NCBI GenBank assembly: GCA_947457565.1 | Contig: CANGWH010000007.1 | Coordinates: 1-49,983 of the forward strand | Origin: Flavobacteriales bacterium | GTDB lineage: Bacteria; Bacteroidota; Bacteroidia; NS11-12g; UBA955 | DNA: 49,983 bases | Direction of reading: 5' to 3' | Shown here: piece by piece, positions 1 through 49,983 of the stretch | Numbering within the stretch: the stretch's first letter is position 1 | Layout of the letters: each line of letters starts with the position of its first letter | The notes under the pieces: model-generated | Database searches by the model: none | Told to the model about the DNA's origin: nothing | Seen by the model: only the letters and a program-made list of their open reading frames with translations | Program-made: the position numbers and the translations under genes

Positions 1-597
1 ACACCTTATTTCAATATTTTCCAAGGAAAAGTAGAATACGAATGGATGAATCTAGCCGGATATAAAGCAACCACCCTAGGCAATCACGAATTTGATTTAG
101 GTATACAACATTTGGCAAATACCTTCCGTAAATACGCCAAATTCGATCTTCTTAACTGCAATTACAATCTAACCAACACACCCTTACAAGACCTTGTTAA
201 ACCCTACGAAATTTATACCGTTAACCAATTAAATGTTGGCGTTATTGGCGTTGGACTTGACTTAACAGACCTTGTTACTGAAAAAAATCGGGCAGGCATT
301 ACTTACCAAGACCCCATTGCCAACGTACAGTATTGGGCGGATTATTTAAAACATAAAAAACGATGCAATGCCGTTGTTGTAATTAGTCATTTGGGTTATA
401 AATACGAAAGCCCAAAAATTGACGATTTGAAATTAGCGGCTGCAACCAGCAATATTGACGTTATTCTTGGAGGCCATACACATACTTTCCTCACTGAACC
501 TACAAAAACCTTCAATAAACTAGGCAAATCTGTTATTGTTAATCAAGCCCATTGGGCGGGACTAGTATTAGGAAAAATCCAATTAACTACTGCTTAA
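1..597 (+). CDS. Metallophosphatase / 5'-nucleotidase family protein (5' end outside window)
   Basis: The reading frame is open from the first base, so the N-terminus lies outside the window and about 198 residues are visible. Two calcineurin-type phosphoesterase motifs are present: GNHEFD near the start, and GGHTHTF near residue 157, whose histidines bind the second metal of the dinuclear centre. The approach TPYFNIFQGKVEYEWMN is typical of UshA-like 5'-nucleotidases. The protein ends soon after the GGHTHT block, so it lacks the separate C-terminal 5'-nucleotidase domain. In Bacteroidota the metallophosphatase and that C-terminal domain are often encoded by two adjacent genes; the partner, if present, would be upstream and out of view. 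The likely reaction is periplasmic hydrolysis of nucleotides or other phosphomonoesters. The substrate cannot be read from sequence. Confidence 0.88.
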   Translation, partial: TPYFNIFQGKVEYEWMNLAGYKATTLGNHEFDLGIQHLANTFRKYAKFDLLNCNYNLTNTPLQDLVKPYEIYTVNQLNVGVIGVGLDLTDLVTEKNRAGITYQDPIANVQYWADYLKHKKRCNAVVVISHLGYKYESPKIDDLKLAAATSNIDVILGGHTHTFLTEPTKTFNKLGKSVIVNQAHWAGLVLGKIQLTTA

Positions 598-642
598 TTA
601 AGCCTTTTAACGCTGGAAAATCGCATTACCAATATTTGGACG

Positions 643-650
643 TAGTTTTG
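643..650 (+). promoter_or_regulatory. Bacteroidota -7 box before rluD
   Basis: TAGTTTTG fits the Bacteroidota -7 consensus TAnnTTTG and ends five bases before the rluD ATG. I see no convincing TTG at -33. If used, transcription would start at or very near the start codon. Confidence 0.4.
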
Positions 651-655
651 CCGAA

Positions 656-1684
656 ATGCAGGCAGAAAACGAAGAATTTCTAGAAAACGAAGAAGGGCTA
701 TTTGAACATTATCACTTTATCGCCGATCCAGGGCAAGAACCCATGAGGATTGATAAATGGCTAATGCATAAAATCGCCAATGCCTCAAGAACCAAAGTAC
801 AAGCAGCGATTGAAGCAGGATGTGTAGTGGTTGATAACAAAACCATAAAATCGAACTACAAGATCAAAGCAGGAGAAACAGTAAGGGTATTGATGCCAGA
901 AGCACCTCGGGACACCACCGTTTATCCCGAAAATATCCCACTCAATATTGTTTATGAAGACGATGATCTATTGATAATCAATAAACCTGCGGGAATGGTA
1001 GTGCACCCTGGATTTAATAATTACACGGGAACTTTAGTAAATGCGTTGGTCTATCATTTTGGAGAATTACCGCAAACCAACAGAGCACACAGACCCGGTT
1101 TAGTCCATCGAATAGACAAAGACACTTCCGGCTTATTGGTAATTGGTAAAACAGAATTTGCACTTAGTCACTTATCCAAACAATTTTTTGAACATAGTAT
1201 TCATCGTCGATATTGGGCATTAGTTTGGGGCGAACCAAAACCTGAAAATGGAACTTTCACCTCGTATTTAGCTAGAGATCCATCCGACAGAAGAAAATCA
1301 AAAAACTATCACCAACCTGAAGAGGGTAAACTTGCTATATCGCATTACAAAACATTGGAACATTTCTATTTTACAACGTTAGTAGAATGTGAACTAGAAA
1401 CAGGCAGAACACATCAAATTAGGGCTCATTTTTCTGGAAATGGTCATCCCTTGTTTTCAGACGAATTGTACGGTGGTAATGAAATACGCAAAGGATCCGC
1501 ACTCCCAAAATTCAAACAATTTATCGAAAACTGCCTGCGCCTAATGCCAAGGCAAGCACTGCATGCTAGAGAGTTAGGCTTTATTCATCCAACTACTGGA
1601 GAAAAAATGATGTTCACCGCGGAACTACCCGATGATTTTCAAGCACTACTACAAAAAGTTAGAAATTACACTACCCTGCCGTAG
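656..1684 (+). CDS. rluD: RluA/RluD-family 23S rRNA pseudouridine synthase
   Basis: This 342-residue protein has an N-terminal S4 RNA-binding domain (about residues 28-80, beginning MRIDKWLMHK) followed by the RluA-type catalytic domain. The signature HRIDKDTSG spans residues 151-159, and Asp154 is the expected catalytic aspartate that attacks the target uridine. GRTHQIRAH near residue 260 is the other family hallmark. Length and domain order match RluD, which modifies helix 69 of 23S rRNA (positions 1911/1915/1917 in E. coli) during 50S assembly. RluC is the main alternative; the S4 domain plus the strongly conserved core make RluD more likely but do not prove the target. The start ATG follows a -7-like box by only five bases. 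Confidence 0.9.
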   Translation: MQAENEEFLENEEGLFEHYHFIADPGQEPMRIDKWLMHKIANASRTKVQAAIEAGCVVVDNKTIKSNYKIKAGETVRVLMPEAPRDTTVYPENIPLNIVYEDDDLLIINKPAGMVVHPGFNNYTGTLVNALVYHFGELPQTNRAHRPGLVHRIDKDTSGLLVIGKTEFALSHLSKQFFEHSIHRRYWALVWGEPKPENGTFTSYLARDPSDRRKSKNYHQPEEGKLAISHYKTLEHFYFTTLVECELETGRTHQIRAHFSGNGHPLFSDELYGGNEIRKGSALPKFKQFIENCLRLMPRQALHARELGFIHPTTGEKMMFTAELPDDFQALLQKVRNYTTLP

Positions 1685-1710
1685 ACCAAAATATTCGTTT
1701 TCTAAATTGA

Positions 1711-2784
1711 TTACTCGTACTTCAACGTAATAGTAGAAGTACGTGGAACAGCTTGACATGTTAACACATACCCTTGGGCGATTTCAGAATCACTCAATCC
1801 TTCACGCTCCAACATGTGCAACTTGCCTTCCAATACCTTAGCTCTGCAAGTTGTACAAACTCCAACTGTGCAAGAGTATGGGGGGTCAATACCTTGTTTC
1901 ATCGCAGCATTTAACACCGTGGTATTCTGATCACAAGTGATGGTATGTGTTTTGCCATATACAGTTAACGTAATCTCTGCTGTTCCAGTAAAATCAGTCT
2001 CTTGATTAGGCTTAGATTCATTGCTAGAGGAGGTTGGCGCGGTAAAATACTCGGTATGAACGCTATCTCCAGAAACGCCTAATGTTTGCAACCCTGACTT
2101 TACAACATCCATCATGCCAGACGGACCACATATAAAGTACTGATAGGTATCAAAAGGACCGCCGATCTTTGATTTTACGATGGTAGAAACCTTATCCGTA
2201 TTTAACATACCTTTCAAACCAAACCATGTTAATGGCGCTGAATCGTAATTATGCAACACTTTAAATCGGCCGCTCCACGATTTTTCCATTTCGGCTAACG
2301 TAGACTTAAATATCACAGAATCCGGATTACGATTAGCATAAATCAACGTAACCTGACTATTAGGCTCATGATTTAATACGGCCTTTGCTATTCCCATTAA
2401 CGGTGTAATACCGCTACCACCACCAAATAAAACATAATGCGTAGATCGATTAGCCTCTGGCGTCATAGTGAACTTGCCCATCGGTGGCATCACTAAAATT
2501 TCTGAACCAACCGTTAGGTTATCGTTCATGAAATTACTCATTTTTCCCCCTTCAACGCGTTTTATGGTAACTGCAGGATCTGCATCTACTCCGCTGTACG
2601 TACATAACGAATAACTTCTGCGCACTTTTTCACCGTCTATCACGGTTTCAAAGGTGAAATACTGACCCGGAGTATATGAAAACGCATCGGATAATTCCGA
2701 AGGAATATCGAAATAAAAAGTAGTTGCATCAGCCGTTTCCTTAACGACAGTTTTCACCTTCAGCGTATAAAAACCTTCACTCAT
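1711..2784 (-). CDS. PaaE-like ferredoxin/flavin oxidoreductase with C-terminal 2Fe-2S domain
   Basis: The 357 residues form a three-part electron-transfer protein. An FAD domain carries RSYSLC (residues 56-61); an NAD(P) domain carries GGGSGITP (121-128) and CGPSGM (219-224); a plant-type 2Fe-2S ferredoxin domain lies at the C-terminus with Cys305, Cys310, Cys313 and Cys343. This order is that of PaaE, the reductase of phenylacetyl-CoA epoxidase, and of related class IA reductases. No paaABCD genes are nearby, so it may instead serve a desaturase or another oxygenase as a stand-alone reductase. A good promoter (TTG, 22-base spacer, TAAATTTG) lies just upstream, so it is probably transcribed alone. 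It converges on rluD. Confidence 0.87.
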   Translation of the reverse strand: MSEGFYTLKVKTVVKETADATTFYFDIPSELSDAFSYTPGQYFTFETVIDGEKVRRSYSLCTYSGVDADPAVTIKRVEGGKMSNFMNDNLTVGSEILVMPPMGKFTMTPEANRSTHYVLFGGGSGITPLMGIAKAVLNHEPNSQVTLIYANRNPDSVIFKSTLAEMEKSWSGRFKVLHNYDSAPLTWFGLKGMLNTDKVSTIVKSKIGGPFDTYQYFICGPSGMMDVVKSGLQTLGVSGDSVHTEYFTAPTSSSNESKPNQETDFTGTAEITLTVYGKTHTITCDQNTTVLNAAMKQGIDPPYSCTVGVCTTCRAKVLEGKLHMLEREGLSDSEIAQGYVLTCQAVPRTSTITLKYE

Positions 2785-2794
2785 AATAATTCTG

Positions 2795-2827
2795 CAAATT
2801 TACGTCTTGTAACAGCATATAGAACAA
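2795..2827 (-). promoter_or_regulatory. Bacteroidota promoter of the PaaE-like reductase
   Basis: Read on the minus strand, TTG (2827-2825) is followed after 22 bases by TAAATTTG (2802-2795), then ten bases to the ATG at 2784. Both boxes and the spacing fit the Bacteroidota TTG / TAnnTTTG promoter. The leader would be only about five bases. Confidence 0.6.
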
Positions 2828-2863
2828 CGATCAACCGGAATTGTGTTGATTCTTTAAATTTTA

Positions 2864-3952
2864 TTACATCAGTCGTTGGTAAGCACGCCACCAGCGATCT
2901 GGCATTTCATCGGCACAAACCATTTCATAATCCCTATAAGAACACCCGATAAATAAATTCAACGACTCATACGGATGAGGAATTAACATCCACCAACGAT
3001 TACTTTTACTGCTTTTGTAAAAGACAATCTCATGACCAGTGCTACTTAATCTATTTCGATAAATCACGAAATCAGAAGAGTCTAATACAGGGTGATCATG
3101 GTACCGGCTAACCCATCCGTCTACAAAATACCAAATCATTTGAGCTAACAGCAACGGCGAAACTGCGTCATCATCGGCTAAATCCATTCCATAAAAAAAC
3201 GCAGAGGACAACTTGTTAGACACCCCTGCATACCGAGCAATCCTAACGGCTTCTTCGGCGTATAATCCATTGGGGCTTCGCAACGTGGATCCAGGAAATT
3301 CGCTGTATCGAACAGCACTTAAATCAAATTGCAATAAATGCGCACTTCGTAAAATTGGCTCAGTTTCTTCAATTCGGTCGCGCACTTCACCCAACCGATG
3401 ATTTTCGAAATACATTTTCTCCAACATGGTTGCGGTTTCCTCCGAAATAAAATATCCTTGCGTAGCTAGAAAATCAATATTAAAAAGATTAGAAGGCTGG
3501 TCTATGAGAATTTGTCGCAAAGCAGTGGTCTCATCAAAATCTACTCCGGCAGTAACTTGTACTATTTCAACCGCCTCGCTCGACTGTCGGTACGCTTTAT
3601 AATGTCCGTAGGTATAACTATTATTCCCACCAATAACAATAACTGTAATTCCCATTTCAAGGAGTTCGCCCATGGCTTCACTCAACGCAAATTGCCTATT
3701 TTTTTCTTCCTCTGCTAAAACCAAATTCCCCAAATCGGCAATTTCCAACATTCCAAATCGCCACATCAATCCATAGAATTGTTTTCTCACGGCATCGGCA
3801 TCCTCGCCTATACCTAAAACAACCAATTTAACTTTTTTTAACTTTGGAAAGGATTTCCCGTGCACATGGATCCTGCCGCCTATGCATTGTTTTTGATCAC
3901 GAAAAGGAGCCCAAACTCGCTCGTCAACGGGGGTAAAAAAAGCATCCAACAT
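2864..3952 (-). CDS. Arginase/formimidoylglutamase-fold protein with degenerate metal sites
   Basis: The 362-residue protein follows the ureohydrolase (arginase, agmatinase, formimidoylglutamase) layout, but its manganese-binding motifs are altered. The GGxHS loop reads GGNNS (residues 108-112), placing Asn111 where the metal histidine should be. The DAHxD motif reads TAGVD (134-138), losing the first Asp and the His. The SxDxDxxDP motif reads QFDLSAVRY, keeping Asp210 but replacing the other two aspartates with Ser212 and Arg215. The following EFPGS block still aligns with the family's FAPGTG. On family knowledge a binuclear manganese hydrolase is therefore unlikely, and a binding or structural role is more plausible. 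It sits alone between the reductase and the TonB/DUF4249 pair, with no histidine-utilisation genes nearby. The ATG at 3952 is the first good start. Confidence 0.75.
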   Translation of the reverse strand: MLDAFFTPVDERVWAPFRDQKQCIGGRIHVHGKSFPKLKKVKLVVLGIGEDADAVRKQFYGLMWRFGMLEIADLGNLVLAEEEKNRQFALSEAMGELLEMGITVIVIGGNNSYTYGHYKAYRQSSEAVEIVQVTAGVDFDETTALRQILIDQPSNLFNIDFLATQGYFISEETATMLEKMYFENHRLGEVRDRIEETEPILRSAHLLQFDLSAVRYSEFPGSTLRSPNGLYAEEAVRIARYAGVSNKLSSAFFYGMDLADDDAVSPLLLAQMIWYFVDGWVSRYHDHPVLDSSDFVIYRNRLSSTGHEIVFYKSSKSNRWWMLIPHPYESLNLFIGCSYRDYEMVCADEMPDRWWRAYQRLM

Positions 3953-4023
3953 AACTTCTGCAAAATCGCCACAAACAACCCCTTGAGCAAATCAAAGAAT
4001 CCACATGGCTAATTTTGTAGAAA

Positions 4024-4893
4024 TTACTTAAGAGGGATCAATAACTCGGCAAAATCATAGGCACAAAACACACCCAACGCATTACCCTCCAAATTAGAAT
4101 GCAATAATGTTGGCTCCGCAAAAGGATTTCCATCGTCTGAAAACTGCGAACGAAAATAATCCTGATACGGTTGATCATATACCCAAGCCAATAAATAAAG
4201 ATCTTCAACCAAACCCGAACCACCCCCAGAGCCCATCATAGACCACGATGTTCCACGATCAATAAACTGCAATGGTTCGTTGCCTTGTTTTTGAAGCGAA
4301 AAACCAGGATCAGCCCAAGTTCTACCCTCATAAAAATAAACACCCTCCAAAAACGAAAACATAGGTTGATAATAAAATCCCGGCGCTGCACCCTCATTTT
4401 CGAGATTGATATTCCAGCGATAAACCTGCTCCCCAAATTGATTAGTATCTCCCTTAAAACTCCAACTATTCACTTTCCAATCATTAGATTTCATAGCGGG
4501 AGGAACAGTACTAACAGATTTAATTTGCTCACCGTTAGGCATTACAACCAACAATCGGTATCGATGTGCATTTTGTATTTTATAGCTGAAAGAATCAACG
4601 GCATAAACGCTGTCTTGAGCTCGCCATTGCAATACTACCGAATCACCATCCGTTAAATCAAGCAAACTAACTCTTGCCGATTTTTCAAACTTCGTTTGGG
4701 GTTCATAGGGACCAAAATATGGTTCCGTATAAGCAACTTGTACTTTTACCAACGAATCTTTGGGCGAAATATAACTTACCACCACCGGTTTGCGAACAAA
4801 TGCCGGCGGATCAACGGTAGCATCGGTTTCACAGCTAGAAATCATTAGCCCCACTCCAACCATACACACCATTAATATTATCAATCTTGTCAT
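4024..4893 (-). CDS. DUF4249-type outer-membrane-associated lipoprotein
   Basis: This 289-residue protein starts with a lipoprotein signal peptide (hydrophobic stretch, then ISSC with the lipidated Cys near residue 20). It then has a region typical of DUF4249: an early VSYISPKDSLVKV strand and a central segment on tension between ligand-like beta strands, with no enzyme motif. Genes of this family usually follow a TonB receptor, as here, where the ATG comes one base after the receptor's stop codon. That spacing points to co-transcription and translational coupling. It probably sits on the outer membrane and works with the receptor. The imported ligand is unknown. The call rests on context and general resemblance. 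Confidence 0.72.
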   Translation of the reverse strand: MTRLIILMVCMVGVGLMISSCETDATVDPPAFVRKPVVVSYISPKDSLVKVQVAYTEPYFGPYEPQTKFEKSARVSLLDLTDGDSVVLQWRAQDSVYAVDSFSYKIQNAHRYRLLVVMPNGEQIKSVSTVPPAMKSNDWKVNSWSFKGDTNQFGEQVYRWNINLENEGAAPGFYYQPMFSFLEGVYFYEGRTWADPGFSLQKQGNEPLQFIDRGTSWSMMGSGGGSGLVEDLYLLAWVYDQPYQDYFRSQFSDDGNPFAEPTLLHSNLEGNALGVFCAYDFAELLIPLK

Positions 4894-4894
4894 T

Positions 4895-7309
4895 TTATTT
4901 ACTAAATTTAAATGAATATGTTACCGTTGGAATAATTGGAAACAAAGTGACTTTTTTTAATACCCTACTGTTAAAATCTGGACTACTACCGCCGTAGTAG
5001 AAAAATGGATTTGCCCGATTATAGGCATTGTAACAACTAATTTCTATCGTCTCGCGGCCCCTTCGTTTATCTCTGCTGAATTGCATACCGATATCTAATC
5101 GGTGATACGGTTCCATTCGGAATGAATTTCTAGCCCCGAAATCCAGTGTACGATTCCCGCCGCTTCCCCACACATCCCAAACCTGAGGATAACTTTGCGG
5201 ATACATGCCATTAACCGGTACAATTGCCTGAGGAAGCGTTATCGCATTACCAGAACCATAAACCCAAGTAGCGGAAACAGTTAAGTTCTTACTCAATTTA
5301 TAGATACCAACAATAGACACATCATGTCTTCGATCGTATTTGGCATAATACTTCCTGCCCGCATTCACAGAATCAAATTGCAATTCTGTCCAACTCAATG
5401 TATACCCTACCCAACCACTTAATCTACCTACCTTCTTCTGTACAAATAATTCCATTCCCTTACTCCAGCCTTTTCCCGCAGTTACTTGGCTTTCCCAAGC
5501 CTTTTTGTTCACTGGCACCGAAGGATCGAAGAAATCATTTTGTAAAATAAATGAGGCTCCTTCTTTGTAGGTGATTATATCCGATAGTACTTTATAATAC
5601 CCCTCCAAACTTACACTAAACCCTTTGTTGTAATCCTTAGCAATACCCAATGCTACTTGCTCACTTTTCATTGGTCCCACTTTTGGCGTAGCTGGAATCC
5701 ACAAATCCGTTGGCAACCCTAAACCCGTATTACTTAATAAGTGAATATACTGCCACATCGTGGCGGCGCTGGTCTTGATCGCCAAGTCTTTCCTTATCTG
5801 GTATCCCGCCGAAAAACGAGTTTCTGGCTTTACCCAATTTTTGCCCTCTACATGATAATGGGAAATCCGTATACCGGGATACAAATTCCATCTACCATAT
5901 TTAATCTGATCCTCGATGTAGATACCGCTCTCGTACGTCTGAATAATTTCCGATTTCCTATTAACCGGACTGTTTGGACCCAATTTTAAAACCGTAGCCG
6001 ACGGTTGAAATTGATGGTTTATCGCCGATAACCCATACCTTACCTTATGCTTGTTATTTGGCGACCAATCAATATCATATTTCAATCCATAATCGTCGAT
6101 AACACTCTGATATTTCAATAAAAATTCCGGAGAATTTCGCTCTTTTAAATTTACTTCTATATTTAAATCATAATGACTGTAAATGGCCGATAAATTGGCA
6201 AAGGTTCGTTTGTTAAACTGATGATTCCAACGGGTAGTAAGTGTGCGATTCCCCCAACCAAAATTGGTTTTTAGAGATTGCCCGTTCTGTTTATCCGCAA
6301 AATAGAACTTATCCCTGCCGAAATAACCCGAGATATAAATTTTATCTTTATCGCTGAGGATATAATTGGCTTTGGCATTTAGATCATAAAAATAATAACC
6401 CGCATTACTACCGTTAGTAGCAGCCATAATCAAGGGTTGAGCTAAAATATCGGCATACGTTCTTCTTCCTGATATCATGAATGAGCTCTTGTTTTTCTTA
6501 ATAGGACCCTCAATCAAACCGCGAGAACTAATCAACCCAATCCCAAATTCACCCGAATATTTATTCAAGTTACCCTCCTTCATATTCATCTCAATTACAC
6601 TGGATAATCTGCCACCATATCGGGCAGGAAAACCGCCTTTAACTAATTCCACGCTACGCAAAGCATCCCCATTAAATAAGGAAAAAAATCCAAATAAGTG
6701 ATTGGCATTATATACGGTAGCTTCATCCAAAATGATCAAATTCTGATCCGGTCCACCACCCCTTACATAAATACCACTTTGGCCCTCACCCCCTTTTTGT
6801 ACACCGGGCAATAGTTGAATAACCTTCAGCACATCCTTTTCACCCAATAATGCAGGAATATCTTTAATCTGCTGAACTGGAATATCAATTTTACTCATCT
6901 CGGCCTTATCGGCAATGGTACTTTTACGAACCGATATTTCCACCAAGCCAATTTTCTCCACTACCAATAATTCAATATTGTAGGCAACATCTTTATCGCC
7001 CAATACCACCAAACTATCAGCTACGAATCCTGCCGCTTGAAAATAAACAACACTGCGCTTTCCAGCTGGAATCTGAAAAGTGTAAAATCCATAATTATTA
7101 CTACTCGTTTTTTCCTGCTCTGTTCCAACACTTACACCCCCTAACATCTCACCGCTACCCTTCTCCCTAATGTAGCCACTCACTGTAAACGACTGGGAAA
7201 ACGCTACACTTGGAAGTGCTGAAAATATAAAAATCAAATAATTACAAAAACTTTTAGACCTCTTTAGGCTACTAGCAATACTAAAATTCTTTAATCCAAT
7301 AAAAATCAT
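4895..7309 (-). CDS. TonB-dependent outer-membrane receptor with carboxypeptidase-like N-terminal domain
   Basis: I place the start at the ATG at 7309 (804 residues). A longer frame begins with TTG at 7336, but that codon overlaps a TAAATTTG promoter box. After a signal peptide ending near VAFSQ comes a CarboxypepD_reg-like domain (VSGYIREKGSGEMLGGVSV), then the plug (LPGVQKGGEGQSGIYVRGG, LDEATVYNANHLFGFFS), then a beta-barrel ending in aromatic-rich strands with a terminal TYSFKFSK. This is an active-transport channel driven by TonB/ExbBD. It forms a two-gene unit with the DUF4249 lipoprotein. It differs from SusC in having no SusD partner, so the substrate is not necessarily a glycan. I see no riboswitch or Fur-like site upstream. 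Confidence 0.9.
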   Translation of the reverse strand: MIFIGLKNFSIASSLKRSKSFCNYLIFIFSALPSVAFSQSFTVSGYIREKGSGEMLGGVSVGTEQEKTSSNNYGFYTFQIPAGKRSVVYFQAAGFVADSLVVLGDKDVAYNIELLVVEKIGLVEISVRKSTIADKAEMSKIDIPVQQIKDIPALLGEKDVLKVIQLLPGVQKGGEGQSGIYVRGGGPDQNLIILDEATVYNANHLFGFFSLFNGDALRSVELVKGGFPARYGGRLSSVIEMNMKEGNLNKYSGEFGIGLISSRGLIEGPIKKNKSSFMISGRRTYADILAQPLIMAATNGSNAGYYFYDLNAKANYILSDKDKIYISGYFGRDKFYFADKQNGQSLKTNFGWGNRTLTTRWNHQFNKRTFANLSAIYSHYDLNIEVNLKERNSPEFLLKYQSVIDDYGLKYDIDWSPNNKHKVRYGLSAINHQFQPSATVLKLGPNSPVNRKSEIIQTYESGIYIEDQIKYGRWNLYPGIRISHYHVEGKNWVKPETRFSAGYQIRKDLAIKTSAATMWQYIHLLSNTGLGLPTDLWIPATPKVGPMKSEQVALGIAKDYNKGFSVSLEGYYKVLSDIITYKEGASFILQNDFFDPSVPVNKKAWESQVTAGKGWSKGMELFVQKKVGRLSGWVGYTLSWTELQFDSVNAGRKYYAKYDRRHDVSIVGIYKLSKNLTVSATWVYGSGNAITLPQAIVPVNGMYPQSYPQVWDVWGSGGNRTLDFGARNSFRMEPYHRLDIGMQFSRDKRRGRETIEISCYNAYNRANPFFYYGGSSPDFNSRVLKKVTLFPIIPTVTYSFKFSK

Positions 7310-7333
7310 ATACCTACAATTACTAATAAAATT

Positions 7334-7341
7334 CAAATTTA
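7334..7341 (-). promoter_or_regulatory. -7 box before the TonB receptor
   Basis: TAAATTTG on the minus strand (7341 to 7334) matches TAnnTTTG. The ATG at 7309 lies 24 bases further on. The box covers the alternative TTG start at 7336, which argues against that start. No clear TTG at -33. Confidence 0.4.
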
Positions 7342-7444
7342 CTTTTTATAAATAAAAATACGGCGATAGTTACACCCAGCGAGACTCAATCCCCTAGTTA
7401 ACTAAACGATTAATTTAGCATCCAATCGAAAATTCAACTCCTAC

Positions 7445-8251
7445 TCAAATCGCAACTGGTGCTTTAATCGCTGGCCAAGGATCGTAATTTTCTAACGTAA
7501 AGTCTTCGTAAGTAAAATTAAACAAATCCTTTATTTCTGTATTTAATCGCATTGAAGGATATGGTTTTGGCGTTCTAGACAACTGTAAATTAACCTGTTC
7601 CAGATGATTGGAATAAATATGTGCATCGCCAAACGTATGGATAAAATCTCCCGGTTGCAATCCGCATACCTGTGCCATCATTAATGTGAGTAACGCGTAG
7701 CTAGCAATATTGAAAGGCACACCCAAAAATAAATCGGCACTGCGCTGGTAAAGCTGACAGCTTAACTTACCATTAGCCACATAAAATTGAAACATCGTAT
7801 GGCAAGGCATCAAGGCCATCGCGTGAATTTCACCTACATTCCACGCATTTACCAAAATACGCCTGCTATCCGGCGAATGTTTAATTAAATCCAACGCCTC
7901 TTGAATTTGATCAATAACCCTACCATCCTTTGCTTCCCAACTTCTCCATTGCTTTCCATAAACCGGACCCAACTCCCCGTTAGCATCGGCCCATTCGTCC
8001 CAAATCGAAATCCCATTTTGTTTCAAATACGCGATATTGGTTTCGCCCCGTAAAAACCATAATAATTCGTGAATAATACTCTTTAAATGCACCTTTTTGG
8101 TTGTAATTAAAGGAAAACCATGCTGCAAATCAAAACGCAACTGTCCTCCAAAAATACTAACGGTACCCGTTCCTGTTCTATCTGTCTTGTGCGTACCATG
8201 ACGTAAGACATATCGTAAAAAATCCTCGTAAACAAAGGGGGTTTGCTCCAT
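7445..8251 (-). CDS. thyA: Thymidylate synthase ThyA
   Basis: The 268 residues match the usual length of ThyA (E. coli 264). It converts dUMP and methylenetetrahydrofolate to dTMP and dihydrofolate. The catalytic cysteine is Cys150 in [19 protein letters not shown] (residues 25-30) is the phosphate-binding loop; [20 protein letters not shown] holds the dUMP-binding Arg, Ser, Asp and Asn residues. The C-terminus APVAI supplies the mobile end that closes the active site. No dihydrofolate reductase gene adjoins it in the visible region. It is divergent from the pyruvate dehydrogenase E2 gene, with about 170 bases between the two starts. Confidence 0.97.
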
Positions 8252-8381
8252 AATATCGATTATTCAATATTAGCACCCATTAACCTCCTTTCCAATAGTC
8301 ATGGACAAAATAATGTGGTTCAAGAAACTACATTTAACCTTAACCCAAGTTACTGTCCATTTTTCAAAAAAGTAGCAACCC

Positions 8382-8408
8382 TTGCAAACAAAAAAACTCG
8401 TAAGTTTG
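8382..8408 (+). promoter_or_regulatory. Likely promoter of the E2 gene
   Basis: TTG (8382-8384) and TAAGTTTG (8401-8408) are separated by 16 bases, a little shorter than usual for Bacteroidota, and the ATG follows at 8423. The -7 box is a perfect TAnnTTTG match. It lies inside the longer upstream reading frame, supporting the shorter E2 start. Confidence 0.45.
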
Positions 8409-8422
8409 TACCCTCATTAATC

Positions 8423-9685
8423 ATGGCAGAAATTGTACGATTACCCAAGATGAGCGACACCATGACAGAAGGTGTCATTGTTAAGTGGAATTATAAAGTT
8501 GGAGACAGCGTTAAAAGCGGCGATATCCTTGCCGAAGTAGAAACCGATAAAGCTACCATGGATATGGAAGTTTATGCTAAAGGAACTATTCTTCATTTAG
8601 CGGTTTCCGAAGGCGAAGCTACACCGGTGGATAGCATTATAGCAATCGTTGGCGCTGCCGGCGAAGATTTCCAATCGTTATTGAGCGGCAACAATGCAAC
8701 GGCTACCGTTGCCAATACAGCCCCCGAAAGCACCACCGCCCCCGTTACCCCGGCAGCTACAACGCCAGTTGCACCCGCTACTGCCGTAGCAACTACAACT
8801 CCTGCAAGTAGCAACAACAATAATTCCAATACAGACCGACTTAAAGCCTCCCCATTAGCTAAAAAAATAGCCGAGGAAAAGGGAATTAACATTCAGGATA
8901 TTGCCGGTTCTGGAGAAAACGGCCGAATCGTTAAAAAGGATATAGAAAATCATACCCCGTCAGCTTCAAACAATACGGTAGTTTCTGCCCCAATTTCCGG
9001 AGTTGAAAGTTTCCACGAAGTGAATGTTTCTCAAATGAGAAAAACAATCGCTTCACGCTTGGCGGAATCTAAGTTTACTGCACCTCACTTCTACCTCACC
9101 ATTGAAATAAACATGGACAAAGCAGCCGCTGCAAGAGAGCAAATGAACGCTATCTCAGCCGTGAAAATTTCCATGAATGATTTGGTAGTAAAAGCAACCG
9201 CCGCTTCTTTACGTAAAAATCCTACCATTAATTCAAGTTGGTTAGGGTCTAAAATCAGATACAACCATCACATCCATATTGGTGTAGCTATGGCCGTTGA
9301 AGATGGATTGTTGGTTCCCGTAGTGCGTTTTGCCGATCAAAAATCTTTATCGCAGCTATCATCTGAAGTAAAAGAATACGGAAAAAAAGCGAAAGAAAAG
9401 AAACTACAACCCCAAGATTGGTCAGGCAATACTTTCACAATTAGCAACTTAGGAATGTTTGGCATTGAAGAATTCACAGCCATTATCAACCCTCCCGATG
9501 CTTGCATTCTAGCTGTGGGCGGTGTAAAAGATACCGTAGGTGTAGTTAATGGAGAAATTAAGCCCGTTAAAGTAATGAAAGTAACCCTAAGCTGTGACCA
9601 CAGAGTGGTAGACGGCGCTTCGGGTGCCCAATTCTTAAAAACATTAAAAGATTATCTCGAAGAGCCCGTAAAATTGTTAGTATAA
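8423..9685 (+). CDS. pdhC: Dihydrolipoamide acetyltransferase (pyruvate dehydrogenase E2)
   Basis: The frame opens at 8243, but homology begins at the ATG at 8423, giving 420 residues. There is one lipoyl domain (residues 1-80; the lipoylated lysine is Lys43 in ETDKATMDMEV), then an Ala/Pro/Thr-rich linker (about 95-135), a peripheral-subunit-binding domain (ASPLAKKIAEEKGINIQDI...GSGENGRI), and the catalytic acetyltransferase domain with CDHRVVDGASG near the end (His393, Asp397). It transfers acetyl from lipoamide to CoA and forms the core of the complex. The opening MAEIVRLPKMSDTMTEG is typical of pyruvate rather than oxoglutarate complexes. E1 and E3 genes are not adjacent, so it is encoded alone, with its own promoter and terminator. 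Confidence 0.94.
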   Translation: MAEIVRLPKMSDTMTEGVIVKWNYKVGDSVKSGDILAEVETDKATMDMEVYAKGTILHLAVSEGEATPVDSIIAIVGAAGEDFQSLLSGNNATATVANTAPESTTAPVTPAATTPVAPATAVATTTPASSNNNNSNTDRLKASPLAKKIAEEKGINIQDIAGSGENGRIVKKDIENHTPSASNNTVVSAPISGVESFHEVNVSQMRKTIASRLAESKFTAPHFYLTIEINMDKAAAAREQMNAISAVKISMNDLVVKATAASLRKNPTINSSWLGSKIRYNHHIHIGVAMAVEDGLLVPVVRFADQKSLSQLSSEVKEYGKKAKEKKLQPQDWSGNTFTISNLGMFGIEEFTAIINPPDACILAVGGVKDTVGVVNGEIKPVKVMKVTLSCDHRVVDGASGAQFLKTLKDYLEEPVKLLV

Positions 9686-9693
9686 CAACGAAA

Positions 9694-9719
9694 GGGCTGC
9701 CACCGCAGCCCTTTTTTTT
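9694..9719 (+). terminator. Intrinsic terminator after pdhC
   Basis: GGGCTGC (9694-9700), a CACC loop and GCAGCCC (9705-9711) form a perfect 7-bp stem followed by eight T. It lies nine bases after the pdhC stop, so the next gene at 9725 needs read-through or its own promoter. Confidence 0.92.
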
Positions 9720-9724
9720 GATCC

Positions 9725-10303
9725 ATGAAAATCAAATTTAATCACATAAAAGACCTAAACGATGCGCGTTATGCCTCATCCGCATTGTCTGAATGGGTGG
9801 GATTCTCCTTAAATGAACTCCCGCTTAGCAAAGTGCAAGAAATAATTGGTTGGTGTGCAGGCCCGAAATTAGCCTTAGAACTCACCGAAGAACCCATGCT
9901 AGAAACTGCTATAAGTTGGTGCACTATTCTACCCGTTAATACATTAGAATGCACTGCCGATTCGTTTGATTTTTGGCAACAAAAAATTCCCAATGCTAAT
10001 CAATACGAATGGATTATAGCCAGCAAAAACCTTACAGATTTACGATCATTAGAATCCCAAAACCACCCATCTGCTTGCTATCATTACCTTCCTGACTCAC
10101 TCAATCAAATCACCGAAGAATGTAAAGAACAATCGCTCTTCCCAAACCTAATTGTGAATATAAGTAAATTTCAATCAAACCCAGCGGCGATTGCAAACCT
10201 ATCGCTGCAAGCAATTAGTATAGATTGTCTACCCGAAACCACCTTGGGCGAAAAAAACTTTGAGAACACCACCGAATTATTTGAAATTTTAGATATTTTT
10301 TGA
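9725..10303 (+). CDS. TrpF-like beta/alpha-barrel protein, probably not a true isomerase
   Basis: The N-terminus, KIKFNHIKDLNDARYASS followed by WVGFSLN, resembles the opening of phosphoribosylanthranilate isomerase (KICGIT...DA...GA...GF). However, the catalytic cysteine of the CG motif is replaced: the position reads FNH. At 192 residues it is about the TrpF length, but the later loops that bind the phosphate are not recognisable, and no trp genes lie nearby. I therefore see a TrpF-fold relative of unknown job rather than a tryptophan biosynthesis enzyme. The stop codon is followed two bases later by the ATG of a small lipoprotein, then asd, so these may form one transcript. The resemblance is by eye and covers mainly the first 35 residues. 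Confidence 0.6.
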   Translation: MKIKFNHIKDLNDARYASSALSEWVGFSLNELPLSKVQEIIGWCAGPKLALELTEEPMLETAISWCTILPVNTLECTADSFDFWQQKIPNANQYEWIIASKNLTDLRSLESQNHPSACYHYLPDSLNQITEECKEQSLFPNLIVNISKFQSNPAAIANLSLQAISIDCLPETTLGEKNFENTTELFEILDIF

Positions 10304-10305
10304 AC

Positions 10306-10512
10306 ATGAAAAAAATCTCCATTACCCTGTTCACCATCGCTGCGATTATTGCCTTAAGCATTGCACAACAATCATGCTCCTCAAAACCCGAAGGTGCATT
10401 CACCGAAGAAGAAAAAGGCATGCAAGACTCAACAGACAGCACAGCACAAGTTTCGGATTTTGAAGCATTAATGCAACAGGATTCCCTTAGTAAAGATTCT
10501 AGCCAAAAATAA
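10306..10512 (+). CDS. Small putative lipoprotein
   Basis: This is a 68-residue protein with a clear export signal: KK, a hydrophobic run (ISITLFTIAAIIALSIA), then a Cys in QQSCSS. The residues before that Cys are unusual for a lipobox (QQS), although Bacteroidota boxes are often loose. The mature part is short, acidic and rich in Ser/Asp/Gln, looking disordered. I chose the ATG at 10306; a TTG at 10300 would overlap the preceding stop. It lies between the TrpF-like gene and asd with only six bases to asd, so it is probably co-transcribed. I do not recognise a family. Confidence 0.6.
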   Translation: MKKISITLFTIAAIIALSIAQQSCSSKPEGAFTEEEKGMQDSTDSTAQVSDFEALMQQDSLSKDSSQK

Positions 10513-10518
10513 ATCTAC

Positions 10519-11511
10519 ATGAAAGTTGCCGTTGTTGGCGCTACCGGATTAGTGGGCACCAAAATGCTACAATTACTGGAAGAAAGACAGTTCCCGGTAA
10601 CAGAACTATTACCCGTTGCTTCCGAATCCAGTGTGGGCAAAACCATACTGTTTAAAAATAAACCCGTTCCCGTTATATCTTTGGCCGAAGCAGTTAAAAA
10701 TAAACCTGCCATCGCTATTTTTTCTGCCGGCGGAAACGTTAGCAAAGAATGGGCACAGAAGTTTGCAGAAATTGGCACTTATGTAATCGACAATTCATCG
10801 GCTTGGAGAATGGAACCCGGTGTACCATTGGTAGTTCCCGAAGTAAATCCTCATCATCTCCAACAGGACAAGTTCATAATTGCCAACCCTAATTGTTCCA
10901 CTATTCAGATGGTGGTAGCATTAAAACCCCTGCATGATAAATTAGAACTAAAACGAATCGTTGTTAGCACTTACCAAAGTGTAACCGGAACTGGACAAAA
11001 AGCCGTAACACAATTATTCAATGAGCGAAAAGGTATTGACGGACCCAAAGTTTATCCGCATCCCATCGACCTAAACGTCCTTCCCCATATTGATGTATTC
11101 CTAGAAAATGGCTACACCAAAGAAGAAATGAAAATGATGCTGGAGACCAAAAAAATCATGGACCTCACCGATACCGGAATAACGGCTACAACGGTTCGAA
11201 TACCTACCATTGGCGGTCATTCTGAAAGCATTAATGCCACCTTTAAAAGCGATTTTACCATTCCTGAAATTATGGAATTATTGAAAATTGCCCCGGGTGT
11301 TACTCTTCAAGATTCGCCAATAAACAACCTATATCCCATGCCTTTAACGGCCCATGATAAAGACGATGTTTTTGTAGGTCGATTGCGAAAAGACGATTCC
11401 ATGCCCAACACACTAAATATGTGGGTTGTGTCCGATAATTTACGTAAAGGTGCCGCCACCAATGCCATTCAAATTGCCGAATTACTGGTAAAATATCAAT
11501 GGGTTAGATAA
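10519..11511 (+). CDS. asd: Aspartate-semialdehyde dehydrogenase
   Basis: The 330-residue protein reduces aspartyl phosphate to aspartate semialdehyde with NADPH, the branch point towards lysine/diaminopimelate, threonine and methionine. The nucleotide loop GATGLVG is at residues 7-13, the catalytic Cys126 is in ANPNCSTIQ, and His234 in GGHSESI is the expected acid/base. SSAWRM near residue 93 contacts substrate. The length and the short form without large insertions are typical of Bacteroidota and Gram-positive enzymes. No other lysine pathway gene is adjacent. Confidence 0.96.
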   Translation: MKVAVVGATGLVGTKMLQLLEERQFPVTELLPVASESSVGKTILFKNKPVPVISLAEAVKNKPAIAIFSAGGNVSKEWAQKFAEIGTYVIDNSSAWRMEPGVPLVVPEVNPHHLQQDKFIIANPNCSTIQMVVALKPLHDKLELKRIVVSTYQSVTGTGQKAVTQLFNERKGIDGPKVYPHPIDLNVLPHIDVFLENGYTKEEMKMMLETKKIMDLTDTGITATTVRIPTIGGHSESINATFKSDFTIPEIMELLKIAPGVTLQDSPINNLYPMPLTAHDKDDVFVGRLRKDDSMPNTLNMWVVSDNLRKGAATNAIQIAELLVKYQWVR

Positions 11512-11544
11512 ACGAAATCAAAGATGCATTGTTAATAATAACAA

Positions 11545-12081
11545 ATGCAGTCAGATAACGTAAGCAATACCCCAAAGAAACCCGAGGAAAATCCACAATA
11601 TCCTAAGGTTGATACGCCTGATAATGCTAACGAAAATCAAGAAAACGTAGCTCTGGATACCCGTCCAAGGTATTTGCGTGAAGCCATTTATCAAGGCGAG
11701 TTGCATGCTGCTCCCTACGCACTCACTGTTACCTCTCCAAAAATAGAACCTGTAGATAAGCGATTGCTGAAAGCCAATGCACATGAATCCATGCAGCATC
11801 AAGCCGAACAGCAAATTTCAATGTTAAGAAAGCAAGCAGAATTGTTAATCAAACAAGCAAAAGCGATTGAAGACAGGCTAGAAGTTTCACACAATATTTA
11901 CAAAGCAGATTTAAATTTTGAACCTGTAATCAACGGAATTTACCATTTATATCAAAAAGAAGATGGCACTCAAGTGTTATCCATGGTGGGGCCCCACGAA
12001 TGGGGCAATAAAATTCCTTACCAATCTTGGCTGCATACAGTGCGGTTATTAGCCGATAAAACCTGGGAAATTTTAGCCTGA
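11545..12081 (+). CDS. DUF2452-type cytoplasmic protein of unknown function
   Basis: This 178-residue protein has no signal peptide or membrane segment. Residues 1-35 are polar and Pro/Asn-rich. The middle holds PVDKRLLKANAHESMQHQ, followed by a predicted amphipathic helix or coiled coil rich in Gln/Lys/Ala (about 87-120). The C-terminal half has aromatic-rich strands (IYHLYQKEDGTQVLSMVGPHEWG). I recall this pattern from DUF2452 proteins, widespread in Bacteroidota and without a known role. It starts 33 bases after asd and may be read with it. The family assignment comes from memory of its motifs. Confidence 0.65.
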   Translation: MQSDNVSNTPKKPEENPQYPKVDTPDNANENQENVALDTRPRYLREAIYQGELHAAPYALTVTSPKIEPVDKRLLKANAHESMQHQAEQQISMLRKQAELLIKQAKAIEDRLEVSHNIYKADLNFEPVINGIYHLYQKEDGTQVLSMVGPHEWGNKIPYQSWLHTVRLLADKTWEILA

Positions 12082-12334
12082 TGCTATCCATGCTCTTTCT
12101 GCATGAAACTCATCCATAAGCAATTCCCTACAGCACTTGTACGTTCTTCCTGGAATCCTTACTATTCTTCAATAGCACAACCAGATTTTGCTTATTAGCA
12201 ACCCAATTAACTATAAGATTGCGGCTTAGGTACCGGCATACCCCCTATTTCCCTCAGTATTATCAACGTTGTTGTCTAACCCGAAGGGACAAACCCTAAA
12301 AACATGAAATTTGAAACTAAATACAGTGTCCTCG
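12082..12334. other. Intergenic gap between convergent genes
   Basis: The 253 bases lie between the ends of the DUF2452 gene and murQ, which converge. I see no strong terminator hairpin with a T-run and no RNA gene. On the minus strand a short open stretch (about 12150-12260) reads like a weak fragment of coding sequence but is bounded by stops. Confidence 0.4.
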
Positions 12335-13159
12335 CTACGTTTGCTGATGAACGTCTACCGCTTTGCGAACAGAACCTTGTTGTAATAATAAATCCTTCGC
12401 TAATAGGTAATCCAATCCGGTTTGTTCCATAACCATTCGCACGCCTCGTTCAATTAACTTCAGATTGGTCAATTGCATATCCACCATCTTGTTGCCTTTT
12501 ACATGGCCCAACTTAATCATCACCGATGTTGTTATCATATTAAGCACCATTTTAGTAGCAGTACCTGCCTTCATGCGCGTACTTCCTGTAACAAATTCTG
12601 GACCTGTAGCTACCTCTACACAGATATCGGCCAATTTACCCATCTCCGAGCCCTTATTACAGGCAATACCGCCAGTAAAAATTCCTCGTTGTTTGCATTG
12701 CTGTAGTGCACCCAACACATAGGGAGTTCTGCCGCTGGCCGTAATGCCAACCACCACGTCTTTATCACAACAGCCATAGAAGTCTAAATCACGCCATCCC
12801 TGATCCCAGTCGTCTTCGGCAAACTCAACAGCCTTGCGGATAGCTCCATCGCCTCCAGCTATAATTCCAATTACCCGATCAAAATCTACACCATAGGTGG
12901 GCGGACATTCACTAGCATCCACAATCCCCAATCTACCGCTAGTACCAGCGCCTAAGTAGAACAATCTACCCCCATGTTGCATTCTAGCATGAACGGCATC
13001 GCACAAGTTGGCAATCACCGCTATCTCCGCCCCTACACGTTGGTGCAACACCGCATCCTCTTGATTTATCCCTGCAACTAAATCAATGAAGGTTAGGTTT
13101 TCTAACGCTTGATGATTCGATGATGCTTCCGTCTCCCGATTTAAATCATTAAAATTCAT
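12335..13159 (-). CDS. murQ: N-acetylmuramic acid 6-phosphate etherase MurQ
   Basis: The 274-residue protein cleaves the lactyl ether of MurNAc-6-phosphate to GlcNAc-6-phosphate and lactate during peptidoglycan recycling. The SIS-domain signature LGAGTSGRLGIVDASECPPT is clear near residue 70, followed by ITASGRTPYV and the second block VTGSTRMKAGTATKMVLNM. It is a little shorter than E. coli MurQ (298), mainly at the C-terminus. It begins six bases after the GH3-family gene, so the two form an operon. No murK or anmK is adjacent, so the source of MurNAc-6-phosphate is not shown here. Confidence 0.94.
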   Translation of the reverse strand: MNFNDLNRETEASSNHQALENLTFIDLVAGINQEDAVLHQRVGAEIAVIANLCDAVHARMQHGGRLFYLGAGTSGRLGIVDASECPPTYGVDFDRVIGIIAGGDGAIRKAVEFAEDDWDQGWRDLDFYGCCDKDVVVGITASGRTPYVLGALQQCKQRGIFTGGIACNKGSEMGKLADICVEVATGPEFVTGSTRMKAGTATKMVLNMITTSVMIKLGHVKGNKMVDMQLTNLKLIERGVRMVMEQTGLDYLLAKDLLLQQGSVRKAVDVHQQT

Positions 13160-13165
13160 TTTTTA

Positions 13166-14734
13166 TCAATCTAATCCGCCCCAATCCGGTTGGGATTCGT
13201 CCAAAAAATGAATCCACTCCGAAAACATAGCATCCGGCATAACCCTAGGGAATTTTGCCTGACCACCTAATTTACCTCTGCGATCCATAAATTCATAAAA
13301 AACCGATTCAGGGAACAAATGCAACTTCATGTTGGTTAAAACATGCTTACGCTCGGTGGCATAATCGTCATTCAATTCAGCCAATGTTGCATCCAAAGCA
13401 GACGCTACAGCTGCACTATTATTCAACACTTCAGTATTATCACAACTTAAAAACCAACGATGACTCATCACCCCTTTAGAATTTTTATATCCTTTCACGG
13501 TAAATTCAGGGCAGTGGAACCCGAAATGATGAGCGGTTGTCAAAACCCCGTCATTCATATTATCTACACTTAAATGTTCGCCGCATATACTTAAGAACTG
13601 TTTGGTTCTTCCTGTAATTTTAATTTCACAAGCATCCAAATTCACAAAACGAACCGTATCACCGATTAAATAACGCCAAGCACCCCCGCAAGTAGTAATT
13701 ACAATTGCATAGTCTTTACCTTCTTCTACATCACCGATACCCAAGGCAAAAAAAGGATCCAACGGCTCCCCAGTATCCGAAAAATGATGCTCATCAAAAG
13801 GAATGAACTCAAAAAACATCATATTTCGCAATGCCAAGGTCATACCATCGGCATTTAATCGATTTTGATAGGCAATAAATCCCTCACTGGCCAAATAGGT
13901 TTCGAAATACATAATAGGCCTACCCAACATTGAATCGATTTGATCTTTATAGGGTGATAACGAAACCGCACCCCACGAATAAACACTAAAGTGTGGCCAT
14001 ATTTCATGAATGTTATTCAACCCATAGTGGGCAATTACCTTTTCGAGTAACATTTTAACCCATGCAGGTCCACCAGCAATCATGGATACATCCCAATTCG
14101 GGGCTTCTTTAACCATGATATCTATTTTACTATGCCAATCCTTCTCTCGTTTGATTTCATCGGTAGGCTTTGTAAATCGATCCATCCAAAATGGAACATT
14201 ATCCATGGTTATACCGCTCAAATCTCCACTGTAATTGAAACCATTATATTGCAAATCAGTACTTCCCCCAATCATCAGGTAATGCTTGGTGAAAAAGTCT
14301 TTGGGTATATCCGTTTTCGCAATACCAAAGAGTTGTCGTAACCCTGCCCTTTTGATGGCTTTCAGTTGATCATCGCCAACGGGGATATATTTGCTACTTC
14401 CGGCCGTTGTACCGCTGCTTAATGCGAAATATTTTGGACTTCCTGGCCAAGTAATATCCGACTCACCTTGATACTGACGCTGCCACCAGGGTCGCATACC
14501 TTCGTAAGTAACAATGGGTACCTTAGACCGAAAAGACAAGGTAGGATTTGATTCTAACAATAAATCTTCAAACCCAAATTCCCTACCAAAAGCTGTATTT
14601 CGAGCTTTAAACAACATTTTTCGCAATGTTCTCTCTTGCCATTTAACCGCTCGAGTATGTTTAACTGTGAAAACATCCGAAACGTTTTTTGCCCGATCAA
14701 ATAACTGATTTATAAAATTTCTGCCCGCAGACAT
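13166..14734 (-). CDS. GH3-family (auxin-responsive promoter family) acyl-adenylating protein
   Basis: I start the protein at the ATG at 14734 (MSAGRNF; 522 residues); 25 further codons upstream are open but include the -7-like box. It matches the GH3 family of acyl-acid-amido synthetases: an adenylation P-loop-like LSSGTTAGSSKYIPV, followed by YFETYLASEGFIA and RYLIGDTVRF, the ATP and acyl-binding segments. GH3 enzymes in plants join acids to amino acids; bacterial versions have no settled substrate. It is co-transcribed with murQ, and nothing else in the operon suggests the acid or amine. The family call is firm, the reaction is open. Confidence 0.87.
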   Translation of the reverse strand: MSAGRNFINQLFDRAKNVSDVFTVKHTRAVKWQERTLRKMLFKARNTAFGREFGFEDLLLESNPTLSFRSKVPIVTYEGMRPWWQRQYQGESDITWPGSPKYFALSSGTTAGSSKYIPVGDDQLKAIKRAGLRQLFGIAKTDIPKDFFTKHYLMIGGSTDLQYNGFNYSGDLSGITMDNVPFWMDRFTKPTDEIKREKDWHSKIDIMVKEAPNWDVSMIAGGPAWVKMLLEKVIAHYGLNNIHEIWPHFSVYSWGAVSLSPYKDQIDSMLGRPIMYFETYLASEGFIAYQNRLNADGMTLALRNMMFFEFIPFDEHHFSDTGEPLDPFFALGIGDVEEGKDYAIVITTCGGAWRYLIGDTVRFVNLDACEIKITGRTKQFLSICGEHLSVDNMNDGVLTTAHHFGFHCPEFTVKGYKNSKGVMSHRWFLSCDNTEVLNNSAAVASALDATLAELNDDYATERKHVLTNMKLHLFPESVFYEFMDRRGKLGGQAKFPRVMPDAMFSEWIHFLDESQPDWGGLD

Positions 14735-14739
14735 ATGTA

Positions 14740-14747
14740 CAAAATTA
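14740..14747 (-). promoter_or_regulatory. -7 box before the GH3-family/murQ operon
   Basis: TAATTTTG on the minus strand (14747 to 14740) is five bases before the ATG at 14734. No TTG is visible at a proper -33 distance. If used, the mRNA would be essentially leaderless. Confidence 0.42.
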
Positions 14748-14839
14748 ACGATAGAATTGCTGGGTTTTAACGAACTTCGCAACCCCAAGCAATCATTAAA
14801 CCGTTGCAACTTACTCCAAAACTATAATAAACCCAAAGC

Positions 14840-15226
14840 ATGTCCAGTATTTTTGAAGATAAAATCCCACCCAGTTTACAACAAGAGATTAAAGAAAAAT
14901 GGTTGAAAATATTAACTTTTGTAGAAGAAAATTTTCAAAAAAAACCCGATTTAAACGCCATCCTTTTTCTAATAGGAATCCGAGAATTGGGAGTGTTACC
15001 CGATAAAAATTTTACCAAAGAAGAAAAAGTACATCTAATGCATATAGCTAACTGCAAAGTACTTAGCTATTCCGGATATTACAAACAGTTGGGGTTCAAC
15101 CAAAAAGGCTGGCCCGTCTGGGAAAACACCAAAGCGCTGCCAAATCTCGCTTACCTGGAACAGGAAAATCTACTCAGACAGCATATTATAGAATATTTTG
15201 AAGCGGAAGAAATACTTACCTTTTAA
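14840..15226 (+). CDS. Conserved small cytoplasmic protein of unknown function
   Basis: This 128-residue protein has no signal peptide, membrane helix or cysteine pair typical of metal binding. The middle reads FVEENFQKKPDLNAILFLIG then IRELG, helical and hydrophobic, followed by a KEEKVHLMHIANCKVLS segment. I recall similar hypothetical proteins across Bacteroidota but no function. It is divergent from the GH3-family gene (105 bases between starts) and is followed 27 bases later by the cyclophilin gene, so the two may share a transcript. Confidence 0.7.
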   Translation: MSSIFEDKIPPSLQQEIKEKWLKILTFVEENFQKKPDLNAILFLIGIRELGVLPDKNFTKEEKVHLMHIANCKVLSYSGYYKQLGFNQKGWPVWENTKALPNLAYLEQENLLRQHIIEYFEAEEILTF

Positions 15227-15253
15227 TTGTATTTTCGAAACCAATAAATCGTC

Positions 15254-16174
15254 ATGAAACTAAAAGAAACCATAATCATCGCCATCGTTTTAACAACAGC
15301 GGCTACATTAAATTTAGGTTGCGGCAATAAAAATTCAGTAAACTTAATGGACAGCTTCGCCGGCGATTCTAGTGCAGCGCAAGCACCAAATGCAGAGGCT
15401 GTAGACTACAGCGACTCCACAGCACCCTCCAATTGGACAAGGGTAGAAATTAAAACTTCGGTAGGAACAATGGTAGTTGCTTTGAATCCTTCACAAAAAG
15501 AACATCACGATAATTTTATCAAATTAGTAAATTCCAAATTTTACGAAGGGGTGTTATTTCATCGAGTGATTAAAAGCTTCATGATCCAAACCGGTGACCC
15601 TAAATCCAAATTAGCTAGCGCCGGTGCCATGTTAGGCGATGGCGATCCCGGGTATACATTGCCATCAGAAATAAAAGACACCCTGCATCACTTTAGAGGT
15701 GCATTATCTGCGGCAAGACAACCCGACCAAGTTAATCCTATGAAACGCAGCAGTGGTTCGCAATTTTTCATTGTCTCAGGCACTAAATACTCAGAAAGCG
15801 AACTGCGACTTGCCTTGGGAAATTCAGTTTTCCAAGATTTCATCGCCAATCCTGCCAATAGAGAGTACAATAAACGCGGAGAATACTATTCTCAAACAGG
15901 CAATCAAGAAGCATTAGACCAATTGCAACAAGAGGTACAAGCCCTATGCAAGCCTAAACTGGACGCATTGTTTAGCAGCATCCCTGAAAGTGTTAAAAAA
16001 CGTTACATAAATTGGGGTGGAACACCTCATTTAGATAATCAATATACAGTTTTCGGGAAACTTATATCCGGCTATAACGTATTAGAATTTATTGAGAGCA
16101 CCGTAACAGATCGCAATGATAGGCCCGAAAGAGATATTAAAATCATTGCTGCAACAGTGATTAAAAATCCATAA
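15254..16174 (+). CDS. Cyclophilin-type peptidyl-prolyl cis-trans isomerase lipoprotein
   Basis: The 306-residue protein starts with a lipoprotein signal (NLGC, Cys near residue 23) and a short disordered linker. The cyclophilin domain begins at VEIKTSVGTMVVALNP and shows FHRVIKSFMIQTGDP, with the catalytic arginine, and SGSQFFIV. After that strand comes an insertion of about 75 residues, including helices (EALDQLQQEVQALCKPKLDA), before the domain resumes with NQYTVFGKLISGYNVLEFI. Ordinary bacterial cyclophilins lack this insert; several Bacteroidota ones, as I recall, have it. The likely role is folding of exported proteins in the periplasm or at the outer membrane. Confidence 0.9.
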   Translation: MKLKETIIIAIVLTTAATLNLGCGNKNSVNLMDSFAGDSSAAQAPNAEAVDYSDSTAPSNWTRVEIKTSVGTMVVALNPSQKEHHDNFIKLVNSKFYEGVLFHRVIKSFMIQTGDPKSKLASAGAMLGDGDPGYTLPSEIKDTLHHFRGALSAARQPDQVNPMKRSSGSQFFIVSGTKYSESELRLALGNSVFQDFIANPANREYNKRGEYYSQTGNQEALDQLQQEVQALCKPKLDALFSSIPESVKKRYINWGGTPHLDNQYTVFGKLISGYNVLEFIESTVTDRNDRPERDIKIIAATVIKNP

Positions 16175-16258
16175 ACACAGCTAAATACCGTCCTTTTTTT
16201 CTGCACGTTGATTAAAAATCATCAACACTTGCATGATAAAATAATTTAATTTTTTTCG

Positions 16259-16266
16259 TATATTTG
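16259..16266 (+). promoter_or_regulatory. -7 box upstream of the rimP leader hairpin
   Basis: TATATTTG is a perfect TAnnTTTG match, followed by CAAAACTTTC. It would start transcription near 16271, so the hairpin at 16290-16320 would lie in the nascent RNA. The nearest TTG (16229-16231) is too far away for a normal -33 box. Confidence 0.5.
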
Positions 16267-16289
16267 CAAAACTTTCTTGGAAAACCTTG

Positions 16290-16320
16290 AAGGGGATCGC
16301 CAAAAGCAGTCCCCTTTTTT
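16290..16320 (+). terminator. Terminator-like hairpin in the rimP leader
   Basis: AAGGGGA (16290-16296) pairs with TCCCCTT (16310-16316), with an inner GC/GC pairing and a small loop. The second arm runs straight into T at 16315-16320, as in an intrinsic terminator. It lies about 115 bases after the cyclophilin stop but also just downstream of a -7 box, so it may be an attenuator or the end of a short RNA rather than the cyclophilin terminator. Confidence 0.75.
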
Positions 16321-16334
16321 GTTGACCAAAATTT

Positions 16335-16342
16335 TAAATTTG
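16335..16342 (+). promoter_or_regulatory. Second -7 box, directly before rimP
   Basis: TAAATTTG matches TAnnTTTG and is seven bases from the rimP ATG. It lies downstream of the leader hairpin and would allow transcription that avoids it. No good TTG at -33. Confidence 0.35.
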
Positions 16343-16349
16343 TTACGTC

Positions 16350-17033
16350 ATGAAAGAATTGTTCGATAAAATCTCAACTATGGTAGAAACCGAAGCTTCG
16401 GCTTTTGAACTATTTCTTACCGGAAGAGAACGCAGTGGACAAACCAATTTCATTTTCTTTATGGATAGCGAAACCCCGCTGAACATGAAGATATTAACCG
16501 ATTTCACTCGGCATATTTCCACATTAATTGATGAAGGTGATTTTGATGAAACCCCTTTCACATTTGAGATTTCGTCACCCGGCGCTGACAGACCGCTTAC
16601 CAATCCAAAACAATTCAATAAACATTGTGGAAGAAGATTTGCAATTACAATACTGGATGGCAACTCCTTTGAAGCACAATTAATTGGGGTAGCAAATTCG
16701 ATAGACACATTGGAGGAACACTGGATGGAATCGTGGCAAATTTGGCTGTCTCTCCAAAAACCACCAAAAATCAAAAAAGAACCTAAAAAGAAAGTTCATC
16801 GCCGATTTGACGAAGAACCGGAAGAAATACAATCAAATCAAACTCCCACGGCTATACCATTAGCGGTAGTATCCTCAATGATAACAGAGGTTCCACCGTT
16901 GCCTGCATGCCAATTTCCAACCTTAATAATGGAAAAATTCATCCCTGAAAAAGGCAAAAAAACAAGAAGTGAAATCATTGCCGTAGATTTTATTTCTATC
17001 AAAAACGCAACAATAATTTTAAGTTTCAAATAA
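16350..17033 (+). CDS. rimP: Ribosome maturation factor RimP, with an inserted segment
   Basis: The first 100 residues match RimP: an N-terminal alpha/beta domain with FTFEISSPGADRPLTNPKQF, then the HCGRR start of the C-terminal SH3-like domain. RimP helps 30S assembly around the S12/S19 region. At 227 residues it is much longer than the usual 150-160. The extra length falls inside the C-terminal domain: after FAITILDGNSFEAQLIGVA comes a polar, Lys/Glu/Pro-rich stretch (about residues 130-205), before the normal ending IAVDFISIKNATIILSFK. It is followed two bases later by nusA, the classic order, which secures the identification. No frameshift is visible. Confidence 0.9.
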   Translation: MKELFDKISTMVETEASAFELFLTGRERSGQTNFIFFMDSETPLNMKILTDFTRHISTLIDEGDFDETPFTFEISSPGADRPLTNPKQFNKHCGRRFAITILDGNSFEAQLIGVANSIDTLEEHWMESWQIWLSLQKPPKIKKEPKKKVHRRFDEEPEEIQSNQTPTAIPLAVVSSMITEVPPLPACQFPTLIMEKFIPEKGKKTRSEIIAVDFISIKNATIILSFK

Positions 17034-17035
17034 CC

Positions 17036-18301
17036 ATGAAAGCCAAAGCCAAAGACTTGGGAATCAACCTCGTAGAAAGTTTCTCGGAATTTAAGGAATT
17101 TAAAAACATAGACCGCGCAACCATGATGCGTGTGCTAGAAGATGTTTTCAGAAACATCCTTAAGAAAAAGTACGGAAACGATGCGAATTTCGACATTATC
17201 ATCAACACGGAAACGGGTGATATCGAAATGTATCATTTACGCCTTATTGTAGAAGAAGGCGAAGTAGAAGATCCAAACTTGCAAATCGCTATCAGCGAAG
17301 CATTAACATTGGAACCAGACTATTCTGTGGGTGAAGATTGCATCCAACAAGTGTTCCTTGATGATTTCGGTAGACGATCAATCCTTAATGCGCGCCAAGC
17401 ATTAATGAGTAGAATTATCGAATTAGAAAAGGATGAATTGTTCAAAAAATACAAAGACAAACGAGGCGAAATTATCTCCGCAGAAGTGTACAATGTATGG
17501 AAGCGAGAAATCATGGTCTTGGACGATGAAGGCAATGAATTAAGCCTACCCAAAGAACATTTGATCCCCCGCGACATCTACAAAAAAGGCGACGCAATTC
17601 GTGCCGTTATTCACGATGTTAACATGGACAAAGGCAGTCCAAAAATCATTCTATCCAGAACTTCTCCAGAGTTTTTAGAACGTTTGTTTGAATTGGAAGT
17701 GCCAGAAATCTTAGACGGTTTAATTACCATTAAGAAAATCGTACGCGAACCGGGAGAAAGAGCGAAGGTTGCGGTTGAAAGCTATGATGATAGAATTGAT
17801 CCAGTTGGGGCATGCGTAGGCGTAAAAGGAGCTAGAATACACGGTATTGTTAGAGAGTTGAGAAACGAAAATATTGACGTAATCAACTACACCACCAACA
17901 CCAATCTCTATATTCAACGAGCGTTGCAACCCGCTGTTATTTCTCGAATCGAATTAAACGAAACTAAAGGAACGGCCGATGTTTATTTAGACAGCGACCA
18001 AGTTTCTTTAGCCATTGGAAGAGGCGGACAAAACATCAAATTGGCCGGAAAATTAACCGGATATCAAATTGAAGTTTACCGATTAGCTAATCAAAATTTG
18101 AACGACGAAGACGATGTGGATTTGGAAGAATTCTTGGACGAGATAGACGAATGGATCATCGAAGAATTCCGCAAGATTGGTTTAGATTCGGCAAAAGCCG
18201 TTATCAATACTCCTTGGGAAGATTTGATGCGTCGTACAGAATTAGAAGAAGAAACTATTCTTGAAGTGCAAAAGATTTTGCGCTCAGAATTTGAAGATTA
18301 A
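17036..18301 (+). CDS. nusA: Transcription termination/antitermination factor NusA
   Basis: The 421 residues show the standard order: an N-terminal RNA polymerase-binding domain, an S1 domain (GEIISAEVYNVWKREIMV, about 145-205), KH1 (RIDPVGACVGVKGARIHGIV) and KH2 (LAIGRGGQNIKLAGKLTGY), then a short acidic tail ending in a single helical repeat (EEETILEVQKILRSEFED). It lacks the two long acidic repeats of E. coli NusA, as is usual outside Proteobacteria. It modulates pausing and termination. It is translated immediately after rimP. A strong hairpin lies after its stop codon. Confidence 0.97.
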   Translation: MKAKAKDLGINLVESFSEFKEFKNIDRATMMRVLEDVFRNILKKKYGNDANFDIIINTETGDIEMYHLRLIVEEGEVEDPNLQIAISEALTLEPDYSVGEDCIQQVFLDDFGRRSILNARQALMSRIIELEKDELFKKYKDKRGEIISAEVYNVWKREIMVLDDEGNELSLPKEHLIPRDIYKKGDAIRAVIHDVNMDKGSPKIILSRTSPEFLERLFELEVPEILDGLITIKKIVREPGERAKVAVESYDDRIDPVGACVGVKGARIHGIVRELRNENIDVINYTTNTNLYIQRALQPAVISRIELNETKGTADVYLDSDQVSLAIGRGGQNIKLAGKLTGYQIEVYRLANQNLNDEDDVDLEEFLDEIDEWIIEEFRKIGLDSAKAVINTPWEDLMRRTELEEETILEVQKILRSEFED

Positions 18302-18312
18302 TACTCTAAACT

Positions 18313-18351
18313 AAAACCGGGAATATCACGCCGATAAATATTCCCGGTTTT
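18313..18351 (+). terminator. 14-bp perfect hairpin between nusA and infB
   Basis: AAAACCGGGAATAT (18313-18326) and ATATTCCCGGTTTT (18338-18351) are perfect inverted repeats with an 11-base loop, ending in four T. The A-tract and T-tract flanks make it a candidate terminator in either direction. It begins 12 bases after the nusA stop, so it would separate infB from the rimP-nusA transcript. Confidence 0.75.
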
Positions 18352-18407
18352 CCCATCGGCAAACCCCTACCAAAATAGGCTTTTTCTCCAACGGAATTAA
18401 GCCAATC

Positions 18408-18439
18408 TTGGGAATTGTATCACGAATAACCTAATTTTG
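18408..18439 (+). promoter_or_regulatory. Promoter of infB
   Basis: TTG (18408-18410), a 21-base spacer and TAATTTTG (18432-18439) fit the Bacteroidota promoter closely. The infB ATG is only eight bases further, giving a very short leader. Confidence 0.62.
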
Positions 18440-18447
18440 AAGCGAAT

Positions 18448-21228
18448 ATGGCGGAATACCGTTTAGCGAAAGTAGCCAGCGAACTCAACAGAAGTGCTCA
18501 GGCCCTAGCCGAATTCCTTAATGGAAAAGGCTTTGATGTTGCCCCAAAGCCAACAACGAAAATCACCGAAGAAATGTACGATGTACTTCTTCAGGAATTT
18601 TCTAAAGACAAAGCCGCAAAGGACGAGGCCAAATTGCTGAAAACCCAACGCGATATTAGACAAGGAACTGCAATCCCTCCTTCAACCGTGGCAAAACCCA
18701 CTGCCCCCAAGGTAGAAGAAAGACCTGCGCCGGTAAAAGTAGAACCGGAACTCACACCTGATCCGGTAATAGAAGAACCAATTATTGTTGAAACTCCGGA
18801 AAAAACCGAAGTTAGAAAAGAAGAATTGGTAGGCCCTAAAATTCTTGGAAAAATTGATTTAAATCCAAAAAAATCTGCCCCTAAAGAGGTGGAGAAGGTG
18901 GTAGAAACAATAGTGGAACCGCCTGTAGCCATCAAAGAAGAAATAGTAAAAGAAGAAAAAGCTGAGGTTGAAGAAATCCAAATACCCGTTGAAGCCCCAG
19001 TTGAACCGCCAACTGAATCCATTGAAAACACGGATACAATCAGCGAAACTACTGGTGAAGAGGAAGAAGATGTAGAGAAAATTGAGACGAAATTTGAAAA
19101 GCTTTCTGGACCCAAAGTTCTAGGAAAAATCAACCTGCCTGCTGCTCCATCCGGAGTAAAAGCTTTAGCCGGTGATGCCCGTGAAGATTTGCGCGAAAAA
19201 CGGAAACGTAAACGTAAGCAAGCTGGAACAGAAAAAGTTGCCGTCCAAGAAAAAATAAAACAAGACGAGAAACAGACGTTTAATACTGGCCCGAAAAAGC
19301 CAGAAGTAAAAACCGAAATCTCCCAAAAAGATGTTCAAAGCAAAATCAAGAACACCATGGGGAAAATTGGCAACGCCGGCAAAACTCGTGGTTTAAAACA
19401 AAAAATCAAGCAACAGAATAAAGAATCTCGAGCCCAGGAAATGGCGCGTAATGAACGATTGCGCGAACAAGCAAGCAAAATCCTAAAGGTAACAGAATTC
19501 TTAACGGCCAATGAATTGGCAAGTATGATGAATATGGCTGTTACGCAGGTAATTTCATCCTGTTTCCAATTAGGTATGATGGTTTCTATCAACCAACGAT
19601 TGGATGCTGAAACAATTCAATTGGTTGCCGATAATTTTGGTTATGAAGTAGAATTCGTAGATGCAGAATCTACAATTGAAGCCATGGACAACGAAGTGGA
19701 TCGCGAAGAAGATCTTAAACCTCGTGCTCCAATTGTAACCGTAATGGGTCACGTAGACCACGGTAAAACATCGTTACTAGATAACATCCGTAAGTCCAAC
19801 GTAATTGCCGGCGAAGCAGGTGGTATCACCCAACACATCGGTTCTTACGAAGTAACCATGGAAAATGGCAAGAAAATCACCTTCCTTGATACCCCAGGTC
19901 ACGAAGCGTTCACCGCGATGCGTGCCCGTGGTGCCAAGGTTACCGATATTGCTATCATTGTAATCGCTGCAGACGACGCAGTGATGCCACAAACCAGAGA
20001 AGCAATCGCTCACTCCCAAGCAGCCGGTGTTCCGATGATTTTCGCCTTAAACAAGGTAGATAAAGACGGTGCAAACTCCGATAGAATTCGCGAACAATTA
20101 GCCGCCATGAATATTTTGGTGGAAGATTGGGGCGGTAAATTCCAGTGCCAAGAGATTTCGGCTAAAAAAGGTATGAACATCGACAAACTTCTAGAAAAAG
20201 TTCTCCTAGAGGCGGAAATGATGGAATTAAAAGCCAACCCAAATCGTAATGCAAAGGGTACCGTTATTGAAGCAACGCAAGAAAAAGGTAGAGGTATCGT
20301 ATGTAACCTATTGGTTCAAAATGGAACCTTGAAAGTTGGAGACCATATTGTTGCCGGTCCTTATTACACTAAAGTCCGAGCCATGTTCAATGAACGTGGA
20401 GGAAAAATAGACGAAGCACCCCCAAGTGCTCCAGTTAGAATATTAGGTTTCTCTGAAGCTCCAACCGCCGGCGATATTTTCGTTGTGTTCGAAGAGGAAA
20501 GCGAAGCTAAACAATTAGCCAATAAAAGACTACAACTTATTCGTGAACAGGGTATTCGTACAAAACGACATATCACGTTGGACGAAATCGGTAGACGTCT
20601 TGCAATCGGAAACTTCAAAGAGTTGAAATTAATTGTTAAAGGTGATGTGGATGGCTCTGTAGAAGCTCTGTCCGATTCTCTATTGAAACTTTCTACCGAA
20701 GAAATTGCCGTTAATGTAATTCACTCCGGCGTAGGTCAAATAACGGAAAGTGACGTATTGCTTGCCTCCGCATCCGATGCAATTATCGTTGGCTTCCAAG
20801 TTAGACCTTCAGCTAAAGCAAGACAAATTGCTGAAAACGAAGAAATTGATATCAGAACATACTCCATCATCTACCAAGCCATCGAGGAAATTAAATCCGC
20901 AATGGAAGGCATGTTGTCGCCTGAAGTAGTTGAGAAAATTATCGGGAACGTGGAAGTACGTGACGTGTTTAAAATCTCCAAAGTGGGTAGCGTAGCCGGG
21001 TGTTATGTAACTTCAGGAACTATCGAACGCAAAGCAAAAATTAGAGTTATTCGCGATGGTGTAGTGATACATTCTGGCGAATTGGCTTCGTTAAAACGCT
21101 TTAAAGACGACGTTAAGGATGTTCAAAAAGGGTACGAATGTGGTCTTCAAATTGAACGATTTAACGATATAGAAGTTGGCGATTATCTTGAAGTATTTAA
21201 AGAGGAAGAAGTAAAACGTAAACTTTAA
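18448..21228 (+). CDS. infB: Translation initiation factor IF-2
   Basis: The 926-residue GTPase brings initiator fMet-tRNA to the 30S subunit. An N-terminal IF2_N-like helix ([21 protein letters not shown]) is followed by a long charged, Glu/Lys/Pro-rich linker (about residues 60-330). The linker contains two copies of GPKxLGKIxL, at residues 129 and 221. The GTPase core starts near residue 425 with the P-loop GHVDHGKT (434-441), then DTPGHE and NKVD, and domains II-IV end with [15 protein letters not shown]. Length is typical of Bacteroidota IF-2. It follows nusA, but with a hairpin and its own promoter in between. Confidence 0.98.
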
Positions 21229-21260
21229 TCGATAATCGGATTTTATTGTAGAATAATTGA

Positions 21261-21295
21261 GTTAATTTTTTCAATCCTCAATCAAAAAAATTAAC
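21261..21295. repeat. A/T-rich inverted repeat overlapping the DUF1573 promoter
   Basis: GTTAATTTTTT (21261-21271) and AAAAAATTAAC (21285-21295) are perfect 11-bp inverted repeats with a 13-base spacer. The right arm overlaps the TAACTTTG box. It may be an infB terminator stem or an operator; the sequence does not decide. Confidence 0.5.
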
Positions 21296-21299
21296 TTTG
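21292..21299 (+). promoter_or_regulatory. -7 box before the DUF1573 pair
   Basis: TAACTTTG matches TAnnTTTG. The first DUF1573 ATG is 40 bases downstream. No clear TTG at -33. Confidence 0.4.
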
Positions 21300-21339
21300 G
21301 TATAAACTTTGTAAATCTGTAAAACAAGATTCAATCATT

Positions 21340-21756
21340 ATGAAAAAGACATTATCAATCCTTGCAGCTGCATTTGCATTTGTTGCTGCGTCATTCGCTC
21401 AAACTCCAGCTCAAACAGAAGGTCTTGTTTGGACCAAAAAATCACACGATTTTGGAACTGTAAAAATGGGTCCAAAAGCCGAAGTTACTTTTGAATTCAC
21501 CAATAAAACAAATGGGCCAATCGTAATTACTGCAGCTCAGCCTTCTTGCTCTTGTACTGTGGGTGATTATACTAAAACACCTATCATGCCCGGACAAAAC
21601 GGAAAAGTAACCGCAAGCTATGGAACTGATGGTCGCCCAGGTTTCTTCCAAAAATCTGTGCACGTTACCTTTGATAATGGCAGTAGCACCGACCTAATTA
21701 TTAGCGGAACTGTTTCAGCAGAAGTATCACCCACCGGTGGAAGCACTTTGAAATAA
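21340..21756 (+). CDS. DUF1573 secreted protein (first of three)
   Basis: This 138-residue protein has a signal peptide cleaved after ASFAQ. The mature part is one Ig/ASH-like beta sandwich of the DUF1573 type: KKSHDFGTVKMGPKAEVTFE, then the family hallmark SCSCT, then PIMPGQNGKVTASY and LIISGTVS. The paired cysteines with a single residue between them recur in all three neighbours. It has no lipobox, so it is probably periplasmic. DUF1573 proteins are very common in Bacteroidota and have no settled role; the fold suggests protein binding. It is 17 bases before the second copy, forming an operon that ends at a terminator. Confidence 0.88.
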   Translation: MKKTLSILAAAFAFVAASFAQTPAQTEGLVWTKKSHDFGTVKMGPKAEVTFEFTNKTNGPIVITAAQPSCSCTVGDYTKTPIMPGQNGKVTASYGTDGRPGFFQKSVHVTFDNGSSTDLIISGTVSAEVSPTGGSTLK

Positions 21757-21773
21757 AAGAGGAATAGGCTACC

Positions 21774-22220
21774 ATGAAAAAAATTACGTTATTATTCGTT
21801 GCTATTATTTCTCTGATTTCCCTAACCAATGCCCAAGTAATAACAGGTAATGGTCAGTCATCACAGAAATCTAGCAATGCTAGCATTAAATTCAATAATA
21901 CCTCCCACAGCTTTGGGAATATTATTGAAGGTCAAATAGCTCGTCACGAATTCAAATTCACCAATGAGGGGACTGAGCCATTAATGCTTGATAACGTTTC
22001 TGCTTCTTGTGGTTGCACTACCCCTAAATGGCCAAGAGAATCTATTGCTCCTGGGCAGTCTTCCGTTATTATTGCTGAGTATAATTCTCAAGGTAGACCC
22101 GGAACTTTCACTAAGAATATTTTCGTTAAAAGCAATGGAGGTGAAGTTACCCTTACTATTTCAGGCAATGTGGTAAAAGAACCTGAAAAACCAAAGTCAC
22201 CCATTATCATTTATCGATAA
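21774..22220 (+). CDS. DUF1573 secreted protein (second of three)
   Basis: The 148 residues repeat the plan of the upstream neighbour: signal peptide to TNAQ, a strand NTSHSFGNIIEGQIARHEFK, then SASCGCTTPKWPRESIAPGQ and VTLTISGNVV. It keeps the C-x-C pair. The two genes are clearly related by tandem duplication but already well diverged. A strong terminator follows the stop codon. Confidence 0.9.
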   Translation: MKKITLLFVAIISLISLTNAQVITGNGQSSQKSSNASIKFNNTSHSFGNIIEGQIARHEFKFTNEGTEPLMLDNVSASCGCTTPKWPRESIAPGQSSVIIAEYNSQGRPGTFTKNIFVKSNGGEVTLTISGNVVKEPEKPKSPIIIYR

Positions 22221-22226
22221 TCAAGA

Positions 22227-22253
22227 GGCTGCTATATTCTAGCAGCCTTTTTT
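22227..22253 (+). terminator. Intrinsic terminator after the DUF1573 pair
   Basis: GGCTGCTA (22227-22234), a TATTC loop and TAGCAGCC (22240-22247) make a perfect 8-bp stem followed by six T. Confidence 0.92.
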
Positions 22254-22446
22254 ATTCCCAATAACTAAACGCGCAAAAAAAATAGCCTAGTCATACCTTG
22301 TTGTGTAATTATAGAATATTACAAAGACTGAATTCCAAACAAACAGTGGAGCTTCTAGCCTTACAACTACCACAATAAATATACTCAACAATTCACCTAA
22401 ATCAGAAAACAAAATCCTTAACTATCGTGTCTATTTATTAGCAGCC

Positions 22447-22935
22447 ATGAAAACACTTTTCAAACATTCATTGATTTTCTTCTTAGTTAATCTATTTGCT
22501 TTCTCCGCTGAATGTCAAATTATAAAATCTGATATAAAAGGTTCAAAAGAGAAATCATTAACCATAATTGGGAAAGACACATTGTTAATCAATGCCAATA
22601 TCGGCGATCAAATTGAAGCGGTATTTATGGTGGAAAACAACTGGCTAGACGACCACTTTATCGCTCAAGTTCAGACAGACTGCCATTGCATCACTGCGAT
22701 GTTTCCAGAAAAAATAAATAGATTAAAAACAGATTCAATCACAGTTGTCCTAAATACCCAAAATATTCCACCGGGTCCTTTCATAAAAAGAGCCTATTTA
22801 GACACACCGGATGACAATGTAATTCACCTGGTTATAATGGGAAATTTAACAATAATCCGCCCTGTTTATAAACAAGGGCAGCCACCTCAAATTTACAAGC
22901 CTAAACATATTCGCTGGGTTTCCAACAAACGATAA
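22447..22935 (+). CDS. Divergent DUF1573-like secreted protein (third of three)
   Basis: The 162-residue protein has a signal peptide (ending near AECQ). Its alignment with the two upstream genes is weak but ordered: VEAVFMVENNW-like strand, then QTDCHCITAMFPE in place of ASCGCTTPKWPR, then a PPGPFIKRAYLDTPDDNVI stretch matching RPGTFTKNIFVKSNGGEV, and HLVIMGNLT matching LTISGNV. The C-x-C pair is kept. It lies beyond the terminator, 226 bases from the second copy, so it is transcribed separately. The C-terminus adds a basic tail (PPQIYKPKHIRWVSNKR). I infer an old duplicate that has drifted. Confidence 0.65.
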   Translation: MKTLFKHSLIFFLVNLFAFSAECQIIKSDIKGSKEKSLTIIGKDTLLINANIGDQIEAVFMVENNWLDDHFIAQVQTDCHCITAMFPEKINRLKTDSITVVLNTQNIPPGPFIKRAYLDTPDDNVIHLVIMGNLTIIRPVYKQGQPPQIYKPKHIRWVSNKR

Positions 22936-22952
22936 GTAGCTTCCAAAGGATT

Positions 22953-23990
22953 TTAAAACCCCTTAGAAGCAAATTTTTCGGAAAATCCACCTAACTGACC
23001 ACCCGTGTGGAGAAAGATTGGCACATAGCCCTCTTGCAAACAACTCGAATCCATTACCAAACGCTGATTCATTGCAAACAAAGCCTTTGCTGTATAGATA
23101 GGATCAAACATCTGATTAGGATTGTCATCCGTAACCTGCTGAATAAAACCAAATAATTCATCGGTCGTCTTGGCGTAACCTCCAAAAACACTATCAACCA
23201 AAAACTCGTGGAACCCATACTTTAATTCCATGGCAACAAACCGATCAAAATACAATTGCTGTTCTTCGATATTCTTCAACACCAAAACAGAACTTAATTG
23301 GTATTCAATACCCAATTTTTCAAAGGCTCGAACCAAACCTACCGCAGTTGTACCAGTGGCCGATGCATGAAAAACCCAAGGCTTTAAACCCAAACCTTTC
23401 CACCAATCAACCAACTCTTCAAAACCCAAGAAAGCTCTCTCGCCTTTCCCACCTTCGGGAATCACTAAAAACCCATCACCTTTTAAACCCAAATCCCAAT
23501 CGATACCCCTCCAACCCTCACCCTCGAAAAAACGCTGCAAGGAAAAATACAAATCCAAACCCAGTTCTCGAATAACCCATGCCTTTTGTTCTGTCAATAA
23601 AACCCCCAAAACACGCGCTAACGCGCTACCCCGCTCTTTAAAAACACTTCGTTCAACACCAATAATAATCGCACCTTCCTCTTTTGCAACATCCAAATAA
23701 TGATTCTCCATGGCTTCCTCTCCCCTAACCGCTACTACGCATTTTAGATTTGCCAACCTACAACTAGACGCAGAAGCAATCATATGATTACTAAATGCCC
23801 CTCCAAAGGTTATTACCAATTTTGTTTCAGAATTTTCAGCCTCACGAATCCAACCTTTCAATTTTCTCCACTTATTACCGGAAACCAACGGGTGAATTAA
23901 ATCGTCCCGTTGTATTAAAACATCCAACCCAGACGGCAGTTTTAACGTCTCCAACGGTGGAAACACATCCATTTCACCATACTCCAACAT
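22953..23990 (-). CDS. PLP-dependent ACC deaminase / D-cysteine desulfhydrase family enzyme
   Basis: This 345-residue fold-type II PLP enzyme has the family opening LIQRDDLIHPLVSGNKWRKL, in which the lysine of GNKWRK is the expected PLP-binding residue. TFGGAFSNHMIASAS and the phosphate-binding ATGTTAVGLV follow. The family includes 1-aminocyclopropane-1-carboxylate deaminase and D-cysteine desulfhydrase (DcyD). They differ by a few active-site residues that I cannot assign by eye, and most bacterial members are closer to the second. It lies 17 bases after the M1 aminopeptidase on the same strand and is probably read with it. Confidence 0.87.
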   Translation of the reverse strand: MLEYGEMDVFPPLETLKLPSGLDVLIQRDDLIHPLVSGNKWRKLKGWIREAENSETKLVITFGGAFSNHMIASASSCRLANLKCVVAVRGEEAMENHYLDVAKEEGAIIIGVERSVFKERGSALARVLGVLLTEQKAWVIRELGLDLYFSLQRFFEGEGWRGIDWDLGLKGDGFLVIPEGGKGERAFLGFEELVDWWKGLGLKPWVFHASATGTTAVGLVRAFEKLGIEYQLSSVLVLKNIEEQQLYFDRFVAMELKYGFHEFLVDSVFGGYAKTTDELFGFIQQVTDDNPNQMFDPIYTAKALFAMNQRLVMDSSCLQEGYVPIFLHTGGQLGGFSEKFASKGF

Positions 23991-24007
23991 ACAAAATATA
24001 CAATTAA

Positions 24008-26566
24008 TTATTGACCATGTTGCAATAATAGCTCTGTTACCGACTTGCGTGTTACCGAATGATAACCGGGCGAAGCTCCATAGAATATATACGATACCAT
24101 TTCCAAACCATTATCCTGCGTCTTTAAAATCTGTTCGTATAACGGCAAAACAAACTTCCGTCGTCCTACCGTAAATAAAAATTGCTCCAAGTAAGGAAAT
24201 ACTGCCTTATAATGACATTTCAACCCCAACATATACCACTCAAAAGCAACTTCCGCATTCTTTCTTTCCGATAAATGAAATCGTTCATCGATCGCCTCCA
24301 TATCATTTACCGACAATTGACCCATAGAACGCAATCTCCGCAATAAATGAACCCAATGATGCGCCGTAAAATTGGTTGTATCTAGTTCCAATACATCCCG
24401 CCTGCGTGTAGAACCCCCTCGGTGAAATTCACAGGCCATTACCTCCGGCAGATCAATTTCTTGCTTAGACTCCTTGGCAGATGAAGATTTATTACTTGGT
24501 TCAACACCCTTCTCAATGACACTCTTTCCTGAAGCACTTTGCTCTACAACTTTATTTCTATCCAATCTATCAACCCCACTAGACCAATACCTACTTGCAA
24601 TCCCATCCACCCTCAATAATTCAGCACTCTCAATTTCTGGAAACGCAGCAATACCCTCAAAGGGCAAACCAATTCCGTGAATCCAAAGTTTTTCAATGGC
24701 CGATATAAAATCAGTACAAAACCCAACCTTCAAATTCCAATAGTCTTTCAATTCACCCGCAGGAAAAACCACGGATGGCAACGATAATTGAATAGAATCA
24801 ACGCTGCTTGGAACTGGATTTCGCTCATTTTCGTTGGGAATAAACCCATTACTTAAAATCGAATACGCCACACCCTTCAACAAAAACCGCTTCAATTCAG
24901 TTAAAAAATCTTGCGTTGTTACAACACCGAAGGAATGACGCGAAAAATAAGATCGCAAAAATAAATCCCAATTATCCCGTCCGATGTTTCGTTCAATCAT
25001 CACCAACAAAAACCTGCCCTTCTCGTAAGCAATATCCGTCACACCCTCGTCGGGATCTCGATTATCTAATTCCAAAACCAATCGGGTATCCAATCTACCT
25101 TGAGAATCCTGCTCCATCTCTTCCACCGTCTTAACTAAATCCGCATAGGCAAGATTAACCAATAAATCTGCATACTCTTTCCCAAATACCGATTCCATAA
25201 TTCGGGATTCGAAGTAGTTCGTAAACCCTTCATTTAACCAAAACTCTTCCCAAGTTGCATTCGTTACCAAATTTCCGCTCCAACTATGGGCCAACTCATG
25301 GGCCAATAAGCTTACTAAACTGCCATCACCCGCCACAATTGTAGGGGTTGCAAAGGTCACAACCGGATTTTCCATTCCGCCAAACGGGAAACTCGGCGGC
25401 AAAACCAATACTCGATAAGACCCCCAAACATATTGACCGTATAGCCTCTCTGCAGCTTTCACCAATTCCGGCAAACGCACAAACTCACGCCTGCACTCTT
25501 CCAAATAACCCCGTTCGGCATACACCCCTGTTTCTTTCGTATTTTTATCATCCGTAACCCGGTACGATGAATATCGAAAATCACCTACAGAAATCGCTAA
25601 TAAATAACTCGGTATGGGCCGATTTTGAGCAAATTGATAGCAAATCAACAAATCACCCGAAGTACTAACATCTGCGGGAGTTGTTGTATTGTCAAATGGA
25701 TAATCCAACCAATTACTCACCAACACATTCGTGGCTCGTTTAAAATCTGTATACGCATTCTTCCATGTTAACTTCTTTGGATTAACAAACACATCACTCA
25801 ACAAACCTCGCGCATACTCCACACCCACTTTTTCCGCACTCATCACAGCATTATACGGCGATTTAACAATCACTCGAGCCGAATACGTAAACCGTACACT
25901 GGGTAAATCTTGACAAGGAATCCAAGTCCTAGCTAAAATTGCTTGACTCTGAGAAAACAGAAAAGGTCGTTGCTTATCGTGTGTTTGTTCCGCCGTTAAC
26001 CATTGCAAGGCATCGGCCGAAAGACCCACTTCAAATTCAACAGCCACTCGACTATTCTTGCCAATTAGAATTACTAAACCTTCGCCAAACAAATCCAAAT
26101 TATCCTCTTGTACGCCACTAGTAACTGGCTGAATTTGTTTGATATCATCCGAAAACATCCACATTGGGGAAGCCCCCTTATCACTAACTAACTTTCTAGA
26201 TTTCCTAAAATTAGCAACTGAATTAAACGGCAACTTCTTTTGTCGATTTGAATGGGTATAAACACCAAGTACGTTGATTTTCTTCGCGTCCAAATACAAT
26301 AAGTCGTACTTTGATTTCTTCTGCTCTCTCTTGCCTTTACTAATTTGATAGGACACCAAACCGTGAAGTTTCTTAGTCTCCATATCTATGGTTAAAACCA
26401 AATCCATGGCGGTTAATACCTGTTCACCCGGATTAGACCAACTATGATCCTGGATTCTTGGCGATGGAGCAGTAACTAATCTTGAATTCGCAAAGGAAAA
26501 TTGAGAAACTAGACTAATCAGTCCGATTACAATTTTCAACATACTATTTTTACTAAACTCTCGCAT
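24008..26566 (-). CDS. M1-family zinc aminopeptidase
   Basis: The 852-residue protein starts with an export signal (ATG at 26566; a second ATG at 26542 would also give a good signal peptide). The zinc site is HELAH (His423, Glu424, His427) with the third ligand Glu446 in LNEGFTNYFE, the gluzincin spacing. The exopeptidase motif reads GGMEN just before it. The C-terminal third is long, with a low-complexity Ser/Lys stretch (about residues 680-715) before a helical-repeat-like end, as in leukotriene A4 hydrolase/aminopeptidase B relatives. It trims N-terminal residues from peptides in the periplasm or outside. It overlaps the end of the YfhO-like gene by 14 bases, so the two are probably coupled. 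Confidence 0.9.
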   Translation of the reverse strand: MREFSKNSMLKIVIGLISLVSQFSFANSRLVTAPSPRIQDHSWSNPGEQVLTAMDLVLTIDMETKKLHGLVSYQISKGKREQKKSKYDLLYLDAKKINVLGVYTHSNRQKKLPFNSVANFRKSRKLVSDKGASPMWMFSDDIKQIQPVTSGVQEDNLDLFGEGLVILIGKNSRVAVEFEVGLSADALQWLTAEQTHDKQRPFLFSQSQAILARTWIPCQDLPSVRFTYSARVIVKSPYNAVMSAEKVGVEYARGLLSDVFVNPKKLTWKNAYTDFKRATNVLVSNWLDYPFDNTTTPADVSTSGDLLICYQFAQNRPIPSYLLAISVGDFRYSSYRVTDDKNTKETGVYAERGYLEECRREFVRLPELVKAAERLYGQYVWGSYRVLVLPPSFPFGGMENPVVTFATPTIVAGDGSLVSLLAHELAHSWSGNLVTNATWEEFWLNEGFTNYFESRIMESVFGKEYADLLVNLAYADLVKTVEEMEQDSQGRLDTRLVLELDNRDPDEGVTDIAYEKGRFLLVMIERNIGRDNWDLFLRSYFSRHSFGVVTTQDFLTELKRFLLKGVAYSILSNGFIPNENERNPVPSSVDSIQLSLPSVVFPAGELKDYWNLKVGFCTDFISAIEKLWIHGIGLPFEGIAAFPEIESAELLRVDGIASRYWSSGVDRLDRNKVVEQSASGKSVIEKGVEPSNKSSSAKESKQEIDLPEVMACEFHRGGSTRRRDVLELDTTNFTAHHWVHLLRRLRSMGQLSVNDMEAIDERFHLSERKNAEVAFEWYMLGLKCHYKAVFPYLEQFLFTVGRRKFVLPLYEQILKTQDNGLEMVSYIFYGASPGYHSVTRKSVTELLLQHGQ

Positions 26567-28688
26567 ACAAATTCTTACTATTCAAATAAACGGCAATACA
26601 CAACCAAAACACAATAAAAAAAACAGAAATCCAACACAACAACAACAGATTTACAGTAAAACCCAAAACGGACATTACCGGGTTAAATTCTAGTCTCAAT
26701 CGATATTGATCGGTAGGAATATTGCCATCCAATGCAATTACCAACCCAGAAGGAACCTTCTTACTTTCTATCCCATTTACTCTTGTTACAGATTCATTGT
26801 TCTTACCCGTGAAATCCACGCTAAAATCCATTGAATCAGCAAAAAACTCAGACTGCTCAAAATAATTCAATTCAATATACCGATCCGATTCATCTTTTAC
26901 GCTGGTTGCCCGATACACATGCCAACCCGGTAATCCAGTTTGATTAACAACGAGATAACCATCATTCACTCCACCAACACCAACCTTACTCAAAACACAT
27001 TCAAAAGTATTATTATTCAATAAATCAAAACGGTTTAAAGCCCAATTACCGCCAACCATAGTTACTAATTTCCTCAAATCAGCAGTATTTTGTTTATCGG
27101 CAGAACTATAACCACCGGAATTTAAGGAATCATACCCAATTGAATCCACCCGTACAGAATTTAATAAATCCTGACCTCCAACCAATTTACTGCCAACCTC
27201 ATACTTAGTAAACGAATAAGGATTATACCCATCCTTTGCAAATCGATTCAACAAAATACCCTTGTTATACCACAAAAATCCAAACGGTTCAATATTCGGA
27301 CCATCCAATGGCCGAACCCATACGGAATCTAACTGCTTTTGACCAATAAATTCGCGACTGGGCTGAATCAATTTAGCATTTATCTTTCTTATCTCAGTAG
27401 CATCTACATACTCACCGGCACTAGCTAAAACAGTACTATTCCTTTGATTGAATCCTTGCAAAACAGATTCGCCTGTGATTATTAAACAACCAATAATCAA
27501 CAAACTTTTTGGTGTGTTTTTCTGAATGATCAACATCGCCGAAGCTGCCGCAATCAACCAAAACAAAATTCCCCAAAAACGGATTTGTGCTGGGAACCGA
27601 AAATAATCCATCCCTGGAAGAATTATATTCAAACCGTATTTAAAGGGCAAATCCTCACCCATTGAAAACAACCAACATAACAAACCCGCAACAAACCAAG
27701 GCAGAACAATTGTCCTCTTCTTACTAAAAAACAAAAAGGACAGTAAAAACCAACCTAACAGCACGCTCCAGTATCCGTCAATCATAGATAAGTCCCACAG
27801 CTCGCCATCAGAAATTGATAATTGAACCAACGATTTCGGTAATAGCCACTCCAAGGTTTTTGATAATGGAAATGATCCAAACATCAAATCCTGCGCGGCT
27901 AATCCATTTCCTCTGGTTAAATACGGTAAATATTTAAACAAGGATACCCAAACTGGAATTGAAATAGTTATAAATACTAAAACTGCAAAAAACACGTAAT
28001 TCAACCAAATTTTCAGAGCAGACCAAGAGAAATCACCATGGATTTTCCGATTTATCCAATACAAAATACCCCAAACTAAGAGCACATAGACTTGATTAAC
28101 AAACATGCCCGGATAACCGCCAGTAAATAATAAAACCATCGAAAAACCAAGACCCAAACCACATCGTAACCTAGGAATATAATTGCTAGACCCAAAGTCA
28201 CTCTTGATAAGTCTAATGAAAAAATAAATAGACCAAATAGACCAGGTAGACGCTACAATCCAACCCAAATGCTGCGCATTTCCTACAAAAAATCCATTAA
28301 ACAGAAAAACACCGGAAACAGAGGCCGCCAAGCGCCAATCAATAGATAACCGTACCAGGATAAAATAAAATCCTAAAGCCGCAAACCATACATGAAACAA
28401 GTATTCGTATAGCAAACTCTGTAAATCATAGACACCACCCCAACCAAACAAATAACTGATTGGATACCAAGTCCCTGGGTCAATACATTGGGCGAAACCA
28501 CCTGAAACAAATGGATTCCAAAATGGTAAACTTCCCGAAAAAACACTTCTACATAAAAATAATTTCCAAGGCAAATAAATAGCAGTAGCATCCCATTTCA
28601 TCGCAGATTCACCTACTATTCCTGGCCAATAAACCAAAACCAACAACAGCAATAAGCCCAGTGCCACCCCTGTATGTTTGATTTTCAT
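26553..28688 (-). CDS. YfhO-like polytopic membrane protein
   Basis: The ATG at 28688 (711 residues) is preferred to a TTG three codons upstream. The N-terminal half has many hydrophobic segments typical of GT-C-like membrane proteins, beginning LGLLLLLVLVYWPG. The loop after the first segment reads WDATAIYLPWKLFLCRS and SLPFWNPFVSGG, resembling the YfhO family, in which an acidic residue in the first loop is catalytic. A soluble region of about 280 residues follows, then one last hydrophobic segment. YfhO proteins are putative lipid-linked sugar transferases or glycosylation helpers; the substrate here is unknown. It is the first gene of a three-gene minus-strand group, and its start faces a riboswitch-controlled gene. 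Confidence 0.75.
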   Translation of the reverse strand: MKIKHTGVALGLLLLLVLVYWPGIVGESAMKWDATAIYLPWKLFLCRSVFSGSLPFWNPFVSGGFAQCIDPGTWYPISYLFGWGGVYDLQSLLYEYLFHVWFAALGFYFILVRLSIDWRLAASVSGVFLFNGFFVGNAQHLGWIVASTWSIWSIYFFIRLIKSDFGSSNYIPRLRCGLGLGFSMVLLFTGGYPGMFVNQVYVLLVWGILYWINRKIHGDFSWSALKIWLNYVFFAVLVFITISIPVWVSLFKYLPYLTRGNGLAAQDLMFGSFPLSKTLEWLLPKSLVQLSISDGELWDLSMIDGYWSVLLGWFLLSFLFFSKKRTIVLPWFVAGLLCWLFSMGEDLPFKYGLNIILPGMDYFRFPAQIRFWGILFWLIAAASAMLIIQKNTPKSLLIIGCLIITGESVLQGFNQRNSTVLASAGEYVDATEIRKINAKLIQPSREFIGQKQLDSVWVRPLDGPNIEPFGFLWYNKGILLNRFAKDGYNPYSFTKYEVGSKLVGGQDLLNSVRVDSIGYDSLNSGGYSSADKQNTADLRKLVTMVGGNWALNRFDLLNNNTFECVLSKVGVGGVNDGYLVVNQTGLPGWHVYRATSVKDESDRYIELNYFEQSEFFADSMDFSVDFTGKNNESVTRVNGIESKKVPSGLVIALDGNIPTDQYRLRLEFNPVMSVLGFTVNLLLLCWISVFFIVFWLCIAVYLNSKNLYARV

Positions 28689-28713
28689 AGTGCACAAAGG
28701 TAAAATATATCAT

Positions 28714-28721
28714 TATCTTTG
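28714..28721 (+). promoter_or_regulatory. -7 box of the riboswitch transcript
   Basis: TATCTTTG matches TAnnTTTG and lies just before the P1 strand of the TPP riboswitch, which is where a promoter is needed. No good TTG at -33. Confidence 0.55.
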
Positions 28722-28727
28722 CACCAT

Positions 28728-28801
28728 CATTCGGGGTGCCTCCATAGAGCGCTGAGATTATACCCGCAACTTGATCAGGATAATGCCTGCGAAAGGAAAT
28801 G
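28728..28801 (+). promoter_or_regulatory. TPP (thiamine pyrophosphate) riboswitch aptamer
   Basis: The aptamer (THI element) shows the conserved blocks in order: GGGGTGCC (28733-28740), CTGAGA (28752-28757), ACCC (28762-28765), CTTGATC (28770-28776), GGATAATGCC (28778-28787) and GCGAAAGGA (28789-28797). P1 is formed by CATT (28728-28731) and AATG (28798-28801); CAGG and CCTG (28776-28790) close the pyrophosphate-side stem. CTTGATC differs from the usual CCTGATC by one base. The downstream gene is a TonB receptor, a known THI-element target in Bacteroidota. Confidence 0.95.
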
Positions 28802-28804
28802 AAC

Positions 28805-28850
28805 GTTGACAGACATATGGTCAACCCGAATGAAACCTAAATACATTCGG
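28805..28850 (+). promoter_or_regulatory. Expression platform of the TPP riboswitch
   Basis: Two hairpins follow the aptamer: GTTGAC/GTCAAC (28805-28810, 28820-28825) and CCGAATG/CATTCGG (28826-28832, 28844-28850). The second ends two bases before the ATG at 28853. The same CATTCGG also occurs at 28728-28734 in P1, so CCGAATG could pair with either copy. There is no T-run, so the switch is probably translational. Confidence 0.7.
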
Positions 28851-28852
28851 AA

Positions 28853-31270
28853 ATGAAATCAAAAACAACAAAGAACATTTTAGCGCTATCATTAAGTGCG
28901 TTAAGTTTTTCATTTACTGCTGCACAAACTAACTCAGTTACGGATACTTCATTGCAAGTAGTTGACTTAGTTTCCATGCAAACCATTCTTGTTAATGCAA
29001 TTAATAGTCCAACGGGCATTTCCACACAGCAAATTATTTCACCCTCTCAGTTAAATACTAAATTTAATCTTAAAAACCTTAATACTGGACGAGATATACC
29101 CATTTTACTTCAAGAATTACCGGGAGTTGTGAGCAGTTCTGACGCAGGCAATGGAATAGGATACACAGGAATTCGAGTGCGCGGGGCCGATGCTACTCGT
29201 ACAAATATCACTGTGAACGGTGTTCCAATTAACGATGCTGAAAGTCATGGTACCTTTTGGGTAAACATGCCTGATTTAGCCAGCTCCCTCGGCAACGCTC
29301 AATTAACACGAGGTGTTGGTAGTTCCACCAATGGAGCCGGAGCCTTTGGCGCTACTTTAGCGCTCACAACGCAAGACGAATCCTTGCTTCCAACCCTACA
29401 AATAAATGCAGGAATAGGTAGTTTTAACACCTACCGATACTCCATTAAACTGGGTATTGGTAATTATAATATAGGAAAAAACATCGTTGGTCGATCTGAA
29501 CTTCGCTCCAGTTTAATTCAATCAAACGGCTTCATCGACAGAGCTTCGAGTGATTTATCAAGTTATTTCTTTTCCACTTCCATCATTCCTAAAAACCACA
29601 ACAAATGGGAAATCAAATTAATTGCTTTTGGAGGCCAGGAGAAAACCTACCAAGCTTGGTGGGGGGTACCCATTGAGAAATTCAACTTAGGTGGATCTAA
29701 TCCAACTAACCAAGATTCACAACTATTGGTAGACCACTATAACAGAAATGCAGGTGTTTCGTATCGCAACGCTCAAGACTCACTTAACTTATTTCAAAGC
29801 AACCCCTCTACCTACAATTATTACACTTACCCCAATGAAATAGACAATTATCGACAATTGCACCATCACCTTAATTTCATCAGAAAATTCAATCATTCTA
29901 GTTCATTAACCGGCACAGCCTACCACACCTTCGGAACAGGATACTTCGAGCAATTTAGATACAACGATGCCTTTTCCAAATACAACATTTCTCCAATACG
30001 TACTGCAGGAGACACCAACGTAACCGTACTTATTACTCAATCCGATTTAGTACGTCAACGTTGGTTGCGAAATAACCTCGTTGGATTAAACCTCTATTTT
30101 ATTCATAAAAAACAAAACTATTCTTATGTAATTGGATCGGGCATCAACCAATATATTGGTGACCACTTCGGCAGAGTTACACAAATCCTAGCATTATCCC
30201 AATCTACCCTCAGAAATCCCCATGAGTATTATAATTCCATAGGAAAGAAATTCGATGCCAATGTCTTTTCAAAATTCAATTATCTACTAACCCACCGCAC
30301 CAATTTAACATTAGATGCCCAGGTTAGAAAAGTCAATCATACGGGAAAAGGCACAGATAATGACCTAAGAAACATCGATTTTACTGGAGATTTCCTCTTT
30401 TTTAATCCTAAAATTTTCTTAGAACATAGCTTCCTTAGAAAAAACAGTATAACCGCGGCTTGGATGCGAACCAATAAAGAACCTTCTCGATCCGATTTTA
30501 CTGATCATCCCAACGCAGATATACCCAAACCCGAACAACTAAACAATACGGAAATCACATTCAGACATAATGGAAAATTACTATTGGAAATTACTGCTTA
30601 CAATATGCAATATAAAAACCAGCTAGTGCTTACAGGTGCTGTTAACGATGTAGGAACACCACTTAGGAAAAATGTAGAAAACAGCTACCGACGGGGAATA
30701 GAAATAGATGCTCGATATGCCATTAATCAAAAATCACACAGCGCATTGGGGAGTATTGTATTGCTCGGAAATATCGCGTTAAGCCGAAACACAATTATCA
30801 ATGCACCCGTATCGTGGTTAGATTATGCCACCTATACTACTTGGGATACAGTTCTTAGCGGCGCTCCAATCGCGTTTTCACCCAATACTGTAGCAAGCAT
30901 TGGTTTCAACTGGATCTCTTCCTCCAACAATACTACAATTAGTTGGCGTACAAAATATGTTTCTCAGCAATTCTTAGACAATACCGGCTCAACAAACAGA
31001 AGTCTTCCAGCATATACCTTTTCAGAATTAACCCTATCCAAAACCATTGTTTTTGAGAAAAACCCTACCGAAAATAAAAAAGGATTATTTAACAAGTACT
31101 CAGAATTAAAAATTAATCTTCAATTCAATAATATCTTCAATAAACGTTACGCAAGTAACGCCTACACCTACGGATATTTGTACGGCAGCAGAGACATCAT
31201 CCAAGAAGTATTTGTATTCCCCCAAGCACCTGCAAATGTGCTGTTAAACCTCCAGTATAAAATGTACTAA
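28853..31270 (+). CDS. TonB-dependent receptor under TPP riboswitch control, likely thiamine or precursor uptake
   Basis: The 805 residues include a signal peptide (ending near TAAQ), a plug domain (IPILLQELPGVVSS, YTGIRVRGADATRTNIT, NGVPINDAESHG) and a 22-strand-type beta-barrel ending LLNLQYKMY. Unlike the receptor at 4895-7309, it has no CarboxypepD_reg domain and no DUF4249 partner. The TPP riboswitch immediately upstream strongly implies that its ligand is thiamine, a thiamine phosphate or a breakdown product. Related genes are known as thiamine-regulated outer-membrane receptors. No inner-membrane pnuT-like transporter or thi gene is nearby, so uptake must be completed elsewhere. It converges on the M4 peptidase gene. 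Confidence 0.93.
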   Translation: MKSKTTKNILALSLSALSFSFTAAQTNSVTDTSLQVVDLVSMQTILVNAINSPTGISTQQIISPSQLNTKFNLKNLNTGRDIPILLQELPGVVSSSDAGNGIGYTGIRVRGADATRTNITVNGVPINDAESHGTFWVNMPDLASSLGNAQLTRGVGSSTNGAGAFGATLALTTQDESLLPTLQINAGIGSFNTYRYSIKLGIGNYNIGKNIVGRSELRSSLIQSNGFIDRASSDLSSYFFSTSIIPKNHNKWEIKLIAFGGQEKTYQAWWGVPIEKFNLGGSNPTNQDSQLLVDHYNRNAGVSYRNAQDSLNLFQSNPSTYNYYTYPNEIDNYRQLHHHLNFIRKFNHSSSLTGTAYHTFGTGYFEQFRYNDAFSKYNISPIRTAGDTNVTVLITQSDLVRQRWLRNNLVGLNLYFIHKKQNYSYVIGSGINQYIGDHFGRVTQILALSQSTLRNPHEYYNSIGKKFDANVFSKFNYLLTHRTNLTLDAQVRKVNHTGKGTDNDLRNIDFTGDFLFFNPKIFLEHSFLRKNSITAAWMRTNKEPSRSDFTDHPNADIPKPEQLNNTEITFRHNGKLLLEITAYNMQYKNQLVLTGAVNDVGTPLRKNVENSYRRGIEIDARYAINQKSHSALGSIVLLGNIALSRNTIINAPVSWLDYATYTTWDTVLSGAPIAFSPNTVASIGFNWISSSNNTTISWRTKYVSQQFLDNTGSTNRSLPAYTFSELTLSKTIVFEKNPTENKKGLFNKYSELKINLQFNNIFNKRYASNAYTYGYLYGSRDIIQEVFVFPQAPANVLLNLQYKMY

Positions 31271-31383
31271 GAAACACACATTGACAAGCAATTTTACACC
31301 TGGAGAATCACGAAAATAATAGTACGTATAATTCTCGTAAATACACCACAACAGAGGCCTATAAAAATCCCAGAAGCACTTGA

Positions 31384-34300
31384 TTAGTCGCGAATCACTT
31401 GAATAAAGCCGCGGTATTCCAATTCGGTAACACGGTTTTTCAAATAATAGAAATAAACGCCGGGTAATAACTCTTTGCCAGTTGCATCTTCCGCTTTCCA
31501 ATCATTTAAATAATTGGATGTTCTATAAACCAAGGCGCCCGGTCTATCGTAAATTTCAATATCAAATTGCTCCAAATTTGGAACTTCGATCAAATCCCAA
31601 ACATCATTCTCACCATCATTATTAGGTGTTATTAGATTAGGAATTCTAACCAATGGTGGGTCCACAACCGAAACTAATACAGTATCACGCCATAAACAGC
31701 TGGCCGAATCCAGTGCCGTAACTGTATATTGTTGTGTTTTCACAGGACGTACATAGTAGAAACGATTAGTATCAACATCCACAGCGGCTACAGTAGGCAT
31801 CCATTTCCATTGAATTCCTTTGTTCATCCATAATTTAGCTTTGCCTCCTCGATAAATAATAGTATCGCTCCGAGCCATTAATTCTTCGCCTTCATACCTA
31901 ACCGAAACTCGAATTGAATCCTTACAACCAAAGGCATCTGTGCTAATTAATGTATATTGTCCGGTATCTAGATTGTTAATTGCTGTATCCAATGTATTCA
32001 AACCATCGTTCCAACGATGCATTAACGGCTTCCTTCCTCCGCTTACACGAACACGCACAAAACCGTTCTTTTCATATCGACATAACAACGTATCTGACGC
32101 CACCAATTTATGATTTATTTGCAACCCAGAAACCACAACCGTATCTAAAACAACCACGTCTGATGAACAACCATCCTTTACTTCATACTTCAGTTCCGTA
32201 TCCACAGATGGCGCAATTTTATAAACCCAACTTGGAGGTGTACTTCCATTCACTGTCCAAACTCTACTGCTAATATTACCCCCAGAAACCAATAAAGAAA
32301 TTTGTGCCGAATCGCCAAGGCACAAGGTATCCCTATCCAAAACCATCGTCCCAGCTAACGCAGGATATCGGTAAACAGTAAAATCTGTAGTATCATTCGG
32401 TATGCTGCAACCATCTTCTACCCAGACTCTATAGTTAGTAGAGCCTGTATCGGGGTTCAAAACTACATTTGTTCCAGAAATCGTAGGATCCGACCAATAA
32501 ACTTTTCGTGAAGCGTCCACACCACCGGTATCTCGTAAAAGTATGGTATACGTTTGACCAAAACACAAGACGCTATCTGCCACCGCACTCAAATACAATC
32601 TAGGCAATACAGTTACCTTTATAGAATCTTCCCCCTCCAACGAACAACCTTCACCGCCCCAAACATAATAGGTTGTGGTTTTCGTAGGACTTACAGTAAT
32701 TCCTGCGGTAAACTCACCCGAACTCCAACGCGTGTAAAAACCCGGACCCCCATGAACGCGATCCCCACCTACTACATCACCTACTATCGAAACCGAAGTA
32801 CCATAACATATGGTAGTATCGTTTGATTTTTCTATGCCGATAGCTTCGTAGGTCATGATTCTCGTACTATCTTCTGCATCCATAGCACTACAACCATCGT
32901 CTAGCCGAATTTTATAGTTCAACGTATCGGCTTTAGGGAAATCAACCAACAAGGTATCTACACCCAAAATACCGTTCCAATAAAACTTATATCCCAATGG
33001 TTCTCCACCCAAATATTTGATGCGCAAAACCGCTTTCTGTCCAACACAAACCTGGGTATCTGCCGGCAATATCTTAGCCACTAGCTTAGGTTTAATACTT
33101 ACCAATTGATTATCCGTATTAGAAACTGCATTGCAGCCATCGTCTACAAAAACCGAATAATTTCTGATGCTATCAGGCAATGATAATCGTTGGGTAGTAG
33201 AATCACCCACAACGCCTTTCCCCGTCCAACGATACTTATATGTACCCTGTCTACCACCCGTTGCCGTTGCTTTTAATGTAATTGGATAACCATAACACAG
33301 CACTGTATCGTTGGTTAACGCCACCTGCAAAGGCTTAAACACCCCTTTATATTCCACCTTAAATCCTTTGCCATCTACGTATGGATCCGAATATTGCCTA
33401 AAAATCAAACGGTCTGATTTTATTGCATACCAATTCCCAGAATTTGGTAATACATTACCAGTAAATTTACCAATCTTATTTGCCTGACTTACCGAATTTT
33501 TGAAGATTACCAACGAATCGTAATTAAGCTCATAATCAAGCACTTTAAATCGAAACCGTATAGTATCAGCCCCCGGTAATTTTAACTGAAATTCTCTAAT
33601 TGAATTCAACCCATAATTCCCCTCCCCACCATCATCATAAACAAACCCCTTACAACCAATAGCACTATCTAATAACGAAGATTTAGGCAACAAGAAAGCA
33701 TTACATATATCGTATGTGCTATCTATTTTTACATATAGAACCTTGGCTAAACTATCCTTATTATTCTTAAAACAACTTTGAACCACCAAGGAAACCGTAA
33801 ACTTACCGTAAGTGGAATATGCATACGAAGGAAACGTACTTGTAGATGTACCCCCATCCCCAAAATACCATTTACTGCTTTTGAAATTTTCACTTAAATT
33901 CATAAAATTCAAGTTCATTCCAATTTTACACGCATGGGTATCGCCGGTAAAAGCCGCTTTCACATAACCACTATCATACTTGGCGCCAACGCCACAAACC
34001 CACCATGCATTGGTAGTAGCAATTACTGCATCCGAGCACTGACCATATAAATCGGCCGCACTGATAATCGAAAAAATTCTAGCATCCGCAAATTGAGAAC
34101 TTGCTGTCAAATACACCGATAAAGTGCGATATGCTATCGCTCCAGCATTCGTTATACCTTGGCCTGAAATATTATAATTATCCCCTTTCTCGTTCGTGCC
34201 AACCCCACCCACACTAAGTATATAATACCAATAATTTAACACCCCACTATTCCAATGAACCCCGCCATTATCTAATGGACCCGAATACCATAAATTACCC

Positions 34301-35628
34301 TTGTAATACTTTGGGTGATTGAATGCGTTAGGATTAGACATATCCCGAATACCTGCACCCGCGGTAATATCTTCACCTATTTTCCAACTGAATTGGGTAG
34401 GTCTCGACCATTCCTCAATACTCTGACCAAAAATATCACTAAAACCCTCGTTTAAAGCCCCACTTTCGTAGGAATAGGTCAAATTAGCCGTGTATCTCGT
34501 TACAGCATGGGCAATCTCATGGCCGCAAACATCCAATGCCGCCAAAGGTTCTTTAAATGTAGCTCCACTGCCATCCCCGTAAGTCATTACACTACCGTCC
34601 CAAAAAGCATTATCGTATTTAACGCCGTAGTGCACAAAACTGTAAATCTTTGCCCCGTTGTTATCAAAACTATTTCTTGAATGCTCACTAAAAAAATAAT
34701 CGTAGGTGCGCTCAGCCCCCCAATGAGCATCCGTTGCAACCTCATCTTTGGCGGCATTTACATTATTCCAATAATTGTCGTTATCCGTAAAATCAACAGC
34801 ACTACCATAGACAGTACCGGTTTTCATATTGTATGTTTCTATACCTTTCCCCCTAACCCCTTCGCGCAATCGAAAACTAGTGGGCGATAAACTATCTACA
34901 TCGATGGTATGAGTACCACTAAACTTAGTAACCGCAGTCCCCTTAACATCAATATGACAAATTAACTCATTAGTAGCAACCAGTTCCCCCGATTCCGCAT
35001 CAATATAAATGGATTTACCAAATAATGTATCCGAAGCAAAAACATCAAAACGATAACACAACCTAAAAATAGACGATAATTGAAGATTCTTAGGACAATA
35101 TTCTAAACTTCCAACAGGATAATACGAAGTGTCTTTAACACCGGTAACCAATCTCAACTGTTCATTATTTCCCTCGTCCTGCCAATAATAACGCTTTGCT
35201 GGAAACATCGTTAATGCAATATCCCTAGCTGAATTTTTATCGATTTTAACTACTCCCAACAGCCGAGACTCAGGAACAAAATCACCGTTAATCATTTTTA
35301 TCAACCCCGATTTCTCATGCACTATCCCTACCGATAAATTCACCGGAACCCCACCGAAATAATGACGAACTCTATAATGCCTCTCACCTAATTCATCCTC
35401 TAAAATATTGAAAACTTTCCAAGTAGATTGATTGGTATATGAACCTAATTTTGAAACCACCGACTCCCAATTTTCAACCGTAGGCTGCGTCAATTTGTCT
35501 TTATAAAACAAGATTGAAGGAGTACCTAGATCCCTATGGATCGTATTGGTAAACTGACTAAATACAGGAGTTGTATTAATCAAAATAAACAGAAAGACTA
35601 ATACTATTGTATATTTCCGATTTCTCAC
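31384..35628 (-). CDS. Large secreted M4 (thermolysin-like) metallopeptidase with T9SS sorting domain
   Basis: The 1414-residue protein has a signal peptide (about 1-25), an FTP/PepSY-like propeptide (about 30-230) and an M4 domain with HEIAH (His370, Glu371, His374) and the third zinc ligand Glu394, exactly thermolysin spacing. DNGGVHWNSG supplies the later active-site histidine. A PKD domain (WYFGDGGTSTSTFPSYAY), a CUB-like domain (YDDGGEGNYGLN...DYELNYDSLVIF) and about six diverged Ig-like repeats, each with a GG...W segment, follow. The gliding-associated CHU_C domain ends the protein (ITPNNDGENDVWDL...). This marks it as T9SS cargo bound to the cell surface or released. It likely degrades external proteins. 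Confidence 0.93.
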   Translation of the reverse strand: MRNRKYTIVLVFLFILINTTPVFSQFTNTIHRDLGTPSILFYKDKLTQPTVENWESVVSKLGSYTNQSTWKVFNILEDELGERHYRVRHYFGGVPVNLSVGIVHEKSGLIKMINGDFVPESRLLGVVKIDKNSARDIALTMFPAKRYYWQDEGNNEQLRLVTGVKDTSYYPVGSLEYCPKNLQLSSIFRLCYRFDVFASDTLFGKSIYIDAESGELVATNELICHIDVKGTAVTKFSGTHTIDVDSLSPTSFRLREGVRGKGIETYNMKTGTVYGSAVDFTDNDNYWNNVNAAKDEVATDAHWGAERTYDYFFSEHSRNSFDNNGAKIYSFVHYGVKYDNAFWDGSVMTYGDGSGATFKEPLAALDVCGHEIAHAVTRYTANLTYSYESGALNEGFSDIFGQSIEEWSRPTQFSWKIGEDITAGAGIRDMSNPNAFNHPKYYKGNLWYSGPLDNGGVHWNSGVLNYWYYILSVGGVGTNEKGDNYNISGQGITNAGAIAYRTLSVYLTASSQFADARIFSIISAADLYGQCSDAVIATTNAWWVCGVGAKYDSGYVKAAFTGDTHACKIGMNLNFMNLSENFKSSKWYFGDGGTSTSTFPSYAYSTYGKFTVSLVVQSCFKNNKDSLAKVLYVKIDSTYDICNAFLLPKSSLLDSAIGCKGFVYDDGGEGNYGLNSIREFQLKLPGADTIRFRFKVLDYELNYDSLVIFKNSVSQANKIGKFTGNVLPNSGNWYAIKSDRLIFRQYSDPYVDGKGFKVEYKGVFKPLQVALTNDTVLCYGYPITLKATATGGRQGTYKYRWTGKGVVGDSTTQRLSLPDSIRNYSVFVDDGCNAVSNTDNQLVSIKPKLVAKILPADTQVCVGQKAVLRIKYLGGEPLGYKFYWNGILGVDTLLVDFPKADTLNYKIRLDDGCSAMDAEDSTRIMTYEAIGIEKSNDTTICYGTSVSIVGDVVGGDRVHGGPGFYTRWSSGEFTAGITVSPTKTTTYYVWGGEGCSLEGEDSIKVTVLPRLYLSAVADSVLCFGQTYTILLRDTGGVDASRKVYWSDPTISGTNVVLNPDTGSTNYRVWVEDGCSIPNDTTDFTVYRYPALAGTMVLDRDTLCLGDSAQISLLVSGGNISSRVWTVNGSTPPSWVYKIAPSVDTELKYEVKDGCSSDVVVLDTVVVSGLQINHKLVASDTLLCRYEKNGFVRVRVSGGRKPLMHRWNDGLNTLDTAINNLDTGQYTLISTDAFGCKDSIRVSVRYEGEELMARSDTIIYRGGKAKLWMNKGIQWKWMPTVAAVDVDTNRFYYVRPVKTQQYTVTALDSASCLWRDTVLVSVVDPPLVRIPNLITPNNDGENDVWDLIEVPNLEQFDIEIYDRPGALVYRTSNYLNDWKAEDATGKELLPGVYFYYLKNRVTELEYRGFIQVIRD

Positions 35629-35663
35629 TTGCGCACAATTAAATTACACAAGTATACAAAAAA

Positions 35664-37004
35664 TTAAGGCTTTTTTCGCCATAAACCCATCATTGAATCG
35701 GATGTGGGCATCGTCAATTCCGGATTTAACCAGTTGTTTTTTACCGGTTTATAAAAAGGTATTTTACATCCATTCCACTGAATTTCGCGCAATGACCAAA
35801 ACACCGAAACATTACTATCTACATGAGAAAAAGTGCTTTTTTTATAGGTATTCCCTAACCCATTTGCCACCTGAGCTGCAATAAATCCACGCACATGAGC
35901 GTCTACGTGCTCCGTAGGAAAAAACTGATCGGTGTAATGCGCACTGGATGGAAAATATCCATAGTTCTTAAAGTACAAGGTTGGAATATCCACCAACGTC
36001 AATCCACCAGAACCCGTGGCACAATCCCCTCGTTTTTTCTCAATTTCCCGTTGCCATGTAGCAATCCTATCCCGTAAAAACTCCAAATTGTAATCAATAT
36101 ATTGGGTTAACTGTTGCCCAAACAATGAATCGGCATGCGCCCTATTGGGCATCAATAATAATAAAACTAGATTTACATTCTTCTCACTGCATTGCTGCAC
36201 CAAAGATTTCAAATCCTGTAAACGTGGATTATCATCGTTCATTACCCAAGCAAACTCCTTCACATACGCATCCGCCATGTTTCTTATCTCTTGTGGTAAT
36301 TCATAGTTCTGCATACTCAAAGCCCCAAACCACTGCTTACTGGTTGTGTACGAATTCTCAAATTGATGCAAACCAGATTCCTTAGATAATTTATCGATAG
36401 CGATTCCCAAACTATGTGTCCTCCACCATCGAAATTTCTCACGCTCCATTTCCAATGAATTCCGATTATCGTAATGATGCAAACTCACATAAACTCTGTT
36501 CAATAATGGTAATCGATGGCTATAAAATACCGCTTCTTGTTGATTACTCGCCTCGTTGGGATTGAACGTGGCGGCCGGCCCAAAACTGCGCATATTCACC
36601 GTTACAACCAATGTTGGCATCTTGCCATTTTTTCCTCGATCTGGCAACAACCCTAACATCTTCTGAAACATACCAACATGATACCCATCGTGCGAAACCC
36701 CGGTAACCTGCACACTGCTATCAAAATAATACTGCAACCACTGGGAAACACTATAGCCCAAAGTATCCGTCCAAGGATTAAAACTCGTGTTTGAACTCTC
36801 TCCCAAATAAACAATATCGCTCTGCCTCAATGCTGAATCCAGCTTCCCCGCAACCCTACTAAACTGATACCTCTCTTTGGGATACAACGTTTGCTCATAT
36901 ATCCAATTTGCCAAAAAAAACAATACAATAAAAACAGCAAAACGCTTTACTAAACCAACAAACACAAGTAGTAAACTATTTTTTTTGTTCGATTGCTGTT
37001 CCAT
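35664..37004 (-). CDS. SGNH/AlgX-DltD-like membrane-anchored protein, MBOAT partner
   Basis: I start at the ATG at 37004 (446 residues); the frame continues upstream inside the MBOAT gene but without coding reason. One N-terminal membrane segment (LVKRFAVFIVLFFLANWIYE) anchors an extracytoplasmic domain. IVYLGESSNTSF resembles block I of SGNH hydrolases, with a Ser two residues after Gly; HYTDQFFPTEHV near the C-terminus could supply the Asp/His. Genes of this type pair with MBOAT proteins (AlgI/AlgX, DltB/DltD) and move acyl groups onto extracellular polymers. It begins five bases after the MBOAT stop codon. The assignment rests on this context and a weak motif match. Confidence 0.65.
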   Translation of the reverse strand: MEQQSNKKNSLLLVFVGLVKRFAVFIVLFFLANWIYEQTLYPKERYQFSRVAGKLDSALRQSDIVYLGESSNTSFNPWTDTLGYSVSQWLQYYFDSSVQVTGVSHDGYHVGMFQKMLGLLPDRGKNGKMPTLVVTVNMRSFGPAATFNPNEASNQQEAVFYSHRLPLLNRVYVSLHHYDNRNSLEMEREKFRWWRTHSLGIAIDKLSKESGLHQFENSYTTSKQWFGALSMQNYELPQEIRNMADAYVKEFAWVMNDDNPRLQDLKSLVQQCSEKNVNLVLLLLMPNRAHADSLFGQQLTQYIDYNLEFLRDRIATWQREIEKKRGDCATGSGGLTLVDIPTLYFKNYGYFPSSAHYTDQFFPTEHVDAHVRGFIAAQVANGLGNTYKKSTFSHVDSNVSVFWSLREIQWNGCKIPFYKPVKNNWLNPELTMPTSDSMMGLWRKKP

Positions 37005-37009
37005 GATTG

Positions 37010-38476
37010 CTAAAATTGAAAATATACAAAGGGGTGATTTACAGCGCCACCAAAAACCCAAATAGAAACCAATGCAAAAGCATAAAATAACCAACGCCAA
37101 GCCCAACCAAACTTCGCCAACCAAACATCAACCCTGACCTTAACAATCCATAAATCCAAAATTAAAAACAGTACAAGAAACAACCATATGTGATTAGGAA
37201 CCAACAAAAATTCTGCACCGGCACCGAACAAAGTGCAATTTATATAGCCAGGATTCCATAGCATTCCAAAAACCTCCGAAGCCTGCTGAACCGAGCCACT
37301 TCGGAAGTAAACTAACGTCATCATAAAGAAAAATCCCGTTTTCACTTGTCGAAATCCATCCCACATCCTCCTGCGAATACTAACATCACCTGCTATCACC
37401 GGACCACCAATAAATTCCAATCGCTTAAACACAAAACGATCAAAGAGATACAACACCGCATGGGAAATACCGAAAACAATCATAGTAGTATTTGCTCCGT
37501 GCCACAACCCACTGGTAAAAAACACCAAAAAAACAGACAATGCTAAAACCAAATTCCCCCGTTTATTCCCCCCAATAGGAATAAAAATATAATCCCTAAA
37601 CCAAGTACTCAATGAAATATGCCAACGCTGCCAAAATTCAGGAATACTCTTTGCAATAAATGGCTTGTTGAAATTATCCATCAAATGAATACCAAATAAT
37701 AAAGCACTTCCTTGAGCCAATAAAGAGTACCCGAAGAAATCCGTATATACCTGAAAGGTAAAAAAGAAAGTTGCCAACCAGGCATCCACCATACGGTAAT
37801 TCAAATGATGCGAATAAAACGTATCCACCACCATTGCCAAATTATCGGCCACAGCTACTTTTAAAAACAACCCATACAACAGCAAGCGTAGCCCGTTGCT
37901 TATGTCTTCCCATTTGGGCAAATACGATGTAAACAATTGTGAATGCAGCTTCCCAAACCGTTCAATAGGACCCGCCACCAACTGCGGAAAGAAACTCACG
38001 TACAGCATGAATCGAGGCAAATTTCGCTCTGCCTTCTCCATGCCCTTATACACGTCAACCACATAACTAATGCTCTGAAATGTGTAGAACGATATACCTG
38101 CCGGAATGGTATATTTCCCCAACTCTATGATCCAAGCAGTGGCCGATTGATCACCCATCCATTTTGCTAATGGACTATTACCCAATGCAAAATCAAAGTA
38201 CTTAAACATGAACAACATAATCACGTTAGTACCAATGCTAAACCATAACCAGAACCGCTTAATCCCTAACTTCTCCCCGTCCTCAATCTTATTAGCAGAC
38301 CACCAATCAATGATAGTCGTAAACAACATTAACCCTACAAACTCTACCTTCCAAAAGCCATAAAAAAAATAACTCGCCAACAACAACCAAACCCATCGTA
38401 TCCTTACTGGGAGTAAAAAATAACTCAGCCAAACAACCGGCAAAAACAGCCAATAAATAACCGAGTTAAACAACAT
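37010..38476 (-). CDS. MBOAT-family O-acyltransferase (AlgI-like)
   Basis: The 488-residue protein has about ten or more membrane segments and the MBOAT hallmarks: FYTFQSISYVVDVYKG, GPIERF, WGGNKRG-like IPIGGNKRGN, FFTSGLWHGANTT (the catalytic histidine), and WQRWHISLSTWFRDYIF. The AlgI type passes acetyl groups from cytoplasmic donors to an extracytoplasmic acceptor, with an SGNH partner finishing the transfer, here encoded right after it. No polysaccharide synthase lies nearby, so the polymer is unknown. A good promoter lies inside the end of the upstream amylase gene. Confidence 0.92.
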   Translation of the reverse strand: MLFNSVIYWLFLPVVWLSYFLLPVRIRWVWLLLASYFFYGFWKVEFVGLMLFTTIIDWWSANKIEDGEKLGIKRFWLWFSIGTNVIMLFMFKYFDFALGNSPLAKWMGDQSATAWIIELGKYTIPAGISFYTFQSISYVVDVYKGMEKAERNLPRFMLYVSFFPQLVAGPIERFGKLHSQLFTSYLPKWEDISNGLRLLLYGLFLKVAVADNLAMVVDTFYSHHLNYRMVDAWLATFFFTFQVYTDFFGYSLLAQGSALLFGIHLMDNFNKPFIAKSIPEFWQRWHISLSTWFRDYIFIPIGGNKRGNLVLALSVFLVFFTSGLWHGANTTMIVFGISHAVLYLFDRFVFKRLEFIGGPVIAGDVSIRRRMWDGFRQVKTGFFFMMTLVYFRSGSVQQASEVFGMLWNPGYINCTLFGAGAEFLLVPNHIWLFLVLFLILDLWIVKVRVDVWLAKFGWAWRWLFYAFALVSIWVFGGAVNHPFVYFQF

Positions 38477-38483
38477 AAGCCCG

Positions 38484-38515
38484 CAAATATAAGAGGCTTA
38501 TCGAGCAACTACAAA
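38484..38515 (-). promoter_or_regulatory. Promoter of the MBOAT/SGNH operon
   Basis: On the minus strand TTTG (38515-38512), a 20-base spacer and TATATTTG (38491-38484) match the Bacteroidota promoter. The MBOAT ATG is seven bases further. The -33 box lies inside the last codons of the amylase gene. Confidence 0.62.
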
Positions 38516-41341
38516 CCGTAATATTTGATATTCTTGGCCGATGAATATCCGCATAAAATACGTCCCATCCACCAATTCCTCCGTAGAAACAAAACCCGTC
38601 ATTTCGTCCATTACTATTCCCTTCAATTCCCTACCCTGTAAATCAAAAACAACGCATTCCGTAATAGCCAAACCCGTTTCGTTCCGTAAATAAAATCCAG
38701 TAGCGCTGGGGTTGGGATAAATCCCAACAGAAATTACACCTTTCATCTCCCCTTCTACAGATAACACTCGATTCATCGGCTCCATCAACGGATTAATTAC
38801 CTTTTTATCTAAATACAACTTCGTTTCGCCTGCCAATACCGTAACCGACTGATTTGCAGCCGATACCTGAATGCTGTCGCCCGATAAATAATCATACCAC
38901 CATCCATTTCTTGGAAAATTTCCAGCAATTGATTGATTTGCAATGTCAACATTATGCAAAGCCACCATATTCAAATCATTGTGATACGTATTCAACCGTT
39001 TTACATTTCCTGCCGAAACCAAATTAAAGGATGCCGGTGACGAAATTTCATCCCTTGTTACTTTCAACTGATTAACCGAGGCTAACCGATAGTAGGCTTG
39101 CTGTCTCCAACCGTCCTTGGTCCAATAATCCCAACGAACCGGCTTAGGATCTAACCTGCAAGCATCCGCAACCGATCCATTGGTGCAATGATTGATACTG
39201 TAATCGTACGTCAATTCGTCAAATTGCCACAACATCTTTGGACCCGGAATTGCAAATAAAAACGACTGTAAGGCACCTATACGCTGACTATAAATTTTTT
39301 GAGATTTTACGTTGTGCTGCCCGTTGGCCGAAAAACCAAAGTTTTTACACTTATACCCCAATCGCTCCTCGTCATGACTGCATGCATAGCCTATTAAATG
39401 CCTGTAACTCCATCCTCGTTTTGTATTGTCAAAACCCCAACCAAAATCAGAATTGGTAACGTAGCCCATAGCGGCTTCCACCGATTGATGATTGGCATTT
39501 CCCCACAACATCATTCCTTTTCCTTGTAAAACCTGCTCTTCCGAATTATCTGCAAAGTGCTCTAAAATCACATAAGCACCCGGAGATACCGATTGAATGA
39601 AATCATTATAGTCCGATAAAATATTAATCCTACCTTGGTCGTATCCTCCCCATTTCCCAACATCGGTTCCATAATTCGTTTGGGTTAACCCCTTGCTCAA
39701 ATCAAATCGAAACCCATCAAACTTAAACTCCTCCAACCAATACTTTAAGGTTTGTTTTGTGTAATATTTGGTTGCTAAACTCTCGTGGTTTAAGTCGTAT
39801 CCTACATTGAAAGGATGCTTGGCCTCTACATTGGCCCAAGGATTAGAAGAGGTAGGTTTAAAACCAGCATCGTCCCAATACAATTTACAAATGGAAGCAT
39901 TGCTAAATGCATGATTATAAACCACGTCTAAAATTACTGCTATTCCAGCCCCATGACAGGCGTCAATCAACTCCTTCAACGCCGTAGATGTTCCATAATA
40001 CTTATCCAAAGCCATGTGACTCGCAGGGTTGTAGCCCCAACTGAGATTTCCCTCAAACTCAGCCAATGGCATAAACTGCAACGCCGTAATTCCTAAACGC
40101 TTCAAATAAGGCAACGTATCTTGAATAGCTTTAAAACTCTGCGCCGATGTAAAATCACGGAGTAATAATTCATAAATAACCAATTTATCCTTGTTCACTC
40201 GATTAAAGCTGGAATTTTTCCATTGATACCCATCGCCCGCTATTCTAAATACCGATACATAACCAGTGGTTTTGGTCTTTGGATAAGGCTTTAAATTTGG
40301 ATAGTTGGATTTAGATATATAGGCATCGTCCCAATCATGCAACATGAGGGTTGCAAAAGGATCGGAAACCCTGATTTTACCATCAACCCAATATTGAAAT
40401 CCATATTCCTGTTGAGCTTTCAACCCCGTTATTACCTTCCACCATATCGCATTATTGGGCGAATAATTCATAAAATAACCAGTATCGGGCAACCATTCAT
40501 TAAAATCTCCAATCACATATACATACTGCTTCTGAGGAGCATACAAAGCCAAACACACGGTGGAATCGTTGATTACATTAATACCTTGCTCCATTCCCGA
40601 TGGCAACATCGAATACTTAACGGTTGGATTCACCACAAAATTTATGGAGTCTCTCAACCACGTTACTCCATCAAAAGCCAATAGCTTTAACTTATGCATT
40701 CCTACCCCTAAACCCGCAATAGACAACCGAATACTATCCGCATTTTGTTTTTGGTAAATAGTATCTCCATTTAGAATCGCAAAGAGTTTACCCATTTTAC
40801 TAATCCAAACATTTACAGGGGTTACATCCGATGTCTTCACCAAAATATTGGCTTGGTCCGGCTGGGTAATCTTCATTAAAAAACCGCTGCTGGCCGAATA
40901 TACCGACGAATAAATATCCCCACCAGTAGCCGATCTACCCACTTTACTTCCATCGGCATTCCGAAAAACAAAGGCCATTTGTTCGATAATCTCCCCCGAC
41001 ACAAAGGCACCCGCTTGCGCATAAAAATTCTTCAAATGGTATTTCAACTGCCATTTATTATTGCCCAAACTCACCATTTTTACGCGATTATCTGCCGTTC
41101 CCCAATTCCCAACAACGTGCTTCCAATCGCTAGCACTAGTACTCTGATTAGTAATTACCCCAGCATGCGCATACACTTGAGAAACCCCAACCAAGGCCGC
41201 ATTCCCTTGGGTGGCATCATACAAAATAGTAACCGTATCCTGCTCTTTCGGAAACACCGGCAACACCGAAATCACTTGTGAAAACACGGGCGATACACCC
41301 AAAACACCCAATGCCAAGCCTACAATATTCTTTACTTTCAT
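38498..41341 (-). CDS. Secreted GH13 alpha-amylase-family glycosidase with T9SS C-terminal domain
   Basis: I start at the ATG at 41341 (947 residues), which gives a clean signal peptide ending near VFSQ. After N-terminal Ig/CBM48-like modules (VYVIGDFNEWLPD near residue 270) the GH13 barrel shows region I DVVYNH, region II GFRFD with nucleophile Asp547, region III ILEHF with acid/base Glu594, and region IV ACSHDEE. The CBM48-like module and layout resemble pullulanase, glycogen-branching or alpha-amylase enzymes; region IV reads SHD rather than the usual NHD. The C-terminus (GIYPNPSATGFYL...) is a Por-type sorting domain, so it is T9SS cargo. It would attack starch or glycogen outside the cell. 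Confidence 0.93.
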   Translation of the reverse strand: MKVKNIVGLALGVLGVSPVFSQVISVLPVFPKEQDTVTILYDATQGNAALVGVSQVYAHAGVITNQSTSASDWKHVVGNWGTADNRVKMVSLGNNKWQLKYHLKNFYAQAGAFVSGEIIEQMAFVFRNADGSKVGRSATGGDIYSSVYSASSGFLMKITQPDQANILVKTSDVTPVNVWISKMGKLFAILNGDTIYQKQNADSIRLSIAGLGVGMHKLKLLAFDGVTWLRDSINFVVNPTVKYSMLPSGMEQGINVINDSTVCLALYAPQKQYVYVIGDFNEWLPDTGYFMNYSPNNAIWWKVITGLKAQQEYGFQYWVDGKIRVSDPFATLMLHDWDDAYISKSNYPNLKPYPKTKTTGYVSVFRIAGDGYQWKNSSFNRVNKDKLVIYELLLRDFTSAQSFKAIQDTLPYLKRLGITALQFMPLAEFEGNLSWGYNPASHMALDKYYGTSTALKELIDACHGAGIAVILDVVYNHAFSNASICKLYWDDAGFKPTSSNPWANVEAKHPFNVGYDLNHESLATKYYTKQTLKYWLEEFKFDGFRFDLSKGLTQTNYGTDVGKWGGYDQGRINILSDYNDFIQSVSPGAYVILEHFADNSEEQVLQGKGMMLWGNANHQSVEAAMGYVTNSDFGWGFDNTKRGWSYRHLIGYACSHDEERLGYKCKNFGFSANGQHNVKSQKIYSQRIGALQSFLFAIPGPKMLWQFDELTYDYSINHCTNGSVADACRLDPKPVRWDYWTKDGWRQQAYYRLASVNQLKVTRDEISSPASFNLVSAGNVKRLNTYHNDLNMVALHNVDIANQSIAGNFPRNGWWYDYLSGDSIQVSAANQSVTVLAGETKLYLDKKVINPLMEPMNRVLSVEGEMKGVISVGIYPNPSATGFYLRNETGLAITECVVFDLQGRELKGIVMDEMTGFVSTEELVDGTYFMRIFIGQEYQILRFVVAR

Positions 41342-41458
41342 GCGTAGTTGGTGCAAATTAACAAATAAGTGTCATAACTACAATTATCCCAAACCAAATC
41401 CACTACCTTTATGTAAAAAATGCAAATTAATTCACGAACTTTGTAAAAAGGCTAAATC

Positions 41459-42016
41459 ATGACTTCCAAACGCCCTGCGCCTTATACCGGTTGTATTCTA
41501 ATCTCCAATCCATTCTTGGACGACCCTTATTTCAGCAGGACGGTAATTTTGGTTTTAGCCCACAACAATGAAGGTACTTTTGGCGTAATCCTTAATCAAA
41601 AAACCAACTACGAAATCAGCTTTTCTCAAACCGAAAAATCGCCCCACCTCCCCATCTGGTTTGGCGGTCCAGTGCAACCCGATGACGCATTCGTTTTTGT
41701 CCATAAGGCCTCTTTTATTAGCGATGCACAACCCATTTTTAACGATTGGTACCATGGAGGCACTGAAGAACAGTTGATGAAATTATTGCCTAAACGAATT
41801 TTAAATGCCGCAAATACCAGAGTCTTTAAAGGTTATAGTGGTTGGGAAGCGAATCAATTACAAGAAGAAATAAATAACCAACACTGGATATTAACCCCAG
41901 CGAAAGACCAGTATTTATCTTTTCACCATGCGGATTTATGGCAATATATCATAGATGATATCGGTGGAAATCTACCGGTAGTTGCTCGAGCCGCCGAAAA
42001 AATCAAATTAAACTAA
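41459..42016 (+). CDS. YqgE/AlgH family protein
   Basis: The 185-residue cytoplasmic protein matches YqgE/AlgH: LISNPFLDDPYFSRTVILVLAH, then EGTFGVILNQKT, FGGPVQPD and VFKGYSGWEANQLQEEI. Family length is right. The function is not settled; AlgH was named for alginate regulation, and other proposals exist. Its stop codon overlaps the start of the P-type ATPase gene by one base (TAATG), so the two are translationally coupled here. A -7-like sequence (GAACTTTG) precedes it. Confidence 0.94.
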   Translation: MTSKRPAPYTGCILISNPFLDDPYFSRTVILVLAHNNEGTFGVILNQKTNYEISFSQTEKSPHLPIWFGGPVQPDDAFVFVHKASFISDAQPIFNDWYHGGTEEQLMKLLPKRILNAANTRVFKGYSGWEANQLQEEINNQHWILTPAKDQYLSFHHADLWQYIIDDIGGNLPVVARAAEKIKLN

Positions 42017-44268
42017 TGAATGGGAACTTTCCGGTGGAGGGCATGACCTGTGCAGCTTGTGCCGTTAGCCTGGAAACATACCTGAAAAGTTCATTGCCGT
42101 TACATTCCATTGCCGTTAATTATACAACACAATCAGTTGCCATCAATTTCGATGAATCGCTAGTTACCCTAGCAAAAATTCAAGAAAAAGCCGAAGATAT
42201 TGGCTATAAAATTATTGGTATCCAAGACTCATCAGAATCAATTTTATACCAAAAAAATAAAGAAAAATCAGACCACTTACAACTGAAACGAAGATTTTGG
42301 ATTGGGGTAGTTTTCACCCTCCCAATATTTATCATTTCCATGTTCTTCATGGATATCATCCCAGCAGAACATACATTATTACTAGCACTTTCTCTGCCGG
42401 TAATTTTCTATTCCGGCAAGCCATTTTATATATCGGCCTGGAAAAAAATCAAACACAAACAAACCAATATGGATACGCTGGTTGCGCTTTCAACCGGCAT
42501 TGCCTTTGGATATTCCACCATCATTACCCTACTAGAATTTCTCAATCCCCATCTACATTACCACGTTTATTTCGAATCGGCAACGGTTATTATTACCCTA
42601 ATTTTATTGGGAAAATACCTAGAAGAAATTGCCAAGCAAAGCACCTCGGCTTCCATTCGCGAATTGCTTCAATTACAGCCCCAAATAGCCAATGTTATTC
42701 GCAACGGAGAAACAATATCCTTACCTATTAAAGAAATAATACCCGGCGATTTAATCATTACATTGCCAGGGGATGTTATCCCTGTAGATGGAAAAATCAA
42801 ACAAGGAATAGCACATATTAACGAAAGCAACCTTAGCGGCGAAGCTATCCCTGTGAGTAAAACCAAAGGCGACAAAGTGTACGCGTCCACCATTAATTTG
42901 GATGGAACATTAAAAATAATTGCACACGAAGTAGGCAATCAAACCGTTCTTGCCGCTATTGTTCGAAGTGTAGAAACTGCATTAAATAGCAAGCCCCCCA
43001 TTCAACAAACGGCCGATAAAATTGCTGGTATTTTTACCCCAATTGTACTCGGTATTGCCGTGCTTTCCGCCTCCATTTGGTGGATATCAGGGGATATTAC
43101 CCTTGCCTACACTTCTCTTATAAACGTATTAATCATCGCCTGCCCATGCGCTTTAGGCCTTGCAACCCCAACAGCCCTGATAGTTGGCATTGGCGAAGGC
43201 GCAAAAAAAGGAATATTATTTAAAGATGCCGAAGCATTAGAAAACTTGCACCGAACTACCGATGTTGTTTTCGATAAAACTGGAACACTTACTGTAGGTG
43301 CACCTACAGTAATTAATCATTGGCTAAACACAAGTATTAATCCTATCGATTGGACTGCATTATTGTTGGCCGAAACACAATCGAACCACCCCATTGCCAA
43401 GGCTGTAGTTGCCTTTATTACTCCGCAATTACCCAATACAGATCCCGAAGTTCTTGAGGAACTACGTGAAATCCCTGGAAAAGGCCTACAGATTAACTAC
43501 AAGAAAACCAACTATAAAGTGGGTTCCATTGGCTGGATTCAAGAACTCAACATTGCCATTAACAAAGACCAAAACAACTTTATTACGTCCCAAATTGACC
43601 AAGGCCTTACATTGGTTTTTTTTATTCGCGGACGCCAACTTGAAGCGCTGGAAACCATGGAAATCTTAGCCATTTTTTCCATTAGTGACAAAATAAAGCC
43701 CGATGCCCATACATCCCTCAACGCATTAAAATCATTAGGTATAACCACCCATTTATTAACCGGCGATACCCAACAATCGGCCGATAGCGTTGCCCTGCAA
43801 CTACAAATTCTACATACCAAGGCAAAAGCACTGCCCCAAGAAAAATTAACTTACATTCAAAATCTTCAAAAAACTAAAAAATTTGTAACGATGGTGGGAG
43901 ACGGTATCAATGATGCCCCCTCATTAGCCCAAGCCAATGTGGGTGTTGCCATGGGAGCAGGGACACCAGTAGCAATTGAAACAGCACAAATCACACTCAG
44001 AAACAGCGAATTAAACCAGTTCATTCAAGCAATTATTCTTTCAAAAAAGACTTTTTCAACCATCAACCAAAATCTTTTTTGGGCTTTTTTTTACAACTTA
44101 TTAGCCATTCCTATTGCAGCCGGAGTGCTAATCCCCATCAATGGGTTTGTACTTAATCCCATAATTGCAGGTGCTGCCATGAGCTTCAGCTCATTATCCG
44201 TATTGGGCAACTCACTATTTTTAAAATTTAAAATTAAACAACTATTAAAGCCTTCTAAATTTGCATAA
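42016..44268 (+). CDS. copA: Copper-type heavy-metal P1B-ATPase
   Basis: The 750-residue pump has a single N-terminal HMA domain with GMTCAAC (Cys12, Cys15), eight membrane segments, and the P1B-1 signature CPC (Cys376-Pro-Cys378) in the sixth. DKTGT starts at Asp420, the phosphorylated residue. SNHPIAKAV holds the HP motif, and GDGINDAP begins at residue 628. The CPC motif points to Cu(I) and export from the cytoplasm, though Ag(I) would be the same. The overlap with yqgE and the HMA protein three bases after the stop make a three-gene operon. Confidence 0.95.
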   Translation: MNGNFPVEGMTCAACAVSLETYLKSSLPLHSIAVNYTTQSVAINFDESLVTLAKIQEKAEDIGYKIIGIQDSSESILYQKNKEKSDHLQLKRRFWIGVVFTLPIFIISMFFMDIIPAEHTLLLALSLPVIFYSGKPFYISAWKKIKHKQTNMDTLVALSTGIAFGYSTIITLLEFLNPHLHYHVYFESATVIITLILLGKYLEEIAKQSTSASIRELLQLQPQIANVIRNGETISLPIKEIIPGDLIITLPGDVIPVDGKIKQGIAHINESNLSGEAIPVSKTKGDKVYASTINLDGTLKIIAHEVGNQTVLAAIVRSVETALNSKPPIQQTADKIAGIFTPIVLGIAVLSASIWWISGDITLAYTSLINVLIIACPCALGLATPTALIVGIGEGAKKGILFKDAEALENLHRTTDVVFDKTGTLTVGAPTVINHWLNTSINPIDWTALLLAETQSNHPIAKAVVAFITPQLPNTDPEVLEELREIPGKGLQINYKKTNYKVGSIGWIQELNIAINKDQNNFITSQIDQGLTLVFFIRGRQLEALETMEILAIFSISDKIKPDAHTSLNALKSLGITTHLLTGDTQQSADSVALQLQILHTKAKALPQEKLTYIQNLQKTKKFVTMVGDGINDAPSLAQANVGVAMGAGTPVAIETAQITLRNSELNQFIQAIILSKKTFSTINQNLFWAFFYNLLAIPIAAGVLIPINGFVLNPIIAGAAMSFSSLSVLGNSLFLKFKIKQLLKPSKFA

Positions 44269-44271
44269 ACC

Positions 44272-44484
44272 ATGAAAAAACTAACATTTACAACAAATAT
44301 TAATTGCGGAAACTGCATCAAATCCGTTACTCCATGGTTAAATCAATCGGATGAAATTGAAGAATGGAGCGTTGATACGGCCAATCCTCAAAAAACACTT
44401 ACCACCGTTGTAGAGGACTCAACTACCCCTGAAACAATCATAGAAATTGTTACCAAAGCGGGGTTTTCCATCCAACCACTCTAA
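44272..44484 (+). CDS. CopZ-like HMA metallochaperone
   Basis: This 70-residue single HMA domain has the metal-binding pair NCGNC (Cys12, Cys15) in the loop after the first strand. The usual GMxCxxC has become NINCGNC. It would carry Cu(I) to the ATPase encoded just before it. Coupling to copA (three bases) supports this. Its sequence is acidic and diverges strongly from the HMA domain of the pump. Confidence 0.85.
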   Translation: MKKLTFTTNINCGNCIKSVTPWLNQSDEIEEWSVDTANPQKTLTTVVEDSTTPETIIEIVTKAGFSIQPL

Positions 44485-44490
44485 ATAAAA

Positions 44491-44530
44491 ATTCCCAATA
44501 CTCCACACAGAATATCGGGAATCTATTTTC
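44491..44530 (+). terminator. Probable terminator of the yqgE-copA operon
   Basis: ATTCCCAATA (44491-44500) and TATCGGGAAT (44513-44522) pair with one mismatch, followed by CTATTTTCTT. The stem starts six bases after the stop codon. The T-run is interrupted. Confidence 0.55.
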
Positions 44531-44617
44531 TTTCTTATTCTTCTACTTCCTTTTTATCAGCAGTAAACGGAAGCTCGGGAAAGTAGAATTCGAATAACCT
44601 GAAATCGATTTAAAATA

Positions 44618-45040
44618 TTATTCTTTCGAAACGAATGTCTCAATAATTTTACTTTCATTTTCTAACTTCATCTCGTCCGAAGCTAATCGTACAATCCGAT
44701 ATTTCTTCTCTCCCTGAGAAACGCCAGACCAACTTCTCTCCAAAATTAATTCTTCCTTCGAAGAACCCCACTTCCATTTAACATCCAACACAGCTTCCGA
44801 AATATTACCAGTTTGCGTGTTTTTCGTGGCCACAGTTTGTTTTCCCGTCCCATCCTTGTCTAACAATAACGTAACCGTCATATTAGCCGGCGGCGCAAAT
44901 CCACCATCCAAAATGGTTTGATTCCAAGTATTTGCCAATCTCCCTTTCTTCGATGCCAATGACATCGGCCCTTCCTCATACGTACAAGCATTAAACAACA
45001 CCGATACCGCAGCAAAAGCAATTAGTAATTTTTTTCTCAT
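44618..45040 (-). CDS. Small lipoprotein, lipocalin-like, related to the one at 45601-45999
   Basis: This 140-residue protein has a lipoprotein signal (VLFNAC, Cys19). The mature part begins TYEEGPMSLASKKGRLANTW and continues with alternating polar/hydrophobic strands (VTLLLDKDGTGKQTV, VKWKWGSSKEELIL), as in small beta-barrel lipocalin-like proteins. The gene at 45601 shares the C-x-YE-x-GP and R-x-x-N-x-W pattern at its mature N-terminus, so I infer paralogy. No enzyme motif is present. It is divergent from the tmRNA gene. Confidence 0.72.
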   Translation of the reverse strand: MRKKLLIAFAAVSVLFNACTYEEGPMSLASKKGRLANTWNQTILDGGFAPPANMTVTLLLDKDGTGKQTVATKNTQTGNISEAVLDVKWKWGSSKEELILERSWSGVSQGEKKYRIVRLASDEMKLENESKIIETFVSKE

Positions 45041-45116
45041 AGTATTTGTTTCAATTGATTTATAGCGAATTAAAGCGTTTTACACCGATTTCCCCAAATA
45101 CCATGACAAATTTTCG

Positions 45117-45124
45117 TAACTTTG
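45117..45124 (+). promoter_or_regulatory. ssrA: -7 box of the tmRNA gene
   Basis: TAACTTTG matches TAnnTTTG and is 13 bases before the mature tmRNA 5' end. No clear TTG at -33. Confidence 0.5.
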
Positions 45125-45137
45125 CAGTAAGTTCTTT

Positions 45138-45506
45138 GGGGTTGACTGGAATCGACGGGTTGATTGATTGCAGTGTAAGCATGTGGTGCTTTGGAAGCTG
45201 GCACTCAAATCTCAACTTTCAAATTTTTAAGAGGCGAAAATAACTACGCCATGGCTGCCTAATCGGAAGGATTAGACACTTGCCATCTGTTTCGGAACAG
45301 TTTACTTGGGCCCTGTTCCATCCGAAGCAGTCGACACGCCCGGGTATCTCCCCCACCATCAGCGCAAGGGTAGATTATGAAGCTGGATAAGGAACTTTGT
45401 TGGCCAGGGACGAGCCGGCCTGTTCCCGAAAACAATCGATCCCTAAACATGTAGAAAGCGCTAGCACTCGCTTCTCCGGACGGGAGTTCGAACCTCCCCA
45501 ACTCCA
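45138..45506 (+). ncRNA. ssrA: Transfer-messenger RNA (tmRNA)
   Basis: The 5' end GGGGTTGACTGGAATCGACG and the 3' end CGGGAGTTCGAACCTCCC plus CAACTCC form the tRNA-like domain: GGGGTTG pairs with CAACTCC (one G-T pair), leaving A45506 as the discriminator. CCA is not encoded. The tag frame is GGC-GAA-AAT-AAC-TAC-GCC-ATG-GCT-GCC-TAA (45233-45262), encoding GENNYAMAA. It releases stalled ribosomes with SmpB and marks the peptide for degradation. The exact resume codon is inferred from the family's tag pattern. Confidence 0.96.
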
Positions 45507-45526
45507 CTTTTGACAACAGTCTAGGC

Positions 45527-45557
45527 AAACAACAGGACATAAAAAATCCTGTTGTTT
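45527..45557. terminator. Hairpin after tmRNA, probably bidirectional
   Basis: AAACAACAGGA (45527-45537) and TCCTGTTGTTT (45547-45557) are a perfect 11-bp inverted repeat around a 9-base A-rich loop. It lies between the tmRNA end and the end of the convergent lipoprotein gene, so it could stop both. Confidence 0.72.
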
Positions 45558-45600
45558 GATTTGATTAAAATTTTAGAATCTTTTCTTAACTAGATGTCGA

Positions 45601-45999
45601 TTATTTAGTCGCCAACTCAATGTGAGGACCAACATCCAATAAATATACCTTCAAATTCTTTTCCGTAAGCCGTTTAATAGTAAAAATATCAACTTCACCA
45701 TCGGCATATTGAAGTACAAATATGTCTTTATCCATTCGCCATACCCCAGAAGCCGTAACCACTGAATTAATTAACACCTTAAAGGTACCATCTTCGTCAA
45801 TTTTCCATTCATACCCGGCAAAATCATTAGAGATATCATTTGAATTCTGGGTCACCTTAGTAAATTTCCAATGATTGCTTATTCGGGCAGTTGCCGAACG
45901 AAAAGAAATGCCCGGACCGTCCTCGTACTTACTACAACTCATTTGTGTTGTACTCAGCCCAAGTACAAACATGATTACAAAAATAATTTTATGGTTCAT
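45601..45999 (-). CDS. Small lipoprotein, related to the one at 44618-45040
   Basis: The 132 residues start with a lipoprotein signal (TQMSC, Cys22) and continue SKYEDGPGISFRSATARISNHW, sharing YE-x-GP and the R-x-x-N-x-W pattern with the gene on the other side of tmRNA. The later part has beta strands (YEWKIDEDGTFKVLIN, GVWRMDKDIFVLQY, VDIFTIKRL), similar in placement to the first protein. Function unknown; location probably the outer membrane. Confidence 0.72.
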   Translation of the reverse strand: MNHKIIFVIMFVLGLSTTQMSCSKYEDGPGISFRSATARISNHWKFTKVTQNSNDISNDFAGYEWKIDEDGTFKVLINSVVTASGVWRMDKDIFVLQYADGEVDIFTIKRLTEKNLKVYLLDVGPHIELATK

Positions 46000-46074
46000 A
46001 CTTCAATATTCAGAAGATCACCAATAGATTAAAAACGAAAAATCACAAAAACCTGTTGTGAATTTTACGAAAAA

Positions 46075-46986
46075 TCACAACCCTTCGCCCCAATTTTTCA
46101 ACTCTTCTTCGCTCCATAAATCGGGGAAGAAAATTCTGCGCTGATATTTCGGATGCATGTATTTCTGCCAATCACTACCCCCCGTAGCTGCGGCAGTGCC
46201 CAAATACTTGCCCGCTGCGTTGTAATGTGCCATTACCCAAACTACATTCACCGTGTAATCGTAATGCCTCATAGCCGCAATTAATCCCTCGTCTTTCTTC
46301 ACTTCATCCGGCAACTGCTTAAATCGGGTCCAAAAATTACGGGTATTGTAGTACTCCATTTTTTGTAAAAACTCCGAACGATACCTGCGCTCAAAATTCA
46401 TCAATAACGCATTCTTTTTACCCGTTGTGTGGTCCTTTCCTGCCGCCTGCCAATACAAATGATCATAGGCATGATCATAGCCCGTGTTTCGATCTATGGT
46501 TGCACGGTACCGCGCATCGATCAAATTAATTAACTCTGTTGACCCAAATTCAATGATTCTGTATTGCGCACTTTGAAACCCTGAAGCCGGGGTTAAGGTA
46601 TTTCTAAACTTCATGTACTGCTCCTTTTCCATCCCGTCACCCATGATGGTAAACGAAGAAGATAACATATCAAAGTACCTACTAATCCTGCGCAATTTCT
46701 CAGTGAAAAATGCAGCATCTACCGTTTCCTTTGCCGCCACCTGATCCAACTCCCACAACACCATTTTAAACAATAACTCATTAATTTGGTGATACATAAT
46801 AAAGACCATTTCGTCGGGCTGATTGGTCCGCTGTACCTGCAAACTCAACAATGCGTCGGGCAATATATAATCCCAATAGGTAATCGGATTATTCCATACC
46901 AACCCTTCCAAATGGGTATCGGTATTTTGACCTATTTTCTGGAACTTGTCGTCCAACCTTCGTAAAATATCTTCTCTATTATCCAT
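46075..46986 (-). CDS. kynA: Tryptophan 2,3-dioxygenase
   Basis: I use the ATG at 46986 (303 residues, MDNREDILRR). The frame is open for 30 more codons but those do not resemble the family; an ATG at 47058 is the alternative. TYWDYILPDALLSLQ and DEMVFIMYHQINELLFKMVLWEL are the conserved N-terminal block, whose His contacts substrate. WVMAHYNAAGKYLGTAAATG near the C-terminus contains the haem-ligand histidine. The enzyme opens the indole ring of tryptophan to N-formylkynurenine, the first step of the kynurenine route. Other kyn genes are not in view. Confidence 0.92.
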   Translation of the reverse strand: MDNREDILRRLDDKFQKIGQNTDTHLEGLVWNNPITYWDYILPDALLSLQVQRTNQPDEMVFIMYHQINELLFKMVLWELDQVAAKETVDAAFFTEKLRRISRYFDMLSSSFTIMGDGMEKEQYMKFRNTLTPASGFQSAQYRIIEFGSTELINLIDARYRATIDRNTGYDHAYDHLYWQAAGKDHTTGKKNALLMNFERRYRSEFLQKMEYYNTRNFWTRFKQLPDEVKKDEGLIAAMRHYDYTVNVVWVMAHYNAAGKYLGTAAATGGSDWQKYMHPKYQRRIFFPDLWSEEELKNWGEGL

Positions 46987-47209
46987 AAAATCTTTATCGA
47001 TTAAATCGGTATTTCCTTTAAAACAGCCGCAATTTAAGCCCGATTCTTGGATTCGCATCAAAAGAAATGATACCAATCATAAAATCAAATTTCAATACTA
47101 CTATCCGTTGAGAAAATGCACCATTTCCAGCAAATAATCTCTCAATACCCTTGCTCATACCCAGTTACAAGGTACCTCGTCTGGCTTGCTCGGCTTCGAT
47201 CTTAGAGTT

Positions 47210-48370
47210 TTAAGAAATAATCCAACTTTTATAATAATCTTTCACTTCATAGTTTAAGGCATCCGCCGTGATTTTCAATGGATTAAATGGATCAATCATA
47301 ACCGCTAACTCTCCCGTCTCCTTCCTCCCAATGCTACGTTCAATAGCTCCCGGATGTGGACCGTGAGGAACCCCGCCAGGATGCAGTGTGAACTGACCCT
47401 TTTCGATGTTATTTCTGCTCATAAAATCACCATCCACATAATACAAAATCTCCTCCGAGTCGATATTGCTGTGATGATAAGGCGCCGGAATGGCATCGGG
47501 ATGATAATCATACATCCTCGGCACAAACGAGCACACCACAAAATTCCTACCCTCAAATTGTTGGTGAATGGGTGGAGGCATGTGAATTCTGCCCGTTATC
47601 GGCTCAAAATCGAAAATTGAAAACGCGTATGGGTAATTGTAACCGTCCCAACCAATCAAGTCAAATGGATGATTACCATACACATAGGGATAAACTAATC
47701 CCCTTTTTTTAATCCGAATTAAAAAATCTCCTTTTTGGTCGATGGTTTCAAAACTCTCGGGATATCGATAATCGCGCTCGCAAAAAGGCGAATGCTCTAA
47801 GTACTGTCCAAATTCATTTCGATATCGCTTAGGCGACCGAATAGGACTATGCGATTCAATAAATAACAATCGATTATTGGAACCATTAAAGGACAATCGA
47901 TAAACCGTACCTCGCGGAATAACCACATAATCACCATATTCAAACAGTACCTGCCCATACATGGTATGCAATACCCCACTGCCCTCATGAATAAACAACA
48001 TCTCATCAGAATCGGAGTTTTTGAAAAAATAATCTTCCATGCTCTGTGTTGGTCTAGCAATCCCAATTTGCATGTCGTCATTAACAAAAAAGACTTTTCT
48101 ACTCTGTAAATAGTCTGAAATGGGCTTCACATCAAAGCCTTTAAAACTCAAGCATTTTAAATTGTCTTCTACCGCAATTTTCGGCCGAAAATCCACCGCT
48201 TCCCCTATAGATTTCACCATCGTTGGCGGATTAAGATGGTACAACAACGATGATGTACTTGAGAAACCTTCTGTTCCAAATAATTCCTCGTGGTATAACT
48301 CCCCGTTAGGCTGCCTGAAAACTGTATGTCGTTTTTTAGGTATTGCTCCCGCTCGTTTATAAATTGGCAT
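47210..48370 (-). CDS. hmgA: Homogentisate 1,2-dioxygenase
   Basis: From the ATG at 48370 (386 residues) the protein reads MPIYKRAGAIPKKRHTVFR, typical of the bacterial enzyme. Cupin strands hold FIHEGSGVLHTMYGQVLFEY in the N-terminal half; the iron site in the C-terminal half includes YHHSNIDSEEILYYV and GGVPHGPHPG, with the His-Glu-His ligands. It opens the ring of homogentisate to maleylacetoacetate in tyrosine and phenylalanine breakdown. The 4-hydroxyphenylpyruvate dioxygenase and later steps are not adjacent. A -7 box (TACTTTTG) is nine bases before the start. Confidence 0.93.
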   Translation of the reverse strand: MPIYKRAGAIPKKRHTVFRQPNGELYHEELFGTEGFSSTSSLLYHLNPPTMVKSIGEAVDFRPKIAVEDNLKCLSFKGFDVKPISDYLQSRKVFFVNDDMQIGIARPTQSMEDYFFKNSDSDEMLFIHEGSGVLHTMYGQVLFEYGDYVVIPRGTVYRLSFNGSNNRLLFIESHSPIRSPKRYRNEFGQYLEHSPFCERDYRYPESFETIDQKGDFLIRIKKRGLVYPYVYGNHPFDLIGWDGYNYPYAFSIFDFEPITGRIHMPPPIHQQFEGRNFVVCSFVPRMYDYHPDAIPAPYHHSNIDSEEILYYVDGDFMSRNNIEKGQFTLHPGGVPHGPHPGAIERSIGRKETGELAVMIDPFNPLKITADALNYEVKDYYKSWIIS

Positions 48371-48379
48371 AATTGCCAA

Positions 48380-48387
48380 CAAAAGTA
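48380..48387 (-). promoter_or_regulatory. -7 box before hmgA
   Basis: TACTTTTG on the minus strand (48387 to 48380) ends nine bases before the ATG at 48370. TTG sites upstream lie at 16 and 26 bases, neither ideal. Confidence 0.42.
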
Positions 48388-48445
48388 TTTGGCTATATCG
48401 CTCCAAATACTGACAATTGTCAGCCCCTCCCCCGATTTTTATCAG

Positions 48446-49018
48446 TTAAACGTTCTGACGGATATTGCTTCCAGCAACGGGTTGTATTCCAAATAATCGT
48501 AAAAATCCTATTACCCCTTCCCAAAACCAAATTTTCTCTAAAATTGGATTAAACCAATCGGTTAATATACAAAATTGCCTATCGTAAGGAGCAATATGGT
48601 GTCCTGCATGATGTTTTGGCGATTGTATCAAACGCATCCGTTGCAAAAATGTAATGAATTTCCCATTCTCTTGCACCGTGCGATGAGCCCACATGTGAAA
48701 TACATTTGCTTGAGCTGCGTAGCATAAGAATATCGCTAATTTCCAAGAAAATTCTCCCGTTATTAAAACAGAAACCGCGTAAATAATCACCCCTAAAATC
48801 CAACTGGCTTTAGTTAAAAACCAATAATTTCGCTTGGTCATATGCCGAGGATCTTGGTGATGGAGAATATTAATTTCAATCACCATCTTGCCTACAAACG
48901 GCATATCTTCCTTACCATACTGGTCCATCCAGAAATGTACAAACCCAGTAGTTAAATCAGCTAAAAAAATCCATAATAGCAATTCTCCAGCTCCTTGTAG
49001 CAATTCAATAAGATTCAT
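48446..49018 (-). CDS. CarF/TMEM189-family lipid desaturase (plasmanylethanolamine desaturase-like)
   Basis: From the ATG at 49018 the protein has 190 residues, with membrane segments near both ends of the first half and in the middle. The histidine motifs of the family (lipid desaturase domain, PF10520) are in order: DLTTGFVHFWMDQYG, ILHHQDPRHMTKRNYW, HMWAHRT, and SPKHHAGHH with IAPYDRQFCILTDWFNP. These would bind a di-iron centre. The characterised members, CarF of Myxococcus and TMEM189/PEDS1 of animals, create the vinyl ether bond of plasmalogens. Whether this protein does the same is an inference from the conserved histidines. An upstream TTG in the same frame is an unlikely start. Confidence 0.88.
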   Translation of the reverse strand: MNLIELLQGAGELLLWIFLADLTTGFVHFWMDQYGKEDMPFVGKMVIEINILHHQDPRHMTKRNYWFLTKASWILGVIIYAVSVLITGEFSWKLAIFLCYAAQANVFHMWAHRTVQENGKFITFLQRMRLIQSPKHHAGHHIAPYDRQFCILTDWFNPILEKIWFWEGVIGFLRLFGIQPVAGSNIRQNV

Positions 49019-49112
49019 AAGAACGCAACCTATCAAATTCCGATGGGATGTGCTTACGAATTTTCACAACTGTAAATTTTGATTTTACGGAAAATCGCAA
49101 TAAACGCAACAC

Positions 49113-49120
49113 TACCTTTG
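49113..49120 (+). promoter_or_regulatory. -7 box before the EamA transporter
   Basis: TACCTTTG ends five bases before the ATG at 49126. No clear TTG at -33. If used, the mRNA would be leaderless. Confidence 0.42.
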
Positions 49121-49125
49121 CAACC

Positions 49126-49980
49126 ATGAAAATCCCAAAAGGAGTAGGTCTAATGCTGCTTGCAAGCATCTCCTTTGGCATAATGAACATTTCGGTAAAA
49201 TTGGTTCATCAAATGCCCGTGGGGGAAGTAGTGTTCTTTCGAGCGGTAGTTCAAATTATACTTAGTATTTTCATTTTGGCCAAAGCCAAACAAAATCCAT
49301 TGGGGAAAAACCCAAAAATGTTACTGCTGCGTGGATTATTTGGTTCTCTGGGTCTATTCTGTTATTTCTACACACTACAAGTAATGCCACTAGGCAATGC
49401 CACCGTAATTCATTATTTAAGCCCCATACTTACCACCTTAGTTGCGGTAGCCCTCGGCGATGAAAAAAACCACCCCATGAGCTATGTCTTTTTTGCGGTT
49501 TGTATGTTGGGTGTAGTTATCGTAAACGGGCTGTCTACCCAAATTACTACCGAAGGAGTTTTAGCCGGGATTGGTGGAGCACTGTTTTCCGCTTTTGCTT
49601 ATAACACCATCCGCCGATTGAAAAATATCGAAAATCCCAACGTGGTTGTTCTTTACTTTCCATTGGTTACATTACCCCTTTCCCTGATCTCCATTCCCGT
49701 TTTTAATCAACCTTGGGTTTGGCCGCAATCTACCGATTGGATTTGGCTTTTGCTAACAGGGATTTCCACCCAAGCCGGACAGTATTTCATGACCCGCGCG
49801 TACCAATCCGAAAAAACGTCCACCGTCTCCGCAGTAAGTTACACCGGAATAATTTGGTCGCTTACATTTGGCATCTTCTTGTTCGATGAATCCTACCAAC
49901 CCCTGCAATACCTGGGAGTTGCTTTGGTAATTATTGGCGTTGTATTAAATGTGATTTTTCAAGCAAAAAACACAAATTAA
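49126..49980 (+). CDS. EamA-family (DMT superfamily) membrane transporter
   Basis: The ATG at 49126 (284 residues) begins the homologous part; 26 codons upstream are open but cover the -7 box. The protein has the ten hydrophobic segments of two EamA repeats: the first opens GVGLMLLASISFGIMNISVK, the second follows GVLAGIGGALFSAFAYNTI. PLGNATVIHYLSPILTTLVA is the conserved loop of the first repeat. Members export amino acids, cofactors or metabolites; the substrate is not evident. It is divergent from the CarF-like gene. Confidence 0.9.
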   Translation: MKIPKGVGLMLLASISFGIMNISVKLVHQMPVGEVVFFRAVVQIILSIFILAKAKQNPLGKNPKMLLLRGLFGSLGLFCYFYTLQVMPLGNATVIHYLSPILTTLVAVALGDEKNHPMSYVFFAVCMLGVVIVNGLSTQITTEGVLAGIGGALFSAFAYNTIRRLKNIENPNVVVLYFPLVTLPLSLISIPVFNQPWVWPQSTDWIWLLLTGISTQAGQYFMTRAYQSEKTSTVSAVSYTGIIWSLTFGIFLFDESYQPLQYLGVALVIIGVVLNVIFQAKNTN

Positions 49981-49983
49981 AAC

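Follow-up and report, generated by a model that had tools for sequence, protein, structure and literature searches.

The window analysed here, a stretch of 49,983 nucleotides from a Flavobacteriales bacterium, contains on its forward strand, at 28853-31270, an open reading frame for a TonB-dependent outer-membrane receptor of 805 amino acids, which is the gene regulated in the model developed below. The receptor has a Plug domain (Pfam PF07715, E 1.1e-8) and, as judged by eye, a signal peptide. Comparison of the receptor with solved structures gave no match, and its assignment as a B12 receptor was rejected, the match to the NCBIfam TonB-B12 model being far below the cut-off. The gene downstream lies on the opposite strand, so that the receptor gene appears to stand alone. 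The reverse strand of the window also encodes an M1 family aminopeptidase with a leukotriene A4 hydrolase C-terminal domain (24008-26566), a large membrane protein that is transcribed divergently from the riboswitch and had no Pfam or NCBIfam match at 0.001 (26553-28697), and a 1414-aa metallopeptidase of the thermolysin type (M4), which carries PKD and CUB domains along with a CHU_C signal for type IX secretion (31384-35628). A tmRNA gene (100.7 bits) is found at 45138-45509 on the forward strand.

Upstream of the receptor gene, and on the same strand, a TPP riboswitch aptamer (RF00059) was detected by cmscan at 28722-28814, with a score of 61.1 bits (E 1.2e-9) that exceeds the gathering threshold of 54.3 in a comparison that takes both sequence and structure into account. 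It is the sole TPP match in the genome, and we regard it as a predicted TPP sensor. According to the Rfam alignment, the 3' strand of its P1 stem (AATGA, 28798-28802) pairs with TCATT at 28727-28731. The aptamer is directly preceded by TATCTTTG (28714-28721), which matches what we take to be the Bacteroidota-type -7 promoter element, with the consensus TAnnTTTG. Since this element adjoins the aptamer, and since 42 of 46 related leaders carry a similar motif directly 5' of theirs, transcription probably starts at the foot of P1, with the first nucleotide predicted at about 28724-28728.

The genomic context fits a role in thiamine uptake. No match to ThiC or to ThiE/TenI (TMP-TENI) was found in the genome, which is 93% complete, so that missing sequence is a caveat, and the genome carries one PnuT-family (PnuT-like) transporter and one thiamine pyrophosphokinase (TPK). 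Together with the TPP aptamer, these findings suggest thiamine uptake by a predicted auxotroph, and they make thiamine the most likely substrate of the receptor. A TPP riboswitch 5' of a TonB-dependent thiamine receptor is also known from the same phylum, in the case of Bacteroides OMthi (BT2390) (PMC5613172). Bacteroides TPP riboswitches precede both OMthi and pnuT-tnr3 (PMC5613172). Unlike in the pnuT-tnr3 arrangement, the receptor gene in the window is alone, without pnuT-tnr3.

The region between the 5' end of the aptamer and the receptor gene contains three related strands. The heptamer CATTCGG occurs at 28728-28734 and again at 28844-28850, where it ends 2 nt before the ATG at 28853, and its complement CCGAATG lies between the two copies at 28826-28832. 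A linker hairpin, GTTGAC-(9 nt)-GTCAAC, with arms at 28805-28810 and 28820-28825, separates the aptamer from the downstream strands. The initial annotation had placed all of these elements exactly. It had assigned the first CATTCGG to the 5' strand of P1, which is correct for CATT, but the Rfam alignment shows that CGG already starts P2. In full, the 5' strand is TCATTCGGG (28727-28735), with a P1 part at 28727-28731 and a P2 part, CGG(G), at 28732-28735, and it is complementary over 9 bp to CCCGAATGA at 28825-28833, here called the anti-P1 strand. As CATTCGG straddles P1 and P2, the alternative pairing would open both. The complementarity between the anti-P1 strand and the ATG-side copy, here called the sequestering strand, extends over 7 bp. 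When the 50-nt linker was shuffled with its dinucleotides kept (20,000 trials), a 7-nt complement to the P1 region alone arose in 7% of the shuffled linkers. A complement together with a second copy ending at most 6 nt from the ATG was seen in 0.05% of them at 6 nt, and in none of the 20,000 at 7 nt.

The two pairings had been proposed to exclude each other, and this is borne out, because both use the anti-P1 strand at 28825-28833 and are in close competition in folding. At equilibrium, the free window RNA with a 3' end at 28883 forms the anti-P1 pairing with a probability of 0.41, against 0.59 for the sequestering hairpin, and when more of the coding sequence is included, the sequestering hairpin reaches 1.00. 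Stepwise folding gives a different picture for shorter transcripts. As long as the 3' end lies at 28834-28846, the anti-P1 pairing has a probability of 1.00, and the sequestering hairpin rises afterwards. Omission of the aptamer, which serves as a stand-in for the bound state, lets the sequestering hairpin form with a probability of 0.99-1.00. The earlier suggestion that ligand-stabilised P1 hides the start is thus supported as far as the formation of the hairpin is concerned, but the start-side hairpin spans positions -3 to -9 and leaves the ATG itself uncovered. The converse suggestion, that in the absence of ligand the anti-P1 pairing frees the start, fits the calculated folding of the short transcripts, but not the equilibrium, which favours the OFF hairpin by about 0.6 to 0.4. 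Because the OFF hairpin is favoured even without ligand, the ON state probably depends on the order of folding during transcription, and this order is likely to resolve what is not a clean switch at equilibrium.

A comparison of start-region openness in the relatives is consistent with switching. The mean of 46 leaders was 0.69 in the free RNA and 0.50 with the aptamer insulated, whereas 50 sets of shuffled linkers gave a mean free-minus-insulated difference of -0.06 and a maximum of +0.009. In the window alone, openness of the -12 to +3 region was 0.40 in the free and 0.51 in the insulated RNA, opposite to the mean of the 46 leaders. This measure does not favour the switch in the window, since pairing between P1 and the start codon is possible when the RNA is free.

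TPP matches are present in 49 of 70 genomes of the same family; leaders of the sister family have other sequences and were left outside the comparison. Leaders with P1 of the CATT type have a complementary strand 3' of the aptamer, and in nearly all of them a third strand, on the ATG side, pairs with it. The pairings persist although the sequences differ, with CCGAATG/CATTCGG in the window and ACTCGAA/TTCGAGT in the other member of the genus (L009). In other genera, the ATG-side pairing is GGATGC/GCATCC (L002-L005, one genus) or GTCTCGG/CCGAGAC (L007, another genus). A predicted hairpin of at least 5 bp that uses the anti-P1 strand is present in 32 of the 35 CATT-type leaders, and nearly all of these ATG-side hairpins end 0-3 nt before the ATG. 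Two leaders of one genus (L024 and L056) have kept the anti-P1 strand, but not the same hairpin. At the place of the linker hairpin, 30 of 35 related leaders have a hairpin of at least 4 bp with other sequences, which could possibly serve as a spacer or timer. The more distant leaders with P1 of the GTTTTGG type (L065-L068 and L070) also keep a complementary anti-P1 strand. No hairpin beside the ATG is evident in these five leaders, which perhaps represent another platform design.

Related leaders share ancestry, and the window alone is no clean switch in equilibrium folding, so that the repeats could in principle be an inherited coincidence without switching function. We consider this explanation extremely improbable in view of the base that precedes CATTCGG. 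This position was held out, in the sense that it was not used in finding the anti-P1 strand. In 31 of 33 leaders it is Watson-Crick complementary to the anti-P1 base opposite, compared with a mean of 12.7 and a maximum of 24 in 20,000 permutations that were uncorrected for ancestry. Pairing of the same base with its P1 counterpart is seen in just 13 of the 33 leaders, which argues that the alternative pairing is conserved in its own right. To account for ancestry, a receptor tree with 31 rows was built. On this tree, the held-out pair takes the forms T-A, G-C and A-T, all three of them within one genus, and changes 7 times when all states, including two unpaired forms, are counted. Common descent alone is insufficient to explain the covariation, because there have been several independent changes, and the changes compensate each other on several branches. 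Moreover, the start-side hairpin occurs in two registers among the relatives, and the overlap with the anti-P1 strand is kept in both. The initial annotation had named an alignment of the leader in related species as one check, and among the relatives the three strands do covary.

The anti-P1 strand contains an ATG of its own (28830-28832), which opens a short reading frame (MKPKYIRK, 28830-28856, forward strand) with a stop that overlaps the receptor start (ATGA). Such an upstream frame could act by translational coupling or as a decoy start, and the same overlap is found in the window, in L009 and in a few further relatives. However, in the leaders examined the frame is not kept, being either in frame with the gene, running past its start or stopping immediately, and control by the upstream frame was rejected on this ground. 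The ATG is also forced by the complementarity to CAT in P1, and it is paired in both states. We thus regard this explanation as very improbable.

The level at which TPP riboswitches act in Bacteroidetes was described as uncertain in a 2017 paper on B. thetaiotaomicron (PMC5613172), and the title of a 2019 preprint (reference 47 in PMC7366714) has Bacteroides TPP riboswitches controlling transcription or translation. In the window, a scan of the leader identified no intrinsic terminator, and no U-run comes after the hairpin at 28826-28850. A transcription-terminating riboswitch was rejected for these reasons. They also weigh against a switch that acts mainly at the mRNA level, either through Rho termination or decay of the untranslated message, or through direct termination in the leader. 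Such effects have precedents, as E. coli thiM, thiC and tbpA also reduce mRNA via Rho or related effects (PMC11487190), and a weak terminator-like site is located inside the receptor gene, at 28883-28899. In B. thetaiotaomicron, on the other hand, the riboswitch-linked transport transcripts barely respond to thiamine (PMC5613172). On balance, action mainly on the mRNA appears unlikely.

The reading as a translational off-switch, which the initial annotation had advanced, is supported by the covariation and by the ATG-side hairpins of the relatives. We are confident, from sequence comparison and modelling, that the leader is a translational TPP off-switch of a TonB-dependent receptor, most likely one for thiamine. 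We infer that TPP is bound, and likewise in which direction and at what point of transcription control is exerted; TPP would turn the gene off, because the two pairings are exclusive. When TPP is scarce, the anti-P1 strand (28825-28833) would be transcribed before its second partner and would invade P1 and P2 (28727-28735). The start-side copy (28844-28850) would then be left free, and ribosomes could initiate at 28853. When TPP is bound, P1 and P2 would be held closed, and the anti-P1 strand would pair with the start-side copy instead. The resulting 7-bp hairpin, ending 2 nt before the ATG, would block initiation. There is no Shine-Dalgarno sequence before the ATG (ACATTCGGAA-ATG). Bacteroidota do without Shine-Dalgarno sequences, and what governs their initiation is the structure of the RNA close to the start (PMC6847099). 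A hairpin over positions -3 to -9 is a plausible block for this reason.

The arrangement resembles the TPP riboswitches of E. coli thiM and tbpA. In these translational off-switches, the strand that follows the aptamer has two possible partners, the 5' strand of P1 in the ON state and the start region in the OFF state (PMC11487190). For tbpA, the ON state has been described as containing an anti-P1 stem, and the OFF state as sequestering the Shine-Dalgarno sequence (PMC11487190). The window likewise has one strand for which the 5' strand of P1 and the initiation region are alternative partners. However, the OFF state would hide the initiation region itself, a strand that adjoins the ATG, and not a Shine-Dalgarno sequence as in thiM and tbpA. 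We therefore describe the element as working like thiM/tbpA, without classing it as the same platform. Two further differences from these E. coli riboswitches are that the anti-P1 strand in the window also takes part of P2, and that the strand to be hidden repeats the P1/P2 strand letter for letter.

The kind of switch is already known, and what the leaders add is comparative evidence, drawn from sequence, that points to pairing exchange in a family without Shine-Dalgarno sequences. A bolder generalisation, which is conceivable but falls short of probable, is that the TPP switch of this family is under kinetic control, free of Shine-Dalgarno sequences, with an early anti-P1 pairing, a later start-side hairpin and the linker hairpin as a timer for the sensing of TPP. 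For the organism itself, the data suggest a dependence on scavenged thiamine. More broadly, the leader would represent a compact and evolutionarily supported case of a vitamin switch acting on translation in a phylum where Shine-Dalgarno sequences are not used. With its 160 nt, it also lends itself to bench work in which every pairing is disrupted and then re-established.
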